This document shows positions 1 through 64,000 of a stretch of 64,000 nt of DNA, piece after piece; within the stretch, counting starts at the first letter, position 1; the number at the start of each line of letters is the position of its first letter. The stretch is from Lysobacter sp. Root76 (GTDB lineage Bacteria; Pseudomonadota; Gammaproteobacteria; Xanthomonadales; Xanthomonadaceae). The translations under genes and the position numbers were made by a program. The stretch spans positions 228,550 through 292,549 of the forward strand of contig NZ_LMIK01000001.1 in the NCBI RefSeq assembly GCF_001428685.1. The letters run 5' to 3'. The notes beneath the pieces are model-generated. The model ran no database searches, was not told the origin of the DNA, and was given only the letters and a program-made list of their open reading frames with translations.

Positions 1-154
1 GTACCACACCATCCGCAACGCCAGCGGCGAGAACGTCGCCGTCTCGCTGCACATCTACAAGGCGCCGATGGAAGCCTGCTCGATGTTCGTCCCGCGCGAA
101 GGCGAATGGTTCACCCGCGTCGACAAAGCGCTGAAGACCGACGAAGCCGCCTGA
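1..154 (+). CDS. C-terminal part of a cysteine-dioxygenase-like cupin protein (partial)
   Basis: Only the last 50 codons are in the window; the frame is open from base 2 and ends at TGA 152-154. The visible peptide starts YHTIRNASGENVAVSLHIYK and contains ACSMF further on. The pattern R-N-x-S-G ... A-V-S-L-H-(I/V)-Y is typical of the last beta strands of the cysteine dioxygenase / thiol dioxygenase cupin fold, where the late His helps bind the catalytic iron. That would make it a thiol-oxidising enzyme or an uncharacterised relative. The N-terminal metal ligands lie outside the window, so substrate cannot be judged. It is followed by a repeat-bearing intergenic region. Confidence 0.55.
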   Translation, partial: YHTIRNASGENVAVSLHIYKAPMEACSMFVPREGEWFTRVDKALKTDEAA

Positions 155-184
155 GCCGCAGTTACCGCTTCGGTTCGGCTTTGG

Positions 185-285
185 GTAGGAGCGGCATAAG
201 CCGCGACCCGAAGCCCCGATATTCCTGCGCAGCCACCGCACCGCCCGGCTTCTGCCTTGGGGGTAGGAGCGACGTAAGTCGCGAC
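185..285. repeat. two REP-like palindromic units between genes
   Basis: Two units read GTAGGAGCGGCATAAGCCGC (185-207 with flank) and GTAGGAGCGACGTAAGTCGC (263-285). The second carries compensating changes (GCGAC/GTCGC) that keep the stem paired, so the hairpin rather than the exact sequence appears to be maintained. Both are followed by GACCCGAA. They belong to the same family as the units at 9146, 17532, 21840 and 35623. The 155-414 interval holds nothing else I can recognise. Confidence 0.8.
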
Positions 286-414
286 CCGAACCTCCGACGC
301 GCCAGCGCAGTCGCAACTCACCTCGCCCCTGCCCCAAGACGGATCGCCGCGAACACGCGCCGTCCGCCCACCGCATCTACAATCCCCTCTCCCGCCACAA
401 CAGCCGAGCGCCCC

Positions 415-867
415 ATGCTGACCGACCTGTTGCTAGCCGCCCTGCACCACCTGCTGGTCTTCGCCCTGATCGCGATGCTGGTCGCCGAATCCACCCTGCT
501 GCGCGGCCCGCTCGACGCCGCCACCCTGCAACGCCTGGCCCGCATCGACGCCGGCTACGGCATGGCCGCCGGCTTCCTGCTGGTCGCCGGCCTGCTGCGC
601 GTGTTCTACGGCGCCAAGGGCAGCGACTTCTACCTGCACAACCCCTGGTTCCACGCCAAGCTCGGCGCCTACGTCCTGATCGGCCTGCTCTCGCTGCTGC
701 CGACCCTGCGCTTCCTGCGCTGGCGCAAAGCGCTCAGCGCCAACCCCGCCTTCCTCCCCGAACCCGCCGACGTCGCCCGCCAGCGCGGCGTGGTCCGCTT
801 CGAACTGATCCTGATCGCCGCGATCCTGGTCCTGGCCGCCGCGATGGCCCGCTACGGCGGCTTTTGA
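415..867 (+). CDS. DUF2214 family integral membrane protein
   Basis: A 150-residue protein with four hydrophobic segments (about residues 5-25, 44-65, 85-103 and 127-146). It matches my memory of the DUF2214 family: N-terminal LLLAALHHLLVFALIAMLVAE, then a short helix with R-L-A-R-I-D-A-G-Y-G and a central G-A-K-G-S-x-F-Y-x-x-N-P-W-F-H-x-K motif. The reading frame is open well upstream, but the ATG at 415 directly precedes the first membrane helix, and the upstream part encodes repeat-derived low-complexity sequence. No function is established for the family. It is followed 60 bp later by tRNA-Leu. Confidence 0.8.
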   Translation: MLTDLLLAALHHLLVFALIAMLVAESTLLRGPLDAATLQRLARIDAGYGMAAGFLLVAGLLRVFYGAKGSDFYLHNPWFHAKLGAYVLIGLLSLLPTLRFLRWRKALSANPAFLPEPADVARQRGVVRFELILIAAILVLAAAMARYGGF

Positions 868-910
868 GCGACATCGAGCCGATGGGCAGACCGCGCCCGC
901 CGACCTCGGC

Positions 911-916
911 TATACT
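911..916 (+). promoter_or_regulatory. probable -10 element of the tRNA-Leu(CAA) promoter
   Basis: TATACT lies 11 bp before the first base of the tRNA, a normal distance for a sigma-70 -10 hexamer. No convincing -35 hexamer is visible 16-18 bp upstream, so the promoter is only partly supported. Confidence 0.5.
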
Positions 917-927
917 GCGCGCCCGCT

Positions 928-1014
928 GCCGGAGTGGCGGAATCGGTAGACGCAGCGGACTCAAAATCCGCCGCCCTTAAAAGCGTGTGGGTTCGAGTCC
1001 CACCTCCGGCACCA
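928..1014 (+). tRNA. tRNA-Leu (anticodon CAA)
   Basis: An 87-nt class II tRNA with encoded CCA. The acceptor arms GCCGGAG (928-934) and CTCCGGC pair fully. The anticodon stem GCGGA/TCCGC encloses the loop CTCAAAA with anticodon CAA, which reads UUG. A long variable arm is present and the T loop is GTTCGAGTCC. The 3' end is the likely integration target of the following block, since a decayed copy of bases 991-1050 recurs at 4803-4862. Confidence 0.95.
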
Positions 1015-1024
1015 AGTAACTTGA

Positions 1025-1055
1025 AGGGCTTGCGAGCGATCGCAGGCCCTTTTTG
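1025..1055 (+). terminator. intrinsic terminator after tRNA-Leu(CAA)
   Basis: AGGGC-TTGCGAGCGATCGCA-GGCCCT forms a GC-rich hairpin directly followed by TTTTT. It begins about 11 bp past the CCA end. Confidence 0.8.
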
Positions 1056-1269
1056 CTTGCGCGGCTGCTCCGCAATTTGTTTCGTGCTTAGCCAGATGTT
1101 CCGCAATGCCGGCGGATCACCTTTCCTTTGCTTGGACTAACGCTGCTATGTCCGCTTCCGACCCGAAGCAGACGTGTCCGTGTGCGTAGCGGGCCTAAAA
1201 CTGTAGCCCGCGGCTCTTTGCCTGAACACATAGTCCAACGCTTCTAGCGGGCGCCCTTTGCCAGGTTGA

Positions 1270-1289
1270 AACCGAAAATATATTCGGTT
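1270..1289. promoter_or_regulatory. probable operator of the adjacent TetR regulator
   Basis: A perfect inverted repeat AACCGAA-N6-TTCGGTT sits directly upstream of the TetR-family gene and overlaps its leader. A half copy (AACCGAA) reappears at 1892-1898 before the SDR gene. TetR proteins usually bind such short palindromes at their own promoter, so autorepression is likely. Confidence 0.65.
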
Positions 1290-1301
1290 ATGATGCCGCC
1301 C

Positions 1302-1874
1302 ATGAAGCAGAAGGACGAAAAGAAGCTGGATGCCGTAATCGCCGCGACCTGCCGTTTGGCGGCAGAGCGCGGGCTGCTGGGCCTGACGCTGACGGAGATC
1401 GCCAAGGCCGCCGGCATTGGCACCAGTACGCTCTACGTCTACTTCGCCGATAGGGAAGCACTGTTCAACGAGGTGTACCGCCGCGCCAAACGGGAGGCCC
1501 TGGCGTTCTACGGCGCCGACATCGACCCCGGCCTGCCGCTCAAAGGGCGGATGCGCGGAGTGTGGAACCGGATGCTCGATCATCGGCTGAGCCAGCATGA
1601 CCAGGTCAGCTTCATGGAACAGTTTGTCGGTTCTTCCCTGATGAACGAGGACAGCCGCGTCTATGTCGCGCGGCTCGGCGAAGGATTGCTGCAGATTGTC
1701 GAAGAGGGACAGCGACAGGAAGCCCTGAAGGCGGTGCCGACACCTTTCCTGGCCTCGTTGTTCATCGGTTCGGTCCGCGAGACCGCGCGGCTGATCCGTG
1801 CGGGGTCGATCGCCGACACCGAGGAGGCTCGATCGATCGCGTTCCAGCTGTGCTGGGACGGGGTCCGGTCCTGA
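1302..1874 (+). CDS. TetR/AcrR family transcriptional regulator
   Basis: 190 residues from the ATG at 1302; in-frame ATGs at 1290 and 1293 are possible but overlap the operator palindrome. The N-terminal part is a classic TetR helix-turn-helix: LTLTEIAKAAGIGTSTLYVY followed by F-A-D-R-E-A-L-F (about residues 26-55). The C-terminal ligand domain is variable and gives no clue to the inducer. The gene is followed 51 bp later by an SDR gene, which carries a half operator in its leader and is the likely target. The leader is AT-rich compared with the rest of the window, which fits acquired DNA. Confidence 0.88.
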   Translation: MKQKDEKKLDAVIAATCRLAAERGLLGLTLTEIAKAAGIGTSTLYVYFADREALFNEVYRRAKREALAFYGADIDPGLPLKGRMRGVWNRMLDHRLSQHDQVSFMEQFVGSSLMNEDSRVYVARLGEGLLQIVEEGQRQEALKAVPTPFLASLFIGSVRETARLIRAGSIADTEEARSIAFQLCWDGVRS

Positions 1875-1891
1875 GTATTTTTTTGCCCTAA

Positions 1892-1911
1892 AACCGAATA
1901 TTTTTTCACTA
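1892..1911. promoter_or_regulatory. possible second (degenerate) TetR half-operator
   Basis: AACCGAATATTTTTTCAC before the SDR gene keeps the left arm of the 1270-1289 palindrome, but the right arm is degraded. It lies about 15-34 bp upstream of the SDR start in a T-rich stretch. Confidence 0.35.
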
Positions 1912-1925
1912 ATGGAGAGGCGGTC

Positions 1926-2753
1926 ATGCCTGACGAAACCACCCCTGTTGTTCTGATCACCGGCGCTTCCAGCGGCATCGGCCTAGCCACCGCACGCCTG
2001 TTTGCCAAGCGCGGCTGGCGTGTGGCCGCCACCATGCGGAACCCGGCCGACGGTGCCGCCCTCGTTCCATATCAGGAGGCGAAGGTGCTGCCCCTCGACG
2101 TTACCGACCCGGTTTCGGTGGAAAGGGCCATCGCCGCCACATTGGAAGCGTTCGGCCGTATCGATGCGGTCGTCAACAATGCCGGCTATGGCGTGTTCGG
2201 CCCGTTCGAAACCGCGACGGACGAGCAGATCCGCCGCCAGTTCGCGACCAATGTGGACGGTGTCTTCGCCGTAACCCGCGCGGTGCTGCCCGCGATGCGA
2301 CGCCAGGGCGGCGGGACGATCATCAATGTGGCCTCACTCGGCGGCTTGATCTCGCTTCCTTTGTTCTCCCTCTACAACGCAACCAAGTTCGCGGTGATCG
2401 GCTTCACCGAATCGCTGTCGTACGAGCTCGCGCCGTTTGGCATCCGCGCCAAGACCATAGCGCCGGGAGGCGTGGCCACCGATTTCGCCGGTCGTTCGAT
2501 GACCCTCACCTTCGAGACCGGCGAGCATGCCTATAGCGACACCGTGTCCAAAGTCATGGCCGCCATGGGTCAGCGGCGCGGCAACTATTCCACCCCCGAG
2601 TCCATTGCCGAAATCATTCTCACGGCGGCGACGGATGGAACCGGTCAGGTCTTGTATCTCGCCGGTCCGGACGCCGAACAGGCCTACGCGCGAAACCGGA
2701 GCGCATCGGAGGCGGAAAGATTGGAAATGGTCAGGCAATACTCCGGCCTGTGA
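1926..2753 (+). CDS. short-chain dehydrogenase/reductase (SDR) oxidoreductase
   Basis: 275 residues, classical SDR. The nucleotide-binding motif TGASSGIG is near residue 13, NNAGYG near residue 86, the catalytic Ser lies in INVASLGG and the catalytic Tyr/Lys in YNATK. Residues after the first strand (ATMRNPAD) suggest NADP(H) preference because an Arg follows strand 2. The start is well placed behind GGAGAGGCGGTC. The substrate is unknown. It appears to form a two-gene unit with the TetR regulator, a common arrangement for stress- or xenobiotic-responsive reductases. Confidence 0.9.
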   Translation: MPDETTPVVLITGASSGIGLATARLFAKRGWRVAATMRNPADGAALVPYQEAKVLPLDVTDPVSVERAIAATLEAFGRIDAVVNNAGYGVFGPFETATDEQIRRQFATNVDGVFAVTRAVLPAMRRQGGGTIINVASLGGLISLPLFSLYNATKFAVIGFTESLSYELAPFGIRAKTIAPGGVATDFAGRSMTLTFETGEHAYSDTVSKVMAAMGQRRGNYSTPESIAEIILTAATDGTGQVLYLAGPDAEQAYARNRSASEAERLEMVRQYSGL

Positions 2754-2950
2754 CCCTGTCGGACCTTTCCCCGCACACGTCGAAGCAAGAGCGCGACCGT
2801 TGGTCGAATGACTGCGGCCATCGCGGACAGGACTACGGGAGCGCTGGGCAAATCCGCTTACGAGCCAAAGCGGGCATCTGTTCCTAAATCTATCTGGCTC
2901 TCGAATGAGAGCGAGAGCGCTATGGCACCATTCTGTGACCAGCCGGGCAG

Positions 2951-3295
2951 TCACATCATGGCGCGATTGAAATAGGTCGCCTGCTCGAACTCGGCGATAT
3001 TCGCGGCAACGCGGGGAAGCAGCGGAAACATCCGGGCCAGCTCGCCGACGATGGCCTTCGACAAGGCCGCGCGTTGCTCGACACTGCGTCCCTGCATGAT
3101 CCAGGCGAAGACGTGGATGAAATCTTCGCGTTCGCCGCCGACGGCGTAGGTCGCGAAAGGATGGACACGAATCTTGATGTCCGATTCCTCGAACAGCCCC
3201 GATGCGCTCACCACCCTATGCAGCTGGGCGATGATCGATGCTTCGCTGTGGATCTGAAGTATTTCCTGAGAACAGTCGACTACGAAATGCGGCAT
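2951..3295 (-). CDS. 5-carboxymethyl-2-hydroxymuconate isomerase-like protein (tautomerase superfamily)
   Basis: 114 residues beginning MPHFVVDCSQEI, with the N-terminal Pro that acts as the catalytic base in tautomerase-superfamily enzymes. The start, the spacing to I-K-I-R-V-H-P-F-A-T-Y, the F-I-H-V segment and the G-R-S-x-E-Q-R-A motif match the HpaF/CHMI family, which isomerises 5-carboxymethyl-2-hydroxymuconate in homoprotocatechuate degradation. I chose the ATG at 3295 because GGAG stands 6 bp upstream and because Pro must be residue 2. No other genes of that pathway are nearby, so the true substrate is open. Confidence 0.75.
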   Translation of the reverse strand: MPHFVVDCSQEILQIHSEASIIAQLHRVVSASGLFEESDIKIRVHPFATYAVGGEREDFIHVFAWIMQGRSVEQRAALSKAIVGELARMFPLLPRVAANIAEFEQATYFNRAMM

Positions 3296-3351
3296 GACGA
3301 CTCCATCGGTTGAAGCATGAATCGGGGACTGCGAACGAGATAAGGCGGGGC

Positions 3352-3846
3352 TCAGTCCAGCCTGCGCCACACGGAAATCGGCACGCTCCCATCCGCCCGC
3401 GGCGGCACCTTGTAGCGCAGCTCGGTGCCGTCGAACCGGTACTGGCGTTTCTGGGTGGTGCCTTCCCAGTTGGGAAAGGACGAACCTTCGATCGAGAACA
3501 CCAGCAGCCCTGCCCCTGGGTCGATCGTCATCGTGCCGTAGTGGGTGCTGCTGCCCATGACCGCGGATCTGAATTCGTCGACGCTGCCATCGGCCTTGCT
3601 GTCGCGGGCGAACGGCAGGCGCTCGGACTTGAAGATCTGCAGCGAGTACCTCCCCTTGGCATCGACGACCAGCCTGCCTTTCGGGTGCTCGCCGTAGTCG
3701 CGCGCGGTCCGGCCATCAGGCAAGACCTTGTCCGCGGCGACCAGGGTCCAGCTGCCTTGCAAAGGGAACGCGCGGGGCGGCTCTTGCGCGTCGCGCGCGG
3801 CCAGGCCCGCCAGCATTGCGACGAGTGCGCCGGTCAGTGGTTTCAT
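3352..3846 (-). CDS. secreted lipocalin-like domain protein
   Basis: 164 residues. The N-terminus (MKPLTGALVAMLAGLAARDA) looks like a signal peptide. The rest matches the bacterial Lipocalin_5 type domain: G-S-W-T-L-V-x-A-D, D-Y-G-E-H-P-K-G-R-L, G-R-Y-S-L-Q-I-F, S-S-F-P-N-W-E-G-T and the C-terminal VPPRADGSVPISVWRR. The family probably binds a small hydrophobic ligand, but no role is proven. It is divergent from the LysR gene with about 110 bp between the start codons, so the LysR protein is its likely regulator. Confidence 0.75.
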   Translation of the reverse strand: MKPLTGALVAMLAGLAARDAQEPPRAFPLQGSWTLVAADKVLPDGRTARDYGEHPKGRLVVDAKGRYSLQIFKSERLPFARDSKADGSVDEFRSAVMGSSTHYGTMTIDPGAGLLVFSIEGSSFPNWEGTTQKRQYRFDGTELRYKVPPRADGSVPISVWRRLD

Positions 3847-3955
3847 CGCGGTGAATCCTCAGGGTTGGGATCGACCGCTCCATCCTAGGCCGCTTGATGG
3901 ATATGAAAAATACATCTACAAAGATATCTGGCATATAGAAATCGAATCTATCCAG

Positions 3956-4795
3956 ATGAAGGCGATGGACGTGGACGCGGTCAGGGCTTTCCTGCTGGTG
4001 GCCGACCTGCAGAGCTTCACCCGGGCGGCCGACGTACTGGGCACCACCCAGTCCGCCGTCAGCATCAAGCTGCGGCGCCTGGAAGAGCAGCTTGGCCGCC
4101 GCCTGCTGGAGCGCACGCCGCGGCATGTGCGCCTGTCGGCCGAGGGACTGGCCTTTCTGGGCGTGGCGAGCGAACTGGTGTCGTCCCACGACCGTGCGGC
4201 CGCCGCCTTCGAGACCGAGCAGCGCCGGTTGGCGATCGGCATCAACCAGCAACTGGTCGGCAGCGAACTGCCGTTCCTGTTGCGGCAGATGCGCGACCAC
4301 GATCCGAACCTGCTGGTCGAGATACGCATCGCCGGCACCAACGAGCTCATGCAGGGCCTGGAACAGGGGGAACTCGATGCCGTGCTGGTGCTGCGCCCGG
4401 AGGATCGCGGCAAGCGGGGCAAGGCGGTGTTCGCGGAATCCTTTTCGTGGTTCGCGGCGGCGGGCTGGGAGCCGCGCGCAGGCCAGCCCTTGCCGCTGGC
4501 GACGCAGGGCGAATCCTGTCGCGTGCGCATCGATGCGGTGCGCGCGCTCGATCGGGCCGGCATCGAATGGCGCGAAATCTTCGTCGGCAAGGGCGCCGCG
4601 ATCCTGGGGGCCGCCGCGATCGCCGGCCTCGCGGTGGCGGTGCTGGCGCGGCGTGCGGCGCCGCCGGGCACCGTCGACGTCGGCGCGCTGCTGTCGCTGC
4701 CGCCGATACGCTCGCAGGACGTGATGCTCTACAGCAACCTCAGCGACCGGCGAACGCGGGAGGCGCTGCGCATCCTCACGCTGGCCTTTCAGTGA
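3956..4795 (+). CDS. LysR family transcriptional regulator
   Basis: 279 residues from ATG 3956; ATG 3965 (MDVDAVRAF) is equally possible. The N-terminal winged helix-turn-helix is typical: A-F-L-L-V-A-D-L-Q-S-F-T-R-A-A, TTQSAVSIKLRRLEEQLGRR, L-L-E-R-T-P-R-H-V-R-L-S. The effector domain follows, with G-T-N-E-L-M-Q-G-L-E and L-D-A-V-L-V-L-R-P. Its coinducer cannot be deduced. The shared 3847-3955 region with the lipocalin-like gene is AT-rich for this genome and is the expected binding region. This gene is the last one before the tRNA-like remnant at 4803. Confidence 0.88.
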   Translation: MKAMDVDAVRAFLLVADLQSFTRAADVLGTTQSAVSIKLRRLEEQLGRRLLERTPRHVRLSAEGLAFLGVASELVSSHDRAAAAFETEQRRLAIGINQQLVGSELPFLLRQMRDHDPNLLVEIRIAGTNELMQGLEQGELDAVLVLRPEDRGKRGKAVFAESFSWFAAAGWEPRAGQPLPLATQGESCRVRIDAVRALDRAGIEWREIFVGKGAAILGAAAIAGLAVAVLARRAAPPGTVDVGALLSLPPIRSQDVMLYSNLSDRRTREALRILTLAFQ

Positions 4796-4802
4796 CGGGC
4801 GG

Positions 4803-4862
4803 GTTCGACTCCTAATTTCCAGCACCCGCCACGACCGAGGCTTGCGAGCGATCGCCGGCCCT
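4803..4862 (+). repeat. decayed copy of the tRNA-Leu 3' end plus terminator (att-like repeat)
   Basis: Bases 4803-4862 align with 991-1050 (T-loop end of tRNA-Leu(CAA) through its terminator). GTTCGACTCC versus GTTCGAGTCC (9/10) and a 24-nt terminator core GGCTTGCGAGCGATCGC..GGCCCT (23/24) sit at identical spacing in both copies; the part between is diverged. The copy lacks the T-run and any 5' tRNA half, so it is not a functional tRNA. The pattern fits the distal attachment site of an element that integrated at the tRNA 3' end. A lone duplicated tRNA tail is the alternative. Confidence 0.6.
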
Positions 4863-4879
4863 GCAGCGCCGCCCGCCGC

Positions 4880-4916
4880 AGTCACATAACAGGCGAATGA
4901 CACCATTTATGTGACT
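4880..4916. promoter_or_regulatory. 10-bp inverted repeat upstream of the DUF1800 gene
   Basis: AGTCACATAA (4880-4889) and TTATGTGACT (4907-4916) are perfect inverted arms with a 17-nt spacer. They lie 71 bp before the DUF1800 start in the only AT-rich part of this leader. The arms could be a regulator site or form a hairpin. Confidence 0.4.
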
Positions 4917-4986
4917 AGATTCGCGTTCCCCTGTCACTGCCAGCCCGGATACTGCTGGACAAAGGGGAAGTCCCGGGGAATCGGTC

Positions 4987-6804
4987 ATGAATCGCAAAGC
5001 CAGGCGCGAACGGGCGTTGGCGCAGTCGCACCTGTTCCGTCGTTACGGCAAGGGTCGTTGGATCCGGCCGCAGCGGTTCGAGAACTCTGCGCGCGCGCAG
5101 GAAATCCAGGAGGCCGCGGCCGCCGCGGCGCAGCCCGCAGCGACAGCATGGAGCGAGGATGCGCCGCAGATGGCCGGCGCGCCGTCGATGTCGCGCGATT
5201 CGCAGGCGCAGCTCGTCACCCTCGCCCGCCCCGGTCTGGCGATCCGCGCGCTCAACAACATGAGCTACGGCGTCACGCCGACGGCGCTGGCGGAGTTCAA
5301 CGGTTTGGGCTCGAACGACACCCAGCGCCTGCAGAACTACATCGACTGGCAGCTGGACTGGACCGCGATCGACGACAGCGCGGTCGAGGCGCGCCTGAGC
5401 GCGGCCGGCTACACCACGCTGGGCAAGTCGCTGACCCAGCTGTGGGCGGACCATGTGGTGCCCGATCCGGTCTACGACGTGCGCATGCGCCCGGCCTGGG
5501 AGATCCAGCGCGCGGCCTTCGTGCGCGCGACCTATTCCAAGCGCCAGCTGCGCGAGGTGATGGTCAATTTCTGGCACGACCACTTCAACGTCACCGCCAA
5601 CGACTTCGCCTCCGGCCCGGTGTACGTGCATTACGACCGCGACGTGCTGCGCAAGTCGGCGTTCGGCAATTTCCGCACCATGCTCGAGGACGTGGCTTGC
5701 AGCCCGTCGATGCTGTTCTACCTCGACAACGTCTCCAACAGCCGTTCCGGCCCGAACGAGAACTGGGCGCGCGAACTGCTGGAACTGCACACCCTCGGCG
5801 CCGGCCGCTACCTGGGCTTCACCGATCCCTTCCTGGTGCCGCCCGATCCCGAAGACGCCGCCTACCCGTCCGGCTATACCGACATCGACGTGTACGAGAC
5901 CGCGTCGGCGTTCACCGGCTGGAGCCTGAAGAACGCGAACTGGCAGTACCCGACCGAGAACGACGGCACCTTCGTCTATCGCCAGGCTTGGCACGACGCG
6001 GGTCCGAAGTTCGTGCTCGGCCGCCTGCTCAATCCCGAGCAGCCGGCGATGAAGGACGGCCGCGACGTGCTCGACCGCCTCGCCAGCCATCCCGGCGTCG
6101 CCCGCTTCGTCTGCGCCAAGCTGGTGCGGCGATTCGTCAACGACACGCCGCCGCCGGACCTGGTCGCCTCGGCCGCGGCGGTGTTCCGCCAGCAGTGGCA
6201 GAGCCCGAACCAGATCGAGCACGTGCTGCGCCATATCCTCAACTCCAGCGCTTTCAGCAATGCCTGGGGGCAGAAGAACCGGCGCCCGTTCGAGGCCATC
6301 GTCGCGGCGATGCGCGCCAGCGGCAGCGACTGGACCCTGCGCCCGGCGCATTCGAAGTCGGACGACTTTCTGTACCGCTTCGGCTTCACCGGCCATGCGC
6401 CCTACGACTGGCCGGCACCGAACGGTTATCCCGACACCGGTCTGGCCTGGTCGGGCGCGAGCACCTACGCGACCACGTGGAAGATGCTCAACTGGCTCAC
6501 CGAGACCAGCGACACCAGCGTGCCGCTGCTGCCGATCCTGCAGCTCAGCCGCAGCGAGGTCGCCAGCTGGACCGCGCCCAACCTGGTCGACTACTGGTGC
6601 CGGCGTCTGCTCGGCTACCTGCCCGACGCGGCGCGGCGCCAGTCGCTGATCGCGTTCATGGCCCAGAACGGCGATCCGGCGAGCTACGTGATCACCGACA
6701 CCGACACCTGGGCCGGCACCGACCTCAAGCGCCACTACAACCAGCAACGCCTGCGCAGCATGGTGTCGCTGGTGTTGATGACGCCCGAATTCCTGAGCCG
6801 CTGA
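4987..6804 (+). CDS. DUF1800 family protein
   Basis: 605 residues. The DUF1800 hallmarks are present: the N-terminal ALNNMSYGVTP..L..F, VNFWHDHFNVTAND, an E-N-x-A-R-E-L-L-E-L-H-T-L-G motif near residue 258, a V-Y-E-T-A-S-A-F-T-G-W segment, and C-terminal conserved W/Y-rich blocks. No signal peptide or membrane helix is visible; the first 60 residues are basic, then Ala-rich. The start is supported by GGGGAATCGGTC upstream. It is 10 bp ahead of the DUF1501 gene and clearly co-transcribed. The pair is widespread in bacteria, but its biochemical role is not established. Export together with the Tat-dependent partner is plausible. Confidence 0.9.
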   Translation: MNRKARRERALAQSHLFRRYGKGRWIRPQRFENSARAQEIQEAAAAAAQPAATAWSEDAPQMAGAPSMSRDSQAQLVTLARPGLAIRALNNMSYGVTPTALAEFNGLGSNDTQRLQNYIDWQLDWTAIDDSAVEARLSAAGYTTLGKSLTQLWADHVVPDPVYDVRMRPAWEIQRAAFVRATYSKRQLREVMVNFWHDHFNVTANDFASGPVYVHYDRDVLRKSAFGNFRTMLEDVACSPSMLFYLDNVSNSRSGPNENWARELLELHTLGAGRYLGFTDPFLVPPDPEDAAYPSGYTDIDVYETASAFTGWSLKNANWQYPTENDGTFVYRQAWHDAGPKFVLGRLLNPEQPAMKDGRDVLDRLASHPGVARFVCAKLVRRFVNDTPPPDLVASAAAVFRQQWQSPNQIEHVLRHILNSSAFSNAWGQKNRRPFEAIVAAMRASGSDWTLRPAHSKSDDFLYRFGFTGHAPYDWPAPNGYPDTGLAWSGASTYATTWKMLNWLTETSDTSVPLLPILQLSRSEVASWTAPNLVDYWCRRLLGYLPDAARRQSLIAFMAQNGDPASYVITDTDTWAGTDLKRHYNQQRLRSMVSLVLMTPEFLSR

Positions 6805-6814
6805 GGAAACCGCC

Positions 6815-8284
6815 ATGCCTTCGATCACCCTCAGCCGCCGTCACTTCCTCAAGGCCTGCGCCGCCACCGCCGCGGTCGGCGCGGTCGGCCCGACCCTGCT
6901 GTTCTCCGGCGACGCGCAAGCGGCGGCCAACGCGCACGACACCGTGGTGTTCCTGTTCCTGCGCGGCGGCATGGACGGCCTCAACCTGGTGGTGCCGGTG
7001 GACGGCAGCGACCGCACGTTCTACGAACAAGCGCGGCCGGCGCTGCAGATCGCCACCAGCGGCACCTACGGCGCGCTGCCGCTGACCCTGGCCGGCGGCG
7101 CGGGCACCGGCTTCGGCCTGCATCCGTCGGCGACCGGGCTGCGCGACATCTGGAACACCGGCCAGCTCGCGATCGTGCACGCCTGCGGCCTGCTGACCTC
7201 GGTCACGCGCAGCCATTTCGACGCCCAGCTGTCGATCGACCTCGGCACGCCCGGCCAGGGCGGCGGCGTGGGTTGGCTGGCGCGGGCGATGAACACCCAG
7301 CCCGGCACCAGCGGTGCCGAGGCGATGCCGGCGCTGGCGGTGAACAACCGCCAGCCGGCCAACCTCAACGGCACCACCCGCGCGCTGACCATGGGGCGGC
7401 CGTCGGATTTCGCGCTCGATTCCGGCGCCTGGCAGTGGCAGAAGACCCGCTCGGATTCGCCGGCGGGCCTGCGCGGCGTCAACGAAACCCTGGCCTCGAT
7501 GTGGAACGGCAACACCGGCCTGGAGATCGGCGGCCTGCGCGCCGACGGTTCGCTGCGGGTGATCGCGCAGCAGACCTATGCGCCGCTGCCGGCGAACTGG
7601 CCGACCGGCAATTTCGCCGAACAGCTGTGGACCATCGCGCAGTCGATCCGCTTCAACCTCGGCCTGCGCTACGCCACCCTCGACCTGGGCGGCTGGGACA
7701 CCCACGACGGCCAGGGCAGCGCCGGCAGCGGTTATCACTACTACCAGAACAAGATCGCCGAACTCTCGGCGGCGCTGGCCGCGTTCCACAACGAACTGGC
7801 GGCCAGCGGCCACCTGTCCCGCGTGACCACGGTGGTGCAGTCGGAGTTCGGCCGCCGCGTGCGCGAGAACGCCAACCGCGGCACCGACCACGGCTACGGC
7901 AATCCGGTGATGGTGATGGGCGGCGCGGTCAACGGCCGCCGCTTTTACGGCCAGTGGCCGGGGCTGAATCCGGAAACGCTGTCGGCGTACTACGGCGACG
8001 TGCCGGTGACCACCGACCACCGCCGGGTGCTATCGGAAATCCTGGTCCGGCGCATGGGCAACAACCAGCTCGGCACGGTGTTCCCCGGCTACAGCGGTTA
8101 TGCGCCGCTGGGTATCGTCCAAGGCACCGATCTTGCGTTGCAGGGCGCGGGCGCCGGCATGGGCATGGCCTCGCAACCGGCGATGCTGGCGCCGGACACG
8201 CAAGCCGAATCTCCGCGTTCGAGCGGACGCCGCGGCTACCTCGCACGTCTGCTCAGCGACCCGCGCATCGTCCGCCATCGTTGA
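6815..8284 (+). CDS. DUF1501 family protein with Tat signal
   Basis: 489 residues. The N-terminus has a twin-arginine signal (SRRHFLKA, a hydrophobic stretch, then AQAAA as cleavage region), so the folded protein is predicted to be exported by Tat, which often handles cofactor-containing proteins. The DUF1501 features are L-F-L-R-G-G-M-D-G-L-N near the N-terminus, the conserved S-H-F-D block, D-L-G-G-W-D-T-H-D, and E-F-G-R-R-V-x-E-N followed by G-T-D-H-G-Y-G, which resembles metal-binding segments of the alkaline phosphatase/sulfatase superfamily. The enzymatic activity is unknown. It is the second gene of the DUF1800-DUF1501 unit. Confidence 0.92.
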   Translation: MPSITLSRRHFLKACAATAAVGAVGPTLLFSGDAQAAANAHDTVVFLFLRGGMDGLNLVVPVDGSDRTFYEQARPALQIATSGTYGALPLTLAGGAGTGFGLHPSATGLRDIWNTGQLAIVHACGLLTSVTRSHFDAQLSIDLGTPGQGGGVGWLARAMNTQPGTSGAEAMPALAVNNRQPANLNGTTRALTMGRPSDFALDSGAWQWQKTRSDSPAGLRGVNETLASMWNGNTGLEIGGLRADGSLRVIAQQTYAPLPANWPTGNFAEQLWTIAQSIRFNLGLRYATLDLGGWDTHDGQGSAGSGYHYYQNKIAELSAALAAFHNELAASGHLSRVTTVVQSEFGRRVRENANRGTDHGYGNPVMVMGGAVNGRRFYGQWPGLNPETLSAYYGDVPVTTDHRRVLSEILVRRMGNNQLGTVFPGYSGYAPLGIVQGTDLALQGAGAGMGMASQPAMLAPDTQAESPRSSGRRGYLARLLSDPRIVRHR

Positions 8285-8288
8285 GCGC

Positions 8289-8319
8289 CCGCGGACGCGG
8301 CAATCGGCCGCGTCCGCGG
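8289..8319. terminator. strong hairpin after the DUF1501 gene
   Basis: CCGCGGACGCGG, a 7-nt loop, and CCGCGTCCGCGG form a perfect 12-bp stem 4 bp past the stop codon. There is no T-run, so it may stabilise the mRNA 3' end or slow polymerase rather than act as a full intrinsic terminator. It ends 12 bp before the next start codon. Confidence 0.5.
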
Positions 8320-8331
8320 TAGCATCGCAGC

Positions 8332-9123
8332 ATGTGCCTGATCGCTTTGTCCTGGCGTAGCCATCCGCGCTACCCACTCGCCCTGATCGCCAACCGCGAC
8401 GAATCGCACGCGCGCGCCGCCGCCGCGGCCGGTCCCGACCCCGAATCGCCCGACGTCTACGGCGGCCGCGACCTGGTCCAGGGCGGCGGCTGGCTGATGG
8501 TGTCCACGCGCGGGCGCCTGGCCGCAGTCACCAACGTCCGCGCCGGTCTCGCGCCCGATGCCGCGCCGCGTTCGCGCGGCGCGCTGGTGCGCGGCTTCGT
8601 GCGCGGCAGCGCATCCGCGCACGAGACCTTGGCGACGGTACGCGAACAGGCGCCCGACTACGGCCGCTTCAACCTGGTGCTGTGGGACGGACAGGCGCTG
8701 GCTTTCGCCAGCAACTACCCGACATACACCGAATACCCGATCGTGCCCGGCGTGCACGCCATGTCCAACGGCGCCTTCGATGCGCAGTGGCCCAAGAGCG
8801 GCCACGCCACGCGCGCGCTCTCGGCCTGGCTGGACTCGCCCGCCTCCGAGCAGGCCAGGCCCGATGCCGCGGCCTTGCAACCGCTGTTTGCCGCGCTCGC
8901 CGACACCACGCCCGCGCCGGATGCGGAACTGCCCGATACCGGCGTCGGCCTGGAACTCGAACGCGTACTGTCGCCGCCGTTCGTGCGCGGCGAACGCTAC
9001 GGCACCCGCTGCAGCACCATCGTGCTGGTCGGCTCGGAGTCGATCGTGTTCGTCGAAAGGCGCTACGGCCCGGATGCCGCGCCCGGCGGCGAGACGGCGG
9101 CGGTGTTGCCGCTGCAACGCTAA
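8332..9123 (+). CDS. NRDE family protein (TANGO2-like)
   Basis: 263 residues starting MCLIAL with Cys at position 2, followed by PLALIANRDES with the diagnostic N-R-D-E motif, and GGRDLVQGGGWLMVS and A-A-V-T-N-V-R-A. This matches the NRDE/TANGO2 family (Ntn-hydrolase-like fold). Eukaryotic and some bacterial members have been linked to heme trafficking; the bacterial role here is not demonstrated. The C-terminal R-Y-G-T-R-C-S-T-I segment is typical of the family. It is probably read from its own promoter or through the hairpin from the DUF1501 unit. Confidence 0.88.
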   Translation: MCLIALSWRSHPRYPLALIANRDESHARAAAAAGPDPESPDVYGGRDLVQGGGWLMVSTRGRLAAVTNVRAGLAPDAAPRSRGALVRGFVRGSASAHETLATVREQAPDYGRFNLVLWDGQALAFASNYPTYTEYPIVPGVHAMSNGAFDAQWPKSGHATRALSAWLDSPASEQARPDAAALQPLFAALADTTPAPDAELPDTGVGLELERVLSPPFVRGERYGTRCSTIVLVGSESIVFVERRYGPDAAPGGETAAVLPLQR

Positions 9124-9145
9124 GCGTCGGCATCGGCATCGCTTT

Positions 9146-9348
9146 CTGTGGGAGCGGCGTAAGCCGCGAAGAACTCGCCGATGGCGACGATCCGCGAGCG
9201 CTGGGATCCGGCTCCCGTTCCCGCACCAACGCTGCAGCCCCAAGCACCTTCGCCGCTTTCTGTGGGAGCGGCGTAAGCCGCGATGAGCTTGCCGATGGCC
9301 GCGCGGGCGCGTGGGATCGCGCGATCGCGGCTTACGCCGCTCCCACAG
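9146..9348. repeat. three REP-like units in the 9124-9540 intergenic region
   Basis: Two direct units CTGTGGGAGCGGCGTAAGCC start at 9146 and 9260, and one inverted unit at 9325-9348 ends in CTCCCACAG. Between them are related segments (GAACTCGCCGATGG / GAGCTTGCCGATGG), so the first two copies share flanks and arose by duplication. Downstream, 9389-9431 holds GAAGGCCC...GGGCCTTC, a weak long-loop hairpin. No gene is visible in 9124-9540. Confidence 0.85.
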
Positions 9349-9540
9349 GGGGCCAGAAAGGTTTTGCGGATAGATGCCGCAAAAATGAGAAGGCCCAGTC
9401 TTCGAGTGTTACCTCGGTGGCCGGGCCTTCCGTGTCGGAGCGGTTGCATCGGGCTTGCGCCCGTTGGTTTTTCTCCGACGCTGGAAGGATATCCGCGGCG
9501 GCGTTAGGTCCCGGTCAAATTTCTGTAATGACGGCTCCCG

Positions 9541-10014
9541 TCACTTCGTCCAGGGCCACCAGCCGCGGCCGGTCTGGGCATAACGGTCGGCGGCGCGCTC
9601 AAAACGGTTGCGCACGCTGACTCCGCCGCAGAGCAGGTACAGCGGCAGGAACAGCGGCCCCAGCACCATGTACTGGTAGACGTGCGCGCGTTCGTGGTCG
9701 GCGAGCTGGATGTCCGGCTCGTCGCCGTGACCGGCGCGATGGGCATAGGTCACGCAGGGCGAATCCAGGCTGTCGCCGGTGTGCAGGATCACATTGCCCA
9801 GGGTGATCGCGCCGCCCGGCCCCCAGGGCCAGCGGTGGAACACCAGCGCGAACTCGCGCCGGCGCAGGTGGGCATGAGCGCCGAAGGCCATTCCGACCAC
9901 GCCCGCGAGCAGGCCCAGCACGCTCACCGGCGACGCCCAGACGACGCCGAGCGCGCGACCGACGACGCGCAGCTGCGGATTCAGGAAGAGCCCTCTTCGG
10001 GCATCAGCAGCCAC
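9541..10014 (-). CDS. putative membrane protein with HExxH motif
   Basis: Up to 157 residues. Two N-terminal hydrophobic stretches (about residues 27-47 and 53-65) are followed by a soluble part. It contains D-H-E-R-A-H-V-Y-Q-Y, a perfect H-E-x-x-H zinc-site pattern, followed by a hydrophobic segment (MVLGPLFLPLYLL) and N-R-F-E-R-A-A-D, which supplies a possible downstream acidic ligand. That layout recalls membrane metallopeptidase-like proteins, but I do not recognise the family. The start is uncertain: GTG 10014 would overlap the upstream PspC-domain gene by 34 bp, and a start at the shared CTGA is possible. The two genes are translationally close. Confidence 0.55.
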   Translation of the reverse strand: MAADARRGLFLNPQLRVVGRALGVVWASPVSVLGLLAGVVGMAFGAHAHLRRREFALVFHRWPWGPGGAITLGNVILHTGDSLDSPCVTYAHRAGHGDEPDIQLADHERAHVYQYMVLGPLFLPLYLLCGGVSVRNRFERAADRYAQTGRGWWPWTK

Positions 10015-10187
10015 AGGATCAGGTACACGAGGATGCCGGGAAACGCGGCCGAGGCGATCGACACGATCACGTAGATCGCGCGCAGCAGGGTCGCGTTCCA
10101 GCCGAAACGCTGAGCGATGCCGCCGACCACGCCGGCGATCATGCGGTCGTGGCGCGAACGGACGAAGGGTCGCGATGCTTGGCTCAT
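9981..10187 (-). CDS. PspC domain-containing small membrane protein
   Basis: 68 residues. F-V-R-S-R-H-D-R-M-I-A-G-V-V-G-G-I-A-Q-R-F-G-W, then a transmembrane segment with F-P-G-I-L-V-Y-L-I-L-W-L-L-M-P, matches the PspC domain (phage-shock protein C-like, envelope stress). ATG 10187 is preferred because GGAG stands 7 bp upstream; a GTG 6 bp further up lacks room for a ribosome site. Stand-alone short PspC proteins are common in Xanthomonadaceae. The rest of a psp operon is not present here. Confidence 0.85.
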   Translation of the reverse strand: MSQASRPFVRSRHDRMIAGVVGGIAQRFGWNATLLRAIYVIVSIASAAFPGILVYLILWLLMPEEGSS

Positions 10188-10225
10188 ATACACGCTCCTG
10201 GCGGCGACGCCGGCAGTCTAACGCC

Positions 10226-10630
10226 TCAGCGCGGCGGCGGCGCGGCGGCCGGCTTGGCTGCGGGCTTGCCGCGAATTTCGTTCAGGCGCGCGCGCAGCCA
10301 GTTCGCCGACGGCATCGCCGCGGCGGTACCGCAACGGATCTGATAGGCGCGTCCGCTCATGCTGCTTTCGCTGCCGGCGCGCTCGATGAACTGCTCGGCG
10401 CTGGCGACCATGTCGCGCTTGCGCAGGTAAGCGTACTTCTTGCGCAGGTGGGCCTGGGCCTGGCCCGCGTCGTACCAGCTGCCGTTGCGCTGGAACTGGC
10501 AGCCCGAGCGCGCCAGGGCGGCGATCAGCTGTTCGATCTCGCGCTCGGCCTGCGGCGGCGGCGCGGCCTGGGCCTGGGCCGCGACCAGGGCCAACAGCGC
10601 GAACAGGACGGCGGACAGACGCGTATTCAT
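10226..10630 (-). CDS. DUF5329 / YfeK-like periplasmic protein
   Basis: 134 residues with a signal peptide (MNTRLSAVLFALLALVAAQA, cleavage after AQA). The mature part shows the YfeK/DUF5329 signature: I-E-Q-L-I-A-A-L-A-x-S-G-C-Q-F-x-R-N-G-S-W-Y, a K-Y-x-Y-L-R-K-R segment, A-E-Q-F-I-E-R-A, S-S-M-S-G-R-A-Y-x-I-R-C. Two Cys probably form a disulfide. An Ala/Pro-rich tail follows. Function is unknown. It is 7 bp downstream of the SGNH hydrolase gene and likely in the same transcript. Confidence 0.8.
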   Translation of the reverse strand: MNTRLSAVLFALLALVAAQAQAAPPPQAEREIEQLIAALARSGCQFQRNGSWYDAGQAQAHLRKKYAYLRKRDMVASAEQFIERAGSESSMSGRAYQIRCGTAAAMPSANWLRARLNEIRGKPAAKPAAAPPPR

Positions 10631-10637
10631 GCCGGCA

Positions 10638-11372
10638 TTACAACCCACGCAGCCAGGGACCGAGCACGCCCGCCCAGATCGCATAGCCCTTTTCGTTCAT
10701 GTGCAGGCGGTCGGCGACGAACAACTCCTCGCGCGGCTGGCCCCGGGCGTCGAGCATCGGCGTGTAGACATCCAGATAGGCGACCTGGTGGCTGGCGGCG
10801 TATTCGCGGATCAGCAGGTTGGCGCTGCGCACCTGCGGCAGCAGCTGCGCGCGCACCGGGCTGGGCTTGATCGAGACGAAGGCGACCGGCAGCTTCGGCT
10901 GCGCCGCACGCACGCGCTCGACGAAGGCCGCGAAATTCTGGGCGACTTCGCGCGGCGTGCGCCCTTCCTGGAGGTCGTTGTCGCCGGCGTAGAACACCAC
11001 CGCGCGCGGCTGGTACGGGGTGACGATGCGGTCGGCGTAGTGGACCGAGTCGTACACGCGCGAGCCGCCGTAGCCGCGGTTGATCGCGACGATGCCGGGC
11101 AGATCCTCGTGCAGCGTGGTCCACAGCCGGAACGAGGAACTGCCGACGAACACCACCGCGCCGGGCATGCGGCGCACGCGGCTGTCTTCGGCCTCGAAGG
11201 CGGCGATGTCGGGCTCGAACCGGGCCCAGTCGTTGGGGGCTTTCGGCTGCGCGGGCGCGGGCGCCGGCGCAGTCGCCGGTACGGGCGAGGCCGCGGCGGT
11301 ATCGACCGCCGGAGCGGTGCCGCGGCAGGCGGCGAGCAGGATCAGCAGCAGCGGTACGAGCAGACGGCGCAT
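10638..11372 (-). CDS. lipoprotein SGNH/GDSL-type hydrolase
   Basis: 244 residues. The N-terminus MRRLLVPLLLILLAAC is a lipoprotein signal with Cys at residue 16, followed by an Ala/Pro linker. SGNH blocks are in order: F-V-G-S-S-S-F (block I, catalytic Ser), N-R-G-Y-G-G-S (block II Gly), F-Y-A-G-D-N-D (block III Asn) and D-R-L-H-M-N (block V Asp/His). The G-S-S-S variant replaces the usual G-D-S-L. It is probably an esterase or acyl hydrolase anchored in the envelope; the substrate is unknown. Confidence 0.85.
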   Translation of the reverse strand: MRRLLVPLLLILLAACRGTAPAVDTAAASPVPATAPAPAPAQPKAPNDWARFEPDIAAFEAEDSRVRRMPGAVVFVGSSSFRLWTTLHEDLPGIVAINRGYGGSRVYDSVHYADRIVTPYQPRAVVFYAGDNDLQEGRTPREVAQNFAAFVERVRAAQPKLPVAFVSIKPSPVRAQLLPQVRSANLLIREYAASHQVAYLDVYTPMLDARGQPREELFVADRLHMNEKGYAIWAGVLGPWLRGL

Positions 11373-11451
11373 ACGCGGGGCGGTCTCGGGCGTGGGGGCC
11401 CTAGCCTAGCGCGACGGTGCGCGAACTGTCGTGCCGCAGGCGTCGGGGCCC

Positions 11452-11480
11452 TGAAGCCGGGCCCTGCCCTCCGGCCTTCA
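11452..11480 (-). terminator. hairpin overlapping the phaC stop codon
   Basis: CTGAAGGCCGG...CCGGCTTCAG (read on the minus strand) forms an imperfect GC-rich stem that contains the phaC stop codon. There is no T-run; it is a possible transcript end for the phaE-phaC unit. Confidence 0.35.
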
Positions 11481-12548
11481 GCGCGAGCGCTGCTCCAGCC
11501 ACTCGTGGATCGCGCTGGGCACTTCGCGCTGGGCGCGGCTGGACACGTAGATGCCGATGTGGCCGCCCTTGAACGAGAGTTCGGTGTAGTCGGTGGTGCC
11601 GACCAGCCCGCGCAGCGCGCGCGAAGCGTCGGGCGGGACCAGGTGGTCCTGCTCGGCGTAGATATTCAGCACCGGCATGTCCAGATAGCGCAGGTCGACC
11701 GCGCGCCCGCCGATGTCGATGCCGCCCTTGACGAAGCCGTTGCCCTGGTAGAACTGCTTGATGAATTGGCGGAAGGCTTCGCCGGCCTGGTCGGGCGAGT
11801 CGAAGATCCACTTTTCCATGCGCAGGAAATCCTCCAGCGCGCGCTTGTCGTCGAGGATGTCGACCAGGCCGACGTACTTCTGCACGAACAGGCGCCAGGG
11901 CTTGAGCGTGAGGTAGCACCAGTTCATCAGGTCGGCCTGCACGTTGCCGAGCGTGTCGACGAACTGATCGACGTCGAGGTTGCGGGTCCAGTTCGACAGC
12001 ATGTTGTCGCCGGTGTGGAAATCCACCGGCGTGACCATGGCGATGAAGTTGCGGATCTTGCCCGGGTTCAGGGCGCTGTAGCACAGCGAGAACGCGCCGC
12101 CCTGGCAGATGCCGAGCAGGTTGACCGCATCCATGCGGTGGGCGCCGCGCAGGTAGTCCACCGCGCCGCCGAGGAAACGCTGGATGTAGTCCTCGAGTTC
12201 GAGGTAGCGGTCGGAGCGGTCGGGGTAGCCCCAGTCGAGGATGTAGACGTCCTCGCCGCGCTCGAGCAGGCCGCGCACGATCGACTTGTCCGACTGCAGA
12301 TCGACCATGTACGGCCGGTTGACCAGGGCGTAGGCGATCAGCAGCGGCACCTTGGCCGTGGGCGCGGTTTCGCCGCGGTAGCGGTACAACACGACCTTGC
12401 CGTCGCGCCAGACTTCTTCCTTGCGGGTCGCGCCGTAGTCGACGTCGTCGACCTCGCGCAAGGTGTCCAGGCCGGCGCGCAGCTTGGCCTGGGTGCGCAT
12501 CGCTTCCTGGGCCAGCGATTCGGGAGTGAACTGGATCGGACCGGTCAT
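11478..12548 (-). CDS. phaC: class III polyhydroxyalkanoate synthase subunit PhaC
   Basis: 356 residues, the usual length of class III PhaC. It polymerises (R)-3-hydroxyacyl-CoA, usually 3-hydroxybutyryl-CoA, into PHA on the granule surface, as a complex with PhaE. The lipase-like box G-I-C-Q-G-G near residue 148 carries the catalytic Cys. L-D-W-G-Y-P and D-Y-I near residue 100, A-E-Q-D-H-L-V-P-P (catalytic Asp region) and F-K-G-G-H-I-G (catalytic His region) complete the triad. It starts 1 bp after the phaE stop, so the two are translationally coupled. Confidence 0.95.
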   Translation of the reverse strand: MTGPIQFTPESLAQEAMRTQAKLRAGLDTLREVDDVDYGATRKEEVWRDGKVVLYRYRGETAPTAKVPLLIAYALVNRPYMVDLQSDKSIVRGLLERGEDVYILDWGYPDRSDRYLELEDYIQRFLGGAVDYLRGAHRMDAVNLLGICQGGAFSLCYSALNPGKIRNFIAMVTPVDFHTGDNMLSNWTRNLDVDQFVDTLGNVQADLMNWCYLTLKPWRLFVQKYVGLVDILDDKRALEDFLRMEKWIFDSPDQAGEAFRQFIKQFYQGNGFVKGGIDIGGRAVDLRYLDMPVLNIYAEQDHLVPPDASRALRGLVGTTDYTELSFKGGHIGIYVSSRAQREVPSAIHEWLEQRSR

Positions 12549-12549
12549 G

Positions 12550-13770
12550 TCAGCGCGCTCCCTGGGTCTTGCCGGCCTTGCCCGGCTTGCTCACCTTGGT
12601 CGGCTTACTGGCCTGCTTGGCGGCGGCCTTGCTCGCGACCGGCCGCGCCGGCGGTTGCGGACGGGCGATCGCCGATTTCTTCGCGGCGGCTTTCTTCGCG
12701 GCCGGTTTGCTGGCGCTGGCCTGCTTCGCGGTCGCCGCTGGTTTCGGTGCAGGCGCGGGTGCGGGCTTGGCGCGCGCAGCGTCGTTGGCGGCCGGCTCGC
12801 TCGTGCGCGGGTTCGCGCGCGCGGGCGCCGGCGCCTGGATGGCGTCGCGCAGGCGCCGCACTTCGCGTTCCAGCTGCACGATCTTGCGGTGCGCGGCGTC
12901 GATCTCGGTGCGGGTGGGAATGCCGAACTGGCCGGTCGCGTGCTCGATTTCGGTCTGGATCGCGCCGCGCAGCTTCATCTGCGAATTGACCAGCGCGGCA
13001 TAGGCGTCGCGGAAACGCGGCGACAGCGCGATCTCGGCGTAGGCGTCTTCGGCGGCGTCGATCCACAGATCGAACAGCGCGCGCGCCGACTGCAGCTGGC
13101 GGCCCGGTTCGCTGCGCTCGGCGAGCTTGTCCTCGAAGCGCGCGAACGCGTTCTGCCCGGCTTCGGCCATCAGGGCGTTGTAGGCCTGGCTTTGCTGCTG
13201 GTAGTTCGACTGCGCCAAGGCCAGCGCCTGCAGGCGTTCCTGGTGCTCGCGGGCGAAGCCGAACGCGGGCATGCCCAGCCAGGACTGGCCGTCGCGCTGC
13301 CATTGCTGCAGATACGGCGCGGCCTGTTCCAGCCACTGCGAAAGATCGTTCTGGCCCGGGCCGCGCATGCTGCCGAACACGTCGGCGAAGGGATTGGCGC
13401 CGGCGCCGCCCAGCGCTTGCTTCCAGGCCTGGGCGATGTCGCCGGCGGAGGCGTCGCGGCCGGCGAACTGCGCCGCCAGCTGCTGCATCTGCCCGAACCA
13501 GCCGCGCGCCTGCGCGTTGAAACGCTCCAGCGCCTCGTTGGCCTCGCTGCGGCCGCCCTGGGCCAACTGCGACCACCACTGCACGGCCTCGTTCCAGCCT
13601 GGCGCCGCGGTCTGGGTCGGCGCGGGCGCGCCGCGCATCATTTCGCCCCAGGCGTTCCAGTACTGGCGCGCGACCGCATCGAAGTCGCCTTGTCCAAGGC
13701 CGCCCTGTCCAAAGCTGCCCGCATCGAAGCCGCCGCCTGGCTTGAAACCGCCGAATCCGTGATTGGCCAT
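12550..13770 (-). CDS. phaE: class III PHA synthase subunit PhaE with basic histone-like tail
   Basis: 406 residues. The middle matches PhaE: W-F-G-Q-M-Q-Q-L-A..., N-P-F-A-D-V-F-G, R-E-H-Q-E-R-L-Q-A-L-A, F-D-L-W-I-D-A-A-E-D-A-Y, and a terminal coiled coil I-D-A-A-H-R-K-I-V-Q-L-E-R-E-V-R-R-L-R. Start at ATG 13770 is set by GGAGGG 6 bp upstream; the earlier ATG has no such site. After residue ~320 comes a tail of about 85 residues rich in Ala, Lys and Pro (AAKKAAAKKSAI-type runs), like histone H1 or the DNA-binding tails of PhaF/PhaM granule proteins. This tail is not needed for synthase activity in known PhaE and may bind DNA. Confidence 0.92.
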   Translation of the reverse strand: MANHGFGGFKPGGGFDAGSFGQGGLGQGDFDAVARQYWNAWGEMMRGAPAPTQTAAPGWNEAVQWWSQLAQGGRSEANEALERFNAQARGWFGQMQQLAAQFAGRDASAGDIAQAWKQALGGAGANPFADVFGSMRGPGQNDLSQWLEQAAPYLQQWQRDGQSWLGMPAFGFAREHQERLQALALAQSNYQQQSQAYNALMAEAGQNAFARFEDKLAERSEPGRQLQSARALFDLWIDAAEDAYAEIALSPRFRDAYAALVNSQMKLRGAIQTEIEHATGQFGIPTRTEIDAAHRKIVQLEREVRRLRDAIQAPAPARANPRTSEPAANDAARAKPAPAPAPKPAATAKQASASKPAAKKAAAKKSAIARPQPPARPVASKAAAKQASKPTKVSKPGKAGKTQGAR

Positions 13771-13983
13771 CGCACCCTCCAAGTTTGGGTCGATCATAAC
13801 AACGCGATGTTGCGTCGCGTCAGCCTGTGCCGGGCGGCACGCGATCGGGCGAATCAGCCGCCTCGCATCGCCCTAAGGTCGATGCGGGCAACGGTCGTGG
13901 CGGCATAGAAGGCCGCAGGCCCCATCGCGACTCAGGTCGCTCGCGCCGCGCCGTGGCTCGCGCGCACGCGCCGCGGGACCCGT

Positions 13984-14598
13984 TCAGGGCTTGGGGATGC
14001 GCAAGGTCTTGCTGATCATCAGCGAGCCCGAGAGCGCGAACATCAGCACCAGCGGGTGGAACTGCCAGGGGCCGAGCCGGACCACGCCCAGCCACAGATC
14101 CTGGCCGATCGCGCCCTGCCAGGCCGCGACCGCCAGCACCACCACCAGCAGCAGGCTGGTCGGGATCGGCGTGCCCTCGAAGTATTTGACCTTGTCGTCC
14201 TCGCCCGCCAGCGCCTCGGCGGTGACGTTGTAGCGCGCCAGGCGGCTCACGCCGCAGCCGACGAAGTAGCTCAGCACCGCCCAGTCCCAGCCGCCCTGCA
14301 GGCCGCAGGCGTAGGCCAGCGCGGCCGGAGCTACACCGAAGGAGATCACGTCGGCCAGCGAATCCAGCTCGCGCCCGAGCGTGGACGAAGACTTGCGCCA
14401 GCGCGCGACGCGGCCGTCCAGCGCATCGAAGATGAAGGCCAGCGGGATCAGGGCCATGCCGATCATCAGATCGCGCACCCCGCCCTCCTGCAGGAAACGC
14501 ATCGCCGCGAAGATCGCGCCGGTGCCGCAGAAGGCGTTGGCGAGGGTGAACCAGTCCGCAAGGTGGAAATCGCGGAGCATCGAAAAATGGCGCTTCAT
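13984..14598 (-). CDS. pssA: CDP-diacylglycerol-serine O-phosphatidyltransferase
   Basis: 204 residues with multiple membrane helices. The CDP-alcohol phosphotransferase signature D-G-x2-A-R-x8-G-x3-D-x3-D is exact (DGRVAR, then G, D, D near residues 61-83). It makes phosphatidylserine from CDP-diacylglycerol and serine, the precursor of phosphatidylethanolamine. LADWFTLANAFCGTGAIF at the N-terminus is typical of the integral-membrane PssA type. ATG 14598 has GGAG upstream. It is separate from phaE by about 210 bp with no visible gene. Confidence 0.85.
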   Translation of the reverse strand: MKRHFSMLRDFHLADWFTLANAFCGTGAIFAAMRFLQEGGVRDLMIGMALIPLAFIFDALDGRVARWRKSSSTLGRELDSLADVISFGVAPAALAYACGLQGGWDWAVLSYFVGCGVSRLARYNVTAEALAGEDDKVKYFEGTPIPTSLLLVVVLAVAAWQGAIGQDLWLGVVRLGPWQFHPLVLMFALSGSLMISKTLRIPKP

Positions 14599-14901
14599 GC
14601 GGCGCTCCCTGGGCCGGCCATCGCGGACGAGGACCGGTGGTGGAAACCGACAGCCTGCCAAAGGCGGTGCGAGGCAGGCAAGGGCTTGACGAATGGGCGG
14701 AGGGGCGCGGTTGCCCGCGGCGATGCGCTGAGCGGACAGGAATCTGACGCGGAAGCCCTGTGTCAGGGCGTGCCGCGACGGCCCGTCATGGCGGCGTCTG
14801 CTGAGAGCGAGGCGAGTCGCGATGACGCGGGCTGGCGATCGCGACTGAGCTCGTTCCTGTCGTCACAGGACGGCCTCGACCCGGTCGAGGCCGCGAGCGC
14901 C
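14599..14901. other. intergenic region without recognised content
   Basis: About 300 bp between the pssA start and the oligomer hydrolase stop. I see no plausible gene, repeat unit or intrinsic terminator with a T-run. It must hold the pssA promoter. Confidence 0.6.
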
Positions 14902-16758
14902 TCAGCGCGGCATCGCCAGATTCGCCGCCGATATCGGCTTGCCGACGCCGCGCGGCACGGTCGCGATGGTCGCGTCGGCCGGCAGCGGCGCGCCGCTGTC
15001 CAGGTGCGCCGAGACCCGATCCAGCGCCTCGTACACGTAGGGCAGCAGCGGCAGATAACGCGCGCCGTAGTCCGGCAGGCCGAGGAAGGCGTCGAAGTGC
15101 TGGGCGTTGCGCACCTGCCAGTAGCGCACGTCGCGTCCGGCCGCCTGGGCCTGGCGCACGTAGGGCGCGCTGGTGAACGCGGGCGGAATCAGGCCGTCGT
15201 CGCTGCCGTGGATCACCAGCACCGGCAGCCCCGCACGCGGCAGGCCGGCGCGGGTTTCGGCCACGCCCTTGCGCACGCGATCGGCGTCGGCGCCCTGCCC
15301 TTGCCACAGTGCGCGCAGGCATTGCAGGCCGGCGAAACCGGGATCGGGCAGCTGCATCTTGCTATCGACGATGCCCACGCCCGCGCCCGGCGGAATGCCG
15401 CTGCCATCGGCCCACCACGCCGCGCGCTCGGCGGCGGTGGCCGCACGCGGGCTGAAATCCGGATTCAAGGCCGAGAACGAATAGCCGCAGGGGTGCTCGC
15501 CGACGCGATAGCGACCATAGGCCGAGGCGTAGGTGACCGCCACCGCGCGCCACAGGTCGAAACCGACCGACAGCGCGCCGGAGCGCAGCGCCTGCTCGGT
15601 CCAGCCTTGGGCCCTGAGTTGCTCGTGCGCCGAACGCGCCTGCGCCGCGGTGTCGTCGCCTTCGACCAGGCCGGCGGCCTTGAGCGAGGCGCAGCGCTGC
15701 GTCCACAGCGGCGCGACCTGGGCCGCCAGCGGCGGCTGCGGCAGCGGGCCCAGGGCGGGATCGAGCAGCGCGCAGGGCATCAGCAGCGCGGCCTGCGTGG
15801 TGTAGTCGTAAAGGGCGCGGCCGCCTTCGGCGAGCACGCTGGGTTCGCCGGCGACCACCGCGTCCAACCAGTCACCTTCGAGTTCGGCCGCGCGCAGCAC
15901 CGCGCCGCCGCCGTTGGAAATACCGACCGCGATCACCCGCGTGTTGGCGAAGGTGAACGGAGCCGATTGCGGCAGCGCCTGGTCCAACGCATGCAAGGCG
16001 AACTGCGCGGCCTGCTTCACGTGCCGGCCCCAGTCGGCCTCGGGGTTGTCGGTCGAATGCGCGTGCTTGAAGGCGACGCCGGTGACGCCGACGGCCGCGT
16101 CCGGCGGGAACGCCAGCGTCGCGTCGCGCGCGCCGACCGTGCCGTCGGCGCGCACGCCCTCGCCCGCGTCCAGATCGAAGTAATCGGTGCCGGTGCCCTT
16201 GTCGGTGTAGGCGATCGCGCAGCCCTTGGGCAGGCCCCAGGCCGCGGCGACCGAAATCGCGCCGTAGATCCCGCGCGAGCCCGAGGAAGCGGCGACCACC
16301 ACGCAACGCTTGCCGGCGTCGAAGCCGTCCGGCACCTGCACCAGCACGCGGTGCGGCTTGCTGGCGCCGGGCACGGTGGCCAGAGCACTGAACTCGCGGC
16401 CCGGCACCGCGACGGTGCTGCCGTAGAGCTCGCCGTAACCGCCGCCCGGAGCGAGGTCAGCGATACCGCGCCAATTGGCCCAGATCGCGCGCCGGCGCAG
16501 CTCCGCCACGCTGGGCGCGTCGGCCTGCGCGAACGCCGGCGGCGCCAGCGCGCGCAGCCCGGCCAAGCCGAGGCCGGCGGTGAGCAGATCGTCGTCGCCG
16601 CGGTGCTCGCTGACGCGTTGCGCGGTGAACATCGGCGCGGACTCCTTGGCGAGGCGCGCGCCGCCGCTGGCGCAGGCGGCGAGCACGAAGGGAACGAGCA
16701 GCGCGGCGCAGGCCGCGGCGGCACGCAGGACGGGCGGCTTGATATTGGGCGGATTCAT
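14902..16758 (-). CDS. D-(-)-3-hydroxybutyrate oligomer hydrolase family lipoprotein
   Basis: 618 residues, slightly shorter than the roughly 700 of the Ralstonia enzymes. The N-terminus is a lipoprotein signal (LLVPFVLAAC, Cys near residue 28). The nucleophile motif V-G-I-S-N-G-G-G, the upstream VVAASSGSRGIYGAISVAAAWG and A-Y-T-D-K-G-T-G-T-D-Y-F-D, and the late L-V-I-H-G-S-D-D-G-L-I-P and N-A-Q-H-F-D-A-F (His) segments match the 3HBOH family, which cleaves 3-hydroxybutyrate dimers and oligomers to monomers. The lipoprotein signal places it in the periplasm or on the outer membrane. It is divergent from the response regulator gene with a 91-bp shared promoter holding GTACTTTCGTACA. Confidence 0.82.
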   Translation of the reverse strand: MNPPNIKPPVLRAAAACAALLVPFVLAACASGGARLAKESAPMFTAQRVSEHRGDDDLLTAGLGLAGLRALAPPAFAQADAPSVAELRRRAIWANWRGIADLAPGGGYGELYGSTVAVPGREFSALATVPGASKPHRVLVQVPDGFDAGKRCVVVAASSGSRGIYGAISVAAAWGLPKGCAIAYTDKGTGTDYFDLDAGEGVRADGTVGARDATLAFPPDAAVGVTGVAFKHAHSTDNPEADWGRHVKQAAQFALHALDQALPQSAPFTFANTRVIAVGISNGGGAVLRAAELEGDWLDAVVAGEPSVLAEGGRALYDYTTQAALLMPCALLDPALGPLPQPPLAAQVAPLWTQRCASLKAAGLVEGDDTAAQARSAHEQLRAQGWTEQALRSGALSVGFDLWRAVAVTYASAYGRYRVGEHPCGYSFSALNPDFSPRAATAAERAAWWADGSGIPPGAGVGIVDSKMQLPDPGFAGLQCLRALWQGQGADADRVRKGVAETRAGLPRAGLPVLVIHGSDDGLIPPAFTSAPYVRQAQAAGRDVRYWQVRNAQHFDAFLGLPDYGARYLPLLPYVYEALDRVSAHLDSGAPLPADATIATVPRGVGKPISAANLAMPR

Positions 16759-16794
16759 ACGCCGAGCGTAGCAAGCCGCCGCTGCGCCCTCATC

Positions 16795-16807
16795 GTACTT
16801 TCGTACA
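16795..16807. promoter_or_regulatory. candidate regulator site GTACTTTCGTACA
   Basis: It lies in the middle of the 91-bp divergent region between the oligomer hydrolase and the response regulator. A near copy, GTACCTTCGGACA (11 of 13 identical), occurs at 24371-24383 in the divergent promoter of the TonB receptor and GntP permease. GTAC-N4-GTAC is self-complementary at both ends, as expected for a dimeric LuxR-type regulator. Confidence 0.5.
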
Positions 16808-16849
16808 GGCCCGCCGTGCGCGGCGGCCCGGTGCGCTAGGCTAGCGAAG

Positions 16850-17515
16850 ATGCCGACCCTGCTGATCGCCGACGACCACCCGCTGTTCCGCGCCGCATTG
16901 CGCCAGGCCGCCGCGGACGCGGTCGCCGACACCCAGGTGCGCGAGACCGACACCCTCGACGGCGTACTCGCCGCGCTCGACGCCGAACCGGGGATCGACC
17001 TGGTCCTGCTCGACCTGCACATGCCCGGCAACCATGGCCTGGCCGGACTGGCGGCGATCCGCGCCCAGTACCCGGGCGTGGCGGTGGTCGTGGTCTCGGC
17101 CAACGACGACCCGCGCGTGGTCCGGCGCGCGCTCGACCACGGCGCCGCCGGCTATCTGCCCAAGAGTTCGGGCCTGGACGAGCTGCGCGACGCGATCCGT
17201 GCCGTGCTGGCTTGCGAGCAATGGTTGCCGGCCTCGCTGCGCGCCGCGGTCGCGCGCACCGACAGCGCCACGGCCGACGCCGACCTCGCCGCGCGCCTGG
17301 CCAGCCTGTCGCCGCAGCAGTTCCGGGTGCTGGCCCTGGTCGCCGACGGTCTGCTCAACAAGCAGATCGCCGACCGCCTGGACGTGCAGGAACGCACGGT
17401 CAAGGCTCACCTGTCGGCGATCTTCGACCGTCTCGGCGTGCGCAACCGCACCCAGGCCGGCGTGGTCCTGCGCGAACTCGAACTCAGCGATCCGGCGCGC
17501 CGGATCGCCGACTGA
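16850..17515 (+). CDS. LuxR/NarL-type response regulator (CrbR/ErdR-like)
   Basis: 221 residues. The receiver domain shows the acidic pair D8-D9, phosphoacceptor D55 in L-L-D-L-H-M-P-G and the conserved Lys in Y-L-P-K-S-S-G. The C-terminal LuxR helix-turn-helix has LSPQQFRVLALVADGLLNKQ and V-K-A-H-L-S-A-I-F-D-R-L-G-V-R-N-R-T-Q-A. In pseudomonads and vibrios, regulators of this type (CrbR, ErdR, AgmR-like) pair with a sodium/solute-symporter-linked histidine kinase and control acetate use. The same kind of kinase is encoded at 18345-21713, so pairing is likely. Confidence 0.85.
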   Translation: MPTLLIADDHPLFRAALRQAAADAVADTQVRETDTLDGVLAALDAEPGIDLVLLDLHMPGNHGLAGLAAIRAQYPGVAVVVVSANDDPRVVRRALDHGAAGYLPKSSGLDELRDAIRAVLACEQWLPASLRAAVARTDSATADADLAARLASLSPQQFRVLALVADGLLNKQIADRLDVQERTVKAHLSAIFDRLGVRNRTQAGVVLRELELSDPARRIAD

Positions 17516-17531
17516 GCGATGCCGCCGCTTC

Positions 17532-17667
17532 CTGTGGGAGCGGCGTAAGCCGCGATAAGGACACTCCTCCGGCGACGAGATTCGGCTCCTCATGCAAAGC
17601 AGAGCATGGGCGAGCGAGCTTGCGTCGTTACCGAATGCCGCGATCGCGGCTTACGCCGCTCCCACAG
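17532..17667. repeat. inverted pair of REP-like units
   Basis: A direct unit (17532-17555) and an inverted unit (17644-17667) face each other across 88 bp, a BIME-like arrangement that could fold as one large hairpin. A third, degenerate palindrome GGAGCGGCG...CGCCGCTCC follows at about 17690-17718. The pair lies between the convergent response regulator and small secreted protein genes. Confidence 0.85.
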
Positions 17668-17752
17668 GAAGCAGGGATAACCCGCAAGGGGAGCGGCGCC
17701 GATCGACGCCGCTCCCGGCGCGGGCCCAATCCGGAACCGATCCGGACCCGAA

Positions 17753-18055
17753 TCAGCTCGCGCTCAACCGCAGCCGTTGCGGCGCGCGGTAGTCGCACTG
17801 CGCCCGATGCGCCGCCGCCTCGCAAGTTTGCTTGCGCGGCTGCAGGGTCAGGGCCTTGGCCCCACCCCCGGACCCGCAATCGGCGAAGCACGCCGCGCGT
17901 TCGGCCTCGCACGCGGCCGGCGTCTCGCCGCTGGCCAGGCAGATGTTGTACAGACGCACGCAGATGCTTTGACACGAAGCCTGCGCGGGCAGCGCCGCGA
18001 ACAGGCCGATACCGGCCGCCAACATATACGACAGCACCATCGACTTGGTCTTCAT
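17753..18055 (-). CDS. small secreted cysteine-rich protein of unknown function
   Basis: 100 residues. The signal peptide (MKTKSMVLSYMLAAGIGLFA...) has a predicted cleavage after PAQA. The mature part begins S-C-Q-S-I-C and has six Cys with spacings 3, 6, 9, 6, 3, a mirror-symmetric layout, then two more Cys (C-E-A-A-A-H-R-A-Q-C) after a Gly-rich linker. The segments between are helix-prone, which suggests a disulfide-stapled helical hairpin. I do not recognise a family. It sits between the response regulator and the hybrid kinase, convergent with the former. Confidence 0.75.
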   Translation of the reverse strand: MKTKSMVLSYMLAAGIGLFAALPAQASCQSICVRLYNICLASGETPAACEAERAACFADCGSGGGAKALTLQPRKQTCEAAAHRAQCDYRAPQRLRLSAS

Positions 18056-18344
18056 CGTTCCTCTCCTTTGAAACGCGAACCCCCTGCCGGGCGGACCCTA
18101 TCTCAGGCCCGGGCCGCAGGTCGCCGGAAAGCCGCGGCGATGCGCGATTCCTGGACGCAGCGCAAGAAAATCGCCGCATTCATCGATGGGACGTTGCGCA
18201 TCGCATCATTGCGAGGACCTGAGTTCGATGACGGCGCGACGGTGCGGATGCGGGTCGTTGCGCATCGCGCCATCGCCAGAGCCTGCGCTCAATGCCGACA
18301 CGACGATTCGGATACGGCGCCGCCGGAACCGCAGCCGGCCCCTG

Positions 18345-21300
18345 CTACGAACACTCCAACTCGCGCGCCGCCAGCATCCGGTCCAGCACCGACTTCAGCG
18401 CCAGCGGTTTGAGCGGCTTGGTCAGCAGCGACAGCCCGGCCTCGTGCACGGCGCGACGCACGCTCTCGCCGCTGTCGGCGCTGAGGATCAGGCTCGGCCG
18501 CGGCCCGAACTCAGCCGCCAGGCGTTCGGCCAGGGCGACGCCGGTATCGCCGCGGTCGAGATGGTAGTCGAACAGCCACAGCGAGGCCGGCGCATCGTGC
18601 ATCAGCTGCCGGGCATGCTCGCCGTCGGCCGCGGTCGCGACTTCGAAACCCCAGCGCCGCAGCAGTTCGGCCAGCGCCGCCAGCGCCTGCGCATCGTTGT
18701 CGACCGCGAGCACGCGCAGGCCGGTGCGGCCGCGCGCGCGATGCGCGCCGGCGTAGGCGCCGGTATGCGCGCCGCGCGCGGGCACCCGCGGCACCCGCAC
18801 CGCGAATGCGGTACCGCGGCCGAGATGGCTGCGCAGGCTCAGCGGCGCATCCAGCAGCTGGGCGATGCGGTCGGCGATCGACAGACCAAGGCCCAGGCCC
18901 TGCCCAGGCGCGTCTTCGCCACGGCGGAACTCCTCGAAAATCGCGACCTGATGTTCCAGGGCGATGCCCGGGCCGGTGTCGTGCACTTCGATGCGCAGGT
19001 GGCCGCCGTCGCGACGCACCCCCAGCAGCACGCTGCCGCGCAGGGCGTAGCGCACCGCGTTGGCGAGGAAGTTCTGCAGCACCCGGCGCAGCAGCTGCGG
19101 GTCGCTGTGGATCCAGGCGTCGGTGGCGATGAAGCGGAAGCGCAGCCCGCGCGCGGCCGCGATCGCGCCGAATTCCGAAGCCAGCGGCTCCAGCACCTCG
19201 GCCAGCGGAAACTCGCGCGGCTGCGGCACCAGGCCGCCGGCCTGCAGGCGCGACATGTCGAGCAAGCCGGTCAGCAGGTCGCCGGTGGAATCCAGCGCGC
19301 CGCTGATCTGGGCCACGGTTTCGCGCTGCTGCGCGCCCTGCACCTGCTGCGACAGCGCGTCGGCGAACAACTGCGCGGCGTGCAGCGGCTGCATCAGGTC
19401 GTGGCCGATCGCGGCCAGGAAGCGGCTCTTGGCGTCGTTGGCGCGTTCGGCTTCGCCCTTGGCGATCTCCAGATCGGTCGTGCGCTCGATCACGCGCTGT
19501 TCCAGGGTTTCGTTGGCCTGGATCAGCCCGGCCTCGGCGCGGCGGAACGCGGTGACGTCGGTGAAAGTGGCGACGAAGCCGCCGCCGGGCATGGGGTTGC
19601 CGCGGATCTCGACGATGCTGCCGTCGGGCAGCACGCGTTCGGACAGGTGCGGGGTGCCGGCGCGCATGAACGCCAGGCGCCGTTCCAGCGCGCGTTCGAG
19701 CTGGCCCTGCAAGGGCCGGCCCGAGGGCGGCATGCGCTGCAAGGCCCAGCGCGAGAGTTCGGCGATCGGACGCCCGACCTGCAGCAGTTCGGGCGGGAAA
19801 TCGAACAGCTCGGCGTAGCGCCGGTTCCAGGCCACCAGGCGCAACTGCGCGTCGACCACGCTGATGCCCTGGCTCATGTTCTGCAGCGCCGCTTCCAGCA
19901 CGCGCTGGTTGAAGCGCAGGTCGGCAGAAGCCTCGCCGACGATCGCCGCGACCGTGTCCAGATCGCGTCCGGCGTCGCGGCGCGCGGCGTCCAGCAGCAC
20001 GCGCGCCGAGGCCGAACCCAGCACCGCCGCGAGTTCGCGTTCGACCCGGGCCTCGATCTGCGCCGCCACCGCTTCGCCGCTGGGCACGCCCTGCAGCAGT
20101 TGCGCGACGCGCTCGCGCGGCAGGAAACGCAGGCCGGTGTCGCGCAGGGTCTGCACGTCCAGGCCGCGTTGCGCGCGCCGCGGCGCCTCGCGCCGCCACA
20201 CCGCCGCGATCACCGTGGCCAGCGTGCCCACGAACAGGCTGGCGCCGACCGCACGCCCGAGCCGGCTCCAGCCGGTGAGCCCGAACAGCCCTTCCGGCGA
20301 CAGCGAGCCCAGGCCGTACGGCCCGTTCTCCAGCCAGGCCGGGGCCACGCCGCGCGCCGACAGCATCATCGGCAGCAGCAGCACCCAGGCCCAGGCGGCG
20401 AAACCGGCAAGCACGCCGATCACCGCCGCGCGCGGCGGCGTCTGCGGCCGCCACACCGCGAAGCCCAGCGCCGGCGCCAGCGTCGCCAGCGCCGAGAACG
20501 ACACCGCGCCGACGTCCGCCAGCGCTTCGCTGCCGGCGATCAGGCGGCTGTAAGCCCAGGCCAGCAGCATGATCACGACGATGCCGCTGCGGCGCAGCGC
20601 CAGTACGTGGCCGCGCAGATCGCTGCCGTCGTTGCGCGACCACAGCCCGCGCAGCAGACCCGGCGCGAACCAGTGGTTGCCGATCATCAGGCTCAAGGTC
20701 AGCGTGCTGACCACGACCATGCCGGTGGCCGCGCTGAGCCCGCCGAGGAACGCGAACAGGGCCAGCCCTTCGTGCCCCTGCGACAAGGGCAGCGCCAGCA
20801 CGTACAGATCCGAAGGCACCCCGCTGCCGCCCAGCAAGGCCTGCCCGGCCTTGGCCAAGGGCAGCACCGGCAGCGCGATCAGCACCAGGTACAGCGGAAA
20901 CTGCCAGCGCGCCGTGCGCACGTCGCCCTCGTCGCGGCACTCGACCACGCCGACATGGAACTGGTGCGGCAGGATGAACATCGCCAGCGCGCCCAGCAGC
21001 ACCAGCGGCGCGAAACCGCCGGCCGGGTCGGCGGGCGGCGGCGGCGCGGCCGCCGTTGCCGGCACGTCCAGGCCGAACCATACGAACAGGCCCAGCGACA
21101 GCATCGCGGCGAGCTTGAACACCGACTCGAACGCCATCGCCAGGACCAGGCCGCGGTTGTGCTCGGCGGCGCTGGCGCGGCGGGTGCCGAACAGCATCGC
21201 GAACAGCGCCATCGCCAGCGCCACGTACAGCGCGCTGTCCTGCCAGGCCGGCGACGCGACCGCATCGGGCGAGCGCGTGGTCAGCATCGCGAAGCTCATC

Positions 21301-21713
21301 GCCACGGCCTTGAGCTGCAGCGCGATGTAGGGGATCAGGCCGAGCGCGGCGATCAGGGTCACGGTCGCGGCCAGCCAGGCATCCTTGCCCAATCGCGTCG
21401 CGATCAGGTCCGCCAGCGAGGTCGCGTTGGTCTCGCGCGCCAGCCGCACCAGCTTCATCATGAAACCGACCGCGAGCGCGTACAGCAGGATCGAGCCGAG
21501 GAAGGTCGGCGGCAGCGGCCAGCCGTAGCGCGCGGCCTGGGTCACGGTGCCGTAGAAGGTCCAGGAAGTGCAGTGCACCGCCAGCGACAGGGAATAGATA
21601 TGCCGCCAGTGTCGCGCCAGTACGGCCGGCCGGCGCTCGGCGTAGAGCGCGGTGCCGAACATCAGCGCCAGCCAGGCCATGCTGGCCAGGGCGACGGCGG
21701 TGAGGCTCAGCAT
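18345..21713 (-). CDS. sodium:solute symporter-like hybrid histidine kinase (CrbS/MxtR-like)
   Basis: 1122 residues. About the first 550 form a sodium/solute symporter (SLC5)-like domain with a dozen or so membrane helices (for example H-C-T-S-W-T-F-Y-G-T near residue 47). A PAS-like segment lies at about 610-720. The histidine kinase core has the H-box S-R-F-L-A-A-I-G-H-D-L-M-Q-P-L (about 770), N-box N-F-L-A-N-A-V-R-Y-A (about 885), D-T-G-P-G-I and G-L-G-L-G-L-S-I. A C-terminal receiver follows (V-L-A-V-D-N-D, F-D-Y-H-L-D, L-T-K-P-L-K). This is the CrbS/MxtR architecture that senses or couples short-chain carboxylate uptake to gene control. Its likely partner is the LuxR-type regulator at 16850. 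Confidence 0.88.
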   Translation of the reverse strand: MLSLTAVALASMAWLALMFGTALYAERRPAVLARHWRHIYSLSLAVHCTSWTFYGTVTQAARYGWPLPPTFLGSILLYALAVGFMMKLVRLARETNATSLADLIATRLGKDAWLAATVTLIAALGLIPYIALQLKAVAMSFAMLTTRSPDAVASPAWQDSALYVALAMALFAMLFGTRRASAAEHNRGLVLAMAFESVFKLAAMLSLGLFVWFGLDVPATAAAPPPPADPAGGFAPLVLLGALAMFILPHQFHVGVVECRDEGDVRTARWQFPLYLVLIALPVLPLAKAGQALLGGSGVPSDLYVLALPLSQGHEGLALFAFLGGLSAATGMVVVSTLTLSLMIGNHWFAPGLLRGLWSRNDGSDLRGHVLALRRSGIVVIMLLAWAYSRLIAGSEALADVGAVSFSALATLAPALGFAVWRPQTPPRAAVIGVLAGFAAWAWVLLLPMMLSARGVAPAWLENGPYGLGSLSPEGLFGLTGWSRLGRAVGASLFVGTLATVIAAVWRREAPRRAQRGLDVQTLRDTGLRFLPRERVAQLLQGVPSGEAVAAQIEARVERELAAVLGSASARVLLDAARRDAGRDLDTVAAIVGEASADLRFNQRVLEAALQNMSQGISVVDAQLRLVAWNRRYAELFDFPPELLQVGRPIAELSRWALQRMPPSGRPLQGQLERALERRLAFMRAGTPHLSERVLPDGSIVEIRGNPMPGGGFVATFTDVTAFRRAEAGLIQANETLEQRVIERTTDLEIAKGEAERANDAKSRFLAAIGHDLMQPLHAAQLFADALSQQVQGAQQRETVAQISGALDSTGDLLTGLLDMSRLQAGGLVPQPREFPLAEVLEPLASEFGAIAAARGLRFRFIATDAWIHSDPQLLRRVLQNFLANAVRYALRGSVLLGVRRDGGHLRIEVHDTGPGIALEHQVAIFEEFRRGEDAPGQGLGLGLSIADRIAQLLDAPLSLRSHLGRGTAFAVRVPRVPARGAHTGAYAGAHRARGRTGLRVLAVDNDAQALAALAELLRRWGFEVATAADGEHARQLMHDAPASLWLFDYHLDRGDTGVALAERLAAEFGPRPSLILSADSGESVRRAVHEAGLSLLTKPLKPLALKSVLDRMLAARELECS

Positions 21714-21839
21714 GGGTAGCGTTGCGGCGGCATCAGCTGAGAATAACGTAGCCGGCGATCAGGGCCAGGGCGCGATGTAGGCGACGCGGCGGAGGCGGCG
21801 GCGATGCCGGCTTTGCATGGCGCGGCGCGGGGAAAGCGA

Positions 21840-21935
21840 TCGCGGCTCACGCCGCTCCCACAGAAGGCCGCGGGATCGCTGACGGCGGGTCGAAACGGAC
21901 GGCGTATCCCCGTACGGGAGCGAAGTGAGCCGCGA
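21840..21935. repeat. REP-like pair in the 21714-22038 intergenic region
   Basis: An inverted unit (21840-21863, TCGCGGCTCACGCCGCTCCC) and a direct variant unit (21912-21935, GTACGGGAGCGAAGTGAGCC) are present. In the variant the stem bases have drifted. The rest of this 325-bp interval shows no gene. Confidence 0.75.
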
Positions 21936-22038
21936 TCGAGCGCCCGGTCTCCCCAGACGGGCGCTCGACCGCGAACCACCGCCCTCCCCTTGGCCTGCGG
22001 CGACGGATCGGACGTGTCCGATCCGCCGCCGCTGCCGA

Positions 22039-24258
22039 TCAGAAGTCGTAGCGCACCGACAGCGTGTACTGGCGCGGCGCGCCGTAGAAACCGGTGAACA
22101 CGCCCAGGGCCGAGTTCAGGCTGTAACCGGTGGTGCGGTATTCCTTGTCGGCCAGGTTGGTGCCCTGCAGCGACACCGTCCACGGACCGCCGCTCTTCCA
22201 GGTCACGCCGGCGTTGATCAGGCCGTAGCCGTCCTGGGTGATCGGCACCGCGCCGGTGCGCACGATCTCGGTGGTCGCGACCACGTCGCTCTGATAGCTG
22301 TAGCCCACGCGCGCGGCCAGGTTGCCGCCGCTGGCCAGGTCGGTGCGGTATTCGACGTTGAGCGCGCCGGAGAATTCCGGAGCGTTGGTGAACTCCTGCT
22401 CCTTGGCGATGTTGACGCCGGCGTACAGGAACTCGTCGTACTTCGCGTCCAGCCAGGCCAGGTTGCCGGAGATCAGCCAGTTCTGGTTCGGCAGCCACTG
22501 GTACTCGACTTCCAGGCCGTCGACCGTGCCGGAACCGGCATTGGTGAAGTCGCCGAAGAAGGCATCGTTGGTGCCGTCGCCGTTGCTGTCGTAGGCGGTG
22601 AACACCGACAGCTGGATGTCCTTGTACTTGTTGTGGAAGTAGGCCAGGTTCAAGAACATGGTCTGGTCCAGGAACGACATCTTGCTGCCGATCTCGTAGC
22701 TGTCGACGACCTCGTCGTCGAACGGCTCGGCCGAGCGCGGCACCGCGGTGGCCTGGGCGCGGATGTTGTAGCCGCCCGACTTGAAACCGCGCGTGGCCAG
22801 GCCGTAGAGCAGGATGTCCGGGGTGATCTGGTAGTCCAGCGAGACCTTGGGCGAGGTGTTCTTGAAGCCGATGCGCTTGTCGAAGTTGGCCGCGACCACG
22901 CCGTTGGGAACGGTGAAGCTGGCGTCGCGATAGCCGCGGTTGAGCACCTTGGCGCGCTTGTCCTCGTCGGTGTAGCGCACGCCGACGTCGAGCTTGAGCT
23001 GCTCGGTCAGGTCGAAGGTCCAGTCGGCGTAGGCGGCGATGCTCTTGGTGTAGACGATGCCCTGGGTGTCGCCGAAGGACAGGTTGAAGAAGTTGTTGAG
23101 GACCTGGCCGCCGGCCTCGCCGTCGAAGGCGTAGATGCCCATCACGCCGCGCGCCCGGCCGCCGCCGTCGTAGTTGGCCTGCAGCTCGTGGCTGACCTGC
23201 TGGTCGCTGTAGAACGCCTTCACGTCGGCGATCTTGTTCTGCAGGGTGTCGAAGTCGATGTTGGTTTCGGTGTCGGACTCGCGCTTGGCCAGCACGTACT
23301 TGAACCCCCAGTCCTCGTTGGCGTTCCAGTTGACCGCGACCGAGGCGCCCTTGATCGTGGTGTCGTTGACGTTGGGCATGCCGTTGCGCACGTCGTAGCG
23401 GCTGTTCAAGGGCTGGGTGCCGGGGGCGAAGCGGTTCGCACCGAGCATTTTTGCGCCGCGCACGCCGGACTGGTCGTCCATCCAGTCGAACGCGAACTGG
23501 ATGTTGAGGTCGTCGCTGACGTAGGCGCCGAGCTGGCCGCGCAGGGCCAGGATTTCCTTGTCGCTGACGTCCTGGTGGGTGACCACGTTCTCGCCGAAGC
23601 CGTCGCGGTTGAGGCTGGCCACCGCGATCCGGCCGCGCAGCGCGTCGTCGCCGCCGATCGGGCCGCCGATCGCGGCCTTGACGTCGAGCTGGTTGTAGTT
23701 GCCCACCGTCACCGAGGCGAAGCCGTCGAACGAGGTCGGCAGGCCGCGCGAGATGTACTTGATCGCGCCGCCGATGGTGTTCTTGCCGTACAGGGTGCCC
23801 TGCGGGCCGCGCAGCACTTCGATGCGGTCGACATCGAACACGTCCAGCAGCGCGCCCTGCGGCCGCGCGATGTAGACGTCGTCCATGTAGATGCCCACGC
23901 CCGGATCCACGCCCCACAGCGGATCGGACTGGCCGACGCCGCGGATGTAGGCGGTGATGGTGCTGCTGGAGCCGCGCGCGGCGTAGATGGTCAGGTTGGG
24001 CACCTGGGCATCGAGGTCGCTGAGGTCCTCGACGTTGAGCCGATCCAGCGAATCGGCGGTGAACGCGGTGACCGCGACCGGCACCTCCTGCAGCGTCTCC
24101 TCGCGCTTGCGCGCGGTGACGGTGACCGAGCCCAGGGTCTTGGCCTGGCTGCCTTCGGCGGCGGGCGCGGCCTCCTGCGCCCAGGCCGTCGGCGCCAACA
24201 GCGCGCAGGCGATGGCCAGACTCAGACTGCGACGGCTCATGGTGGTACGTCCGATCAC
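22039..24258 (-). CDS. TonB-dependent outer membrane receptor
   Basis: 739 residues from GTG 24258, which has GAGGAGAG upstream; the ATG at 24240 is 22 bp from that site, so GTG is preferred. Signal peptide with cleavage after TAWAQ, then a TonB-box region (LGSVTVTARKREETLQEVPV), a plug domain with D-R-I-E-V-L-R-G-P-Q-G-T-L-Y-G-K-N-T-I-G-G-A-I, and a 22-strand barrel ending in Y-T-L-S-V-R-Y-D-F (C-terminal aromatic). The ligand is not evident; this plug type is common for non-siderophore substrates in Xanthomonadaceae. It is divergent from a GntP-type permease with a shared 203-bp promoter region carrying the 13-bp candidate site. Confidence 0.9.
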   Translation of the reverse strand: MIGRTTMSRRSLSLAIACALLAPTAWAQEAAPAAEGSQAKTLGSVTVTARKREETLQEVPVAVTAFTADSLDRLNVEDLSDLDAQVPNLTIYAARGSSSTITAYIRGVGQSDPLWGVDPGVGIYMDDVYIARPQGALLDVFDVDRIEVLRGPQGTLYGKNTIGGAIKYISRGLPTSFDGFASVTVGNYNQLDVKAAIGGPIGGDDALRGRIAVASLNRDGFGENVVTHQDVSDKEILALRGQLGAYVSDDLNIQFAFDWMDDQSGVRGAKMLGANRFAPGTQPLNSRYDVRNGMPNVNDTTIKGASVAVNWNANEDWGFKYVLAKRESDTETNIDFDTLQNKIADVKAFYSDQQVSHELQANYDGGGRARGVMGIYAFDGEAGGQVLNNFFNLSFGDTQGIVYTKSIAAYADWTFDLTEQLKLDVGVRYTDEDKRAKVLNRGYRDASFTVPNGVVAANFDKRIGFKNTSPKVSLDYQITPDILLYGLATRGFKSGGYNIRAQATAVPRSAEPFDDEVVDSYEIGSKMSFLDQTMFLNLAYFHNKYKDIQLSVFTAYDSNGDGTNDAFFGDFTNAGSGTVDGLEVEYQWLPNQNWLISGNLAWLDAKYDEFLYAGVNIAKEQEFTNAPEFSGALNVEYRTDLASGGNLAARVGYSYQSDVVATTEIVRTGAVPITQDGYGLINAGVTWKSGGPWTVSLQGTNLADKEYRTTGYSLNSALGVFTGFYGAPRQYTLSVRYDF

Positions 24259-24370
24259 GATGCTCTCCTCCCCAAGGTGACGCCGGCGGCGGTGCGACCC
24301 GCACAGGCGGCGGACGGGCATTCCCGTCATGCGGCACAGACTAGGAGGCGGCCGCGGCCGGCGGCAGCTG

Positions 24371-24383
24371 TACCTTCGGACAA
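24371..24383. promoter_or_regulatory. candidate regulator site GTACCTTCGGACA
   Basis: This is the second copy of the motif at 16795-16807 (11/13 identical). It lies in the divergent region of the TonB receptor and permease genes, about 79 bp from the permease start and 113 bp from the receptor start. Confidence 0.45.
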
Positions 24384-24461
24384 TGCCCGCGCGCCGCCGC
24401 GATGCGGACACTGCGCCCCTACGCGGGGACAACCGCCCGCAGACGGGACTGGGACTGTTCA

Positions 24462-25859
24462 ATGGATTTTCTGATCGTGCTGGCCGCGCTGTGCTTCCTG
24501 ATGTTCGTGGCCTACCGCGGCTACAGCGTGATCCTGTTCGCGCCGGTGGCGGCGCTGGGCGCGGTGCTGCTGACCGATCCGTCGCTGGTCGCGCCGATGT
24601 TCACCGGCCTGTTCATGGACAAGATGGTCGGCTTCCTCAAGCTGTACTTCCCGGTGTTCCTGCTCGGCGCGATCTTCGGCAAGCTGATCGAGCTGTCCGG
24701 CTTCTCCAAGGCGATCGTGGCCGCGACCATCCGCCTGCTCGGCCGCGAGCGCGCGATGCTGTCGATCGTGGTGGTGTGCGCGCTGCTGACCTACGGCGGC
24801 GTGTCGCTGTTCGTGGTGGTGTTCGCGGTGTATCCGTTCGCGGCCGAGCTGTTCCGCCAGAGCGACATCCCCAAGCGCCTGATCCCCGGCACCATCGCGC
24901 TGGGCGCGTTCACCTTCACCATGGACGCGCTGCCGGGCACGCCGCAGATCCAGAACATCATTCCGGCCTCGTTCTTCGGCACCAACGCCTGGGCCGCGCC
25001 GTGGCTGGGCACGCTGGGCGGCGTGTTCATCCTGATCGTCGGCCTGAGCTATCTGAATTGGCGCCGGCGCGGCGCGCTCAAGGCCGGCGAAGGCTACGGC
25101 GACCAACTGCTCAACGAACCGGCGCCGTTCGTGGGCGGAAAGCTGGCCAATCCGGCATTGGCGATCCTGCCGCTGCTGCTGGTCGGCGTCGCCAACAAGC
25201 TGCTGACCTCGTGGATACCGAGCTATTACGGCGCCAGCCACAGCTTCGACCCGGCGGTGATCGGCAACACCGCGCCGGTGGTACAGGAAGTGGCCAAGGT
25301 CTCGGCGATCTGGGCGGTGGAAGGCGCGCTGCTGATCGGCATCCTCAGTGTGCTCGCCTTCGCCTGGAAGCCGGTGATGGCCGGTTTCGCCGAAGGCACC
25401 AAGTCGGCGATCGGCGGCGCTCTGCTGGCGGCGATGAACACCGCCTCCGAATATGGCTTTGGCGCGGTGATCGCGGCGCTGCCGGGCTTCCTGATCGTCG
25501 CCAATGCGCTGAGCTCGATCCCGAACCCGCTGGTCAACGAAGCCGTCACCGTGACCGCGCTGGCCGGCATCACAGGCTCGGCCTCCGGCGGCATGAGCAT
25601 CGCCCTGGCGGCGATGTCGGAGACCTTCATCGCCAACGCCAACGCCGCCGGCATCCCGATGGAGGTGCTGCACCGGGTCGCGGCCATGGCCTCCGGCGGC
25701 ATGGACACCCTGCCCCACAACGGCGCGGTGATCACCCTGCTGGCGGTCACCGGCCTCAGCCATCGCCAGGCCTACAAGGACATCTTCGCGATCACCCTGG
25801 TCAAGACCCTGGCGGTGTTCGTGGTGATCAGCCTGTACTACGCCACCGGACTGGTCTGA
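24462..25859 (+). CDS. GntP-type carboxylate permease
   Basis: 465 residues with about 12 membrane helices. Features of the GntP/ion transporter superfamily: FPVFLLGAIFGKLIELSGFS near residue 65, the conserved T-Y-G-G-V-S-L-F-V-V-V-F segment, T-M-D-A-L-P-G-T-P-Q-I-Q-N-I-I-P, and S-G-G-M-D-T-L-P-H-N-G-A-V near the C-terminus. Members carry gluconate, D-3-hydroxybutyrate and related hydroxy acids with protons. The latter would suit the nearby oligomer hydrolase and phaEC genes, but the sequence alone does not fix the substrate. The start ATG 24462 opens straight into the first helix. Confidence 0.82.
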   Translation: MDFLIVLAALCFLMFVAYRGYSVILFAPVAALGAVLLTDPSLVAPMFTGLFMDKMVGFLKLYFPVFLLGAIFGKLIELSGFSKAIVAATIRLLGRERAMLSIVVVCALLTYGGVSLFVVVFAVYPFAAELFRQSDIPKRLIPGTIALGAFTFTMDALPGTPQIQNIIPASFFGTNAWAAPWLGTLGGVFILIVGLSYLNWRRRGALKAGEGYGDQLLNEPAPFVGGKLANPALAILPLLLVGVANKLLTSWIPSYYGASHSFDPAVIGNTAPVVQEVAKVSAIWAVEGALLIGILSVLAFAWKPVMAGFAEGTKSAIGGALLAAMNTASEYGFGAVIAALPGFLIVANALSSIPNPLVNEAVTVTALAGITGSASGGMSIALAAMSETFIANANAAGIPMEVLHRVAAMASGGMDTLPHNGAVITLLAVTGLSHRQAYKDIFAITLVKTLAVFVVISLYYATGLV

Positions 25860-25926
25860 AGCCGCTGCGGGCGACGCCGCCCGCGTGCTATACGCTGAAT
25901 CGTATCCACAGCGCGCGCAGGCCCTC

Positions 25927-27159
25927 ATGCCGAGCTCCCCATCCGCGTCCGGCCGCAGCCGGGCGCGCAACGGCAACGACCTGCGCGGCATCAACCGCCT
26001 GACCATCGACGCGATCACCGGCGTCACCGACTTGGTCGAGGCGATGCACGCCAACATCAGTCGGCTGCCGGGCGTGCTCGGCGACGCCGCCGCCGGCCCG
26101 GCCCCCGGCATCGCCGGCCTGGTCTACCGCAGCGTGCGCGGGGTCACCCGTTTCGTCGGCGACGGCCTCGATCTGGCCTTCGCCAAGCTCGCGCCGCTGC
26201 TCGACGTGGTACGCCCACCGCCGCAACGCGAAGCCGTGGTCGCCGCCGTCAACGGCGTGCTCGGCGACCACCTCGACGCGACCCGCAATCCGCTGGCGAT
26301 CGAAATGCGCCTGCGCCACCAAGGCGTGACGCTGAAGCTGCGCCGCCGCGAGCTGGCGGCGGCCTTGCCCGAGGCCGGCGGCAAGCTGCTGGTGCTGGTC
26401 CACGGCCTGTGCATGAACGACCTGCAATGGGAGTACGCCGGCCACGACCACGGTGCCGCGCTCGCACGCGAGCTGGGCTACACGCCGCTGTACCTGCACT
26501 ACAACAGCGGCCGGCATATCTCGGTCAACGGGCGCGAGTTCGCCGCGCTGATGGAGCAACTGCTGCAGCACTGGCCGGTGCCGGTCGAGCGGCTGGCGAT
26601 CCTGTGCCACAGCATGGGCGGCCTGGTCGCGCGCAGCGCCTGCCTGGTCGCGCAGCAAGAGCAGTCGGACTGGCTGGCGCGACTGGATCGGCTGGTCTTC
26701 CTCGGTACCCCGCACCAGGGCGCGCCGCTGGAACGCGCCGGCAGCTGGGTCGACCGGCTGATCGGCCTGAGCCCCTATACCGCGCCGTTCGCGCGCCTGG
26801 GCAAGGTCCGCAGCGCCGGCATCCAGGACCTGCGCCATGGCAACGTGCGCGAAGAAGATTGGCTGGACGCGGACGGCGACGGCCGCGAGGACGGCCGCCT
26901 GCCCTCGCCGCTGCCCAAAGGCGTGCGCTGCCATGCGATCGCCGCGAGCACCGCCAGCGCACAGGCCATGCCGGGCGACGGGGAACTGCCCAAGGGCGAC
27001 GGTCTGGTCCCGGTCGCCAGCGCACTGGGCCGGCACCCGGATCGCGCCTACGATCTGCGCATCGCCAAGTCCCGCCAGCACATCGCTTATGGCGTGCATC
27101 ATCTGGAACTGCTCGGCGACGCCGGCGTCTATCGCCAGCTGCTGCGCTGGTTGGCCTGA
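25927..27159 (+). CDS. alpha/beta hydrolase (PGAP1/lipase-like)
   Basis: 410 residues without a signal peptide. The first 140 form a helical region. The hydrolase core then has L-V-L-V-H-G-L-C-M-N-D (oxyanion strand), the nucleophile elbow L-C-H-S-M-G-G-L-V-A-R, and L-V-F-L-G-T-P-H-Q-G-A-P-L-E-R typical of lipases and PGAP1-like esterases; the catalytic His is probably in the late H-I-A-Y-G-V-H-H-L. The first Gly of the usual G-x-S-x-G is Cys here. It follows the permease by 67 bp on the same strand and may be co-transcribed. The substrate is not known; cytoplasmic location is inferred from the lack of a signal. Confidence 0.8.
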   Translation: MPSSPSASGRSRARNGNDLRGINRLTIDAITGVTDLVEAMHANISRLPGVLGDAAAGPAPGIAGLVYRSVRGVTRFVGDGLDLAFAKLAPLLDVVRPPPQREAVVAAVNGVLGDHLDATRNPLAIEMRLRHQGVTLKLRRRELAAALPEAGGKLLVLVHGLCMNDLQWEYAGHDHGAALARELGYTPLYLHYNSGRHISVNGREFAALMEQLLQHWPVPVERLAILCHSMGGLVARSACLVAQQEQSDWLARLDRLVFLGTPHQGAPLERAGSWVDRLIGLSPYTAPFARLGKVRSAGIQDLRHGNVREEDWLDADGDGREDGRLPSPLPKGVRCHAIAASTASAQAMPGDGELPKGDGLVPVASALGRHPDRAYDLRIAKSRQHIAYGVHHLELLGDAGVYRQLLRWLA

Positions 27160-27169
27160 GCTTCGCGGC

Positions 27170-29329
27170 TCAGTCGGCGCGCGGCACGGCGTCCCAGGCC
27201 AGGCCTAGAGTGAAGCCGCGGCCGGCGCCGGGCTCGAAGTAGCGCGCATTGCCTTCGTTGACGATCACCGAGCCGACGTAGTCGCGGTCGAACAGATTGT
27301 CGATGCGCGCGAAGCCGCGCCAACCGCGCGCGTTGCGCGGGCGCCAGTCCAGGCGCAGCGCGTAGCGCGCGTTGCCGGCGACGGCGTCGGTATTGCGATC
27401 GTCGACCGCGATGCGGTCGCTGAAACGCCCTTCCAGCGCCGCAGCCAAGGCGCCCTCGCGCGAACGCCAGGCGATTTCGGCGTAGCCGTCGGCGCGCGGC
27501 ACACCGGGCACGCGGTTGCCGGCCGCGACCGTGCGCGTCGCGCCCTGCACGCCGTAGGCGAAGCTCTGTTCGAAGCGCGCGTCGATCCAGTTCGCCGCCA
27601 CCGCATAGCGCCACTGCTCGCCCCAGGCGCCGTCCAGGCCCAGTTCGATACCGTCGCGGCGGGTGCGGCCGGCGTTGGCGAAACTGGCGCGGCCGCCGCG
27701 GCTGTCGGCGGGCACGATCTCGTGCTCGCCTTCGACCCGGTACGCCGCCACGCTGAAGCGCCCACCGCCGTAGCGCCAGCGCAAGCCGAGTTCGGCGGTG
27801 TCGAAGCGCGCCGGACGCAGTTCGCGGTTGAAGCCGGCGCTGCCGTCGGCTCGATAGGCCAGTTCGGTCGCGGTCGGCGTTTCGAAGCCGCGGCCCACGC
27901 TGGCGAAAGCTTCGCCGTGCGCGAACGCGCGCGCCACGCCGACCGCCGCCGAAGTTTCGCGGTAGTCGGCAGCGCCGCCGTCGTCGCCGTTGCCCGGGGC
28001 GAAGTAGCGGTCGTCGGAACGGAAATCCAGCCGCGCATGCCGCGCCGCGCCGAGTACGGTCCAGCCCGGCGCCGGGGCGTAGTCGCCGATGGCGTACAGC
28101 TCGCGGTCGGAAATGCGGTTGCGCTCGTCGCGCCGCAACCGGCCGCGCACGCCGAGCCGGTCGCCGACGAAGTTCTCGTAGCCACGACGGTCCTCGTCCA
28201 GGCGCGCGAGTTCGACCCCGAGCGCGAACGCGCCGCGCGCGCCGCGCCAGCGGTGCCCGGCGTCGATGCCGGTCGACTGCCGGCCCAGATCGATCACGCC
28301 GCCGGCGCTGCCCGGCGCGGTCTGCGCCGCCACCGGCAAGGCCAGGTACTGCAGCGCGTCGCGCTCGATGCGGTAGCCGCCGATCCAGAACTCACGCCCC
28401 GGCGCGTAGTCGCGCTGCCAGCGCAGACCGGCCTGATGGTTCTCGATCCGCTTGCGGGTATCGAAACGCAGCGCGACCGCGTCGGTGCCGTGCGCATCGG
28501 CGCGCAGGCCGGCACGGTCCAGGCCCAGCGGGTCCTGGGTGTCGGGCTGCGACAGGGAATTCAGCACCAGACGCAGGCGCTCGCCCTCGCGCGGCGTCCA
28601 CTCGGCCACCGCGTCGAACTGCGAACGCTGCGCGGCGGAGTGCTCACGTTCGCCGTCGGTGCGGAAGCGGCTGGCGCCGACCCGGCCGCGCCAGCGTCCG
28701 TCGTCGCTGGCCGCGTCGGCCACCGCGCTCAGACGAAAACTGCCGTGATCGCCGCCCCAGGCCTGCAAGCTGGCGCCGCGCAGGCGTTCCAGATCGGTCG
28801 CGGCGACGATCGCGCCGCCGGCGGCGTTGCCGTACTGCAGCGCCAGCGGACCGCGCAGCACCTCGATCCGATCCAGCGCATCCAGCGGAAAGGTCGCCGC
28901 CTGGCCCTGCCCGTCGGCGGCCGAGGCCGGAATGCCGTCGACCACCAGGCGGATGCCGCGGATGCCGAAGGTCGAACGCGCGCCGAAGCCGCGGCTCTGC
29001 AGCTGCAGATCCTGGGCGTAGTTCTGGCGGTCCAGCACGCTGATTCCGGGCACCCGCGCGAGCGCCTCGGACAGATTCACCTGGCGCTGGCCAGCGCGCA
29101 GGGTTTCGCCGTCGATCGCGGTGACCGCGCCCGGGAAACTCGCCAGGGGGCGTCGCGGCGCGACCACCTCGACCGTGTCCAGGGTGCGCGCGTCCGGCAC
29201 GGCCTGCTGCGCCGATGCCGGCGCGGCTAGCAGCGCGCTCAAGAACAGGCCGCAGGCGACCGCAAGACAGCGCCGCTGCGGTCGCGCGTTTCGATACGAC
29301 GAGGCCAGGGCCGACGCGGGGCACGGCAT
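27170..29329 (-). CDS. TonB-dependent outer membrane receptor (second)
   Basis: 719 residues. Signal peptide around residues 20-40 (LAVACGLFLSALLAAPASA), TonB box LDTVEVVAPRR, plug with V-P-G-I-S-V-L-D-R-Q-N-Y-A-Q, R-G-F-G-A-R-S-T-F-G-I-R-G and D-R-I-E-V-L-R-G-P-L-A-L-Q-Y-G-N-A-A-G-G, then a beta barrel ending G-F-T-L-G-L-A-W-D. The plug resembles metal-chelate receptors more than the other receptor in this window does. It is convergent with the hydrolase gene (10 bp between stops). The leader carries short tandem repeats (29347-29382). Confidence 0.88.
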   Translation of the reverse strand: MPCPASALASSYRNARPQRRCLAVACGLFLSALLAAPASAQQAVPDARTLDTVEVVAPRRPLASFPGAVTAIDGETLRAGQRQVNLSEALARVPGISVLDRQNYAQDLQLQSRGFGARSTFGIRGIRLVVDGIPASAADGQGQAATFPLDALDRIEVLRGPLALQYGNAAGGAIVAATDLERLRGASLQAWGGDHGSFRLSAVADAASDDGRWRGRVGASRFRTDGEREHSAAQRSQFDAVAEWTPREGERLRLVLNSLSQPDTQDPLGLDRAGLRADAHGTDAVALRFDTRKRIENHQAGLRWQRDYAPGREFWIGGYRIERDALQYLALPVAAQTAPGSAGGVIDLGRQSTGIDAGHRWRGARGAFALGVELARLDEDRRGYENFVGDRLGVRGRLRRDERNRISDRELYAIGDYAPAPGWTVLGAARHARLDFRSDDRYFAPGNGDDGGAADYRETSAAVGVARAFAHGEAFASVGRGFETPTATELAYRADGSAGFNRELRPARFDTAELGLRWRYGGGRFSVAAYRVEGEHEIVPADSRGGRASFANAGRTRRDGIELGLDGAWGEQWRYAVAANWIDARFEQSFAYGVQGATRTVAAGNRVPGVPRADGYAEIAWRSREGALAAALEGRFSDRIAVDDRNTDAVAGNARYALRLDWRPRNARGWRGFARIDNLFDRDYVGSVIVNEGNARYFEPGAGRGFTLGLAWDAVPRAD

Positions 29330-29346
29330 GCGATTGCGATCCAAAA

Positions 29347-29411
29347 AGGTGCGGACAACGGGTGCGGAAAAACGGGTGCGGACATGATGCCATCCCGTTC
29401 GGACCGCACCC
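29347..29411. repeat. short tandem repeats in the leader of the second TonB receptor
   Basis: Three direct copies of (CG)GGTGCGGA at 29347-29355, 29359-29368 and 29373-29382, spaced 12-14 bp apart, are followed by an inverted copy GGACCGCACC at 29401-29410. They start 17 bp upstream of the receptor start codon, so they overlap the expected promoter or 5' leader. Confidence 0.55.
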
Positions 29412-29469
29412 GCCGACGACGTCACGTCATCGTCGGCGCACGTGCAAGCCGTCCGCGACCACGGCAGGA

Positions 29470-30537
29470 CTACCGCTTGTCGCCATTCAGATCGAAGCAG
29501 TGCTTGCCGGCCGGATGCGGCCACTCCCGCTCGTACCAGCCGTCTTTGCCGTCGGCGCCGGTGTCGGTGGCGAAGCTGGCGCACAAACGATAGGCATGGC
29601 CCGCGCCCGGCTCATAGGCATAGGGCGCGCCGCTGACCGGATCGGCATGCGGCAGGCTCACACCAGGCTGCTCGGCCAGCGTCTTCAGATCCGGCGGCAG
29701 ACGATCGTGCTGGATGACGTAGCCGGCCACCGCGGTGCGGATACGCTCGAAATCCTGCACGCGACGTTGATCCAGACGGATCAGCCGCTGCGCACCCGGC
29801 CCGCCGGTGATCCACAGCGCCGTCGCCACCGCCGCCACCATCACGGCGCCGGTCAGAATCAGCAGCCCGCGCCCCACCGCGCGTCCACCGGGGCCCTCGG
29901 TCTCCTCGCGCCGCAGGTCGCGCAGGTAGTAGCCGAACACCGTGCCGGCGATCGCGGCGACCACCAGCACCTTGAGCGCGAAGCGCAGGCTGAGCTCGCC
30001 GTCGAGCAGGTTGTAGACCAGCGCCGTCATGTCGCCGATCAGCACCGACGCAGCCACGAACAGAGTCAGATAGGTCAGCCAACGCCGCACCGGCGACAGG
30101 CGTTTGATCGGATAGCGCGCGACCTCGCCCGCCAGATAGGCGCTCACGAACGCGAACACCGGGAAGGAGATGATGACGGCCGCCACCGACCAATGGAGTT
30201 CCGGCCCCAGCCGGAAATGCAGTTGCTGGATCGGGTCCACCGGATCCGCCAGCCAGGTGTCGATCAGGTCGAACAGCAGGCTGCCCAGATTGAAAGCGAC
30301 GAAGTACAGCGTCGCGAACAGCACCAGATAGAGGAAGGCCTCGCGCGCGGACAAGGAAGCGCGCGGTTTCGGCACCGGCACCACGAAGCCCACGTCGGCA
30401 TAGGCATCGAGCACGCCGCGCGTCTGCTCGGAGGTCCAACCGGCCTGGCCCAGGGCCTGGGCGATCGCCTCCTTGGATTGGCCGCGCAACAGCGCTTCGC
30501 GTACGAACAGCTCCAGTTCCTGGGTTCCCGCCGCCAT
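29470..30537 (-). CDS. DUF5671-type membrane protein with pseudopilin-like C-terminus
   Basis: 355 residues. An N-terminal helical hairpin repeats as A-L-L-R-G-Q-S-K-E-A-I-A-Q-A-L-G-Q-A-G-W and resembles the short UBA-like domain seen before DUF5671. Then come about five membrane helices (residues 66-265). The last 90 residues contain F-E-R-I-R-T-A-V-A-G-Y, then L-P-x-D-L-K-T-L and a D-P-x-S-G-x-P-Y-x-Y stretch, recalling the globular part of type II secretion pseudopilins. Function is unknown. The start ATG 30537 has GGGAG about 10 bp upstream. Confidence 0.65.
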   Translation of the reverse strand: MAAGTQELELFVREALLRGQSKEAIAQALGQAGWTSEQTRGVLDAYADVGFVVPVPKPRASLSAREAFLYLVLFATLYFVAFNLGSLLFDLIDTWLADPVDPIQQLHFRLGPELHWSVAAVIISFPVFAFVSAYLAGEVARYPIKRLSPVRRWLTYLTLFVAASVLIGDMTALVYNLLDGELSLRFALKVLVVAAIAGTVFGYYLRDLRREETEGPGGRAVGRGLLILTGAVMVAAVATALWITGGPGAQRLIRLDQRRVQDFERIRTAVAGYVIQHDRLPPDLKTLAEQPGVSLPHADPVSGAPYAYEPGAGHAYRLCASFATDTGADGKDGWYEREWPHPAGKHCFDLNGDKR

Positions 30538-30771
30538 GCCCCGTTCTCCCTATTGGACGAGGCGAATCTAGCAGCTTCGCCAGCAAGGCTCCCGACGATC
30601 GCCAGGGTCTAGCCCTACGCTACCGGCGGGTGCGGGCGGAGCTACGTCCCGCTGCGCGTGCGGGGGCGGATGCGCGGGCTCGCACCGTGCGCGGGCCGGT
30701 ACTCGCAGCCGCACGTAGGCCAAGCCGCGATCGCGCGCCATCCCGGGCATTCGTCGTTCGCGGCAAACGCA

Positions 30772-30802
30772 CAAAAGAAAAGCGGGCCGAAGCCCGCTTT
30801 TC
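30772..30802 (-). terminator. intrinsic terminator after pnp
   Basis: AAAGCGGGC-TTCG-GCCCGCTTT (minus strand) is followed by TCTTTTG. It lies 25 bp past the pnp stop and closes the rimP-pnp transcript; since the arms are flanked by A and T runs it could also work in the other direction. Confidence 0.85.
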
Positions 30803-30826
30803 CGGAGTGCGGCGTTGCGCGTCGGC

Positions 30827-32935
30827 TTACTCGGCCGAGACGCCCTCGCCTTCCTCGACGGCCTTCATCGACAGGCGGATACGGCCCTGCTTGTCGACTT
30901 CCAGCACCTTGACCTTGACCACGTCGCCTTCCTTGAGCTTGTCGCTGACCTTCTCGACGCGCTCGTTGGAGATCTGCGACACGTGGACCAGACCGTCCTT
31001 TCCGGGCGAGATGGTGACGAAGGCGCCGAAGTCCATGATCTTGGCGACCTTGCCTTCGTAGATGCGGCCCGGCTCGACGTCCGAGGTGATCTGCTCGATG
31101 CGCGACTTGGCGGCCTGGCCGGCGAGCGCGTTCACGGACGCGATGGTGATGGTGCCATCGTCCTGGATGTCGATCTGGGTGCCGGTTTCCTTGGTGATCG
31201 CCTGGATCACCGAACCGCCCTTGCCGATCACTTCGCGGATCTTGTCGGGGTGGATCTTGATGGTGATCAGGCGCGGCGCGAAGTCGCTCAGTTCCGGACG
31301 CGGCGCGGTCAGCGCGTTGGCCATTTCGCCGAGGATGTGCAGACGACCGGCCTTGGCCTGGCCCAGCGCGACCTTCATGATTTCTTCGGTGATGCCCTGG
31401 ATCTTGATGTCCATCTGCAGGGCGGAAATGCCCGCGCTGGTACCGGCCACCTTGAAGTCCATGTCGCCGAGGTGATCCTCGTCGCCCAGGATGTCGGACA
31501 GGACGACGAAGTTGTCGCCTTCCTTGACCAGGCCCATCGCGATGCCCGCGACCGGCGCCTTGATCGGCACGCCGGCATCCATCAGCGCCAGCGAGCTGCC
31601 GCAGACCGAAGCCATCGAGGACGAACCGTTCGACTCGGTGATTTCCGACACGATGCGGATCGTGTACGGGAACTCTTCCATGGTCGGCATGACCGCGAGC
31701 ACGCCGCGCTTGGCGAGGCGGCCGTGGCCGATTTCGCGACGCTTCGGGCCCATCATGCGGCCGGCTTCACCGACCGAGTAAGGCGGGAAGTTGTAATGGA
31801 ACAGGAAGTGTTCCTTGTACTCGCCCGAGACGGCGTCGATGATCTGGCCGTCGCGCGCGGTGCCGAGGGTGGCGACCACGATGGCCTGGGTCTCGCCGCG
31901 GGTGAACAGCGAGGAGCCGTGGGTACGCGGCAGCACGCCGACGCGCGAGGCGATCGGACGCACGGTGTCGAGGGCGCGGCCGTCGATGCGGACCTTGGTG
32001 TCGAGCACCGAGTTGCGCATGGTCTGGTATTCGAGCTCGCCGAATTCCTTCGACAGCTCCGAGGTGCTCCAGCCGTCGGCTTCGGCGCGGCCGGCCAGGC
32101 GCTGCAGCACGTCCTTCTTGATCGCGCCGATGGCGTCGCGGCGCTGCAGCTTGTCGCGCACCTGGAAGGCGGCGTTGAGCTGGTCGCCCACGGCTTCCTT
32201 GAGCGCGGCGATGAGCGCTTCGTTCTTCGCCGGAGCTTCCCACGTCGACGGCTTGGTGCCGGCTTCGACGACGAGCTCGTTGATGATGTTGATGACCTTC
32301 TGCATCTCGCGATGGCCGAACATCACCGCGCCGAGCATGACGTCCTCGGACAGCATCTTGGCTTCGGATTCGACCATCAGCACCGCGTTCGAGGTACCGG
32401 CGACGACCAGCTCGAGCTCGGAGTCGGCCAGCTCGGCGGCGGTCGGGTTGAGCAGGTACTGACCGTTCTTGTAACCGACCTTGGCGGCGCCGATCGGCCC
32501 CTGGAACGGGGTGCCGGCCAGCGCGAGCGCGGCCGAGGCACCGATCAGGGCCGGGATGTCGCCGTCGATTTCCGGATTCATCGACATGACCGTGGCGATG
32601 ATCTGGACTTCGTTACGGTAGTCCTCCGGGAACAGAGGACGGATCGGACGGTCGATCAGACGCGAGATCAGCGTTTCCTTCTCGGTCGCACGGCCTTCGC
32701 GCTTGAAGAAGCCGCCCGGGATGCGACCGCCGGCGTAGAACTTCTCCTGGTAATCCACGGTGAGCGGGAAGAAGTCCTGGCCCTCGCGCGCGCTCTTGGC
32801 GGCGACGGCGGTCACCAGCAGCACGGTGTCCTCCATCTTGACGATGACGGCGCCGCCGGCCTGACGGGCGATTTCGCCGGTCTCCAGGGTCACCTGATGG
32901 TTGCCGTACTGGAAGGTCTTGGTAATTTTTGCCAC
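30827..32935 (-). CDS. pnp: polyribonucleotide nucleotidyltransferase (PNPase)
   Basis: 702 residues. This is the 3'-5' phosphorolytic exoribonuclease of the RNA degradosome. Two RNase PH domains (the second with [12 protein letters not shown] and G-R-R-E-I-G-H-G type motifs), a KH domain ([12 protein letters not shown]) and a C-terminal S1 domain ([17 protein letters not shown]) are in the usual order. Translation starts at GTG 32935 ([11 protein letters not shown]), with AAGGA 8 bp upstream; the open frame extends further, but nothing there resembles PNPase. It follows rpsO across a 264-bp leader. Confidence 0.97.
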
Positions 32936-33156
32936 GTTGGGTTCCTTCGGTTCGATACGTTCCGGTCGGGGCCCTTGCCCCACCCGGTCGGCCGCCGTAA
33001 CGGCCTGCGGTTTGGTGTGCATCCTGGCCAGGTATCCGCCCTGGCCGGTCGCGCGGTCCGGCGGCGCCGGACCCGGGCCGAAGCGGTCCTGTAGACCGAA
33101 CGGCTGGCGCTGCATCCTGCATCGCCGCGGGCGCGGTTCCGGAGATTCCGATCCCG

Positions 33157-33190
33157 CAAAAGAAACCGCGGCGCATCGCTGCGCCGCGGT
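33157..33190 (-). terminator. rpsO terminator / pnp leader hairpin
   Basis: ACCGCGGCGCA-GCGA-TGCGCCGCGGT, an 11-bp perfect stem with 4-nt loop (33165-33190), is followed on the minus strand by TTCTTTTGC. It starts 9 bp past the rpsO stop. In enterobacteria the rpsO-pnp region has a terminator and RNase III-processed hairpin that PNPase uses for autocontrol; this one is in the same place. Confidence 0.85.
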
Positions 33191-33199
33191 CGGTATCGT

Positions 33200-33460
33200 T
33201 TAGCGGCGCAGACCGAGCTTCTCGATCAGGGCCTTGTAACGCTCGTTGTCTTTCCGCTTCAGGTAGTCGAGCAGGCTGCGGCGGCGGTTGACCATCTGCA
33301 GCAGGCCGCGCCGGCTGTGGTGGTCCTGCTTGTGCAGCTTGAAGTGACCGGTGAGCTGTTCGATGCGAGCGGTGAGCAGGGCGACCTGGACTTCCGGCGA
33401 GCCGGTGTCGTTGGCGCCGCGCTTGTTATCTTCGATGACTTTGCTGGTGTCGATGGACAT
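33200..33460 (-). CDS. rpsO: 30S ribosomal protein S15
   Basis: 86 residues, close to the standard 88-89. Full family pattern: [19 protein letters not shown][16 protein letters not shown], and [12 protein letters not shown]. It binds 16S rRNA early in 30S assembly. ATG 33460 follows AGAGAAG. Unlike in many relatives it is not directly behind truB; a 407-bp gene-free leader and one unrelated gene lie between. Confidence 0.98.
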
Positions 33461-33562
33461 GATCTTCTCTTCCGATGCGCGGCCCGCAGAAGCGAATCGG
33501 TCGCGGCATTGCCGCCCCGACGCACCGCCTGGCCCGCCGTTTGCTATTGAGTAGGGATGCCG

Positions 33563-33593
33563 TTCAAGCCGAAGTGCTTGGGAAGTGCTTGAA
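33563..33593. promoter_or_regulatory. compact direct and inverted repeats upstream of rpsO
   Basis: GAAGTGCTTG occurs twice (33571-33580, 33582-33591; period 11), bounded by TTCAAGC (33563-33569) and GCTTGAA (33587-33593) as inverted arms. It is about 100-130 bp before the rpsO start, in the 33461-33867 gap that otherwise holds no gene I can support. It could be part of the rpsO promoter or a leader hairpin. Confidence 0.4.
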
Positions 33594-33867
33594 AAGCGGC
33601 GGAATTGTACCAGCCCGCGGCGGCGAATGCGACCTGAATCGCGGCCCGATGCGCAAGCGGCCTGGGCTGCGCGGGGCAGCGGCAAACGACCGGCATCGAT
33701 GCGGGGCCCGGCCGCCATGGCGCTCAGAGCTTCGGTCCTTGGGCCGCGCCGCGTTCAGCTTCGGTCTTCGGCTCCGGGCTGTTGCTGCGGTGCAGCTTGC
33801 GACGGCCGATGCCGGAGCCGGGACCTCCCGGGGGCTCGGTCCGCCGCTGCCGGCCGGCCTGGAACCG

Positions 33868-34506
33868 CTAGCGCACCGGCTGGCTTTCGGTCGGATCGGG
33901 GGCCGGTCCGCCGTCGGCTCCGGTCGGACCAGCCCCGGTCGGACCGGCCTTGGCGCGCGCCTGCCGGATGGCCTCGGTCATGGCGCTGATGTCGCCCTTG
34001 AGCTGCAGCCGCCATTGGCCGTCGATCCTGCGCACGCTGACCACGCCCATGGTGGTCAGGCGGGTCTGCGCCGGCCCCATGCGCACGCTGGTGCGGGTCA
34101 CCGCGTGGTACTGGTCCTCGCCTTCGGCGACGCCGCCCACCACCTGCACGCTCTCGACCTTGGCCCCGGCCATATTGCTGACGGCGCCGCTCAGGAAGGC
34201 GGCGAAAAACTCCGCATCGTCCAGGCGTTTGATCTGTTCGAGGTTCTTGCCGCCGAACATCGCCGCGATATTCGGATCGTCGGGCGACATTTCGATGGCC
34301 TCGCCGAGAAACCCGCGCATATGCTTGAGCGCGACCGGGTCCATCAGCCGGGCCAGGCACGGCCAGTCCGCGCGGCGACTGCACTGCGCGGTGGCTTCGA
34401 CCACCGCTTCCGGGCTATGGGTATCGACGGCGGCCGCTACCGCCCAGGCGGGCGCCGCGGCGGCGGTCAGTGCCGTCGCCAGCATCAGGTTCAAGCGCTT
34501 CATCAT
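33868..34506 (-). CDS. secreted protein of unknown function
   Basis: 212 residues. The signal peptide MMKRLNLMLATALTAAAAPAWA has cleavage near AWA-VAAA. The mature part is soluble: S-P-E-A-V-V-E-A-T-A-Q-C-S-R-R-A-D-W-P-C-L-A-R-L with two Cys, an E-D-Q-Y-H-A-V-T-R-T-S-V segment and a C-terminal G-Q-W-R-L-Q-L-K-G-D, a plan seen in small NTF2/SnoaL-like or DUF-type periplasmic proteins. A Gly/Pro/Thr repeat tail follows (GPTGAGPTGADGGP). I do not recognise the family. It lies between truB and rpsO and has AGGGG before the start. Confidence 0.7.
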   Translation of the reverse strand: MMKRLNLMLATALTAAAAPAWAVAAAVDTHSPEAVVEATAQCSRRADWPCLARLMDPVALKHMRGFLGEAIEMSPDDPNIAAMFGGKNLEQIKRLDDAEFFAAFLSGAVSNMAGAKVESVQVVGGVAEGEDQYHAVTRTSVRMGPAQTRLTTMGVVSVRRIDGQWRLQLKGDISAMTEAIRQARAKAGPTGAGPTGADGGPAPDPTESQPVR

Positions 34507-34550
34507 CGATCCCCTACTCCGTCCATGGACACGCCGAATGCCGGCGGCCC

Positions 34551-35531
34551 TTACGCGTCCGTGCCGGACGCCTGTTCCCGGGCGACGCTGGCCGCGCCCG
34601 GGCTGCCGCTCAAGACCGTCCAGCGGAACAGCCGCTGCGGTTGCAGGCGCTGCTGCTCGTCGCGGTGGCCCAGGCCCAGGCAACGGCCGTCGGCGCCGAA
34701 CACCACCACCATCCCAGGCTCGCCCTCGACACCGGCCACCGACTGACCGTAACCGAGCCGGCGCTGGCCGTCGGCGTCCAGGTGCACCTGCGGGAACGCG
34801 GTCAGGCCGGCCTCGATCGGCAGCAGGCAGGCGTCGAGTTCGGACTCGCCGCGCTCTGCCAGCGCGCGCAACTCGTCCAGGGTGTACATGCGCGGCTGCA
34901 CGAAGGGTTCGACCCAGAGCCGGCGCAGCGTGGCCACGTGCGCGCCGCAGCCCAGGCGCTCGCCCAGGTCGCGCACCAGGCTGCGCACGTAGGTGCCCGA
35001 GCCGCATTCGACCCGTAGCTTCAGGCGCGCGCCGTCGCGCTCCAGCAGGTCCAAGGCGTGCACGCTGACGTCGCGCTCGGGGGCCTCGATGGCCTCACCG
35101 CGGCGCGCCTTCGCGTACAGCGGTTCGCCGCCCTGCTTGAGCGCCGAATAGATCGGCGCGCGCTGGCGGATCTCGCCGCGCAGCGGCACCAACGCGGCTT
35201 CGATCGCCGCATCGTCGAGTTCCGGCACCGGCCGTTCCAGCAGGGTCGCGCCGTCGGCGTCGTCGGTGTCGGTGACCGCGCCGAGCACGGCCACGGTCTC
35301 GTAGGCCTTGCGCGCACCCAGCAACAGGCCGGCGATCTTGGTCGCCTCGCCGAAGCACAGCGGCAGCAAGCCGGTCGCGAGTGGATCCAGGCTGCCGGTG
35401 TGGCCGCCCTTCTCGGCGCGGAACATATGCCGCACCTGCTGCAGGGCCTGGTTGGAACTCAGGCCCGGCGGCTTGTCGAGCAGCAACAGGCCGTCCAGGG
35501 CCCGGAACACGGTGCGGGGCTTCTTGCTCAT
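34551..35531 (-). CDS. truB: tRNA pseudouridine(55) synthase
   Basis: 326 residues. It isomerises U55 in the T loop of tRNAs. Motif [16 protein letters not shown], carries the catalytic Asp near residue 49; [21 protein letters not shown] and [12 protein letters not shown] follow. The C-terminal PUA-like part ends in an extra Ala-rich tail. The start at ATG 35531 precedes [14 protein letters not shown]. It is downstream of rbfA, separated by 222 bp with REP-like units. Confidence 0.96.
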
Positions 35532-35622
35532 GCGGGCATTGTAGGAGCGATGACGGCCGGCACCAGCCCGGCAGGCGGGTACGGGGCGCGACGCGGTGGA
35601 AGGGGGATAGGCCACCATCCCG

Positions 35623-35719
35623 CTGTGGGAGCGGCGTGAGTCGCGATCGCGCATCCGCGACCGCATCGCCAGTTGGAGTGCCGTTCGAGTACCGATAGCG
35701 GCTCACGCCGCTCCCACAG
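35623..35719. repeat. inverted pair of REP-like units between rbfA and truB
   Basis: A direct unit CTGTGGGAGCGGCGTGAGTC (35623-35646) and an inverted unit GGCTCACGCCGCTCCCACAG (35700-35719) lie 53 bp apart. They sit inside a co-transcribed housekeeping operon, so they would be part of the mRNA and could form a stabilising or processing hairpin. Confidence 0.85.
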
Positions 35720-35753
35720 GAAGCCAGGCGGCGCGAGGCCGGTCGAGAGGCGA

Positions 35754-36125
35754 TCAGTCCTGCCCGGACTCCGGTTCCTGCGGCGGCAGATCGCGCAGCA
35801 GGTTGTCGATGCGTTCGCCGCGATCGACCGAGTCGTCGTAGTGGAAATGCAGTTCCGGCACGTGCCGCAGCTTCATCGCCTTGCCGAGCTGGAAGCGGAT
35901 CTGCGGCGAGAGTTCCTTCAGCGCCTTGACCGCTTCCTTGGAACGCTCGGTCTGCAGAGCGGTCACGAACACCTTGGCATGAGCCAGGTCGCGCGTGACC
36001 TCGACATCGGACACGCTGACCGACGGCAGGGAATGCTCGCGCACGGCCTCGTGCACGATCCGGCCCAGCTCGCGACGGAGCTGGGCGGAAACGCGATCGC
36101 TGCGATAGAACGTCTTCTGCGCCAT
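35754..36125 (-). CDS. rbfA: 30S ribosome-binding factor A
   Basis: 123 residues, KH-like fold. Family pattern: R-S-D-R-V-S-A-Q-L-R-R-E-L-G-R-I-V, V-S-V-S-D-V-E-V-T-R-D-L-A-H-A-K-V-F-V, R-F-Q-L-G-K-A-M-K-L-R-H-V-P-E-L-H-F-H-Y-D. It assists late 16S 5' end maturation and cold adaptation. It starts 5 bp after the infB stop. Confidence 0.97.
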   Translation of the reverse strand: MAQKTFYRSDRVSAQLRRELGRIVHEAVREHSLPSVSVSDVEVTRDLAHAKVFVTALQTERSKEAVKALKELSPQIRFQLGKAMKLRHVPELHFHYDDSVDRGERIDNLLRDLPPQEPESGQD

Positions 36126-36130
36126 TTCGA

Positions 36131-38746
36131 TTACAGCGTGCGCTGCACTTCGATACGCTCGAAGCACTCGATCTGATCGCCCGGCTTGACGTCGTTGTAC
36201 GCCTTCACGCCGATGCCGCACTCGGTACCGTTACGCACTTCGTCGACGTTCTCCTTGAAGCGGCGCAGCGATTCCAGCTCGCCCTCGAAGACCACTGCGT
36301 TGTCGCGCAGCACGCGGATCGGCTTGGAGCGCTTGACCACGCCTTCGACCACCATGCAGCCGGCGACCGCGCCGAACTTGGAGCTGCGGAACACGTCGCG
36401 CACTTCGGCGATGCCGATGATCTCTTCGCGGATCTCGACGCCGAGGATGCCCGACGCCACCTGCTTCACCTGGTCGATCACGTCATAGATGATCGAGAAG
36501 TAGCGCAGGTCGACGCCGTTGCCTTCGATGATGCGACGCGCCGAGGCGTCGGCACGGACGTTGAAGCCGATCACGGTGGCCTTGGCGGTGGCCGCGGCGT
36601 TGGCGTCGGACTCGGTGATGCCGCCCACGCCGGAGCTGATCACGTTGATGCGGATCTGGTCGTTGGACAGCGCCATCAGCGACTGACGCAGCGCTTCCAC
36701 CGAACCCTGCACGTCGGCCTTGATGACCAGGTTGAGGCTCAGCTGGCCCTCGCCCTTGCCCATCTGGGCCATGATGTCTTCCATGCGGTTGCCGGCGGCG
36801 GCGACCAGGCGCGATTCGCGGCGCTTGGCGTCGCGCTGCTGCGCCACGTCCTTGGCCAGGCGCTCGTCCTCGACCACGACGAAGTCGTCGCCGGCATCGG
36901 GCACGCCCGACAGGCCCAGCACCTGCACCGGGATCGACGGGCCGGCGGATTCCACCTGCTTGCCGGTCTCGTCGAACAGCGCGCGCACACGGCCGTACTG
37001 CACGCCGCAGACGAGGTAATCGCCCTTCTTGAGCTGACCCTGCTGGACCAGCACGGTCGCGACCGGGCCGCGGCCCTTGTCGAGCGCGGATTCGATCACC
37101 GTACCGGTGGCGCGGCCGATCGGCACCGCACGCAGTTCCAGCACTTCGGCCTGCAGCGAGATCGCGTCGAGCAGATCGTCGACGCCGTCGCCGGTCTTGG
37201 CCGACAGTTCGACCATCTGGGTGTCGCCGCCGAAATCCTCGGCGACCACTTCTTCGGCCAGCAGTTCGTTCTTGACCCGCAGCGGGTCGGCGCCGGACTT
37301 GTCGATCTTGTTGATCGCCACGATCAGCGGAACGCCGGCCGCCTTGGCGTGCTGCACGGCTTCCTTGGTCTGCGGCATGACGCCGTCGTCCGCGGCCACC
37401 ACCAGCACCACGATGTCGGTCAGCTTGGCGCCGCGCGCGCGCATCGAGGTGAAGGCCGAGTGGCCGGGCGTGTCGAGGAAGCTGATCACGCCGCGAGCGG
37501 TTTCGACGTGGTACGCGCCGATGTGCTGGGTGATGCCGCCGGCTTCGCCCGAGGCGACCTTGGTTCGGCGGATGTAGTCCAGCAGCGAGGTCTTGCCATG
37601 GTCGACGTGACCCATGATCGTGACCACCGGCGGACGCGCGACGCGGTCGCCCTGCACTTCCTCGGCATGCGCGATCAGCGCGTCCTCGGCGGCGTTGACG
37701 TTAGTGCGGACCACGGTGTGGCCGAGTTCTTCGGTCACCAAGGCCGCGGTGTCGTAGTCGATGCCCTGGTTGATGGTCGCCATGACGCCCATCTTGAACA
37801 GCGCCTTGACCACGTCGCCGCCCTTGAGCGCGAGCTTCTGGGCCAGGTCGGCGACCGTGATGGTCTCGCCGATCGCGACTTCGCGCACGATCGGCGCGGT
37901 CGGACGCGAGAAGCCGTGGGCGCCGCCGCCGGAGCGGCTCTGCTCGGCCTGACGGCGCGGCTTGGACTTGCCGCGGGTGCTGCTGGTGCGGCGCGCGCGG
38001 TCGGTGGCGCTCAGGTGCAGCTGACCGGCGAAACGGTTGGCGGCATCGTCGTCCTCGACCCCAGCGACCATCGCGTGCGAGCCGCGGGTCTTGTGGCGCG
38101 GCGCATTGTGATCGACGCGGGCCGGTTCCGGACGCGCGGGCGCCGGTTTCGGATGGCCGTGGCCGTGCGTGGCCGGGGGCTTGCGCACCGGAGCCTCGTC
38201 TTCCGCGGCCGGGGCGATCGCGCTGGCGTCGGCGAGCTTGGCCTTCTGCTCCTCCTCGGCCTTGGCGCGCGCAGCCTCTTCGGCTTCGCGGCGCGCGGCA
38301 TCGGCGGCATCGGCACGACGCTTGTCGACCTCGGCCAGCTTCTGCTGCTCAGCCAGGTTGCGCTGCTTGGACTCTTCGAGCTTGCGCAGGATCTCGGCGC
38401 GCTCGTCGCTCGGGTCGCCCTGGGCCTCGTTCGGCTTGACCAGGGTGACCTTCTTGCGCACGACCACGTCGACGGTGGTGCGGTTCTTGCCGCCACCGAC
38501 GGTGAGTTCCTGCTTGCGGCTGCGGTTAAGCGTGATCTTCTTCGCCGCTTCGCTCTCTTCGGCAGGCTTGTCGACCTTGCCGTGCGAGCGCTTCAGGAAG
38601 CCGAGCAGCTTTACTTTCTCGATGCTGGTCACGACCTGGTCGGGGCCGCTGAAGCTCATGCCGGCCTCGGCCAGCTGCTCCAGCAACTTTTCGACCGGCG
38701 TGTTCACCAGTTCGGCCAGCTTGCGGATGGTGGTTTGCTGCGACAT
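36131..38746 (-). CDS. infB: translation initiation factor IF-2
   Basis: 871 residues. The N-terminal IF2-N domain ([20 protein letters not shown]) is followed by a charged, Ala/Glu/Arg-rich linker of about 230 residues and a second IF2-N repeat. The GTPase domain has G1 [10 protein letters not shown]3 D-T-P-G-H and G4 N-K-I-D, followed by the beta barrels and the fMet-tRNA-binding C2 domain. It delivers initiator tRNA to the 30S subunit. The gene for that initiator tRNA begins the same operon. Confidence 0.98.
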
Positions 38747-38859
38747 TCGGTGTCCGTTTCCTTCGTGGCGCGGGACGTGTCCCGCGCGTGGTGGCGCCAT
38801 TCTAGCCCTGCGCAGCGCCCAACACCTCGGCGCCGCACAGGCCCGGATGGCCTGCCCGC

Positions 38860-38881
38860 GGACCGGGCCCATGCCCGGTCC
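38860..38881. other. GC-rich hairpin in the nusA-infB spacer
   Basis: GGACCGGGC-CCAT-GCCCGGTCC makes a perfect 9-bp stem inside the 220-bp nusA-infB spacer. There is no T-run; it may be a processing or pausing site. Confidence 0.4.
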
Positions 38882-38966
38882 AGCGAAGCCGGATCAGGGC
38901 GTTGGCCTCGATCCGGGGTGCCGGAAGACGCCCGCCAGGGGCCTCTTCCGACCTGAAGCTAAATCC

Positions 38967-40454
38967 TCACTCGAACCAGTGCTTGCGCGCTTCCATGATC
39001 AGGGCCGCGGCGCGGGCCTCGTCCACACCTTCGATATCGGTCAGTTCGTCGGTCGCCAGGTCGGCCAGGTCGTCGCGCGTGACCACGCCACGGCCGGCCA
39101 GCACGAAGGCGAGCTCGTCGTCCATGCCTTCCAGCGACAGCAGATCCTCGGCCGGCTGATGCTCGTCCACCTCTTCCTCGGCGGCCAGAGCTTCGTTCAG
39201 CAGCGCGTCGCGGGCGCGGGCGCGCAGCTCCTCGACGATGTCCTCGTCGAAGCCTTCGACCGCGAGCAGCTCGCCGACCGGCACGTAGGCGATTTCCTCG
39301 ACCGTGCTGAAGCCTTCCGAGACCAGGATGCCGGCGATTTCCTCGTCGACCTCGAGCTTGTCCTGGAACAGCTGGCGCGCGGCGGTCTGCTCGGCCTCGG
39401 ACTTGGCGGTGACCTGGTCCTGGGTCATGACATTGAGCTGCCAGCCCGACAGGCGGCTGGCCAGGCGCACGTTCTGGCCGCCCTTGCCGATCGCCTGGGC
39501 CAGACGGTCCTCGGCCACGGCCAGGTCCATCGAATGCTTTTCTTCGTCGACGATGATCGACTGCACTTCCGCGGGCGCCATCGCGTTGATGACGAACTGG
39601 GCCGGGTTGTCCGACCACAGCACGATGTCTACGCGCTCGCCGTTGAGCTCGTTCGACACCGCCTGCACGCGCGAACCGCGCATGCCGATGCAGGCGCCGA
39701 TCGGATCGGTGCGGTTGTCGTGCGCGAGCACGGCGATCTTGGCGCGATCGCCCGGATCGCGCGCGCAGGCCTTGATCGACACCAGGCCCTGGCCGACTTC
39801 CGGCACTTCGAGCTTGAACAGCTCCATCATGAATTCCGGGGCGGCGCGGCTGATGAACAGCTGCGGGCCGCGCGGCTCGGTGCGCACGTCGAACAGGTAG
39901 CCGCGGACGCGGTCGCCGGCGCGCAGCACGTCGCGCGGGATGCCCTTGTCCTTCGGGATGATCGCCTCGGCGTTGCCGCCCAGGTCGACGTAGATGTTGC
40001 CGCGCTCCACGCGCTTGACGATGCCGGTGACCAACTCGCCGACGCGGTCCTTCCACTGGTCGACGACCTGGGCGCGCTCGGCTTCGCGCACTCGCTGCAC
40101 GATCACCTGCTTGGCGGCCTGGGCGGCGATGCGGCCGAAGTCCGGATTCTCGATCTGCTCTTCGATGTAGTCGCCGACTTCGACGCCTTCGACTTCGTCG
40201 ATCGCGTCCATCAGGCGCACCTGGCGGTCGGGCGATTCCATCACCACGTCGTCGGCCACGACTTCCATGCGACGGAACGTCTCGTAGCTGCCGTCCTTCT
40301 GATCGATGGAGACGCGCACCAGCACGTCTTCGTCGTGGTAGCGCTTCTTGGCGGCGGACGCCAACGCGGCCTCGATGGCCTCGAAGATGACCTCGCGCGG
40401 CACGCCCTTTTCGTTGGCGACCGCATCAACTACCAGCAACAGTTCCTTGCTCAT
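38967..40454 (-). CDS. nusA: transcription termination/antitermination factor NusA
   Basis: 495 residues. Domains in order: N-terminal RNA polymerase-binding domain (SKELLLVVDAVANEKGVPRE), S1, two KH domains (G-A-C-I-G-M-R-G-S-R-V-Q-A and A-I-G-K-G-G-Q-N-V-R-L-A) and two acidic C-terminal repeats as in E. coli. It binds elongating polymerase and modulates pausing and termination. ATG 40454 matches the family start; an in-frame ATG 15 bp upstream is less likely. Confidence 0.97.
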   Translation of the reverse strand: MSKELLLVVDAVANEKGVPREVIFEAIEAALASAAKKRYHDEDVLVRVSIDQKDGSYETFRRMEVVADDVVMESPDRQVRLMDAIDEVEGVEVGDYIEEQIENPDFGRIAAQAAKQVIVQRVREAERAQVVDQWKDRVGELVTGIVKRVERGNIYVDLGGNAEAIIPKDKGIPRDVLRAGDRVRGYLFDVRTEPRGPQLFISRAAPEFMMELFKLEVPEVGQGLVSIKACARDPGDRAKIAVLAHDNRTDPIGACIGMRGSRVQAVSNELNGERVDIVLWSDNPAQFVINAMAPAEVQSIIVDEEKHSMDLAVAEDRLAQAIGKGGQNVRLASRLSGWQLNVMTQDQVTAKSEAEQTAARQLFQDKLEVDEEIAGILVSEGFSTVEEIAYVPVGELLAVEGFDEDIVEELRARARDALLNEALAAEEEVDEHQPAEDLLSLEGMDDELAFVLAGRGVVTRDDLADLATDELTDIEGVDEARAAALIMEARKHWFE

Positions 40455-40545
40455 CTCGTCACTCCGCACGGGTCGGCTCGCGGGCCGCCGGCTCTAGGGT
40501 TGGTTAATGCTCGTTAGACTGCCAATTCGTCGCGAAGCCTGGTTC

Positions 40546-41121
40546 TTATGAAGCCTTGGGCTTCGCCGGTTTGTTCTTGCCGTCTTTGGGCTTCGGCTTG
40601 CCCGGCTTGGTCGGCGCCAGACCCAGCGCCGCCCAGTCCGGAACCAGGCGCGCCTTGTCGATGTTCGAGAACGGCACGCTGAAACGCGCGCCGTCGATCG
40701 CGAACACCACCTGCGCGCCTTCCACGCCGACGATCTCGCCCTGCAGCCTGCGCCGGCCCTCGTGCGGCAGCTTCAGGCCGACCTTGGCGGTCTCGCCGGC
40801 GAAGCGCACGTAGTGCTCCAGCGCGAACAGAGGGCGGTCGATGCCCGGCGAAGACACTTCGAGGGTGTAATTGCCGCTGATCGGATCTTCGACGTCGAGC
40901 TGGGCCGACACTTCGCGGCTCACCGCTTCGCAATCTTCGATGGTGACCAGACGCGGCTCGCCGTCGGCGCCGCCGGCGTCGTCGGGCACGTCGATGTACA
41001 GGCGCAGCACCGCGCTGCCGGGCGACGGCAGGTATTCGGCACCGAGCAGCTCCACGCCCAGCGAACGGATCGTCGGGGCGAGCATCGCGGCGATTTGGAC
41101 TGCTTTATCCGACACGCGCAT
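40546..41121 (-). CDS. rimP: ribosome maturation factor RimP
   Basis: 191 residues, longer than the usual ~150. The core fits Rim[54 protein letters not shown]. The extra length is a C-terminal Lys/Pro-rich tail ([18 protein letters not shown]), probably RNA-binding and disordered. The start ATG 41121 has GGAG 6 bp upstream. It is the first protein gene of the nusA operon. Confidence 0.95.
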
Positions 41122-41201
41122 GACTCCTGCAGCTTCGATCGACCGACAGCGCTTGCGGGATCGATCGCTTCGTTGAACGTTGTTTGCGAAAACCGAACGC
41201 G

Positions 41202-41233
41202 AAAAACAACAAGGGGCCCGGTGGGCCCCTTGT
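41202..41233 (-). terminator. terminator between tRNA-fMet and rimP
   Basis: CAAGGGGCCC-N3-GGGCCCCTTG (41210-41232) is followed on the minus strand by TTGTTTTTC. It could separate tRNA expression from rimP or allow partial read-through. Confidence 0.8.
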
Positions 41234-41295
41234 CCGTACAACTGGATTTCGGTGTGACGGCGCGAGCAGAGCGCCATCACAAAGCCCGACCTGGT

Positions 41296-41327
41296 TCGAA
41301 AAGAAAGCCTCAGTGACGAGGCTTTCT
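41296..41327 (-). terminator. first hairpin after tRNA-fMet
   Basis: AGAAAGCCTC-GTCACT-GAGGCTTTCT, a perfect 10-bp stem (41302-41327), is followed on the minus strand by TTTCGAACC. It lies 38 bp past the tRNA 3' end. Confidence 0.65.
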
Positions 41328-41364
41328 GCTAACCGCCGTTGAACCGGCGGCTTCGAACCGAAGC

Positions 41365-41441
41365 TGGTAGCGGGGGCAGGATTTGAACCTGCGACCTTCG
41401 GGTTATGAGCCCGACGAGCTGCCAGACTGCTCCACCCCGCA
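41365..41441 (-). tRNA. initiator tRNA-fMet (anticodon CAT)
   Basis: 77 nt with encoded CCA. Anticodon stem/loop TCGGG-CTCATAA-CCCGA with the three G:C pairs typical of initiators, T arm GCAGG-TTCAAAT-CCTGC, and an unpaired 1-72 position (T against T), also an initiator hallmark. It precedes rimP, the same place as metY in enterobacteria. Confidence 0.95.
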
Positions 41442-41452
41442 TCAGGCCGACC

Positions 41453-41481
41453 ATCATAACGGCCGGCTAACCTTCCTGCAA
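41453..41481 (-). promoter_or_regulatory. sigma-70 promoter of tRNA-fMet
   Basis: On the minus strand TTGCAG (-35) and TATGAT (-10) are separated by exactly 17 bp. The -10 ends 11 bp before the first tRNA base. Confidence 0.75.
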
Positions 41482-41585
41482 GCCCGCATTCACTTTTATT
41501 TCAACATCCAGTGATTGGGGTTTGCCGCGACACACAACATGTAGGCGAGCGGCCGGTTTTCAAGCGCCGGCCGCAATTAAAAATC

Positions 41586-43031
41586 TCAGCCCGCAAAAGC
41601 CTTCTGGCACCAGGCCATGATCGGGTTCCAGGCCAGGCCCAGCGCCAACAGCGCCAGGGCGTTGACGCCGAACACCACGTTCAAGGGACGGTCCTCGCGC
41701 AGCGCCGGCAGCTCGCCGTCGGGCTCGTCGAAGTACATCGCCTTGATCACGCGCAGGTAGTAGAAGGCGCCGACCACCGCGAACACGATGCCCACGATCG
41801 CCAGCCACAGCATCCCGCCCTGCAGCGCGGCGCGCAGCACGGCGAGCTTGGCCCAGAAGCCCAGGAACGGCGGCAGGCCGGCCAGCGAGGCCATCACGCA
41901 CAGGATCAGGCCGGCCATCCACGGGCTGCGCGCGTTGAGGCCCTTGTAGTCGTCGATCCGGTCGGCCTCGAAACCGCGGCTGGACATCACCACGATCGCG
42001 CCGAAGGCCGCGGCCGACATCAGCGAGTAGCTGATCGCGTAGAACATCGCCGCCGCCAGTCCCTGCTCGCCGCCGCCGGCGATGCCCAGGAACAGGAAGC
42101 CCACGTGCGAGACCGTCGAATAGGCCAGCAGGCGCTTGAGGTTGGTCTGGACCAGCGCGCTGAGGTTGCCGATCGCCAGCGACATCACCGCCAGCCAGGC
42201 CAGGGCCAGGCGCCAGTGGTCGTCGAGCGGGCCGGCGCCGACCTCGAGCAGACGGTAGGTCATGCCGAACGCGGCCAGCTTGGGCGCCGAGCCGATGAAC
42301 AGGGTGATCGGGGTCGGCGCGCCCTGATAGACGTCGGGCAGCCACATGTGGAACGGCGCGGCGCCGAACTTGAAGGCGATGCCGGCGACCACGAACACCA
42401 CGCCGGTGATCAGCATCAGCGAGGACGGATTGCCGTAGGCGCTGGCGCCGATCTGGCCCAGGTCCAGCGAACCGGTGGCGCCGTAGATCAATGACAGGCC
42501 GTACAGCAGCAGGCCCGAGGCCAGCGCACCGAGCACGAAGTACTTGATCGCCGCTTCCGAGGCCAGCGGGCTGTCGCGGTCGATCGCGACCAGCGCGTAC
42601 GAGCACAGGGCCAGCATTTCCAGGCCGAGGTAGACCATCACCAGGCTGCCGGCCGAGACCAGCAGCATCATGCCGGCGGTCGCGAACAGCATCAGCACCG
42701 CGACCTCACCCTTGTACAGCTCGCGCTCGCGCAGGTAAGACCAGGTGTAGATCATCGACAGCACGCTGACCACGCCGATCGCCAGCTTGAGTACGTCGGC
42801 GGTGGTGTCGCGCACGAACATGCCGCTGAGCACAGTGCCCTGCCCGCCCACGCCGAACGCCACCAGCGCGGTCGCCGCGACCAGCACCGCGATCGCGAAG
42901 GCGTGGCTGAAGATGCGGCGGCGCTCGGGGACGAACAGGTCGATCATTAGCAGCGCGAACGCGCCGAGGATCACCACCAGCTCGGGCAGCAACGGCATCA
43001 GGTCGGCGAGTCCTCGTACAGGCATGTTCAT
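41586..43031 (-). CDS. nuoN: NADH-quinone oxidoreductase subunit N
   Basis: 481 residues, about 14 membrane helices. It is one of three antiporter-like proton-pumping subunits in the membrane arm of complex I. K-F-G-A-A-P-F-H-M-W-L-P-D-V-Y-Q-G-A-P-T near residue 230 is the conserved Lys-bearing TM7 region, preceded by the conserved Glu around L-G-L-E-M-L-A-L. It is the last gene of the nuo operon and starts 3 bp past the nuoM stop. Confidence 0.97.
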   Translation of the reverse strand: MNMPVRGLADLMPLLPELVVILGAFALLMIDLFVPERRRIFSHAFAIAVLVAATALVAFGVGGQGTVLSGMFVRDTTADVLKLAIGVVSVLSMIYTWSYLRERELYKGEVAVLMLFATAGMMLLVSAGSLVMVYLGLEMLALCSYALVAIDRDSPLASEAAIKYFVLGALASGLLLYGLSLIYGATGSLDLGQIGASAYGNPSSLMLITGVVFVVAGIAFKFGAAPFHMWLPDVYQGAPTPITLFIGSAPKLAAFGMTYRLLEVGAGPLDDHWRLALAWLAVMSLAIGNLSALVQTNLKRLLAYSTVSHVGFLFLGIAGGGEQGLAAAMFYAISYSLMSAAAFGAIVVMSSRGFEADRIDDYKGLNARSPWMAGLILCVMASLAGLPPFLGFWAKLAVLRAALQGGMLWLAIVGIVFAVVGAFYYLRVIKAMYFDEPDGELPALREDRPLNVVFGVNALALLALGLAWNPIMAWCQKAFAG

Positions 43032-43034
43032 GCG

Positions 43035-44606
43035 TTACAGCCCCATCTGCAGCTTGGAGGTGGCGATCTGCGTCGCCAGGTTGGCGATCGCCGGTTCCAT
43101 CAGGTCGGTCAGCGGCTTGGGCCAGATGCCCAGGATCAGCACGCCGGCGGCGAACACGCCCAGGACCAGGGCCTCGCGCGGGTTGATGTCTTCCAGTTCG
43201 GCGACGTGGGCGTTGCCGACCTCGCCCCAGATGGTGCGCTTGACCAGCCACAGGGTATAGGCGGCGCCGATGATCAGGGTGGTCGCCGCGGCGAAAGCGA
43301 TCATCGGGTGCTTCTGGAACGCGGCCAGGATGACCATGAACTCGCCGACGAAGCCCGAGGTGCCCGGCAGGCCGGAGTTGGCCATGGCGAACAGGACCAC
43401 GAACGCGGCGAACCAGGGCATCACGTTGGCGACGCCGCCGTAGTCCTTGATCATGCGGCTGTGCATGCGGTCGTAGAGCACGCCGACGCAGGTGAACATC
43501 GCGCCCGACACGAAGCCGTGGCTGATCATCTGCACCATCGCGCCCTGCAGGCCCAGGCGGGCGGCGTCGACGTTGCCGTAGTCGCGGACCAGGGCGAAGG
43601 AGATGAAGGTGCCCAGGGTTACGAAGCCCATGTGCGAGACCGACGAGTACGCGATCAGCTTCTTCATGTCCTCCTGGACCAGCGCGACCAGGCCGACGTA
43701 GACCACCGCGATCAGGCTCAGCGCGATCACCAGCCAGGCCCACTCCTGCCCCGCGTCCGGCACCACCGGCAGGGTGAAGCGCAGGAAGCCGTAGCCGCCG
43801 ATCTTCAGCATGATCGCGGCCAGGATCACCGAACCGGCGGTCGGTGCCTCGACGTGCGCGTCCGGCAACCAGGTGTGGACCGGGAACATCGGCACCTTGA
43901 CCGCGAACGCGATCAGGAACCCGAAGAACAACCACATCTGCTCGGTCGCGGTCAGCGGCAGGGTGTACCAGTCGGCCAGCTGCCAGCTGCCGCTCTTGAG
44001 GTACAGGTAGATCAGCCCGACCAGCATGAACACCGAGCCGAGGAAGGTGTACAGGAAGAACTTCACCGCGGCGTAGACGCGGCGCGGGCCGCCCCAGACG
44101 CCGATGATGATGAACATCGGGATCAGCATGCCCTCGAAGAACACGTAGAACAGCATCGCGTCCATGGCCGAGAACACGCCCACCATCAGGCCCTCCAGGA
44201 CCAGGAAGGCGGCGTAGTACTGGCTCACGCGCTTGTCGACCGAGCCCCAGGCGCTGATCAGCACCAGCACCGTGGTCAGGGTGGTCAGCGCGATCAGGGC
44301 GATCGAGATGCCGTCGACGCCGAGGTGGTAGCGGATGTCGTAGGCCGGGATCCAGGCGCGATCCTCGACGAACTGCATGCCGGCGTTGGCGGCGTCGAAG
44401 CCGGTGAACAGGAACACGCTCAGGGCCAGGGTGATCAGGCCGATGGCCAGCGCGAACCAGCGCGCGGAACCGGCGCGCTGGTTGCCGAACGCCAGGGTGG
44501 CCAGGCCGCCGACGATCGGCAGCCAGATGATCGCCGACAGCAGGTGCGTGCTCAGCAAGGGGGGCGTGCTCAGGGAAACCACGCTCAGCAAGGGCTCGGG
44601 GCTCAC
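43035..44606 (-). CDS. nuoM: NADH-quinone oxidoreductase subunit M
   Basis: 523 residues, antiporter-like membrane subunit. F-F-E-G-M-L-I-P-M-F-I-I-I-G (conserved Glu), V-K-V-P-M-F-P-V-H-T-W-L-P-D-A-H-V-E-A-P-T (TM7 Lys and channel His) and S-H-M-G-F-V are diagnostic. Translation starts at GTG 44606. It lies 18 bp behind nuoL. Confidence 0.97.
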   Translation of the reverse strand: MSPEPLLSVVSLSTPPLLSTHLLSAIIWLPIVGGLATLAFGNQRAGSARWFALAIGLITLALSVFLFTGFDAANAGMQFVEDRAWIPAYDIRYHLGVDGISIALIALTTLTTVLVLISAWGSVDKRVSQYYAAFLVLEGLMVGVFSAMDAMLFYVFFEGMLIPMFIIIGVWGGPRRVYAAVKFFLYTFLGSVFMLVGLIYLYLKSGSWQLADWYTLPLTATEQMWLFFGFLIAFAVKVPMFPVHTWLPDAHVEAPTAGSVILAAIMLKIGGYGFLRFTLPVVPDAGQEWAWLVIALSLIAVVYVGLVALVQEDMKKLIAYSSVSHMGFVTLGTFISFALVRDYGNVDAARLGLQGAMVQMISHGFVSGAMFTCVGVLYDRMHSRMIKDYGGVANVMPWFAAFVVLFAMANSGLPGTSGFVGEFMVILAAFQKHPMIAFAAATTLIIGAAYTLWLVKRTIWGEVGNAHVAELEDINPREALVLGVFAAGVLILGIWPKPLTDLMEPAIANLATQIATSKLQMGL

Positions 44607-44624
44607 GTCTCGGTCCTTGTCCTG

Positions 44625-46799
44625 TTAGCGCCAGTAACGAATCAGCACGGCCAGCAGTGCAATCAGGCCGAGGATCATCGCGAAGGCATAGTGATAGAGA
44701 TAACCGGATTGCACGCGGCGCACGATTCCGGCGACGAGGTCGACCGCGCGCGCGCTGCCCTCGACGATGCCGCCGTCGATGACGCGGCTGTCGACTTCGC
44801 GCGAGGCCTTGCCCAGGCGCACGCCACCGGCGGCGAAGCCGTCGATCCAGAGCTTGTCGAAGCCGTACTTGTTCTCGAGCACGCGCACCGGCCAGGCGAA
44901 CATCCGGCGCGCCTTGGCGGGCAGTTCGGGCTTCCACCAGTACATGATCGTGGCCAGGACGAAGCCGGAGAAGGCCAGCAAGAAGGCCGGAGCCGTGAGG
45001 CCGTGCAGGGCGAACTTGAGCGGACCGTGCCAGGCTTCCTCGCCGACCAGGGCGACGGTGTCGCGCGCCGGCGCCAAGTCGATCGAGCCCAGGAAGAACG
45101 GCAGCTGCTGGACGTGACCGGCCCAGTCGGTGCCGAACAGCATCGGACCCGCGGTGAAGTAGCCGATCAGCACCGACGGGATCGCCAGCAGGATCAGCGG
45201 CAGCGTGACCACCCAGGGCGACTCGTGCGGCTCGTGCGCGCCGTGGTGGCCATGGTCGTCGTGGGCATGCTCGTCATGGGCATGTCCGTCGTGCGCATGC
45301 TCATCGTGGGCGTGCGCGTCGTGATGCGCGTCGTGACCGTGATCGGCGTGGGCGTCGCGGAAACGCTCCTTGCCGTGGAAGGTCATGTAGAGCAGACGGA
45401 AGCTGTAGAACGCGGTCACGAAGGCGCCCAGCAGCACCGCCCAATAGGCGTACTGCGCGACCCAGGTCGCGTGCGCGTCGGTGGTGGCGTGGTGCGCGGC
45501 CTCGATGATGGTGTCCTTCGAATAGAAACCCGAGAAGAACGGCGTGCCGACCAGGGCCAGCGTGCCCAGCAGGCTGGTCCAGTAGGTGATCGGCATGTAC
45601 TTGCGCAGGCCGCCCATCTTGCGCATGTCCTGCTCGTGATGCATGCCGATGATCACCGAGCCCGCGGCCAGGAACAGCAGCGCCTTGAAGAAGGCGTGGG
45701 TCATCAGGTGGTAGACCGCCGACGAGTACGCCGACACGCCCAGCGCCACGGTCATGTAGCCCAGCTGGGACAGGGTCGAGTACGCGACCACGCGCTTGAT
45801 GTCGTTCTGGACGATGCCCATCAGGCCGGTCCAGAACGCGGTGGTGGCGCCGATGAACAGCACGAAGTTGAGCGCGGTCTGCGACAGCTCGAACAACGGC
45901 GACATGCGCGCGACCATGAAGATGCCCGCGGTGACCATGGTCGCGGCGTGGATCAGGGCCGAGATCGGGGTCGGGCCTTCCATCGAGTCCGGCAGCCAGA
46001 CGTGCAGCGGCACCTGCGCCGACTTACCCATCGCGCCGATGAACAGGCAGATGCAGATCGCGGTCGCGGCCGACCAGACCACCGGTTCGGCGGTGACCGA
46101 CCAGGTCTGGCCGAACAGGCTGACCGTGCCGCCCCAGATGCCGATGGTGCGGCCGGCGATGTCGGTGGCCTTGGCGAACACCACGCCGTAGTCCAGCGAA
46201 CCGGTCGCCCACAGCACGCCGGCGATGCCGAGCAGGAAGCCGAAGTCGCCGACGCGGTTGACCAGGAAGGCCTTGAGGTTGGCGAACACCGCGCTCGGGC
46301 GCTTGAACCAGAAGCCGATCAGCAGGTACGACACCAGGCCCACCGCTTCCCAGCCGAAGAACAGCTGCAGGAAGTTGTTGCTCATGACCAGCATGAGCAT
46401 CGAGAAGGTGAACAGCGAGATGTAGCTGAAGAAGCGCTGGTAGCCGGGGTCCTCGGCCATGTAGCCGATGGTGTAGACGTGCACCAGCAGCGAGACGAAG
46501 GTGACCACCACCATCATCATCGCGGTGAGCTTGTCGACCATGAAGCCGACATTGGCCTCGATGCCGCCGACCTGGAACCAGGTGTAGATGTTCTCGTTGA
46601 ACGGGATCGCGGCCTGCGCCAGCAGCTGCCACAGCACATAGCACGACAGCGCGCAGCTGACCGCGACGCCGAGGATGGTGACGGTGTGCGAACCCGCACG
46701 GCCGACCTGACGACGGAACAGGCCGGCGACGATCGCGCCCAGCAGCGGCGCGAGCACGATGGCGAGCAGGACGGACTTGGAGAGTACGACGGGTTGCAT
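44625..46799 (-). CDS. nuoL: NADH-quinone oxidoreductase subunit L with His-rich loop
   Basis: 724 residues, longer than the ~615 of E. coli NuoL. It is the distal antiporter-like subunit whose long lateral helix runs along the membrane arm. W-E-A-V-G-L-V-S-Y-L-L-I-G-F-W (conserved Glu) and S-A-Q-V-P-L-H-V-W-L-P-D-S-M-E-G-P-T-P are typical. Between residues ~481 and 523 is an insert with 18 His alternating with Asp, Glu, Ala and Gly (DNA about 45230-45357), directly after a conserved F-H-G-K-E-R-F segment. It is probably a surface loop; metal binding is possible. Confidence 0.97.
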   Translation of the reverse strand: MQPVVLSKSVLLAIVLAPLLGAIVAGLFRRQVGRAGSHTVTILGVAVSCALSCYVLWQLLAQAAIPFNENIYTWFQVGGIEANVGFMVDKLTAMMMVVVTFVSLLVHVYTIGYMAEDPGYQRFFSYISLFTFSMLMLVMSNNFLQLFFGWEAVGLVSYLLIGFWFKRPSAVFANLKAFLVNRVGDFGFLLGIAGVLWATGSLDYGVVFAKATDIAGRTIGIWGGTVSLFGQTWSVTAEPVVWSAATAICICLFIGAMGKSAQVPLHVWLPDSMEGPTPISALIHAATMVTAGIFMVARMSPLFELSQTALNFVLFIGATTAFWTGLMGIVQNDIKRVVAYSTLSQLGYMTVALGVSAYSSAVYHLMTHAFFKALLFLAAGSVIIGMHHEQDMRKMGGLRKYMPITYWTSLLGTLALVGTPFFSGFYSKDTIIEAAHHATTDAHATWVAQYAYWAVLLGAFVTAFYSFRLLYMTFHGKERFRDAHADHGHDAHHDAHAHDEHAHDGHAHDEHAHDDHGHHGAHEPHESPWVVTLPLILLAIPSVLIGYFTAGPMLFGTDWAGHVQQLPFFLGSIDLAPARDTVALVGEEAWHGPLKFALHGLTAPAFLLAFSGFVLATIMYWWKPELPAKARRMFAWPVRVLENKYGFDKLWIDGFAAGGVRLGKASREVDSRVIDGGIVEGSARAVDLVAGIVRRVQSGYLYHYAFAMILGLIALLAVLIRYWR

Positions 46800-46804
46800 G
46801 CCGG

Positions 46805-47131
46805 TCAGCCCTTCATCGAGTCGATTTCAGCGACGTTGATCGTGCGCCGGTTGCGGAACAGCGTGACCAGGATCGCCAGGCCGATGGCGGCCTCGGCGGC
46901 GGCGACGGTCAGGATAAAGAACACGAACACCTGACCGGCCGGATCGGCCAGCTGGCGCGAGAACGCGACGAAGTTGATGTTGACCGCGAGCAGCATCAGC
47001 TCGATCGACATCAGCAGCACGATTACGTTCTTGCGATTGAGGAAGATGCCGGCGACGCTGATGCAGAACAGCACCGCGCCCAGCGCGAGATAGTGGCCCA
47101 GGGCCAGACCGGCTCCGAAGAATTCGCTCAC
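46805..47131 (-). CDS. nuoK: NADH-quinone oxidoreductase subunit K
   Basis: 108 residues, three membrane helices, an Mrp-antiporter MrpC-like subunit. [24 protein letters not shown] contains the conserved membrane Glu needed for proton translocation; a second Glu is in [11 protein letters not shown]. Start GTG 47131 overlaps the nuoJ stop as GTGA, indicating coupling. Confidence 0.95.
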
Positions 47132-47763
47132 GGCTTGGCCTCCTCGGCGGGCGCTTCGGGTTCCGGCGGCAGCGGCTTGACCGCGTCCATCTTGACCATG
47201 CGCAGGCGGTCGCTGGCGCGGACGCGCGCCTGCTCGGACGGGTTCTGGTGCTTGGCGCCCGGACGGCGGCGCAGGGTCAGCATGACCGCGGCGATCACCG
47301 CCACGGTCAGGATCACCGCAGCGACCTCGAACGGCAGCAGGAATTCGGTGAACAGCGCGCGCGCCAGCCAGGCGGTGTTTTCGCCGCCGGACGGGTCGGC
47401 GGTCAGCGGCGTGGCGACGTTGGCCTTGACCCCGATCAGGGTCAGCATCTCGACCAGCATCACCACCGCGACCAGCAGGCCGACCGGCAGGTAGCGCACG
47501 TAGCCCTCGCGCAGCGGCGCGACATCGATGTCGAGCATCATCACGACGAACAGGAACAGCACCATCACCGCGCCGACGTAGACCAGGATCAGGGCCACGC
47601 CGAGGAACTCGGCGCCGGCGATGATCCAGACGCAGGCGACAGAGAAGAAGGTCAGCACCAGGCTGAGTGCGGCGTGCACCGGGTTCTTGACGCTGATCAC
47701 CGCCACGGCGGCGGCCGTGGCCGCGAAGGCGAAGACGAAGAAAGCGATCTGGGCGAGATCCAT
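47128..47763 (-). CDS. nuoJ: NADH-quinone oxidoreductase subunit J
   Basis: 211 residues with five membrane helices. [14 protein letters not shown] and [27 protein letters not shown] are the conserved TM2-TM3 segments (TM3 carries the pi-bulge). ATG 47763 gives the common M-D-L-A-Q-I-A-F start; a GTG 9 bp upstream, right behind the nuoI stop, is the alternative. Confidence 0.95.
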
Positions 47764-47772
47764 ATCGGGCAC

Positions 47773-48261
47773 TCAGCGGAAGGCGGCGTCGGCAGCGCGG
47801 CGCTCGGCGATCTCGGTCTCGAGACGGTCGCCGATCGCCAGCAGCTGCTGCTTGGTGACGATGTTCTGTCCGCGCTGGTCGAAGTGATATTCGTGGATGT
47901 GGGTCTCGACGATCGAGTCGACCGGGCAGGACTCCTCGCAGAAACCGCAGAAGATGCACTTGAACAGGTCGATGTCGTAACGCGTGGTGCGGCGGGTACC
48001 GTCCTCGCGCTTGGTCGAGTCGATGGTGATCGCCAGCGCCGGGCACACGGCCTCGCACAGCTTGCAGGCGATGCAGCGCTCTTCCCCGTTGGGATAGCGG
48101 CGCAGCGCATGCACGCCGCGGAAGCGCGGCGACTGCGGCGTCTTCTCCATCGGGTACATCAGCGTGTACTTGGGCTTGAACAGGTACTTGAGCGTCAGCC
48201 CAAGGCCCTGCGCCAGCTCGATGAGCAGCAGGCTCTTGAAGTAGGAAACGATGCGATTCAT
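47773..48261 (-). CDS. nuoI: NADH-quinone oxidoreductase subunit I
   Basis: 162 residues. It holds two [4Fe-4S] clusters (N6a, N6b) at the base of the peripheral arm: [12 protein letters not shown] and [12 protein letters not shown]. The N-terminal amphipathic helix [13 protein letters not shown] anchors it at the membrane. It starts 15 bp after nuoH. Confidence 0.97.
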
Positions 48262-48276
48262 GTCTTGAGCCTGTCC

Positions 48277-49353
48277 TTACACGCCCGGCTGGAACACGTT
48301 GTAGTACGCCATGACGGCGACCACGCAGATCCAGGCGATGGTCAGCGGAATGAACACCTTCCAGCCCAGGCGCATGATCTGGTCGTAGCGGTAGCGCGGG
48401 AACGAAGCGCGGAACCAGATGAAGCAGCTGGCGAAGAAGAACACCTTCGCGAACAGCCACCACCAGCCGTCGACCGAGAGGAACGGAATGCCCAGGCCCT
48501 GGAACGGGCTCAGCCAGCCGCCGAGGAAGAAGATCGAGGTCAGGAAGCTGATCAGGATCATGTTCGCGTATTCGGCCAGGAAGAACAGCGCGAACGCCGA
48601 ACCCGAATACTCGACCATGTGACCGGCGACGATTTCCGACTCGCCTTCGACCACGTCGAACGGCGCGCGGTTGGTCTCGGCCACGCCGGAGATGAAATAG
48701 ACCACGAACAGCGGCAGCATCGGCACCATGAACCATTCCAGCGCGCCGGCGTTGCCGGACTGCGCCATCACGATGTCGGTGAGGTTGAGGCTGCCGGCGC
48801 CGACCATCACGCCGACCATGGCGAAGCCCATCGCGATCTCGTAGGACACGACCTGGGCCGCGGCGCGCATCGCGCCGAGGAAGGCGTACTTCGAGTTCGA
48901 GGCCCAGCCGGCCAGGATGATGCCGTACACGCCCAGCGAGGTCATCGCCAGCAGGTACAGCAGGCCGGCGTTGGCGTTGGACAGGACCACGCGGGTGTCG
49001 AACGGCACCACCGCCCAGGCCGCGAACGCGGGCGCCAGGGTCAGCAGCGGCGCCAGCTTGTACAGGAAGGGCTCGGCCTTGGCCGGCTGGATCACTTCCT
49101 TGAACAGCAGCTTGAACACGTCCGCGAAGGCCTGAAGGATGCCCATGCCGACGTACATCGGACCGCGGCGCACATGCATCCAGCCGATCAGCTTGCGCTC
49201 CCAGACCACGTAGAACGCGACGGTGATGATCACCGGCATCGCGATCAGCAGGATCTTCAGCACGATCCAGGCGACCGCGCCGGCGTTGCCGAACGACAGG
49301 AACCAGTCGCGCATCGGGTCGACCACCTGGGTGGTGAACATTCCGTCCGTCAT
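48277..49353 (-). CDS. nuoH: NADH-quinone oxidoreductase subunit H
   Basis: 358 residues, eight membrane helices. It forms the quinone-entry site. [18 protein letters not shown] near residue 48 and [21 protein letters not shown] (acidic quinone-channel loop) are diagnostic. It starts 3 bp behind nuoG. Confidence 0.97.
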
Positions 49354-49356
49354 GGC

Positions 49357-51588
49357 TTAGGCCCTCCCCGCCTGGACGCGACCGGCGCCGAGCGGCGCGG
49401 TGGCGCCGTGGCCGGTTTCGATCCAGATGGTGCCGCGCGCGACCTTGTCGCTGGTCGCGACCGGCAGGGTCGCGGTGCCGACGGCGGCGCTGAACTTGCC
49501 GACCGCACCGTCGGCCAGGCCGGCGGCCTGGGCGTCGAGCGGATGCAGCACGGCGCGCGGTTCGAGGTTGAGCGGATGCGATTGCAGGGCGGCGGCGCGG
49601 CGCACGGTGGCGTCGCTGCGGTAGATCGCGATGCTGGCCGCGACCTCGAAGCCCTCGCCCGCCGCGTTGGCGGCCTTGCCGGCGGCCGGCTTGAACGAGC
49701 GCGGCTCGATGCCGGCGCGCAGACCGGCCAGGTCGGTGAAGTCGAAGCCGGCCGCGCCGAGTTCGCCGCCGAGCGCGCGCAGCACGCGCCAGCCGGCGCG
49801 CGCCTGGCCCTGCAGCTTGCCGCCGGCGCTGGCGGCCTGGTCGCGACCGTCGAGGTTGGTCAGGGTGGCGTCGATTTCGGGCAACAAACCGATCGGCAGG
49901 ATCACGTCGGCGACGGCACGGGTCGAGCGGCAGGCGTAGTGGCTGAAGGCCACGACCTGGGCCTGGCCGAGCGCCTTAAGCGCGCTGGCGGTGTCGGCGA
50001 AATCCAGGCCAGGCTCGATGCCGTAGATCAGGTAGGCGCCGCGCGCATCGGCGAGCATGCCCTGGGCGTCGCGCGCACTCGGCAGCACGCCGTGGCGGCT
50101 CAGGCCGAGCGCGTTGGCGCCCTGCGGGATGCGGCACAGCGCGGCACCGGTGGCGGCGGCGAAATCGGCCGCAGCGGCGCGGATGGCGGATGCGTACGGG
50201 CCGTTCTCGGCCAGAGCGCCGAGCACGATGGCGACGCGGGTACCGGCCTTGGCGGCGTCGCGCAGAGCGGCGTCGGCGAGCGCCGCGGCGAGCTGCGACG
50301 GCGCGACGATGTGCTTGCCGGCGATGTCGAAAGTGAAATCGAAGTCGACCGGATTGACCACGTGCACCTTGGCGCCGCGGGTCCAGGCCTTGCGCACGCG
50401 CTGATGCGCGAGCGGCAGTTCGTGGCGCAGATTGCTGCCCACGATCACGATCACGTCGGCCTGCGACAGTTCGGCGACCGGCATCGCGAAGGCTTCGGCG
50501 ACGGCGGCGTCGGACAGGTCGTGCTGAGCGATGCGATGGTCGAGGTTGCCGGTACCCAGGGCCTGGGCCAGGCGCGCCAGCAGCGCGCCCTCCTCGTTCG
50601 AGGTCGCCGGATGCGCCAGGATGCCGAGGGCGTCGGCGCCGTTGTCGCGCAGGATCTTGGCGGCGCGCGAGAGCGCGTCTTCCCAAGTGGTCTCGCGCCA
50701 CTCGCCGCCGTCCTTGACCATCGGCGCGGTCGCGCGGTCTTCGGCGTACAGGCCCTGGTGCGAATAGCGGTCGCGGTCCGACAGCCAGCACTCGTTGACC
50801 GCTTCGTTGTCGCGCGGCACCGAGCGCAGCACGTCGCCGCGGCGCACGTGCAGGAACAGGTTGCTGCCGAGCGCGTCGTGGTAACCCAGCGACTCGCGCG
50901 CGGTCAGTTCCCAGGGACGGGCCTGGAACTGGAACACCTTGTTGGTCAGCGCGCCGACCGGGCAGACGTCGATGACGTTGCCGGACAGCTCGGTGGTCAA
51001 AGGCTTGCCGTCGTAGGTGCCGATCTGCAGGTTCTCGCCGCGGTACATACCGCCGAGTTCGTAGGTGCCGGCGACTTCCGCGGTGAAGCGGACGCAGCGC
51101 GTGCACTGGATGCAGCGGGTCATCTCGGTGGCGACCAGCGGCCCCATGTCCTCGTCGGGCACCACGCGCTTGCGCTCGGCGAAGCGGCTGACCGAGCGGC
51201 CGTAGCCCATCGACAGGTCCTGCAGCTCGCACTCGCCGCCCTGATCGCAGATCGGGCAGTCCAGCGGGTGGTTGACCAGCAGGAATTCCATGACGTTGCG
51301 CTGCGACTTCAGCGCCTTGTCGCTGCGGGTGACGACCTTCATGCCGTCCATCACCGGCGTGGCGCAGGCCGGCGCCGGCTTGGGCATCTTCTCGACTTCG
51401 ACCAGGCACATGCGGCAGTTGGCCGCGATGCTGAGCTTGTCGTGGTAGCAGAAGCGCGGGATCGGAATGCCGGCCTTGTCGGCGGCCTGGATGATCATCG
51501 AGCCCTTGGGCGCGGCCATCTCGACGCCGTCGATGAAGACGGTGACGTGATCCGGCGGCAGGTTCGGATTAACGGGTTGAGCGCTCAC
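49357..51588 (-). CDS. nuoG: NADH-quinone oxidoreductase subunit G
   Basis: 743 residues. N-terminal ferredoxin-like domain with [2Fe-2S] and [4Fe-4S] ligands ([13 protein letters not shown], the H-x3-C cluster motif [15 protein letters not shown]), then a molybdopterin-oxidoreductase-like domain without cofactor. GTG 51588 is chosen because GAGGGG stands 7 bp upstream; the frame is open to 51666 without a better start. A 103-bp spacer separates it from nuoF, the longest inside this operon. Confidence 0.95.
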
Positions 51589-51691
51589 AGCGAGCCCCTC
51601 ATCGAAGCGGCGTACGAGCCCCTTGAGGCAAGGGGCGCATTGTTCGGGCGCGACGCGCCCGGGCAATGGGGGTTCGGGGAGCGTGCAGCGC

Positions 51692-53059
51692 TCATGCGGC
51701 CACCTTTTCGACCGTGCCGGCGGCTTGATCGTCGACCAGGAAACGCTTGTTCACGATCGCGTACTCGAACTCGCTCCAGTAGTGGCGCAGGAAGCCCTGC
51801 ACCGGCCACGCCGCGGCTTCGCCAAACGCGCAGATGGTATGGCCTTCGATCTGGCCGGCGGCGGCGCGCAGCATCTGCAGGTCGTCCAGCGTGGCCTGCT
51901 TCTCGACGATGCGGGTGAGCATGCGGTACATCCAGCCGGTGCCTTCGCGGCAGGGCGTGCACTGGCCGCAGCTTTCCTTGAAATAGAAGCGTGCGATGCG
52001 CTGGCAGGCACGAACCATGCAGGTGGTCTCGTCCATGACGATCACCGCGCCCGAGCCGAGGCCGGAACCGGCCTTCTGGATCGCGTCGTAATCCATGGTC
52101 AGGCCCATCATGGTCTCGCCCGGCAGCACCGGCATCGAAGAACCGCCCGGGATCACCGCCTTGAGCTTGCGGCCGCCGCGCATGCCGCCGGCCATCTGCA
52201 GCAGGTCGGCGAACGGCGTGCCCAGACGGACCTCGAAGTTGCCCGGATTGGCCACGTGGCCGGAGACCGAGAAAATCTTGGGGCCGCCGTTATTGGGCTT
52301 GCCGAGGTTGAGGAACCACTCGGCGCCGTTGCGGATGATCGCCGGCACCGAGGCGTAGGTCTCGGTGTTGTTGATCGTGGTCGGCTTGCCGTACAGGCCG
52401 AAGTTGGCCGGGAACGGCGGCTTGTAGCGCGGCTGGCCCTTCTTGCCTTCCAGCGACTCCATCAGCGCGGTTTCTTCGCCGCAGATGTAGGCGCCGGCGC
52501 CGAGCGCGCCGTAGATGTCGATGTCCACGCCGCTGCCGAGCACGTTCTTACCCAGCCAGCCGTGCTCGTAGGCTTCCTTCAGCGCCTGCTCGAAATGCTC
52601 GAACGGCTCGTGATGGAACTCGCCGCGCAGGTAGTTGTAGGCCACGGTCGAACCGGTGGCGTAGCAGGCGATCGCCATGCCCTCGACCACCGCGTGCGGG
52701 TTGTAGCGCAGGATGTCGCGGTCCTTGGCGGTGCCCGGCTCGGATTCGTCCGAGTTGCACAGGATGTACTTCTGGGTGCCGCTGCCCTTGGGCATGAAGC
52801 TCCACTTCAGGCCGGTCGGGAAGCCCGCGCCGCCGCGACCGCGCAGGCCCGAGCCCTTGACCATATCGACCACCTGGGCCGGATCGATCTTCTCGCTCAG
52901 GATCTTGCGCAGCGCCGCGTAGCCGCCGGTCTTGAGATAGTTCTCGTACGACCAGGGCGTGTCGAAATGCAGCGTCGTATAGACGACCTGATGCTCCTGC
53001 GGAGCCGGGCCGACCGGACCGTAGCCCTTGGAATAGTCGTGGTGATCGTGATGCGCCAT
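51692..53059 (-). CDS. nuoF: NADH-quinone oxidoreductase subunit F
   Basis: 455 residues. It binds NADH and FMN and carries cluster N3. G-L-R-G-R-G-G-A-G-F-P-T-G-L-K-W is the glycine-rich nucleotide site near residue 75, G-A-G-A-Y-I-C-G-E-E-T-A-L is the FMN site, and S-C-G-Q-C-T-P-C-R-E-G holds the [4Fe-4S] Cys. The N-terminus has a short His/Asp patch (MAHHDHHDY). It starts 11 bp after nuoE. Confidence 0.97.
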   Translation of the reverse strand: MAHHDHHDYSKGYGPVGPAPQEHQVVYTTLHFDTPWSYENYLKTGGYAALRKILSEKIDPAQVVDMVKGSGLRGRGGAGFPTGLKWSFMPKGSGTQKYILCNSDESEPGTAKDRDILRYNPHAVVEGMAIACYATGSTVAYNYLRGEFHHEPFEHFEQALKEAYEHGWLGKNVLGSGVDIDIYGALGAGAYICGEETALMESLEGKKGQPRYKPPFPANFGLYGKPTTINNTETYASVPAIIRNGAEWFLNLGKPNNGGPKIFSVSGHVANPGNFEVRLGTPFADLLQMAGGMRGGRKLKAVIPGGSSMPVLPGETMMGLTMDYDAIQKAGSGLGSGAVIVMDETTCMVRACQRIARFYFKESCGQCTPCREGTGWMYRMLTRIVEKQATLDDLQMLRAAAGQIEGHTICAFGEAAAWPVQGFLRHYWSEFEYAIVNKRFLVDDQAAGTVEKVAA

Positions 53060-53070
53060 CTGGCCCTGCC

Positions 53071-53598
53071 TCACTTCAGCCCGTCGAGAATCTCGTCCAC
53101 CTTGGCGGTGTCGAGCTTCTCGAGGTAATGACCGTTGACGACGACCACCGGCGCGCCGCAGCACGCGGCCAGGCACTCTTCCTCGCGCTTGAGGAAGACC
53201 CGGCCGTCGGCGGTGGATTCGCCGAGCTTGCAGCCCAGCTTCTTCTCGGCGTGCCGGACCAGGTCCTCGGCGCCGTTGAGCCAGCAGCTGATATTGGTGC
53301 AGAAGGCGACGTTATGCCGGCCGACCTTCTCGGTCTCGAACATCGAATAGAAGCTCGCGACCTCGTAGGCCCACACCGGCGGCAGGTCCAGGTACTTGGC
53401 GACCGCGGCGATCAGCTCGTCGCTCAGCCAGCCGCCGTTCTGCTCCTGCGCGGCGTGCAGACCCTGCAGCACGGCCGAGCGCTTGCGATCCGGCGGGAAC
53501 TTGCTCAGCCAGTGATCGATATGCGCGCGCGTCTTGTCCGACAGCGCGGCCATCGGATCGACATGCTGCGCGGTTTCGAAATTGCCTGTCGCCTTCAT
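53071..53598 (-). CDS. nuoE: NADH-quinone oxidoreductase subunit E
   Basis: 175 residues, thioredoxin-like fold with [2Fe-2S] cluster N1a. Ligands lie in F-C-T-N-I-S-C-W and C-L-A-A-C-C-G-A-P; V-A-S-F-Y-S-M-F precedes them as in the family. It is 40 bp behind nuoD. Confidence 0.97.
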   Translation of the reverse strand: MKATGNFETAQHVDPMAALSDKTRAHIDHWLSKFPPDRKRSAVLQGLHAAQEQNGGWLSDELIAAVAKYLDLPPVWAYEVASFYSMFETEKVGRHNVAFCTNISCWLNGAEDLVRHAEKKLGCKLGESTADGRVFLKREEECLAACCGAPVVVVNGHYLEKLDTAKVDEILDGLK

Positions 53599-53638
53599 TC
53601 GTTCTTTTCCTCAATGATCGCCGCTCGCCCCGGGGCGA

Positions 53639-54940
53639 TCAGCGGTCGATCTCGCCGAACACGACGTCGTAGGTGCCGATCATGGCCACCACGTCGGCCA
53701 GCATGTGGCCCTTCACGATCTCGTCCATCGAAGACAGGTGCGCGAAACCCGGCGCACGCAGCTTGCAGCGGAACGGCTTGTTGGCGCCGTCGGAGACCAG
53801 GTAGCAGCCGAACTCGCCCTTGGGCGCCTCGACCGCGGCGTAGGTCTCGCCGGCCGGCACGCAGTAGCCTTCCGAGAACAGCTTGAAGTGGTGGATCAGG
53901 GCTTCCATGTCGTCCTTCATTTCTTCGCGCTTGGGCGGCGCGACCTTGAAGTTGTCGACGATGACGGGGCCCGGATTGGCCTTCAGCCACTTCACGCACT
54001 GCTTGATGATGCGGTTGGACTCGCGCATTTCCGCGATCCGGACCAGGTAGCGGTCGTAGCAGTCGCCGTTGACGCCGACCGGGATGTCGAAATCCACCTC
54101 GGCGTACTTGGCGTAGGGCTGCTTCTTGCGCAGGTCCCAGGCGATGCCGGAGCCGCGGACCATCGGCCCGGTCATGCCCAGCGCCAGCGCCTGTTCCGGC
54201 GAGACCACGCCCACACCGACGGTGCGCTGCTTCCAGATGCGGTTGTCGGTCAGCAGGGTCTCGTACTCGTCGACGCGCTTGGGGAAGTCGTCGGTGAACG
54301 CGTCGAGGTAGTCCAACAGCGAGCCTTCGCGCCATTCGTTGAAGCGCTTGAGGCTGCTGCCCTTCTTCCACGGCGATTCGCGGTACTTGGGCATGCGGTC
54401 CGGCAGGTCACGGTAGACGCCGCCCGGACGGTAGTAAGTCGCATGCATGCGCGCGCCGCTGACCGCTTCGTAGCAGTCCATCAGCTCTTCGCGTTCGCGG
54501 AAGGCGTACAGGAACACCGCCATCGCGCCCAGGTCGAGCGCGTTCGAACCCACCCACATCAGGTGGTTCAGGATGCGGGTGATCTCGTCGAACATGGTGC
54601 GGATGTACTGGGCGCGCTCGGGCGCCTGGATCCCCAGCAGGGTCTCGATCGCGAGCACGTAAGCGTGCTCGTTGCACATCATCGACACGTAGTCGAGGCG
54701 GTCCATGTAGCCGATCGACTGGTTGAACGGCTTGGACTCGACCAGCTTCTCGGTGCCGCGATGGAGCAGGCCGATGTGCGGATCGGCGCGCTGCACGACT
54801 TCGCCGTCCATTTCCAGGATCAGGCGCAGCACGCCGTGCGCGGCCGGATGCTGGGGACCGAAGTTCAGGGTGTAGTTGCGGATTTCCGCGTTGTTGAGGC
54901 CGGAAGTGCCGCTGGCCTTGTTCGGAACCTGGGCGTTCAC
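53639..54940 (-). CDS. nuoD: NADH-quinone oxidoreductase subunit D
   Basis: 433 residues, the 49-kDa subunit that lines the quinone site, related to NiFe-hydrogenase large subunits. [15 protein letters not shown] (quinone-site His), L-H-R-G-T-E-K-L, and the C-terminal D-P-V-F-G-E-I-D-R-like end ([10 protein letters not shown]) are present. GTG 54940 overlaps the nuoC stop as GTGA. Confidence 0.96.
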
Positions 54941-55665
54941 TTCTTCACCTCCGCGCGCTGCGCGGCTTCGCCGACGGCGGTCTGGTAGCGGGCGTCGTCG
55001 CGGATCACGCGCGGCACGCCGACGCGCGGTTCGATCGACACCGGTTCGTAGACCACACGCTTCTTTTCGGCGTCGTAACGCACTTCGACGTTGCCGATCA
55101 GCGGGAAATCCTTGCGGAACGGGTGACCGACGAAACCGTAGTCGGTGAGGATGCGGCGCAGGTCCGGATGGCCGTCGAAGACGATGCCGAACAGGTCGAA
55201 AGCCTCGCGTTCGAACCAGTTCACGCCCGGCCAGATCGAGGTCAGCGAGGGCACGGTCGGCAGGTCGTCGTTCTCGGCGAACGCGCGCAGGCGCAGGCGG
55301 CGGTTGTGCTGGTAGGACAGCAGGTGCGCGACCGCGGCGTAGCGGCGCGCGGGCGCGGTGGCCTCGCCGTTGGGCGACTCGCCCCAGACGAAGCGGCCGG
55401 CGCTCTTGCCCTCGACGCCGCGCGAGAAACCTTCCGAGGACACATCGGTGTCCCACTCGTCGCTGCCGTAGCTGAGGTAGTCGACGCCGCTGACGTCGAC
55501 GCACTGTTCGAAGCCGAACTCGTCGCGCAGCGCGCGCGCGGCGTCCAGCCAGCCGGCGGCGCTGGTTTCCAGCGTCACTTCGCCGCGCGGCTGGGCGACG
55601 ATGACGACGGCCTCGGCGAAGCGGGCGCGCAGACGTTCTGCGAAGGCGTTCACGGTCTCGGTCAT
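54937..55665 (-). CDS. nuoC: NADH-quinone oxidoreductase subunit C
   Basis: 242 residues, the 30-kDa subunit of the peripheral arm. [35 protein letters not shown][10 protein letters not shown] is the family signature. A loop around E-S-P-N-G-E-A is longer than usual. Not fused to nuoD, unlike in E. coli. It starts 1 bp after nuoB. Confidence 0.96.
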
Positions 55666-55666
55666 G

Positions 55667-56251
55667 TCAGCGCATGCCCTGCTTGTGTTCGCCGAAATTG
55701 GTGCCGCGACGGATCTTGCGCTGCAGCTGCAGGATGCCGTAGACCAACGCTTCGGCGGTCGGCGGGCAGCCCGGCACGTAGACGTCGACCGGAACCACGC
55801 GGTCGCAACCGCGCACGACCGCATAGGAATAGTGGTAGTAGCCGCCGCCGTTGGCGCAGCTGCCCATCGAGATCACCCACTTCGGGTCGGGCATCTGGTC
55901 GTAGACCTTGCGCAGCGCCGGGGCCATCTTGTTGACCAGGGTGCCGGCCACGATCATCACGTCGGACTGGCGCGGCGACGGGCGGAACACCACGCCGTAG
56001 CGGTCCAGGTCCAGGCGCGAGGCGCCGGCGTGCATCATCTCGACCGCGCAGCAGGCCAGGCCGAAGGTCATCGGCCACATCGAGCCGGTGCGCGCCCAGT
56101 TCCAGAGCGTGTCCAGATTGGTGGTGACGAAACCCTGCTGCAACAGCGGGTTCTCGCCTTCCGGGCGCAGGATGTCGTCGAGGCGGCCTTCCGGAATCGG
56201 GTTGTGCATCAGGCCCGAAACGGTGTCGCTGACGGTTTGGATCACTCCCAT
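55667..56251 (-). CDS. nuoB: NADH-quinone oxidoreductase subunit B
   Basis: 194 residues. It carries cluster N2, the last before quinone. Ligands: the tandem Cys in L-A-C-C-A-V-E-M-M, Cys in M-G-S-C-A-N-G-G-G and Cys in V-P-G-C-P-P. Conserved R-F-x-P-R-Q-S-D-V style segment ([12 protein letters not shown]). Its start overlaps the nuoA end by 10 bp. Confidence 0.97.
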
Positions 56252-56598
56252 TCGAGCGCTCCCTTCTTCCAGACGTAGACGAAGCCGAGCAGGAGCATGC
56301 TGGCGAAAATGCCCATCTCGATCAGGCCGACCACGCCGAGTTCGCGGAACACGGTGGCCCAGGGCACGATGAAGATGATTTCCAGATCGAAAATGATGAA
56401 CTGGATGGCGATGAGGTAGTAGCGCACGTCGAATTGCATGCGCGCGGCCTCGAAGGCCTCGAAGCCGCATTCGTACGGAGACAGTTTCTCCACAGTCGGG
56501 CGCTTGGGCCCGAGCGTGTTGCCTACCACCAACAGGGCGACGCCAATGACGCTGGCGACGATCAGGAACAGCAGGGTCGGCAGGTATTCGGCCAGCAC
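56242..56598 (-). CDS. nuoA: NADH-quinone oxidoreductase subunit A
   Basis: 118 residues, three membrane helices. S-P-Y-E-C-G-F-E with the conserved loop Cys, [21 protein letters not shown] and W-A-T-V-F-R-E-L-G are diagnostic. Translation starts at GTG 56598. It is the first subunit gene of the operon, 144 bp past tRNA-Leu(GAG); the order tpiA-secG-tRNA-Leu-nuoA implies a shared transcript. Confidence 0.96.
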
Positions 56599-56742
56599 TC
56601 GGTGTTCTCTCGGCTACTTGGCCGCGTTTCCGCAGCCTTGGCTCGGCGGTCTGGCTGTTCGGAATGCCGATCAGGCCAGTGGCGCGGCCCGTCTTGCGTG
56701 CCGCACCTCGGGTAGTTGGTGCGTGGTATAGCTGATTCGGTG

Positions 56743-56827
56743 TGGTGCCCAAAGGGGGACTCGAACCCCCACGACTTGCGTCGCTACCACCTCAAGGTAG
56801 TGCGTCTACCAATTCCGCCATCTGGGC
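56743..56827 (-). tRNA. tRNA-Leu (anticodon GAG)
   Basis: 85 nt with CCA. The acceptor GCCCAGA pairs with TTTGGGC using G:T at one place; the anticodon arm CTACC-TTGAGGT-GGTAG carries GAG; the T loop is GGGTTCGAGTCCC-type with a 5-bp stem. It lies between secG and nuoA on the same strand. Confidence 0.95.
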
Positions 56828-56954
56828 AATCAAACCTGGCCATCCTGGCCCTGGCTCCGTCGGTACCGCCCGAAGCCGTTCGGTCATCGCTGACCGCGCC
56901 CCGGTCGTCCGTTCCAGGCCGCTTGACTCACAATCTATATGTTACCGCGCTTTG

Positions 56955-57452
56955 TCAGCCGCCCGAAGCCGGTTGCGACTGCGGCGGGGTCTGCTGCGGG
57001 GCCGGAGCGGCCGGAACCGTGGTCCCGCTGGCGGCCGGCGCCTGCGGCGCGGTCGTAGCCGGAGCGGCAGGCACGGTCGAGGCCGGAGCCGCCGGAACCG
57101 TCTGCGCAGGCGCAGCCGGAACCGTGCTGCCGGTCGCGGGCTTGGCCGGAACGGTGGTCGGGATCTCCGACGCCAGGCCGGCGTCCTGCTCGGCCGGGGC
57201 TGCGCTGCCGATACCGGCCGCGCCGCGCGAGGCCTGCCAGGCCATGAACAGGCTGATCGCAAAGAACGCGATCGCCAGCCACTTGGTGGCCTTGGACAGG
57301 AAGTTGGAGGAACCGCGGGCACCGAACACGGTCGCCGAAGCGCCGCCGCCGAAGCCCGAGCCCGCCTGCGCACCCGCGCCGCGCTGCATCAGGATCAGCG
57401 CGACCATGGCGATCGCGATCAGTACATAGATGACGTTGAGGAACAACAGCAT
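56955..57452 (-). CDS. secG: preprotein translocase subunit SecG with long repetitive tail
   Basis: 165 residues; SecG is usually about 75-115. Two membrane helices (about 2-22 and 57-75) flank the conserved G-F-G-G-G-A-S-A-T-V-F-G-A-R-G-S-S-N-F-L loop, which is exact for SecG. The remaining 80 residues are Ala/Pro/Thr-rich with four TVPAAPA units. SecG assists SecYE-dependent export. The tail would face the periplasm in the standard topology. It is downstream of tpiA by 57 bp. Confidence 0.93.
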   Translation of the reverse strand: MLLFLNVIYVLIAIAMVALILMQRGAGAQAGSGFGGGASATVFGARGSSNFLSKATKWLAIAFFAISLFMAWQASRGAAGIGSAAPAEQDAGLASEIPTTVPAKPATGSTVPAAPAQTVPAAPASTVPAAPATTAPQAPAASGTTVPAAPAPQQTPPQSQPASGG

Positions 57453-57509
57453 CGTTGAATTCTTTTCTTTGGCTACGTTGTGACGACCGCCGGGCGGGCC
57501 CGAAGTTCG

Positions 57510-58262
57510 TCAGGGTGCCGCCGCGGCTGCGATGGCGTTGAAATCGGAGGCCACCAGGGAGGCTCCGCCGACCAGGCCGCCGTCGACGTCGGGCTGCGAA
57601 AACAGCGCGCCGGCGTTGTCGGCCTTCACGCTACCGCCGTACAGAATGGGTAGCGAGCCAGCAATTCTAGCATCGTGTACGGCGATTTCGCTACGAATGA
57701 ATGCGTGCACGGCCTGTGCCTGCTCCGGGCTGGCGGTCTTGCCGGTGCCGATCGCCCAGACCGGCTCGTAAGCCAGGATCGCGCCTTCCAGGGCCGCCAC
57801 GCCGAGCAGGTCCAGGACCGGGCCCAGTTGCTCCTGCAGGCGGTACTCGGTCTGGCCGTCCTCGCGTTCGGCCAGGGTTTCGCCGATGCACAGGATCGGC
57901 ACCAGGCCGGCGGCCTTGGCCGCGGCGAACTTGCGCGCGACCAGTTCGCTGCTTTCGCCGTGGTACTGACGGCGCTCGGAATGGCCGACCAGGCCGTAGC
58001 GCGCCCCCACGTCCATGAGCATCGCGGCCGAGACTTCGCCGGTGTAGGCGCCCTTCTCGTTGGTGCTCACGTCCTGGGCGCCGAAATCCAGACCCTGGCC
58101 GATGTAGTGCTCGACCAGCTCGCCCAGGTACGGCAACGGCGGCAGGATGATGCGTTCGACCCCGGCCGGCGCCGTCGCGGCGGCGACCTGATCCAGCAAC
58201 CCGAAGGCGAACTCGCGGCTGCCGTGCAGCTTCCAGTTTCCGGCGACGATCCTGCGGCGCAT
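57510..58262 (-). CDS. tpiA: triosephosphate isomerase
   Basis: 250 residues, TIM barrel. It interconverts dihydroxyacetone phosphate and glyceraldehyde 3-phosphate. A-G-N-W-K-L-H-G (active-site Lys, residue ~13), V-G-H-S-E-R-R (electrophilic His) and A-Y-E-P-V-W-A-I-G-T-G-K (catalytic Glu) are all present, as is L-Y-G-G-S-V-K. ATG 58262 has GGAG 9 bp upstream. Confidence 0.97.
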   Translation of the reverse strand: MRRRIVAGNWKLHGSREFAFGLLDQVAAATAPAGVERIILPPLPYLGELVEHYIGQGLDFGAQDVSTNEKGAYTGEVSAAMLMDVGARYGLVGHSERRQYHGESSELVARKFAAAKAAGLVPILCIGETLAEREDGQTEYRLQEQLGPVLDLLGVAALEGAILAYEPVWAIGTGKTASPEQAQAVHAFIRSEIAVHDARIAGSLPILYGGSVKADNAGALFSQPDVDGGLVGGASLVASDFNAIAAAAAP

Positions 58263-58364
58263 GGCCACTCCGTGGTACGAAAGGGCGCAAGTTTACCGCA
58301 GCCCTGCGCCGCGCACGGAGCGCCGCCGTCAGGGATCCCGACACGACCGGCAACGAGCCCCTAC

Positions 58365-59171
58365 ATGCCCGAAACCGCAAACCCGCCCTACGCCCTGATC
58401 ACGGGCGCCTCCGCCGGCATCGGCGCCGCCCTCGCCCGCGAATACGCGCGCCGCGGCGTGCCGCTGGTGCTCACCGCTCGCCGCGAGGACCGCCTGCAGG
58501 CACTGGCCGCCGAACTGCGCGACCGCGTCGCGGTCGAGGTGATCGCCGCCGATCTCGCCGATCCGGCGGCGCCGGCGCAGCTGCATGCGCAAACCCGGCA
58601 GCGCGGGCTCGCGATCGGCCACCTGGTCAACAACGCCGGCTACGGCGTGCCCGGCCGCTACCTCGCCGACGACTGGAAGGTCCACGCCGACTTCCTGCAG
58701 GTGATGGTGACCGCGGTCGCGGAACTCACCCATCGCTACCTGCCCGAGATGGAGCAACGCGGCCACGGCCGCATCCTCAACGTCGCCTCGCTGGCGGGCC
58801 TGGTGCCGGCCTCGGCCGGGCACACCCTGTACGGGGCGGCCAAGAGCTTCGTGATCCGCTTCAGCGAGTCGCTGGCGCTGGAAAGCCGGCCGCGCGGCGT
58901 GCACGTGACCGCGCTGTGTCCGGGCTTCACCTACACCGAGTTCCACGACGTCAACGGCATGCGCGAGCGGATCTCGAAGCTGCCCCGCTGGCTGTGGCTG
59001 GACGCTGCGACGGTCGCGCGCCTGGGCGTGGACGCGGTCGAGCGCGGCGACGCGCGCTGCGTCACCGGCGCAGTCAACCGGGTCGTCGCCGGCGTGTCGA
59101 AGTACCTGCCCGAGCGTTTGGCCACCGCCCTGGTCGCCAGCCGCGCCAGCGATTTCCGCGACGCCGAATGA
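58365..59171 (+). CDS. short-chain dehydrogenase/reductase (DltE/YqjQ-like SDR)
   Basis: 268 residues. TGASAGIGAALAREYARRG (cofactor), N-N-A-G-Y-G, catalytic Ser in L-N-V-A-S-L-A-G and Y-G-A-A-K. The R-R-E-D-R-L after strand 2 suggests NADP(H). The C-terminal part (T-A-L-C-P-G-F-T-Y-T-E-F-H) matches the DltE-like group. Substrate unknown. Divergent from tpiA; its stop overlaps the start of the next gene as ATGA, so the two are coupled. Confidence 0.88.
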   Translation: MPETANPPYALITGASAGIGAALAREYARRGVPLVLTARREDRLQALAAELRDRVAVEVIAADLADPAAPAQLHAQTRQRGLAIGHLVNNAGYGVPGRYLADDWKVHADFLQVMVTAVAELTHRYLPEMEQRGHGRILNVASLAGLVPASAGHTLYGAAKSFVIRFSESLALESRPRGVHVTALCPGFTYTEFHDVNGMRERISKLPRWLWLDAATVARLGVDAVERGDARCVTGAVNRVVAGVSKYLPERLATALVASRASDFRDAE

Positions 59172-59740
59172 ACGCGGCCGATGCGCGGGTGAGCAGCTTC
59201 GCGCCGGTGGCCGGCCCGGATGCGCGCGTGCTGGTGCTGGGCAGCATGCCCGGCGTGGCCTCGCTGACGGCGGTGCGCTATTACGCGCATCCGCACAACC
59301 GGTTCTGGCCGATCATGGGCGCGCTGGTCGGCGCCACGCCCGCCCTGCCCTACGAGCAGCGTCTGCAACGGCTGATCGAGGCCGGGATCGCGCTGTGGGA
59401 CGTGCTCGCCAGCTGCGAGCGGGCCGGCAGCCTGGACGCGGCGATCCGCGCGCCGCTGGCCAACGATTTCGCCGGTTTCTTCGCCGCGCATCCGCGGGTG
59501 GGCGCGGTGCTGTTCAACGGCGCGCAGGCCGAGACGAGTTTTCGTCGCCTGGTGTTGCCGGGTTTGTCGGCGCCGCCGGTATTGAGGCGCTTGCCTTCGA
59601 CGAGCCCAGCGAATGCGGGGCAGCGGCCGGAGGCGAAGCTGGCGGCTTGGCGGGAGGGCTTACTTGAGGCAGGGATAGCACTGCGCGCTGCCCCTCACTC
59701 CGCAAGCGGGAGAGAAGCCAAAAGCGGAGGCTCGGAGTAG
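59168..59740 (+). CDS. DNA-deoxyinosine glycosylase (UDG superfamily)
   Basis: 190 residues. V-L-V-L-G-S-M-P-G-V-A-S-L, Y-Y-A-H-P-H-N-R-F-W-P-I-M-G and G-I-A-L-W-D-V-L-A-S-C-E-R match the hypoxanthine-DNA glycosylase branch of the uracil-DNA glycosylase superfamily, which removes deaminated adenine (hypoxanthine) from DNA; V-L-F-N-G-A-Q-A lies mid-protein, and L-P-S-T-S-P-A-N is the C-terminal motif. The last ~15 residues are encoded by the start of an adjacent repeat array, so the original stop has probably been lost. It starts inside the SDR stop (ATGA). Confidence 0.85.
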   Translation: MNAADARVSSFAPVAGPDARVLVLGSMPGVASLTAVRYYAHPHNRFWPIMGALVGATPALPYEQRLQRLIEAGIALWDVLASCERAGSLDAAIRAPLANDFAGFFAAHPRVGAVLFNGAQAETSFRRLVLPGLSAPPVLRRLPSTSPANAGQRPEAKLAAWREGLLEAGIALRAAPHSASGREAKSGGSE

Positions 59741-60116
59741 CTACCCTTCTCCCGCTCGCGGGAGAAGGTGGCCCGAAGGGCCGGATGAGGGCGCGAAAGA
59801 TGAGCGGTGATGCGAGCTTGATACTGCGCGCGCCCTCACCCCAACCCCTCTCCCGCGAGCGGGAGAGGGGCTAAAAGCGAAGGCTTCGGAGTAGCTCCCC
59901 TTCTCCCGCTCGCGGGAGAGCGGCTAAAGCGAAAGCTCAGGATAGCTACCCTTCTCCCGCGTGCGGGAGAAGGTGGCCCGAAGGGACGGATGAGGGCGCG
60001 CGAAAGACGAGCGGCGATGCGAGCTTGATACTGTGCGCGCCCTCACCCCAACCCCTCTCCCGCGGGCGGGAGAGGGGCTAAAGCGAAAGCGAGGCGTCAC
60101 TACCCTCAACTTAGAT
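59690..60116. repeat. intergenic repeat array with a ~205-bp tandem duplication
   Basis: The segment starting TAGCTACCCTTCTCCC at 59738 recurs at 59943, a 205-bp period. Each copy contains CTTCTCCCGC-N-GCGGGAGAAG, GGTGGCCCGAAGGG, GATGCGAGCTTGATACTG and a CCTCTCCCGC...GCGGGAGAGG palindrome; a shorter partial unit lies between (59891-59935). At least six separate CTCCCGC/GCGGGAG palindromes occur. No gene is present in 59741-60137. Confidence 0.85.
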
Positions 60117-60137
60117 GAGAGAGGGGCTGCCCACGGA

Positions 60138-61076
60138 TTACTTCAGCTTGATCTCGCGCAACCGCTCTTCCAGATAGCCCTGCGCGGTGATCGGTTCCGG
60201 ATAGCGCGAGGGGTTGTCCGGGGTGATCGTCGAGGGCAGCACGTCGATCAGGAAGTCCGGGTTCGGGTGCAGGAAGAACGGGGTCGAGTAACGCGGCTGG
60301 CGCGCCTTCTCGCCGGGCGGGTTGACCACGCGGTGGGTGGTCGACGGGTACACGTGGTTGGTCAGGCGCTGCAGCATGTCGCCGATGTTGACCACGATGG
60401 TGTCGGCGTCGGCGGTGAACGGCACCCATTCGCCCTTGCGCGACTTGACTTCGAGGCCTTCCGAGCTGGCGCCGACCAGCAGGGTGATGAGGTTGATGTC
60501 CTCATGCGCGCCGGCACGTTCGTTGGGAATGTTGTCGGCGGTGATCGGCGGGTAGTGGATCGGGCGCAGGATCGAATTGCCGGAGTCGGTCTTGTCGGCG
60601 AAGTAGTCCTGCGGCAGGCCGATGTGCAGGGCCAGCGCGCTGAGCACGCGCGAACCGAGGTTGTCCAGGGCCTGATACAGGCCGTAGGCCTGTTCGCGGA
60701 ACTCCGGAATCTCCTCGGGCCACAGGTTGGCGGGCATCTCCGCGGCGTACTTGGAGTCGCGCGGAATCTCGCGGCCGACGTGCCAGAACTCCTTGAGGTC
60801 GAAGTGCTTGGAGTCCTTGGCGGTCTCCACGCCGAACGGGGTATAGCCGCGCGCGCCGCCGCTGCCGGCCACGTGATACTTGCGCTTCACCTCTTCGGGC
60901 AGGGCGAAGAAACGCTTGAACAGGTCGTAGGACTGGTCGATCTGCGCGGCCGGGATGCCGTGGCCACGGATGCCGGCGAAGCCCCATTCGCGGTAGGCGG
61001 CGCCGAGTTCGGCGACGAAGGCCTCTCGATCAGTGTCGAAGCGGCGGATATCGAGGGTCGGGATTTGCGAAGTCAT
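60138..61076 (-). CDS. isopenicillin N synthase-like 2-oxoglutarate/Fe(II) oxygenase
   Basis: 312 residues. N-terminal DIOX_N domain (I-P-T-L-D-I-R-R-F, W-G-F-A-G-I-R-G-H-G-I-P) and C-terminal jelly roll. Iron ligands are visible: A-H-E-D-I-N-L (His and Asp, about residue 190) and S-T-T-H-R-V-V-N-P (His, about 246), with R-Y-S-T-P-F-F as the R-x-S motif that holds the co-substrate carboxylate. The family includes oxygenases of amino-acid or secondary metabolism; the substrate is unknown. ATG 61076 follows GAGACC. Confidence 0.88.
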   Translation of the reverse strand: MTSQIPTLDIRRFDTDREAFVAELGAAYREWGFAGIRGHGIPAAQIDQSYDLFKRFFALPEEVKRKYHVAGSGGARGYTPFGVETAKDSKHFDLKEFWHVGREIPRDSKYAAEMPANLWPEEIPEFREQAYGLYQALDNLGSRVLSALALHIGLPQDYFADKTDSGNSILRPIHYPPITADNIPNERAGAHEDINLITLLVGASSEGLEVKSRKGEWVPFTADADTIVVNIGDMLQRLTNHVYPSTTHRVVNPPGEKARQPRYSTPFFLHPNPDFLIDVLPSTITPDNPSRYPEPITAQGYLEERLREIKLK

Positions 61077-61176
61077 ATTCGGTCTCATGGGTTCGGAACC
61101 GCTGACCATTCAGGGGCTCCGCGCGCCGGCGAAGGCGCGCTCGCGGATCGGATGCGCCGCACCGATCCGCCGTGTT

Positions 61177-62520
61177 TCATTGCGCGGCGATACGCACCGC
61201 GTCGGACAGCCGCTGCAGGGTATCGAGCATCAGCTGCCGATCATCCGCTTCGACGGTGACGCGCACCACCGGCTCGGTACCGGAGGGACGCAGGAACGCG
61301 CGGCCGCGGCCGGCCACGGCGGCCTGCGCCTGCGCCAGTGCGGCCTGCACTTCCGGCGCTTCGGCCGGCTTGGCGCCGCCTTCGTAACGCACGTTGATGG
61401 TCTTCTGCGGGACCTTGGCGAAGCCCTGCAGCGCCTGCCCCAGGCTGATGCCGCGGCGGCGCAGCACTTCCAGCACCTGCAGGGCGCTGACGATGCCGTC
61501 GCCGGTGCTGGCCCGGTCCAGGCACAGCAGGTGGCCGGAGGCCTCGCCGCCGAGCACGGCGTCGTGGGCGATCAGCTGCTGGTGGACGTAACGGTCGCCG
61601 ACCTTGGCGCGGACGAAGCCGATGCCGCGCTGCTGGAACGCGCGCTCCAGGGCGTAGTTGGTCATCAGAGTGCCGACCACCGGACCGCGCAGGCGCCCGC
61701 TCTCCTGCCAATCGCAGGCCAGGACGTAGATCAGGTCGTCGCCGTCGCGGACCACGCCGTCGCCGTCGACGAACAACACCCGGTCGCCGTCGCCGTCGAA
61801 GGCGATGCCGAGGTCGGCGCCGCTGGCCTTGACCCGCTCGGCCACGGTTTCCGGATGGGTCGAGCCGACCTCGTCGTTGATGTTCAGGCCGTTGGGATCG
61901 ACGCCGATGGCGTCGACGCGCGCGCCCAGCTCGCGCAGCACCAGCGGGCCGAGCTGGTAGGTGGCGCCGTTGGCGCAGTCCATGGCGATGCGCATGCCGC
62001 CCAGGTCGAAGCCCTTGGGCACCGAGCCCTTGCAGGCCTCGATGTAGCGGCCCAGCGCGTCGCGCGTGCGCACCGCCTTGCCCAGTTGTTCGGAGGGCAC
62101 GGTGCGGAACGGCTGTTCCAGCGCGGCCTCGATCGCCAGTTCGGTGGCGTCGTCGAGCTTCTCGCCTTCGGCCGAGAAGAACTTGATGCCGTTGTCGTAA
62201 TGCGGGTTGTGCGAGGCCGAGATCACGATGCCGCCGTCGGCGCGCATCGAGTGGGTCAGGTGCGCGACCGCCGGGGTCGGCATCGGTCCCATCAGCTGCA
62301 CGTCGACGCCGGCCGCGACCAGCCCGGCCTCGAGCGCGGCTTCGAACATGTAGTTGGAGATGCGCGTGTCCTTGCCGATGATCACCACCGGATTGCGCCA
62401 GTCGCGGCGCGCCAGGGCGTGGCCGTAGGCGTTGCCCAGGCGCAGGACGAAGTCGGCCGAGATCACGCCCTCGCCGACCCGGCCGCGGATGCCGTCGGTG
62501 CCGAAGTACTTGCGGCTCAA
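61177..62520 (-). CDS. glmM: phosphoglucosamine mutase
   Basis: 447 residues. It converts glucosamine 6-phosphate to glucosamine 1-phosphate for peptidoglycan and LPS precursors. [12 protein letters not shown] at the N-terminus, active-site Ser in I-S-A-S-H-N-P (about 101), metal loop F-D-G-D-G-D-R (about 240), substrate loop G-G-E-A-S-G-H and phosphate loop R-P-S-G-T-E-P. The start is TTG 62520: GGAGG lies 7 bp upstream and TTGA overlaps the accD stop. No ATG fits the family N-terminus. Confidence 0.95.
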
Positions 62521-63416
62521 GCGGCGGCCTCCGCGTCGTCTTCCGGCTGCGGCTGTTTCATCATCATCGCCAGCAGGTGAGCCAGGCGCTCGCGCAGTTC
62601 GCGGCGGTCGCAGATCTGGTCGATGGCGCCGTGGGCGACCAGAAACTCGCTGCGCTGGAACCCTTCCGGCAGCTTCTCGCGCACGGTCTGTTCGATCACG
62701 CGCGGGCCGGCGAAGCCGATCAGGGCCTCGGGTTCGGCCATGTTGATGTCGCCCAGCATCGCGAACGAGGCCGAGACGCCGCCGGTGGTCGGATGGGTCA
62801 TCACCGAGATGTACGGCAGGCCGGCCTCGCGCAGGCGCCCGAGCGCAGCCGAGGTCTTGGCCATCTGCATCAGCGAGAACAGGCTTTCCTGCATGCGCGC
62901 GCCGCCGCTGGCGGAGAAGCACACGAACGGGCAGCCGATCTCCAGCGCGGTCTCGGCCGCGCGCGCGAAGCGCTCGCCGACCACCGAACCCATCGAACCG
63001 CCCATGAAGGCGAAATCGAACGAGGCGGCGACCAGCGGCCGCTGCTTGAGGGTGCCGCGCATCGCGATGAGGGCGTCGCGCTCGCCGGTGGACTTCTGCG
63101 CGGCCTTGATGCGCTCGGAGTACTTCTTCTGGTCCTTGAACTTGAGCACGTCGGTCGGGCCCAGCTCGGCGCCGATCTCGCTGGTGCTGCCGGGATCGAA
63201 CAGGGCGTTCAGGCGCACCCGGCCGCGAATCGGCATGTGGAAGCTGCACTTGGGGCAGACCTCGAGGTTTTCCTCGAGCTCAGGCCGGTAGAGCACGGCG
63301 CCGCAGCGGTCGCACTTCTCCCACAGCCCTTCGGGCACGCTACGGCGCTTGGCGCCGGCGGAGTCGGTGCGGATGCCGGTGCGGCTGCCGGGCATGAGTT
63401 TTTTGAGCCAGGACAT
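62517..63416 (-). CDS. accD: acetyl-CoA carboxylase carboxyltransferase subunit beta
   Basis: 299 residues. N-terminal zinc ribbon with Cys 35, 38, 54 and 57 (C-D-R-C ... C-P-K-C), then the crotonase-like carboxyltransferase core ([44 protein letters not shown]). Forms malonyl-CoA with AccA for fatty acid synthesis. It follows trpA by 130 bp and is coupled to glmM by a TTGA overlap. Confidence 0.97.
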
Positions 63417-63546
63417 GCGTTGCGATTTTCCCGTTCAGGCTGCTGAGGGTGCCGGTCCACGGTCCGTGGCGGAACCCGGCCTAGCGGATCAGTTTAGCGC
63501 AGCCAGGTTTGGGCCAGGCAGGAGCGGTTCGCGGAACCGCCCGGAC

Positions 63547-64000
63547 TCAGGCCAGGCCGTCCAGCGCCTGTCGCAGCGGCCTCAGGAATGCAGCGGCGGC
63601 CGCAGCCGCGGCCTCAGCGGCGGCGGCCGCACCCTCGGAATGGGTCGCGGCGATCGCCGCGACCAGGGCGCTGCCCACCACCACGCCCTCGGCCTCGCGC
63701 GCCATCGCGGCCGCGCTGGCGGCGTCCTTGATGCCGAAACCGGCCACCACCGGCACCCGGCTGCGCTGGCGGATCTCGGCCAGGCGCTGGTTGGCGGCGG
63801 CCGCGTCGAGGCGGTCGGCGCCGGTCACGCCGGCGAAGCTGACGTAATAGAGGTAGCCCTGGGCATCGTCGCAGAGCAGCGCCAGACGCTGATCGGTGGT
63901 GGTCGGCGAGGCCAGCAGGATCAGTTGCAGGCCGGCGGCGGCGAAGGCGGCGCGCAGTTCGGCGGCTTCCTCCGGCGGCAGGTCGACCAGCAGTACGCCG
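63547..64000 (-). CDS. trpA: tryptophan synthase alpha subunit (3' part)
   Basis: Only the C-terminal ~150 residues are in the window; the gene continues past base 64000. G-V-L-L-V-D-L-P-P-E-E, I-L-L-A-S-P-T-T-T, G-Y-L-Y-Y-V-S-F-A-G-V-T-G-A and V-A-G-F-G-I-K are diagnostic for TrpA, which cleaves indole-3-glycerol phosphate. After the TIM barrel comes an extra Ala-rich stretch (AAAAAEAAAAAAAAFLRPLR) instead of a shorter normal end. Confidence 0.93.
   Translation of the reverse strand, partial: GVLLVDLPPEEAAELRAAFAAAGLQLILLASPTTTDQRLALLCDDAQGYLYYVSFAGVTGADRLDAAAANQRLAEIRQRSRVPVVAGFGIKDAASAAAMAREAEGVVVGSALVAAIAATHSEGAAAAAEAAAAAAAAFLRPLRQALDGLA

What the first reader, a model, noticed from the sequence alone, without database searches (positions are those of the whole stretch)
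17753..18055. Secreted peptide with mirror-symmetric cysteine spacing 3-6-9-6-3
The mature protein has C-x3-C-x6-C-x9-C-x6-C-x3-C, a palindromic arrangement that suggests a helical hairpin stapled by three disulfides, reminiscent of twin CX3C or alpha-hairpinin folds, plus two further Cys. I know no described bacterial family with this exact pattern. A predatory or antibiotic-producing Lysobacter could use such a peptide as a toxin, inhibitor or envelope factor.
Basis: partly seen in the sequence, partly recalled or inferred. Interest (0 to 1): 0.6.

Follow-up and report, generated by a model that had tools for sequence, protein, structure and literature searches.

The report
Bacterial secreted disulfide-stapled helical hairpin family
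The window gene encodes a small exported protein predicted to fold into two helices stapled by a ladder of disulfide bonds, and it belongs to a large, apparently unnamed family of unknown function in Lysobacter and related bacteria, with about twenty copies in some genomes.

Summary
In detail: 17753-18055 (-) is a 100-aa gene with a Shine-Dalgarno site, a Sec-type signal and Cys 28, 32, 39, 49, 56, 60 (3-6-9-6-3), plus Cys78 and Cys88. It is not chance. Four same-genus orthologues (76-82% identical) keep all eight mature Cys, and a profile finds relatives in 76 of 395 family genomes and 20 of 20 genus genomes (1 to 23 matches each, often in tandem). Of 142 distinct members collected, 51 have exactly 3-6-9-6-3. 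AlphaFold2 of the mature 40 aa gives a helical hairpin (pLDDT 88). Outer Cys come and go in pairs: C0 with C7 in 39 members, neither in 77, 3 discordant. This fits nested disulfides, although shared ancestry is poorly controlled. No Pfam, NCBIfam, PHROGs, PADLOC or PDB family was matched. Plant alpha-hairpinins and small Tims are analogues whose published Cys motifs are not met. Function is open: charge is near zero, positive selection is not supported, no shared gene partner was found, and the flanking kinase/regulator pair lacks this gene in 15 of 20 genomes. Best reading: an envelope or secreted protein-binding scaffold. A predatory peptide arsenal is possible but unproven.

The parts
17753..18055 (-). 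gene for the 100-aa secreted hairpin protein
   Evidence: syntenic orthologues
17978..18055 (-). signal peptide, residues 1-26 (cleavage AQA|S, by eye)
   Evidence: translation; inference
17876..17974 (-). helical hairpin, Cys28 to Cys60, C-x3-C-x6-C-x9-C-x6-C-x3-C
   Evidence: model (helices at residues 2-15 and 20-36 of the 40-mer; block means of pLDDT 91, 97, 95 for its first 30 residues); Cys co-occurrence
17756..17875 (-). C-terminal tail, residues 61-100, with Cys78 and Cys88; less conserved
   Evidence: tail dN above hairpin dN; pLDDT under 50 from residue 63
18063..18067 (-). Shine-Dalgarno AGGAG, 7 nt before the ATG
17681..17724 (.). G+C-rich inverted repeat just past the 3' end of the gene, possible transcript end
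   Evidence: the terminator scan found none
16850..17515 (+). neighbour: LuxR-type response regulator; nearest NCBIfam model ErdR (221.6 bits, cut-off 390)
18345..21713 (-). neighbour: hybrid histidine kinase, nearest NCBIfam model NahK/ErcS family (363.9 bits, cut-off 400)

Best explanation
The gene makes a Sec-exported protein whose mature part folds into two antiparallel helices locked by three nested disulfides (Cys28-60, 32-56, 39-49), plus a short tail with one more possible disulfide. It is one member of an apparently undescribed family of secreted disulfide-ladder helical hairpins in the Lysobacterales. Shown: gene, Cys pattern, family, copy numbers. Predicted: fold. Inferred: disulfide pairing and oxidation outside the cytoplasm. 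Most likely mode of action (inference): a stable, near-neutral binding scaffold in the periplasm, at the cell surface or outside, that recognises a partner protein through the exposed helix faces and the loop. The window copy would have a conserved partner, whereas the multi-copy arrays of other Lysobacter have diversified surfaces.
For: Orthologues and relatives. Hairpin model. Mirror-pair gain and loss of Cys: C0 and C7 both present 39, neither 77, discordant 3, of 119 (representatives under 70% identical: 19, 59, 2 of 80); with 12 residues read downstream, C1 and C6 both present 92, both absent 5, discordant 0 of 97 representatives. Loop length varies from 4 to 14 (9 in 86 of 142) around the flanking steps (the two X6 steps were a criterion). 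Purifying selection on the hairpin. Near-zero charge. Three profile matches outside the order carry lipoprotein-like signals (L083-L085), which points to the envelope. In same-locus paralogues the mature part changes faster than the signal: omega 0.31-0.34 against 0.12.
Against: No partner, phenotype or expression data. No neighbour family shared among the 10 hairpin loci examined in one genome beyond one Clp-like pair (crude gene calls of 100 aa and more). On the tree only 1 supported independent change bears on each Cys pairing (8 and 3 on all branches, supported or not), so shared ancestry could explain much of the co-occurrence. Nine of 139 distinct relatives lacked the 6-x-6 core, and ORFs over 260 aa had been dropped before that count. 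The fold is a prediction from 4 close sequences, and the full-length model is poor. The three matches outside the order rest mostly on Cys and could be convergent.
Confidence: 0.5

Rival explanations
1. A secreted toxin or inhibitor arsenal: Lysobacter releases many hairpin variants that act on prey or competitors, like small venom or plant-defence hairpins.
For: Up to 23 profile matches per genome and tandem arrays; signal more conserved than the non-Cys mature part in 21 of 22 same-locus pairs at 50% identity or more (19 of 20, and 186 of 263 in pairs between loci); conserved Cys framework with variable surface; an array lies beside what looks like an efflux operon (by eye).
Against: Codon-model omega of the mature part is 0.31-0.34, well below 1, so positive selection is not supported (14 disjoint pairs; 0.39-0.40, 10 pairs). 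The counting method had given dN above dS in some pairs. Median net charge -0.5. Window orthologues are strongly conserved. No neighbour family is shared between loci.
Confidence: 0.25
2. A periplasmic metal- or redox-active protein that works through reversible thiols.
For: Eight Cys in 74 aa; one relative lies beside a katG-like gene in three genomes (by eye); small Tim proteins, of similar shape, bind zinc when reduced (PMC3759932, passages).
Against: Cys gained and lost as mirror pairs fit structural disulfides; the window hairpin has no His, Met or CXXC; the katG-like neighbour is one locus of many.
Confidence: 0.12
3. A ligand or accessory of the flanking hybrid kinase and response regulator.
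For: It lies between them in the 5 of 20 genus genomes that have it there.
Against: In the other 15 of 20 the pair is present and tblastn finds no such gene at that place; in the MAG with the 60% relative, no other predicted gene of the locus matched a window gene.
Confidence: 0.08
4. A spurious ORF with a chance Cys pattern.
For: The palindrome was picked by eye, and G+C-rich DNA has long open frames; palindromic spacing of some kind arises in 0.83% of shuffles.
Against: Orthologues, purifying selection, ribosome site, family.
Confidence: 0.02

Closest known systems
Plant alpha-hairpinins (4C and 6C classes)
   Same: Small secreted helix-loop-helix peptides with 4-6 Cys mirrored about the loop (PMC11591084, passages)
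   Different: Published motifs are CX3CX4-20CX3C and CX3CX3CX4-20CX3CX3C; here the inner step is X6, 3-6-9-6-3, and some members add a fourth pair. Bacterial, and no sequence match was found.
Mitochondrial small Tim proteins (twin CX3C)
   Same: Helix-loop-helix with nested disulfides joining CX3C motifs (PMC3759932, passages)
   Different: Two disulfides, intermembrane-space chaperone hexamers; here a third inner pair and a Sec-type signal; no Pfam match.
Neurotoxin B-IV-like (Pfam Toxin_13)
   Same: Weak Pfam match for two relatives; B-IV is, from memory, a disulfide-rich helical hairpin
   Different: E 1.4 and 0.25, 9.6 and 11.9 bits against a cut-off of 21; the window protein itself has no hit.
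Viscotoxin A3 (thionin)
   Same: Weak structural overlap, Z 3.0 over 33 residues, rmsd 4.3
   Different: Different Cys framework (recalled); the match is not significant (Foldseek E 9.7).

Membership tests
Plant alpha-hairpinins | 4C motif CX3CX4-20CX3C | tested here: not met
   Between the two CX3C pairs of the window protein lie 23 residues, two of them Cys (motif from PMC11591084)
Plant alpha-hairpinins | 6C motif CX3CX3CX4-20CX3CX3C | tested here: not met
   Inner gaps of the window hairpin are 6, not 3; the relatives were collected with X6 as a criterion, so they add no test
Plant alpha-hairpinins | Helix-loop-helix fold | tested here: met
   Predicted only
Small Tim (twin CX3C) proteins | Twin CX3C with two disulfides (C1-C4, C2-C3) | tested here: not met
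   Six Cys in the hairpin; description from passages of PMC3759932
Small Tim (twin CX3C) proteins | Sequence match to the Pfam family | tested here: not met
   No Pfam hit for the window protein at E up to 10, and no Tim family among the hits of the 14 members of A1
Neurotoxin B-IV-like (Toxin_13) | Pfam gathering score 21 bits | tested here: not met
   No hit for the window protein; best relative 11.9 bits
Thionins (viscotoxin A3) | Shared fold by structure comparison | tested here: inconclusive
   Z 3.0, rmsd 4.3 over 33 residues
Classical cationic antimicrobial peptide | Net positive charge | tested here: not met
   Window mature hairpin is net negative by its sequence; median -0.5 and 7 of 142 members at +3 or more
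The hairpin family described here | Sec-type signal, C-x6-C-x(n)-C-x6-C core, outer Cys in mirror pairs | tested here: met
   the family was collected partly with this pattern, so this is not an independent test

The most novel reading that the evidence does not exclude
Lysobacter keeps a venom-like gene superfamily: arrays and scattered copies, about twenty per genome in some species, of secreted peptides with a conserved signal, a conserved disulfide-ladder hairpin and a diversified surface, used as extracellular binders or toxins against prey and competitors, on a 2-, 3- or 4-disulfide scaffold not described before.
Probability: 0.22. Interest if true: 0.85.

Novelty: new variant of a known kind. 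Interest (0 to 1): 0.6.

Why it matters
Disulfide-stapled helical hairpins are known best from plants, animal venoms and mitochondria (partly from memory). A bacterial family with its own X6-spaced disulfide ladder, present in all 20 genus genomes searched and with 19-23 profile matches in seven of them, would add a compact natural scaffold and a set of uncharacterised exported proteins to a predatory and biocontrol genus. None of the family libraries searched names it, and the claim can be tested directly by secretome mass spectrometry and gene deletion.

Tried and rejected
Positive selection: the counting method gave dN above dS in the mature part of several same-locus pairs. A codon model with position-specific base frequencies gave omega 0.39-0.40 (10 disjoint pairs after I had left out six loci, L058, L059, L062, L116, L117 and L157, mostly as orthologous repeats). 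One search repeated it with no locus left out and with corrected boundaries: 14 disjoint pairs, omega 0.31-0.34 for the mature part and 0.12 for the signal. I dropped positive selection. Most of these pairs are near saturation, so the estimate is rough.

Misplaced core: the script placed the core wrongly in members with an extra upstream Cys; one search corrected it. One search had the same fault; redid its counts (exact spacing 51, now of 142 instead of 143; median charge -0.5 instead of 0).

Two-component ligand: not the main reading, because 15 of 20 genomes have the kinase and regulator without the gene at that place.

Structure comparison: no PDB match at E 0.001 or better; VIA-align, given only 3 chains, best Z 3.0; no viral match at E 0.001 or better. 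This does not show that the fold is new. PDB sequences: the window protein none, A1 three hits at E 0.67 and above, A4 none. Phages and plasmids: no match to the window protein at E 1. Full-length model: poor.

Literature: the eight searches listed no paper that describes this family, judged from titles and starts of abstracts. Several lists were capped (for instance 10 of 507, 12 of 49, 6 of 47), and the library lacks most subscription journals and bioRxiv. Of two papers I saw passages only (PMC11591084, PMC3759932).

Full report
WHAT IS THERE. The minus-strand ORF 17753-18055 codes for 100 aa. It starts with a Sec-type signal ending AQA|S (by eye) and continues with S-C-QSI-C-VRLYNI-C-LASGETPAA-C-EAERAA-C-FAD-C, a glycine-rich linker and a tail with Cys78 and Cys88. 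The spacing 3-6-9-6-3 is exact. AGGAG lies 7 nt before the ATG. A G+C-rich inverted repeat at 17681-17724 follows the stop; the scan for promoters and terminators found none.

MORE THAN CHANCE. Random placement of 8 Cys in 74 residues gives some palindromic six in 0.83% of 200,000 trials and this one once. The stronger evidence is conservation. Of 20 genus genomes (own included) four others have an orthologue at 76-82% identity, each with the eight mature Cys. A MAG relative at 60% keeps the six hairpin Cys and one tail Cys. Among the five same-genus genes the hairpin dN is 0-0.05 against dS 0.25-0.69, while tail dN reaches 0.32: strong purifying selection on the hairpin.

A FAMILY. The single-protein search already brought in distant relatives with the same spacing, beside hits that look like chance. 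A profile from 14 relatives (A1; chosen with the motif, so its Cys columns are not an independent test) found matches in 76 of 395 genomes of the family drawn, 11 of 54 genera; 21 of 250 of the order, 10 of them in other families; 5 of 321 of the class, 3 of them outside the order; and 2 of 299 of the phylum, both inside the family. The draws overlap, include the own genome, and score only a capped number of candidates per genome, so they are lower bounds. In the genus 20 of 20 genomes have matches at E 0.001: own genome 1, range 1 to 23, with 19-23 in seven genomes (candidates capped at 150 in most of the genomes, and a few matches run across a stop). The shorter profile A4 adds a second member in the own genome (E 2e-4). 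Arrays of several copies occur in several species. From the loci held I collected 142 distinct members with a C-x6-C-x(4-16)-C-x6-C core, a criterion of the script, close orthologues included; 51 have exactly 3-6-9-6-3, 31 of these with a fourth pair C0/C7; others have 3-6-9-6-4, 2-6-9-6-5, 3-6-8-6-3 and so on. The consensus of 33 representatives has C-xxx-Y-xx-C in both helices; the window has the Tyr in the first helix only.

FOLD. The mature 40 aa, modelled with 4 sequences, gave pLDDT 88.3, pTM 0.61 and two helices, 2-15 and 20-36. The full-length model was poor outside the hairpin. The mirror pairs 28-60, 32-56, 39-49 share one sum, as an antiparallel hairpin requires (from the sequence).

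DISULFIDES. There were 130 distinct cores; 9 further relatives lacked the core and ORFs over 260 aa were dropped before the count. Among the 119 with Cys on both sides, an extra upstream Cys (C0) and an extra downstream Cys (C7) were both present in 39, neither in 77, discordant in 3 (Fisher 3e-28); among representatives under 70% identical 19, 59 and 2. C1 and C6: 119 both, 5 neither, 6 with C1 only when 9 residues downstream are read. With 12 residues and 97 representatives it is 92, 5 and 0. This fits nested pairs C0-C7, C1-C6, C2-C5, C3-C4. Caution: the tree is poorly resolved and offers one supported independent change for each test (8 and 3 on all branches), so the Fisher values overstate the evidence.

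SURROUNDINGS. The gene lies between a hybrid kinase nearest the NahK/ErcS family and a LuxR-type regulator nearest ErdR (both below NCBIfam cut-offs). Kinase and regulator lie together in 20 of 20 genus genomes, with this gene between them in 5, so it is not an obligate part of that system. Ten hairpin loci of one other genome share no neighbour family except one Clp-like pair among 65 crude gene calls. One array lies beside what looks like an efflux operon and one single copy beside a katG-like gene (by eye).

FUNCTION. Median mature length 43, net charge -0.5, quartiles -2 to +1, 7 of 142 at +3 or more: not a typical cationic peptide. In 21 of 22 same-locus pairs the signal is more conserved than the non-Cys mature part; between loci it is 186 of 263 pairs (before the core was corrected). 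In 14 disjoint same-locus pairs omega is 0.12 for the signal and 0.31-0.34 for the mature part: faster change in the mature part, but no positive selection, with synonymous change near saturation. The three matches outside the order look like lipoproteins (L083-L085, by eye; one just under the Pfam cut-off for a lipoprotein site). I therefore favour a disulfide-locked binding scaffold at the envelope or outside, with a secreted arsenal as the chief rival.

KNOWN FAMILIES. The window protein has no Pfam, NCBIfam, PADLOC or PHROGs match. The relatives tested (14, window included; 10; 10 more against Pfam; one against PADLOC) gave only sub-threshold hits, the best of them lipoprotein-site LPAM_1 at E 0.0011 and DUF1459 at E 0.0056. 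Plant alpha-hairpinins have CX3CX4-20CX3C or CX3CX3CX4-20CX3CX3C (PMC11591084, passages), small Tims the twin CX3C (PMC3759932, passages); neither motif is met. The protein should work like a stapled hairpin but is not shown to be a member of those families.

VERDICT. A real, apparently undescribed bacterial variant of the disulfide-stapled helical hairpin, of unknown function; interest 0.6.

Noticed in passing
17527-17556 and 17643-17672: Perfect 30-nt inverted repeat with 86 nt between the arms, a REP-like element between the regulator and the hairpin gene.
   Followed up: no
18188-18315: Two tandem copies of a 64-nt unit, 75% alike, between the hairpin gene and the kinase gene.
   Followed up: no
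11478-16770: Genes of polyhydroxyalkanoate type beside the regulator: an alpha/beta hydrolase with a sub-threshold PhaC match, a PhaE-type subunit and a 3HB-oligomer hydrolase, with a CDP-alcohol phosphatidyltransferase among them.
   Followed up: partly
L066, L069, L070, L072: Hairpin arrays of other Lysobacter lie beside what looks like a MarR/outer-membrane lipoprotein/EmrA/EmrB efflux operon and radA (names by eye from the sequence).
   Followed up: partly
L067, L068, L075: A single hairpin gene lies beside a katG-like gene in three genomes (by eye).
   Followed up: no
L151, L157, L162, L165, L167: A second large subfamily with C-x2-C-x6-C-x(n)-C-x6-C and a C-terminal CP, in several copies per locus, some with near-identical signals.
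   Followed up: partly
L083, L084, L085: Lipoprotein-like relatives outside the order, spacing 3-6-8-6-3 and 3-6-13-6-3.
   Followed up: partly
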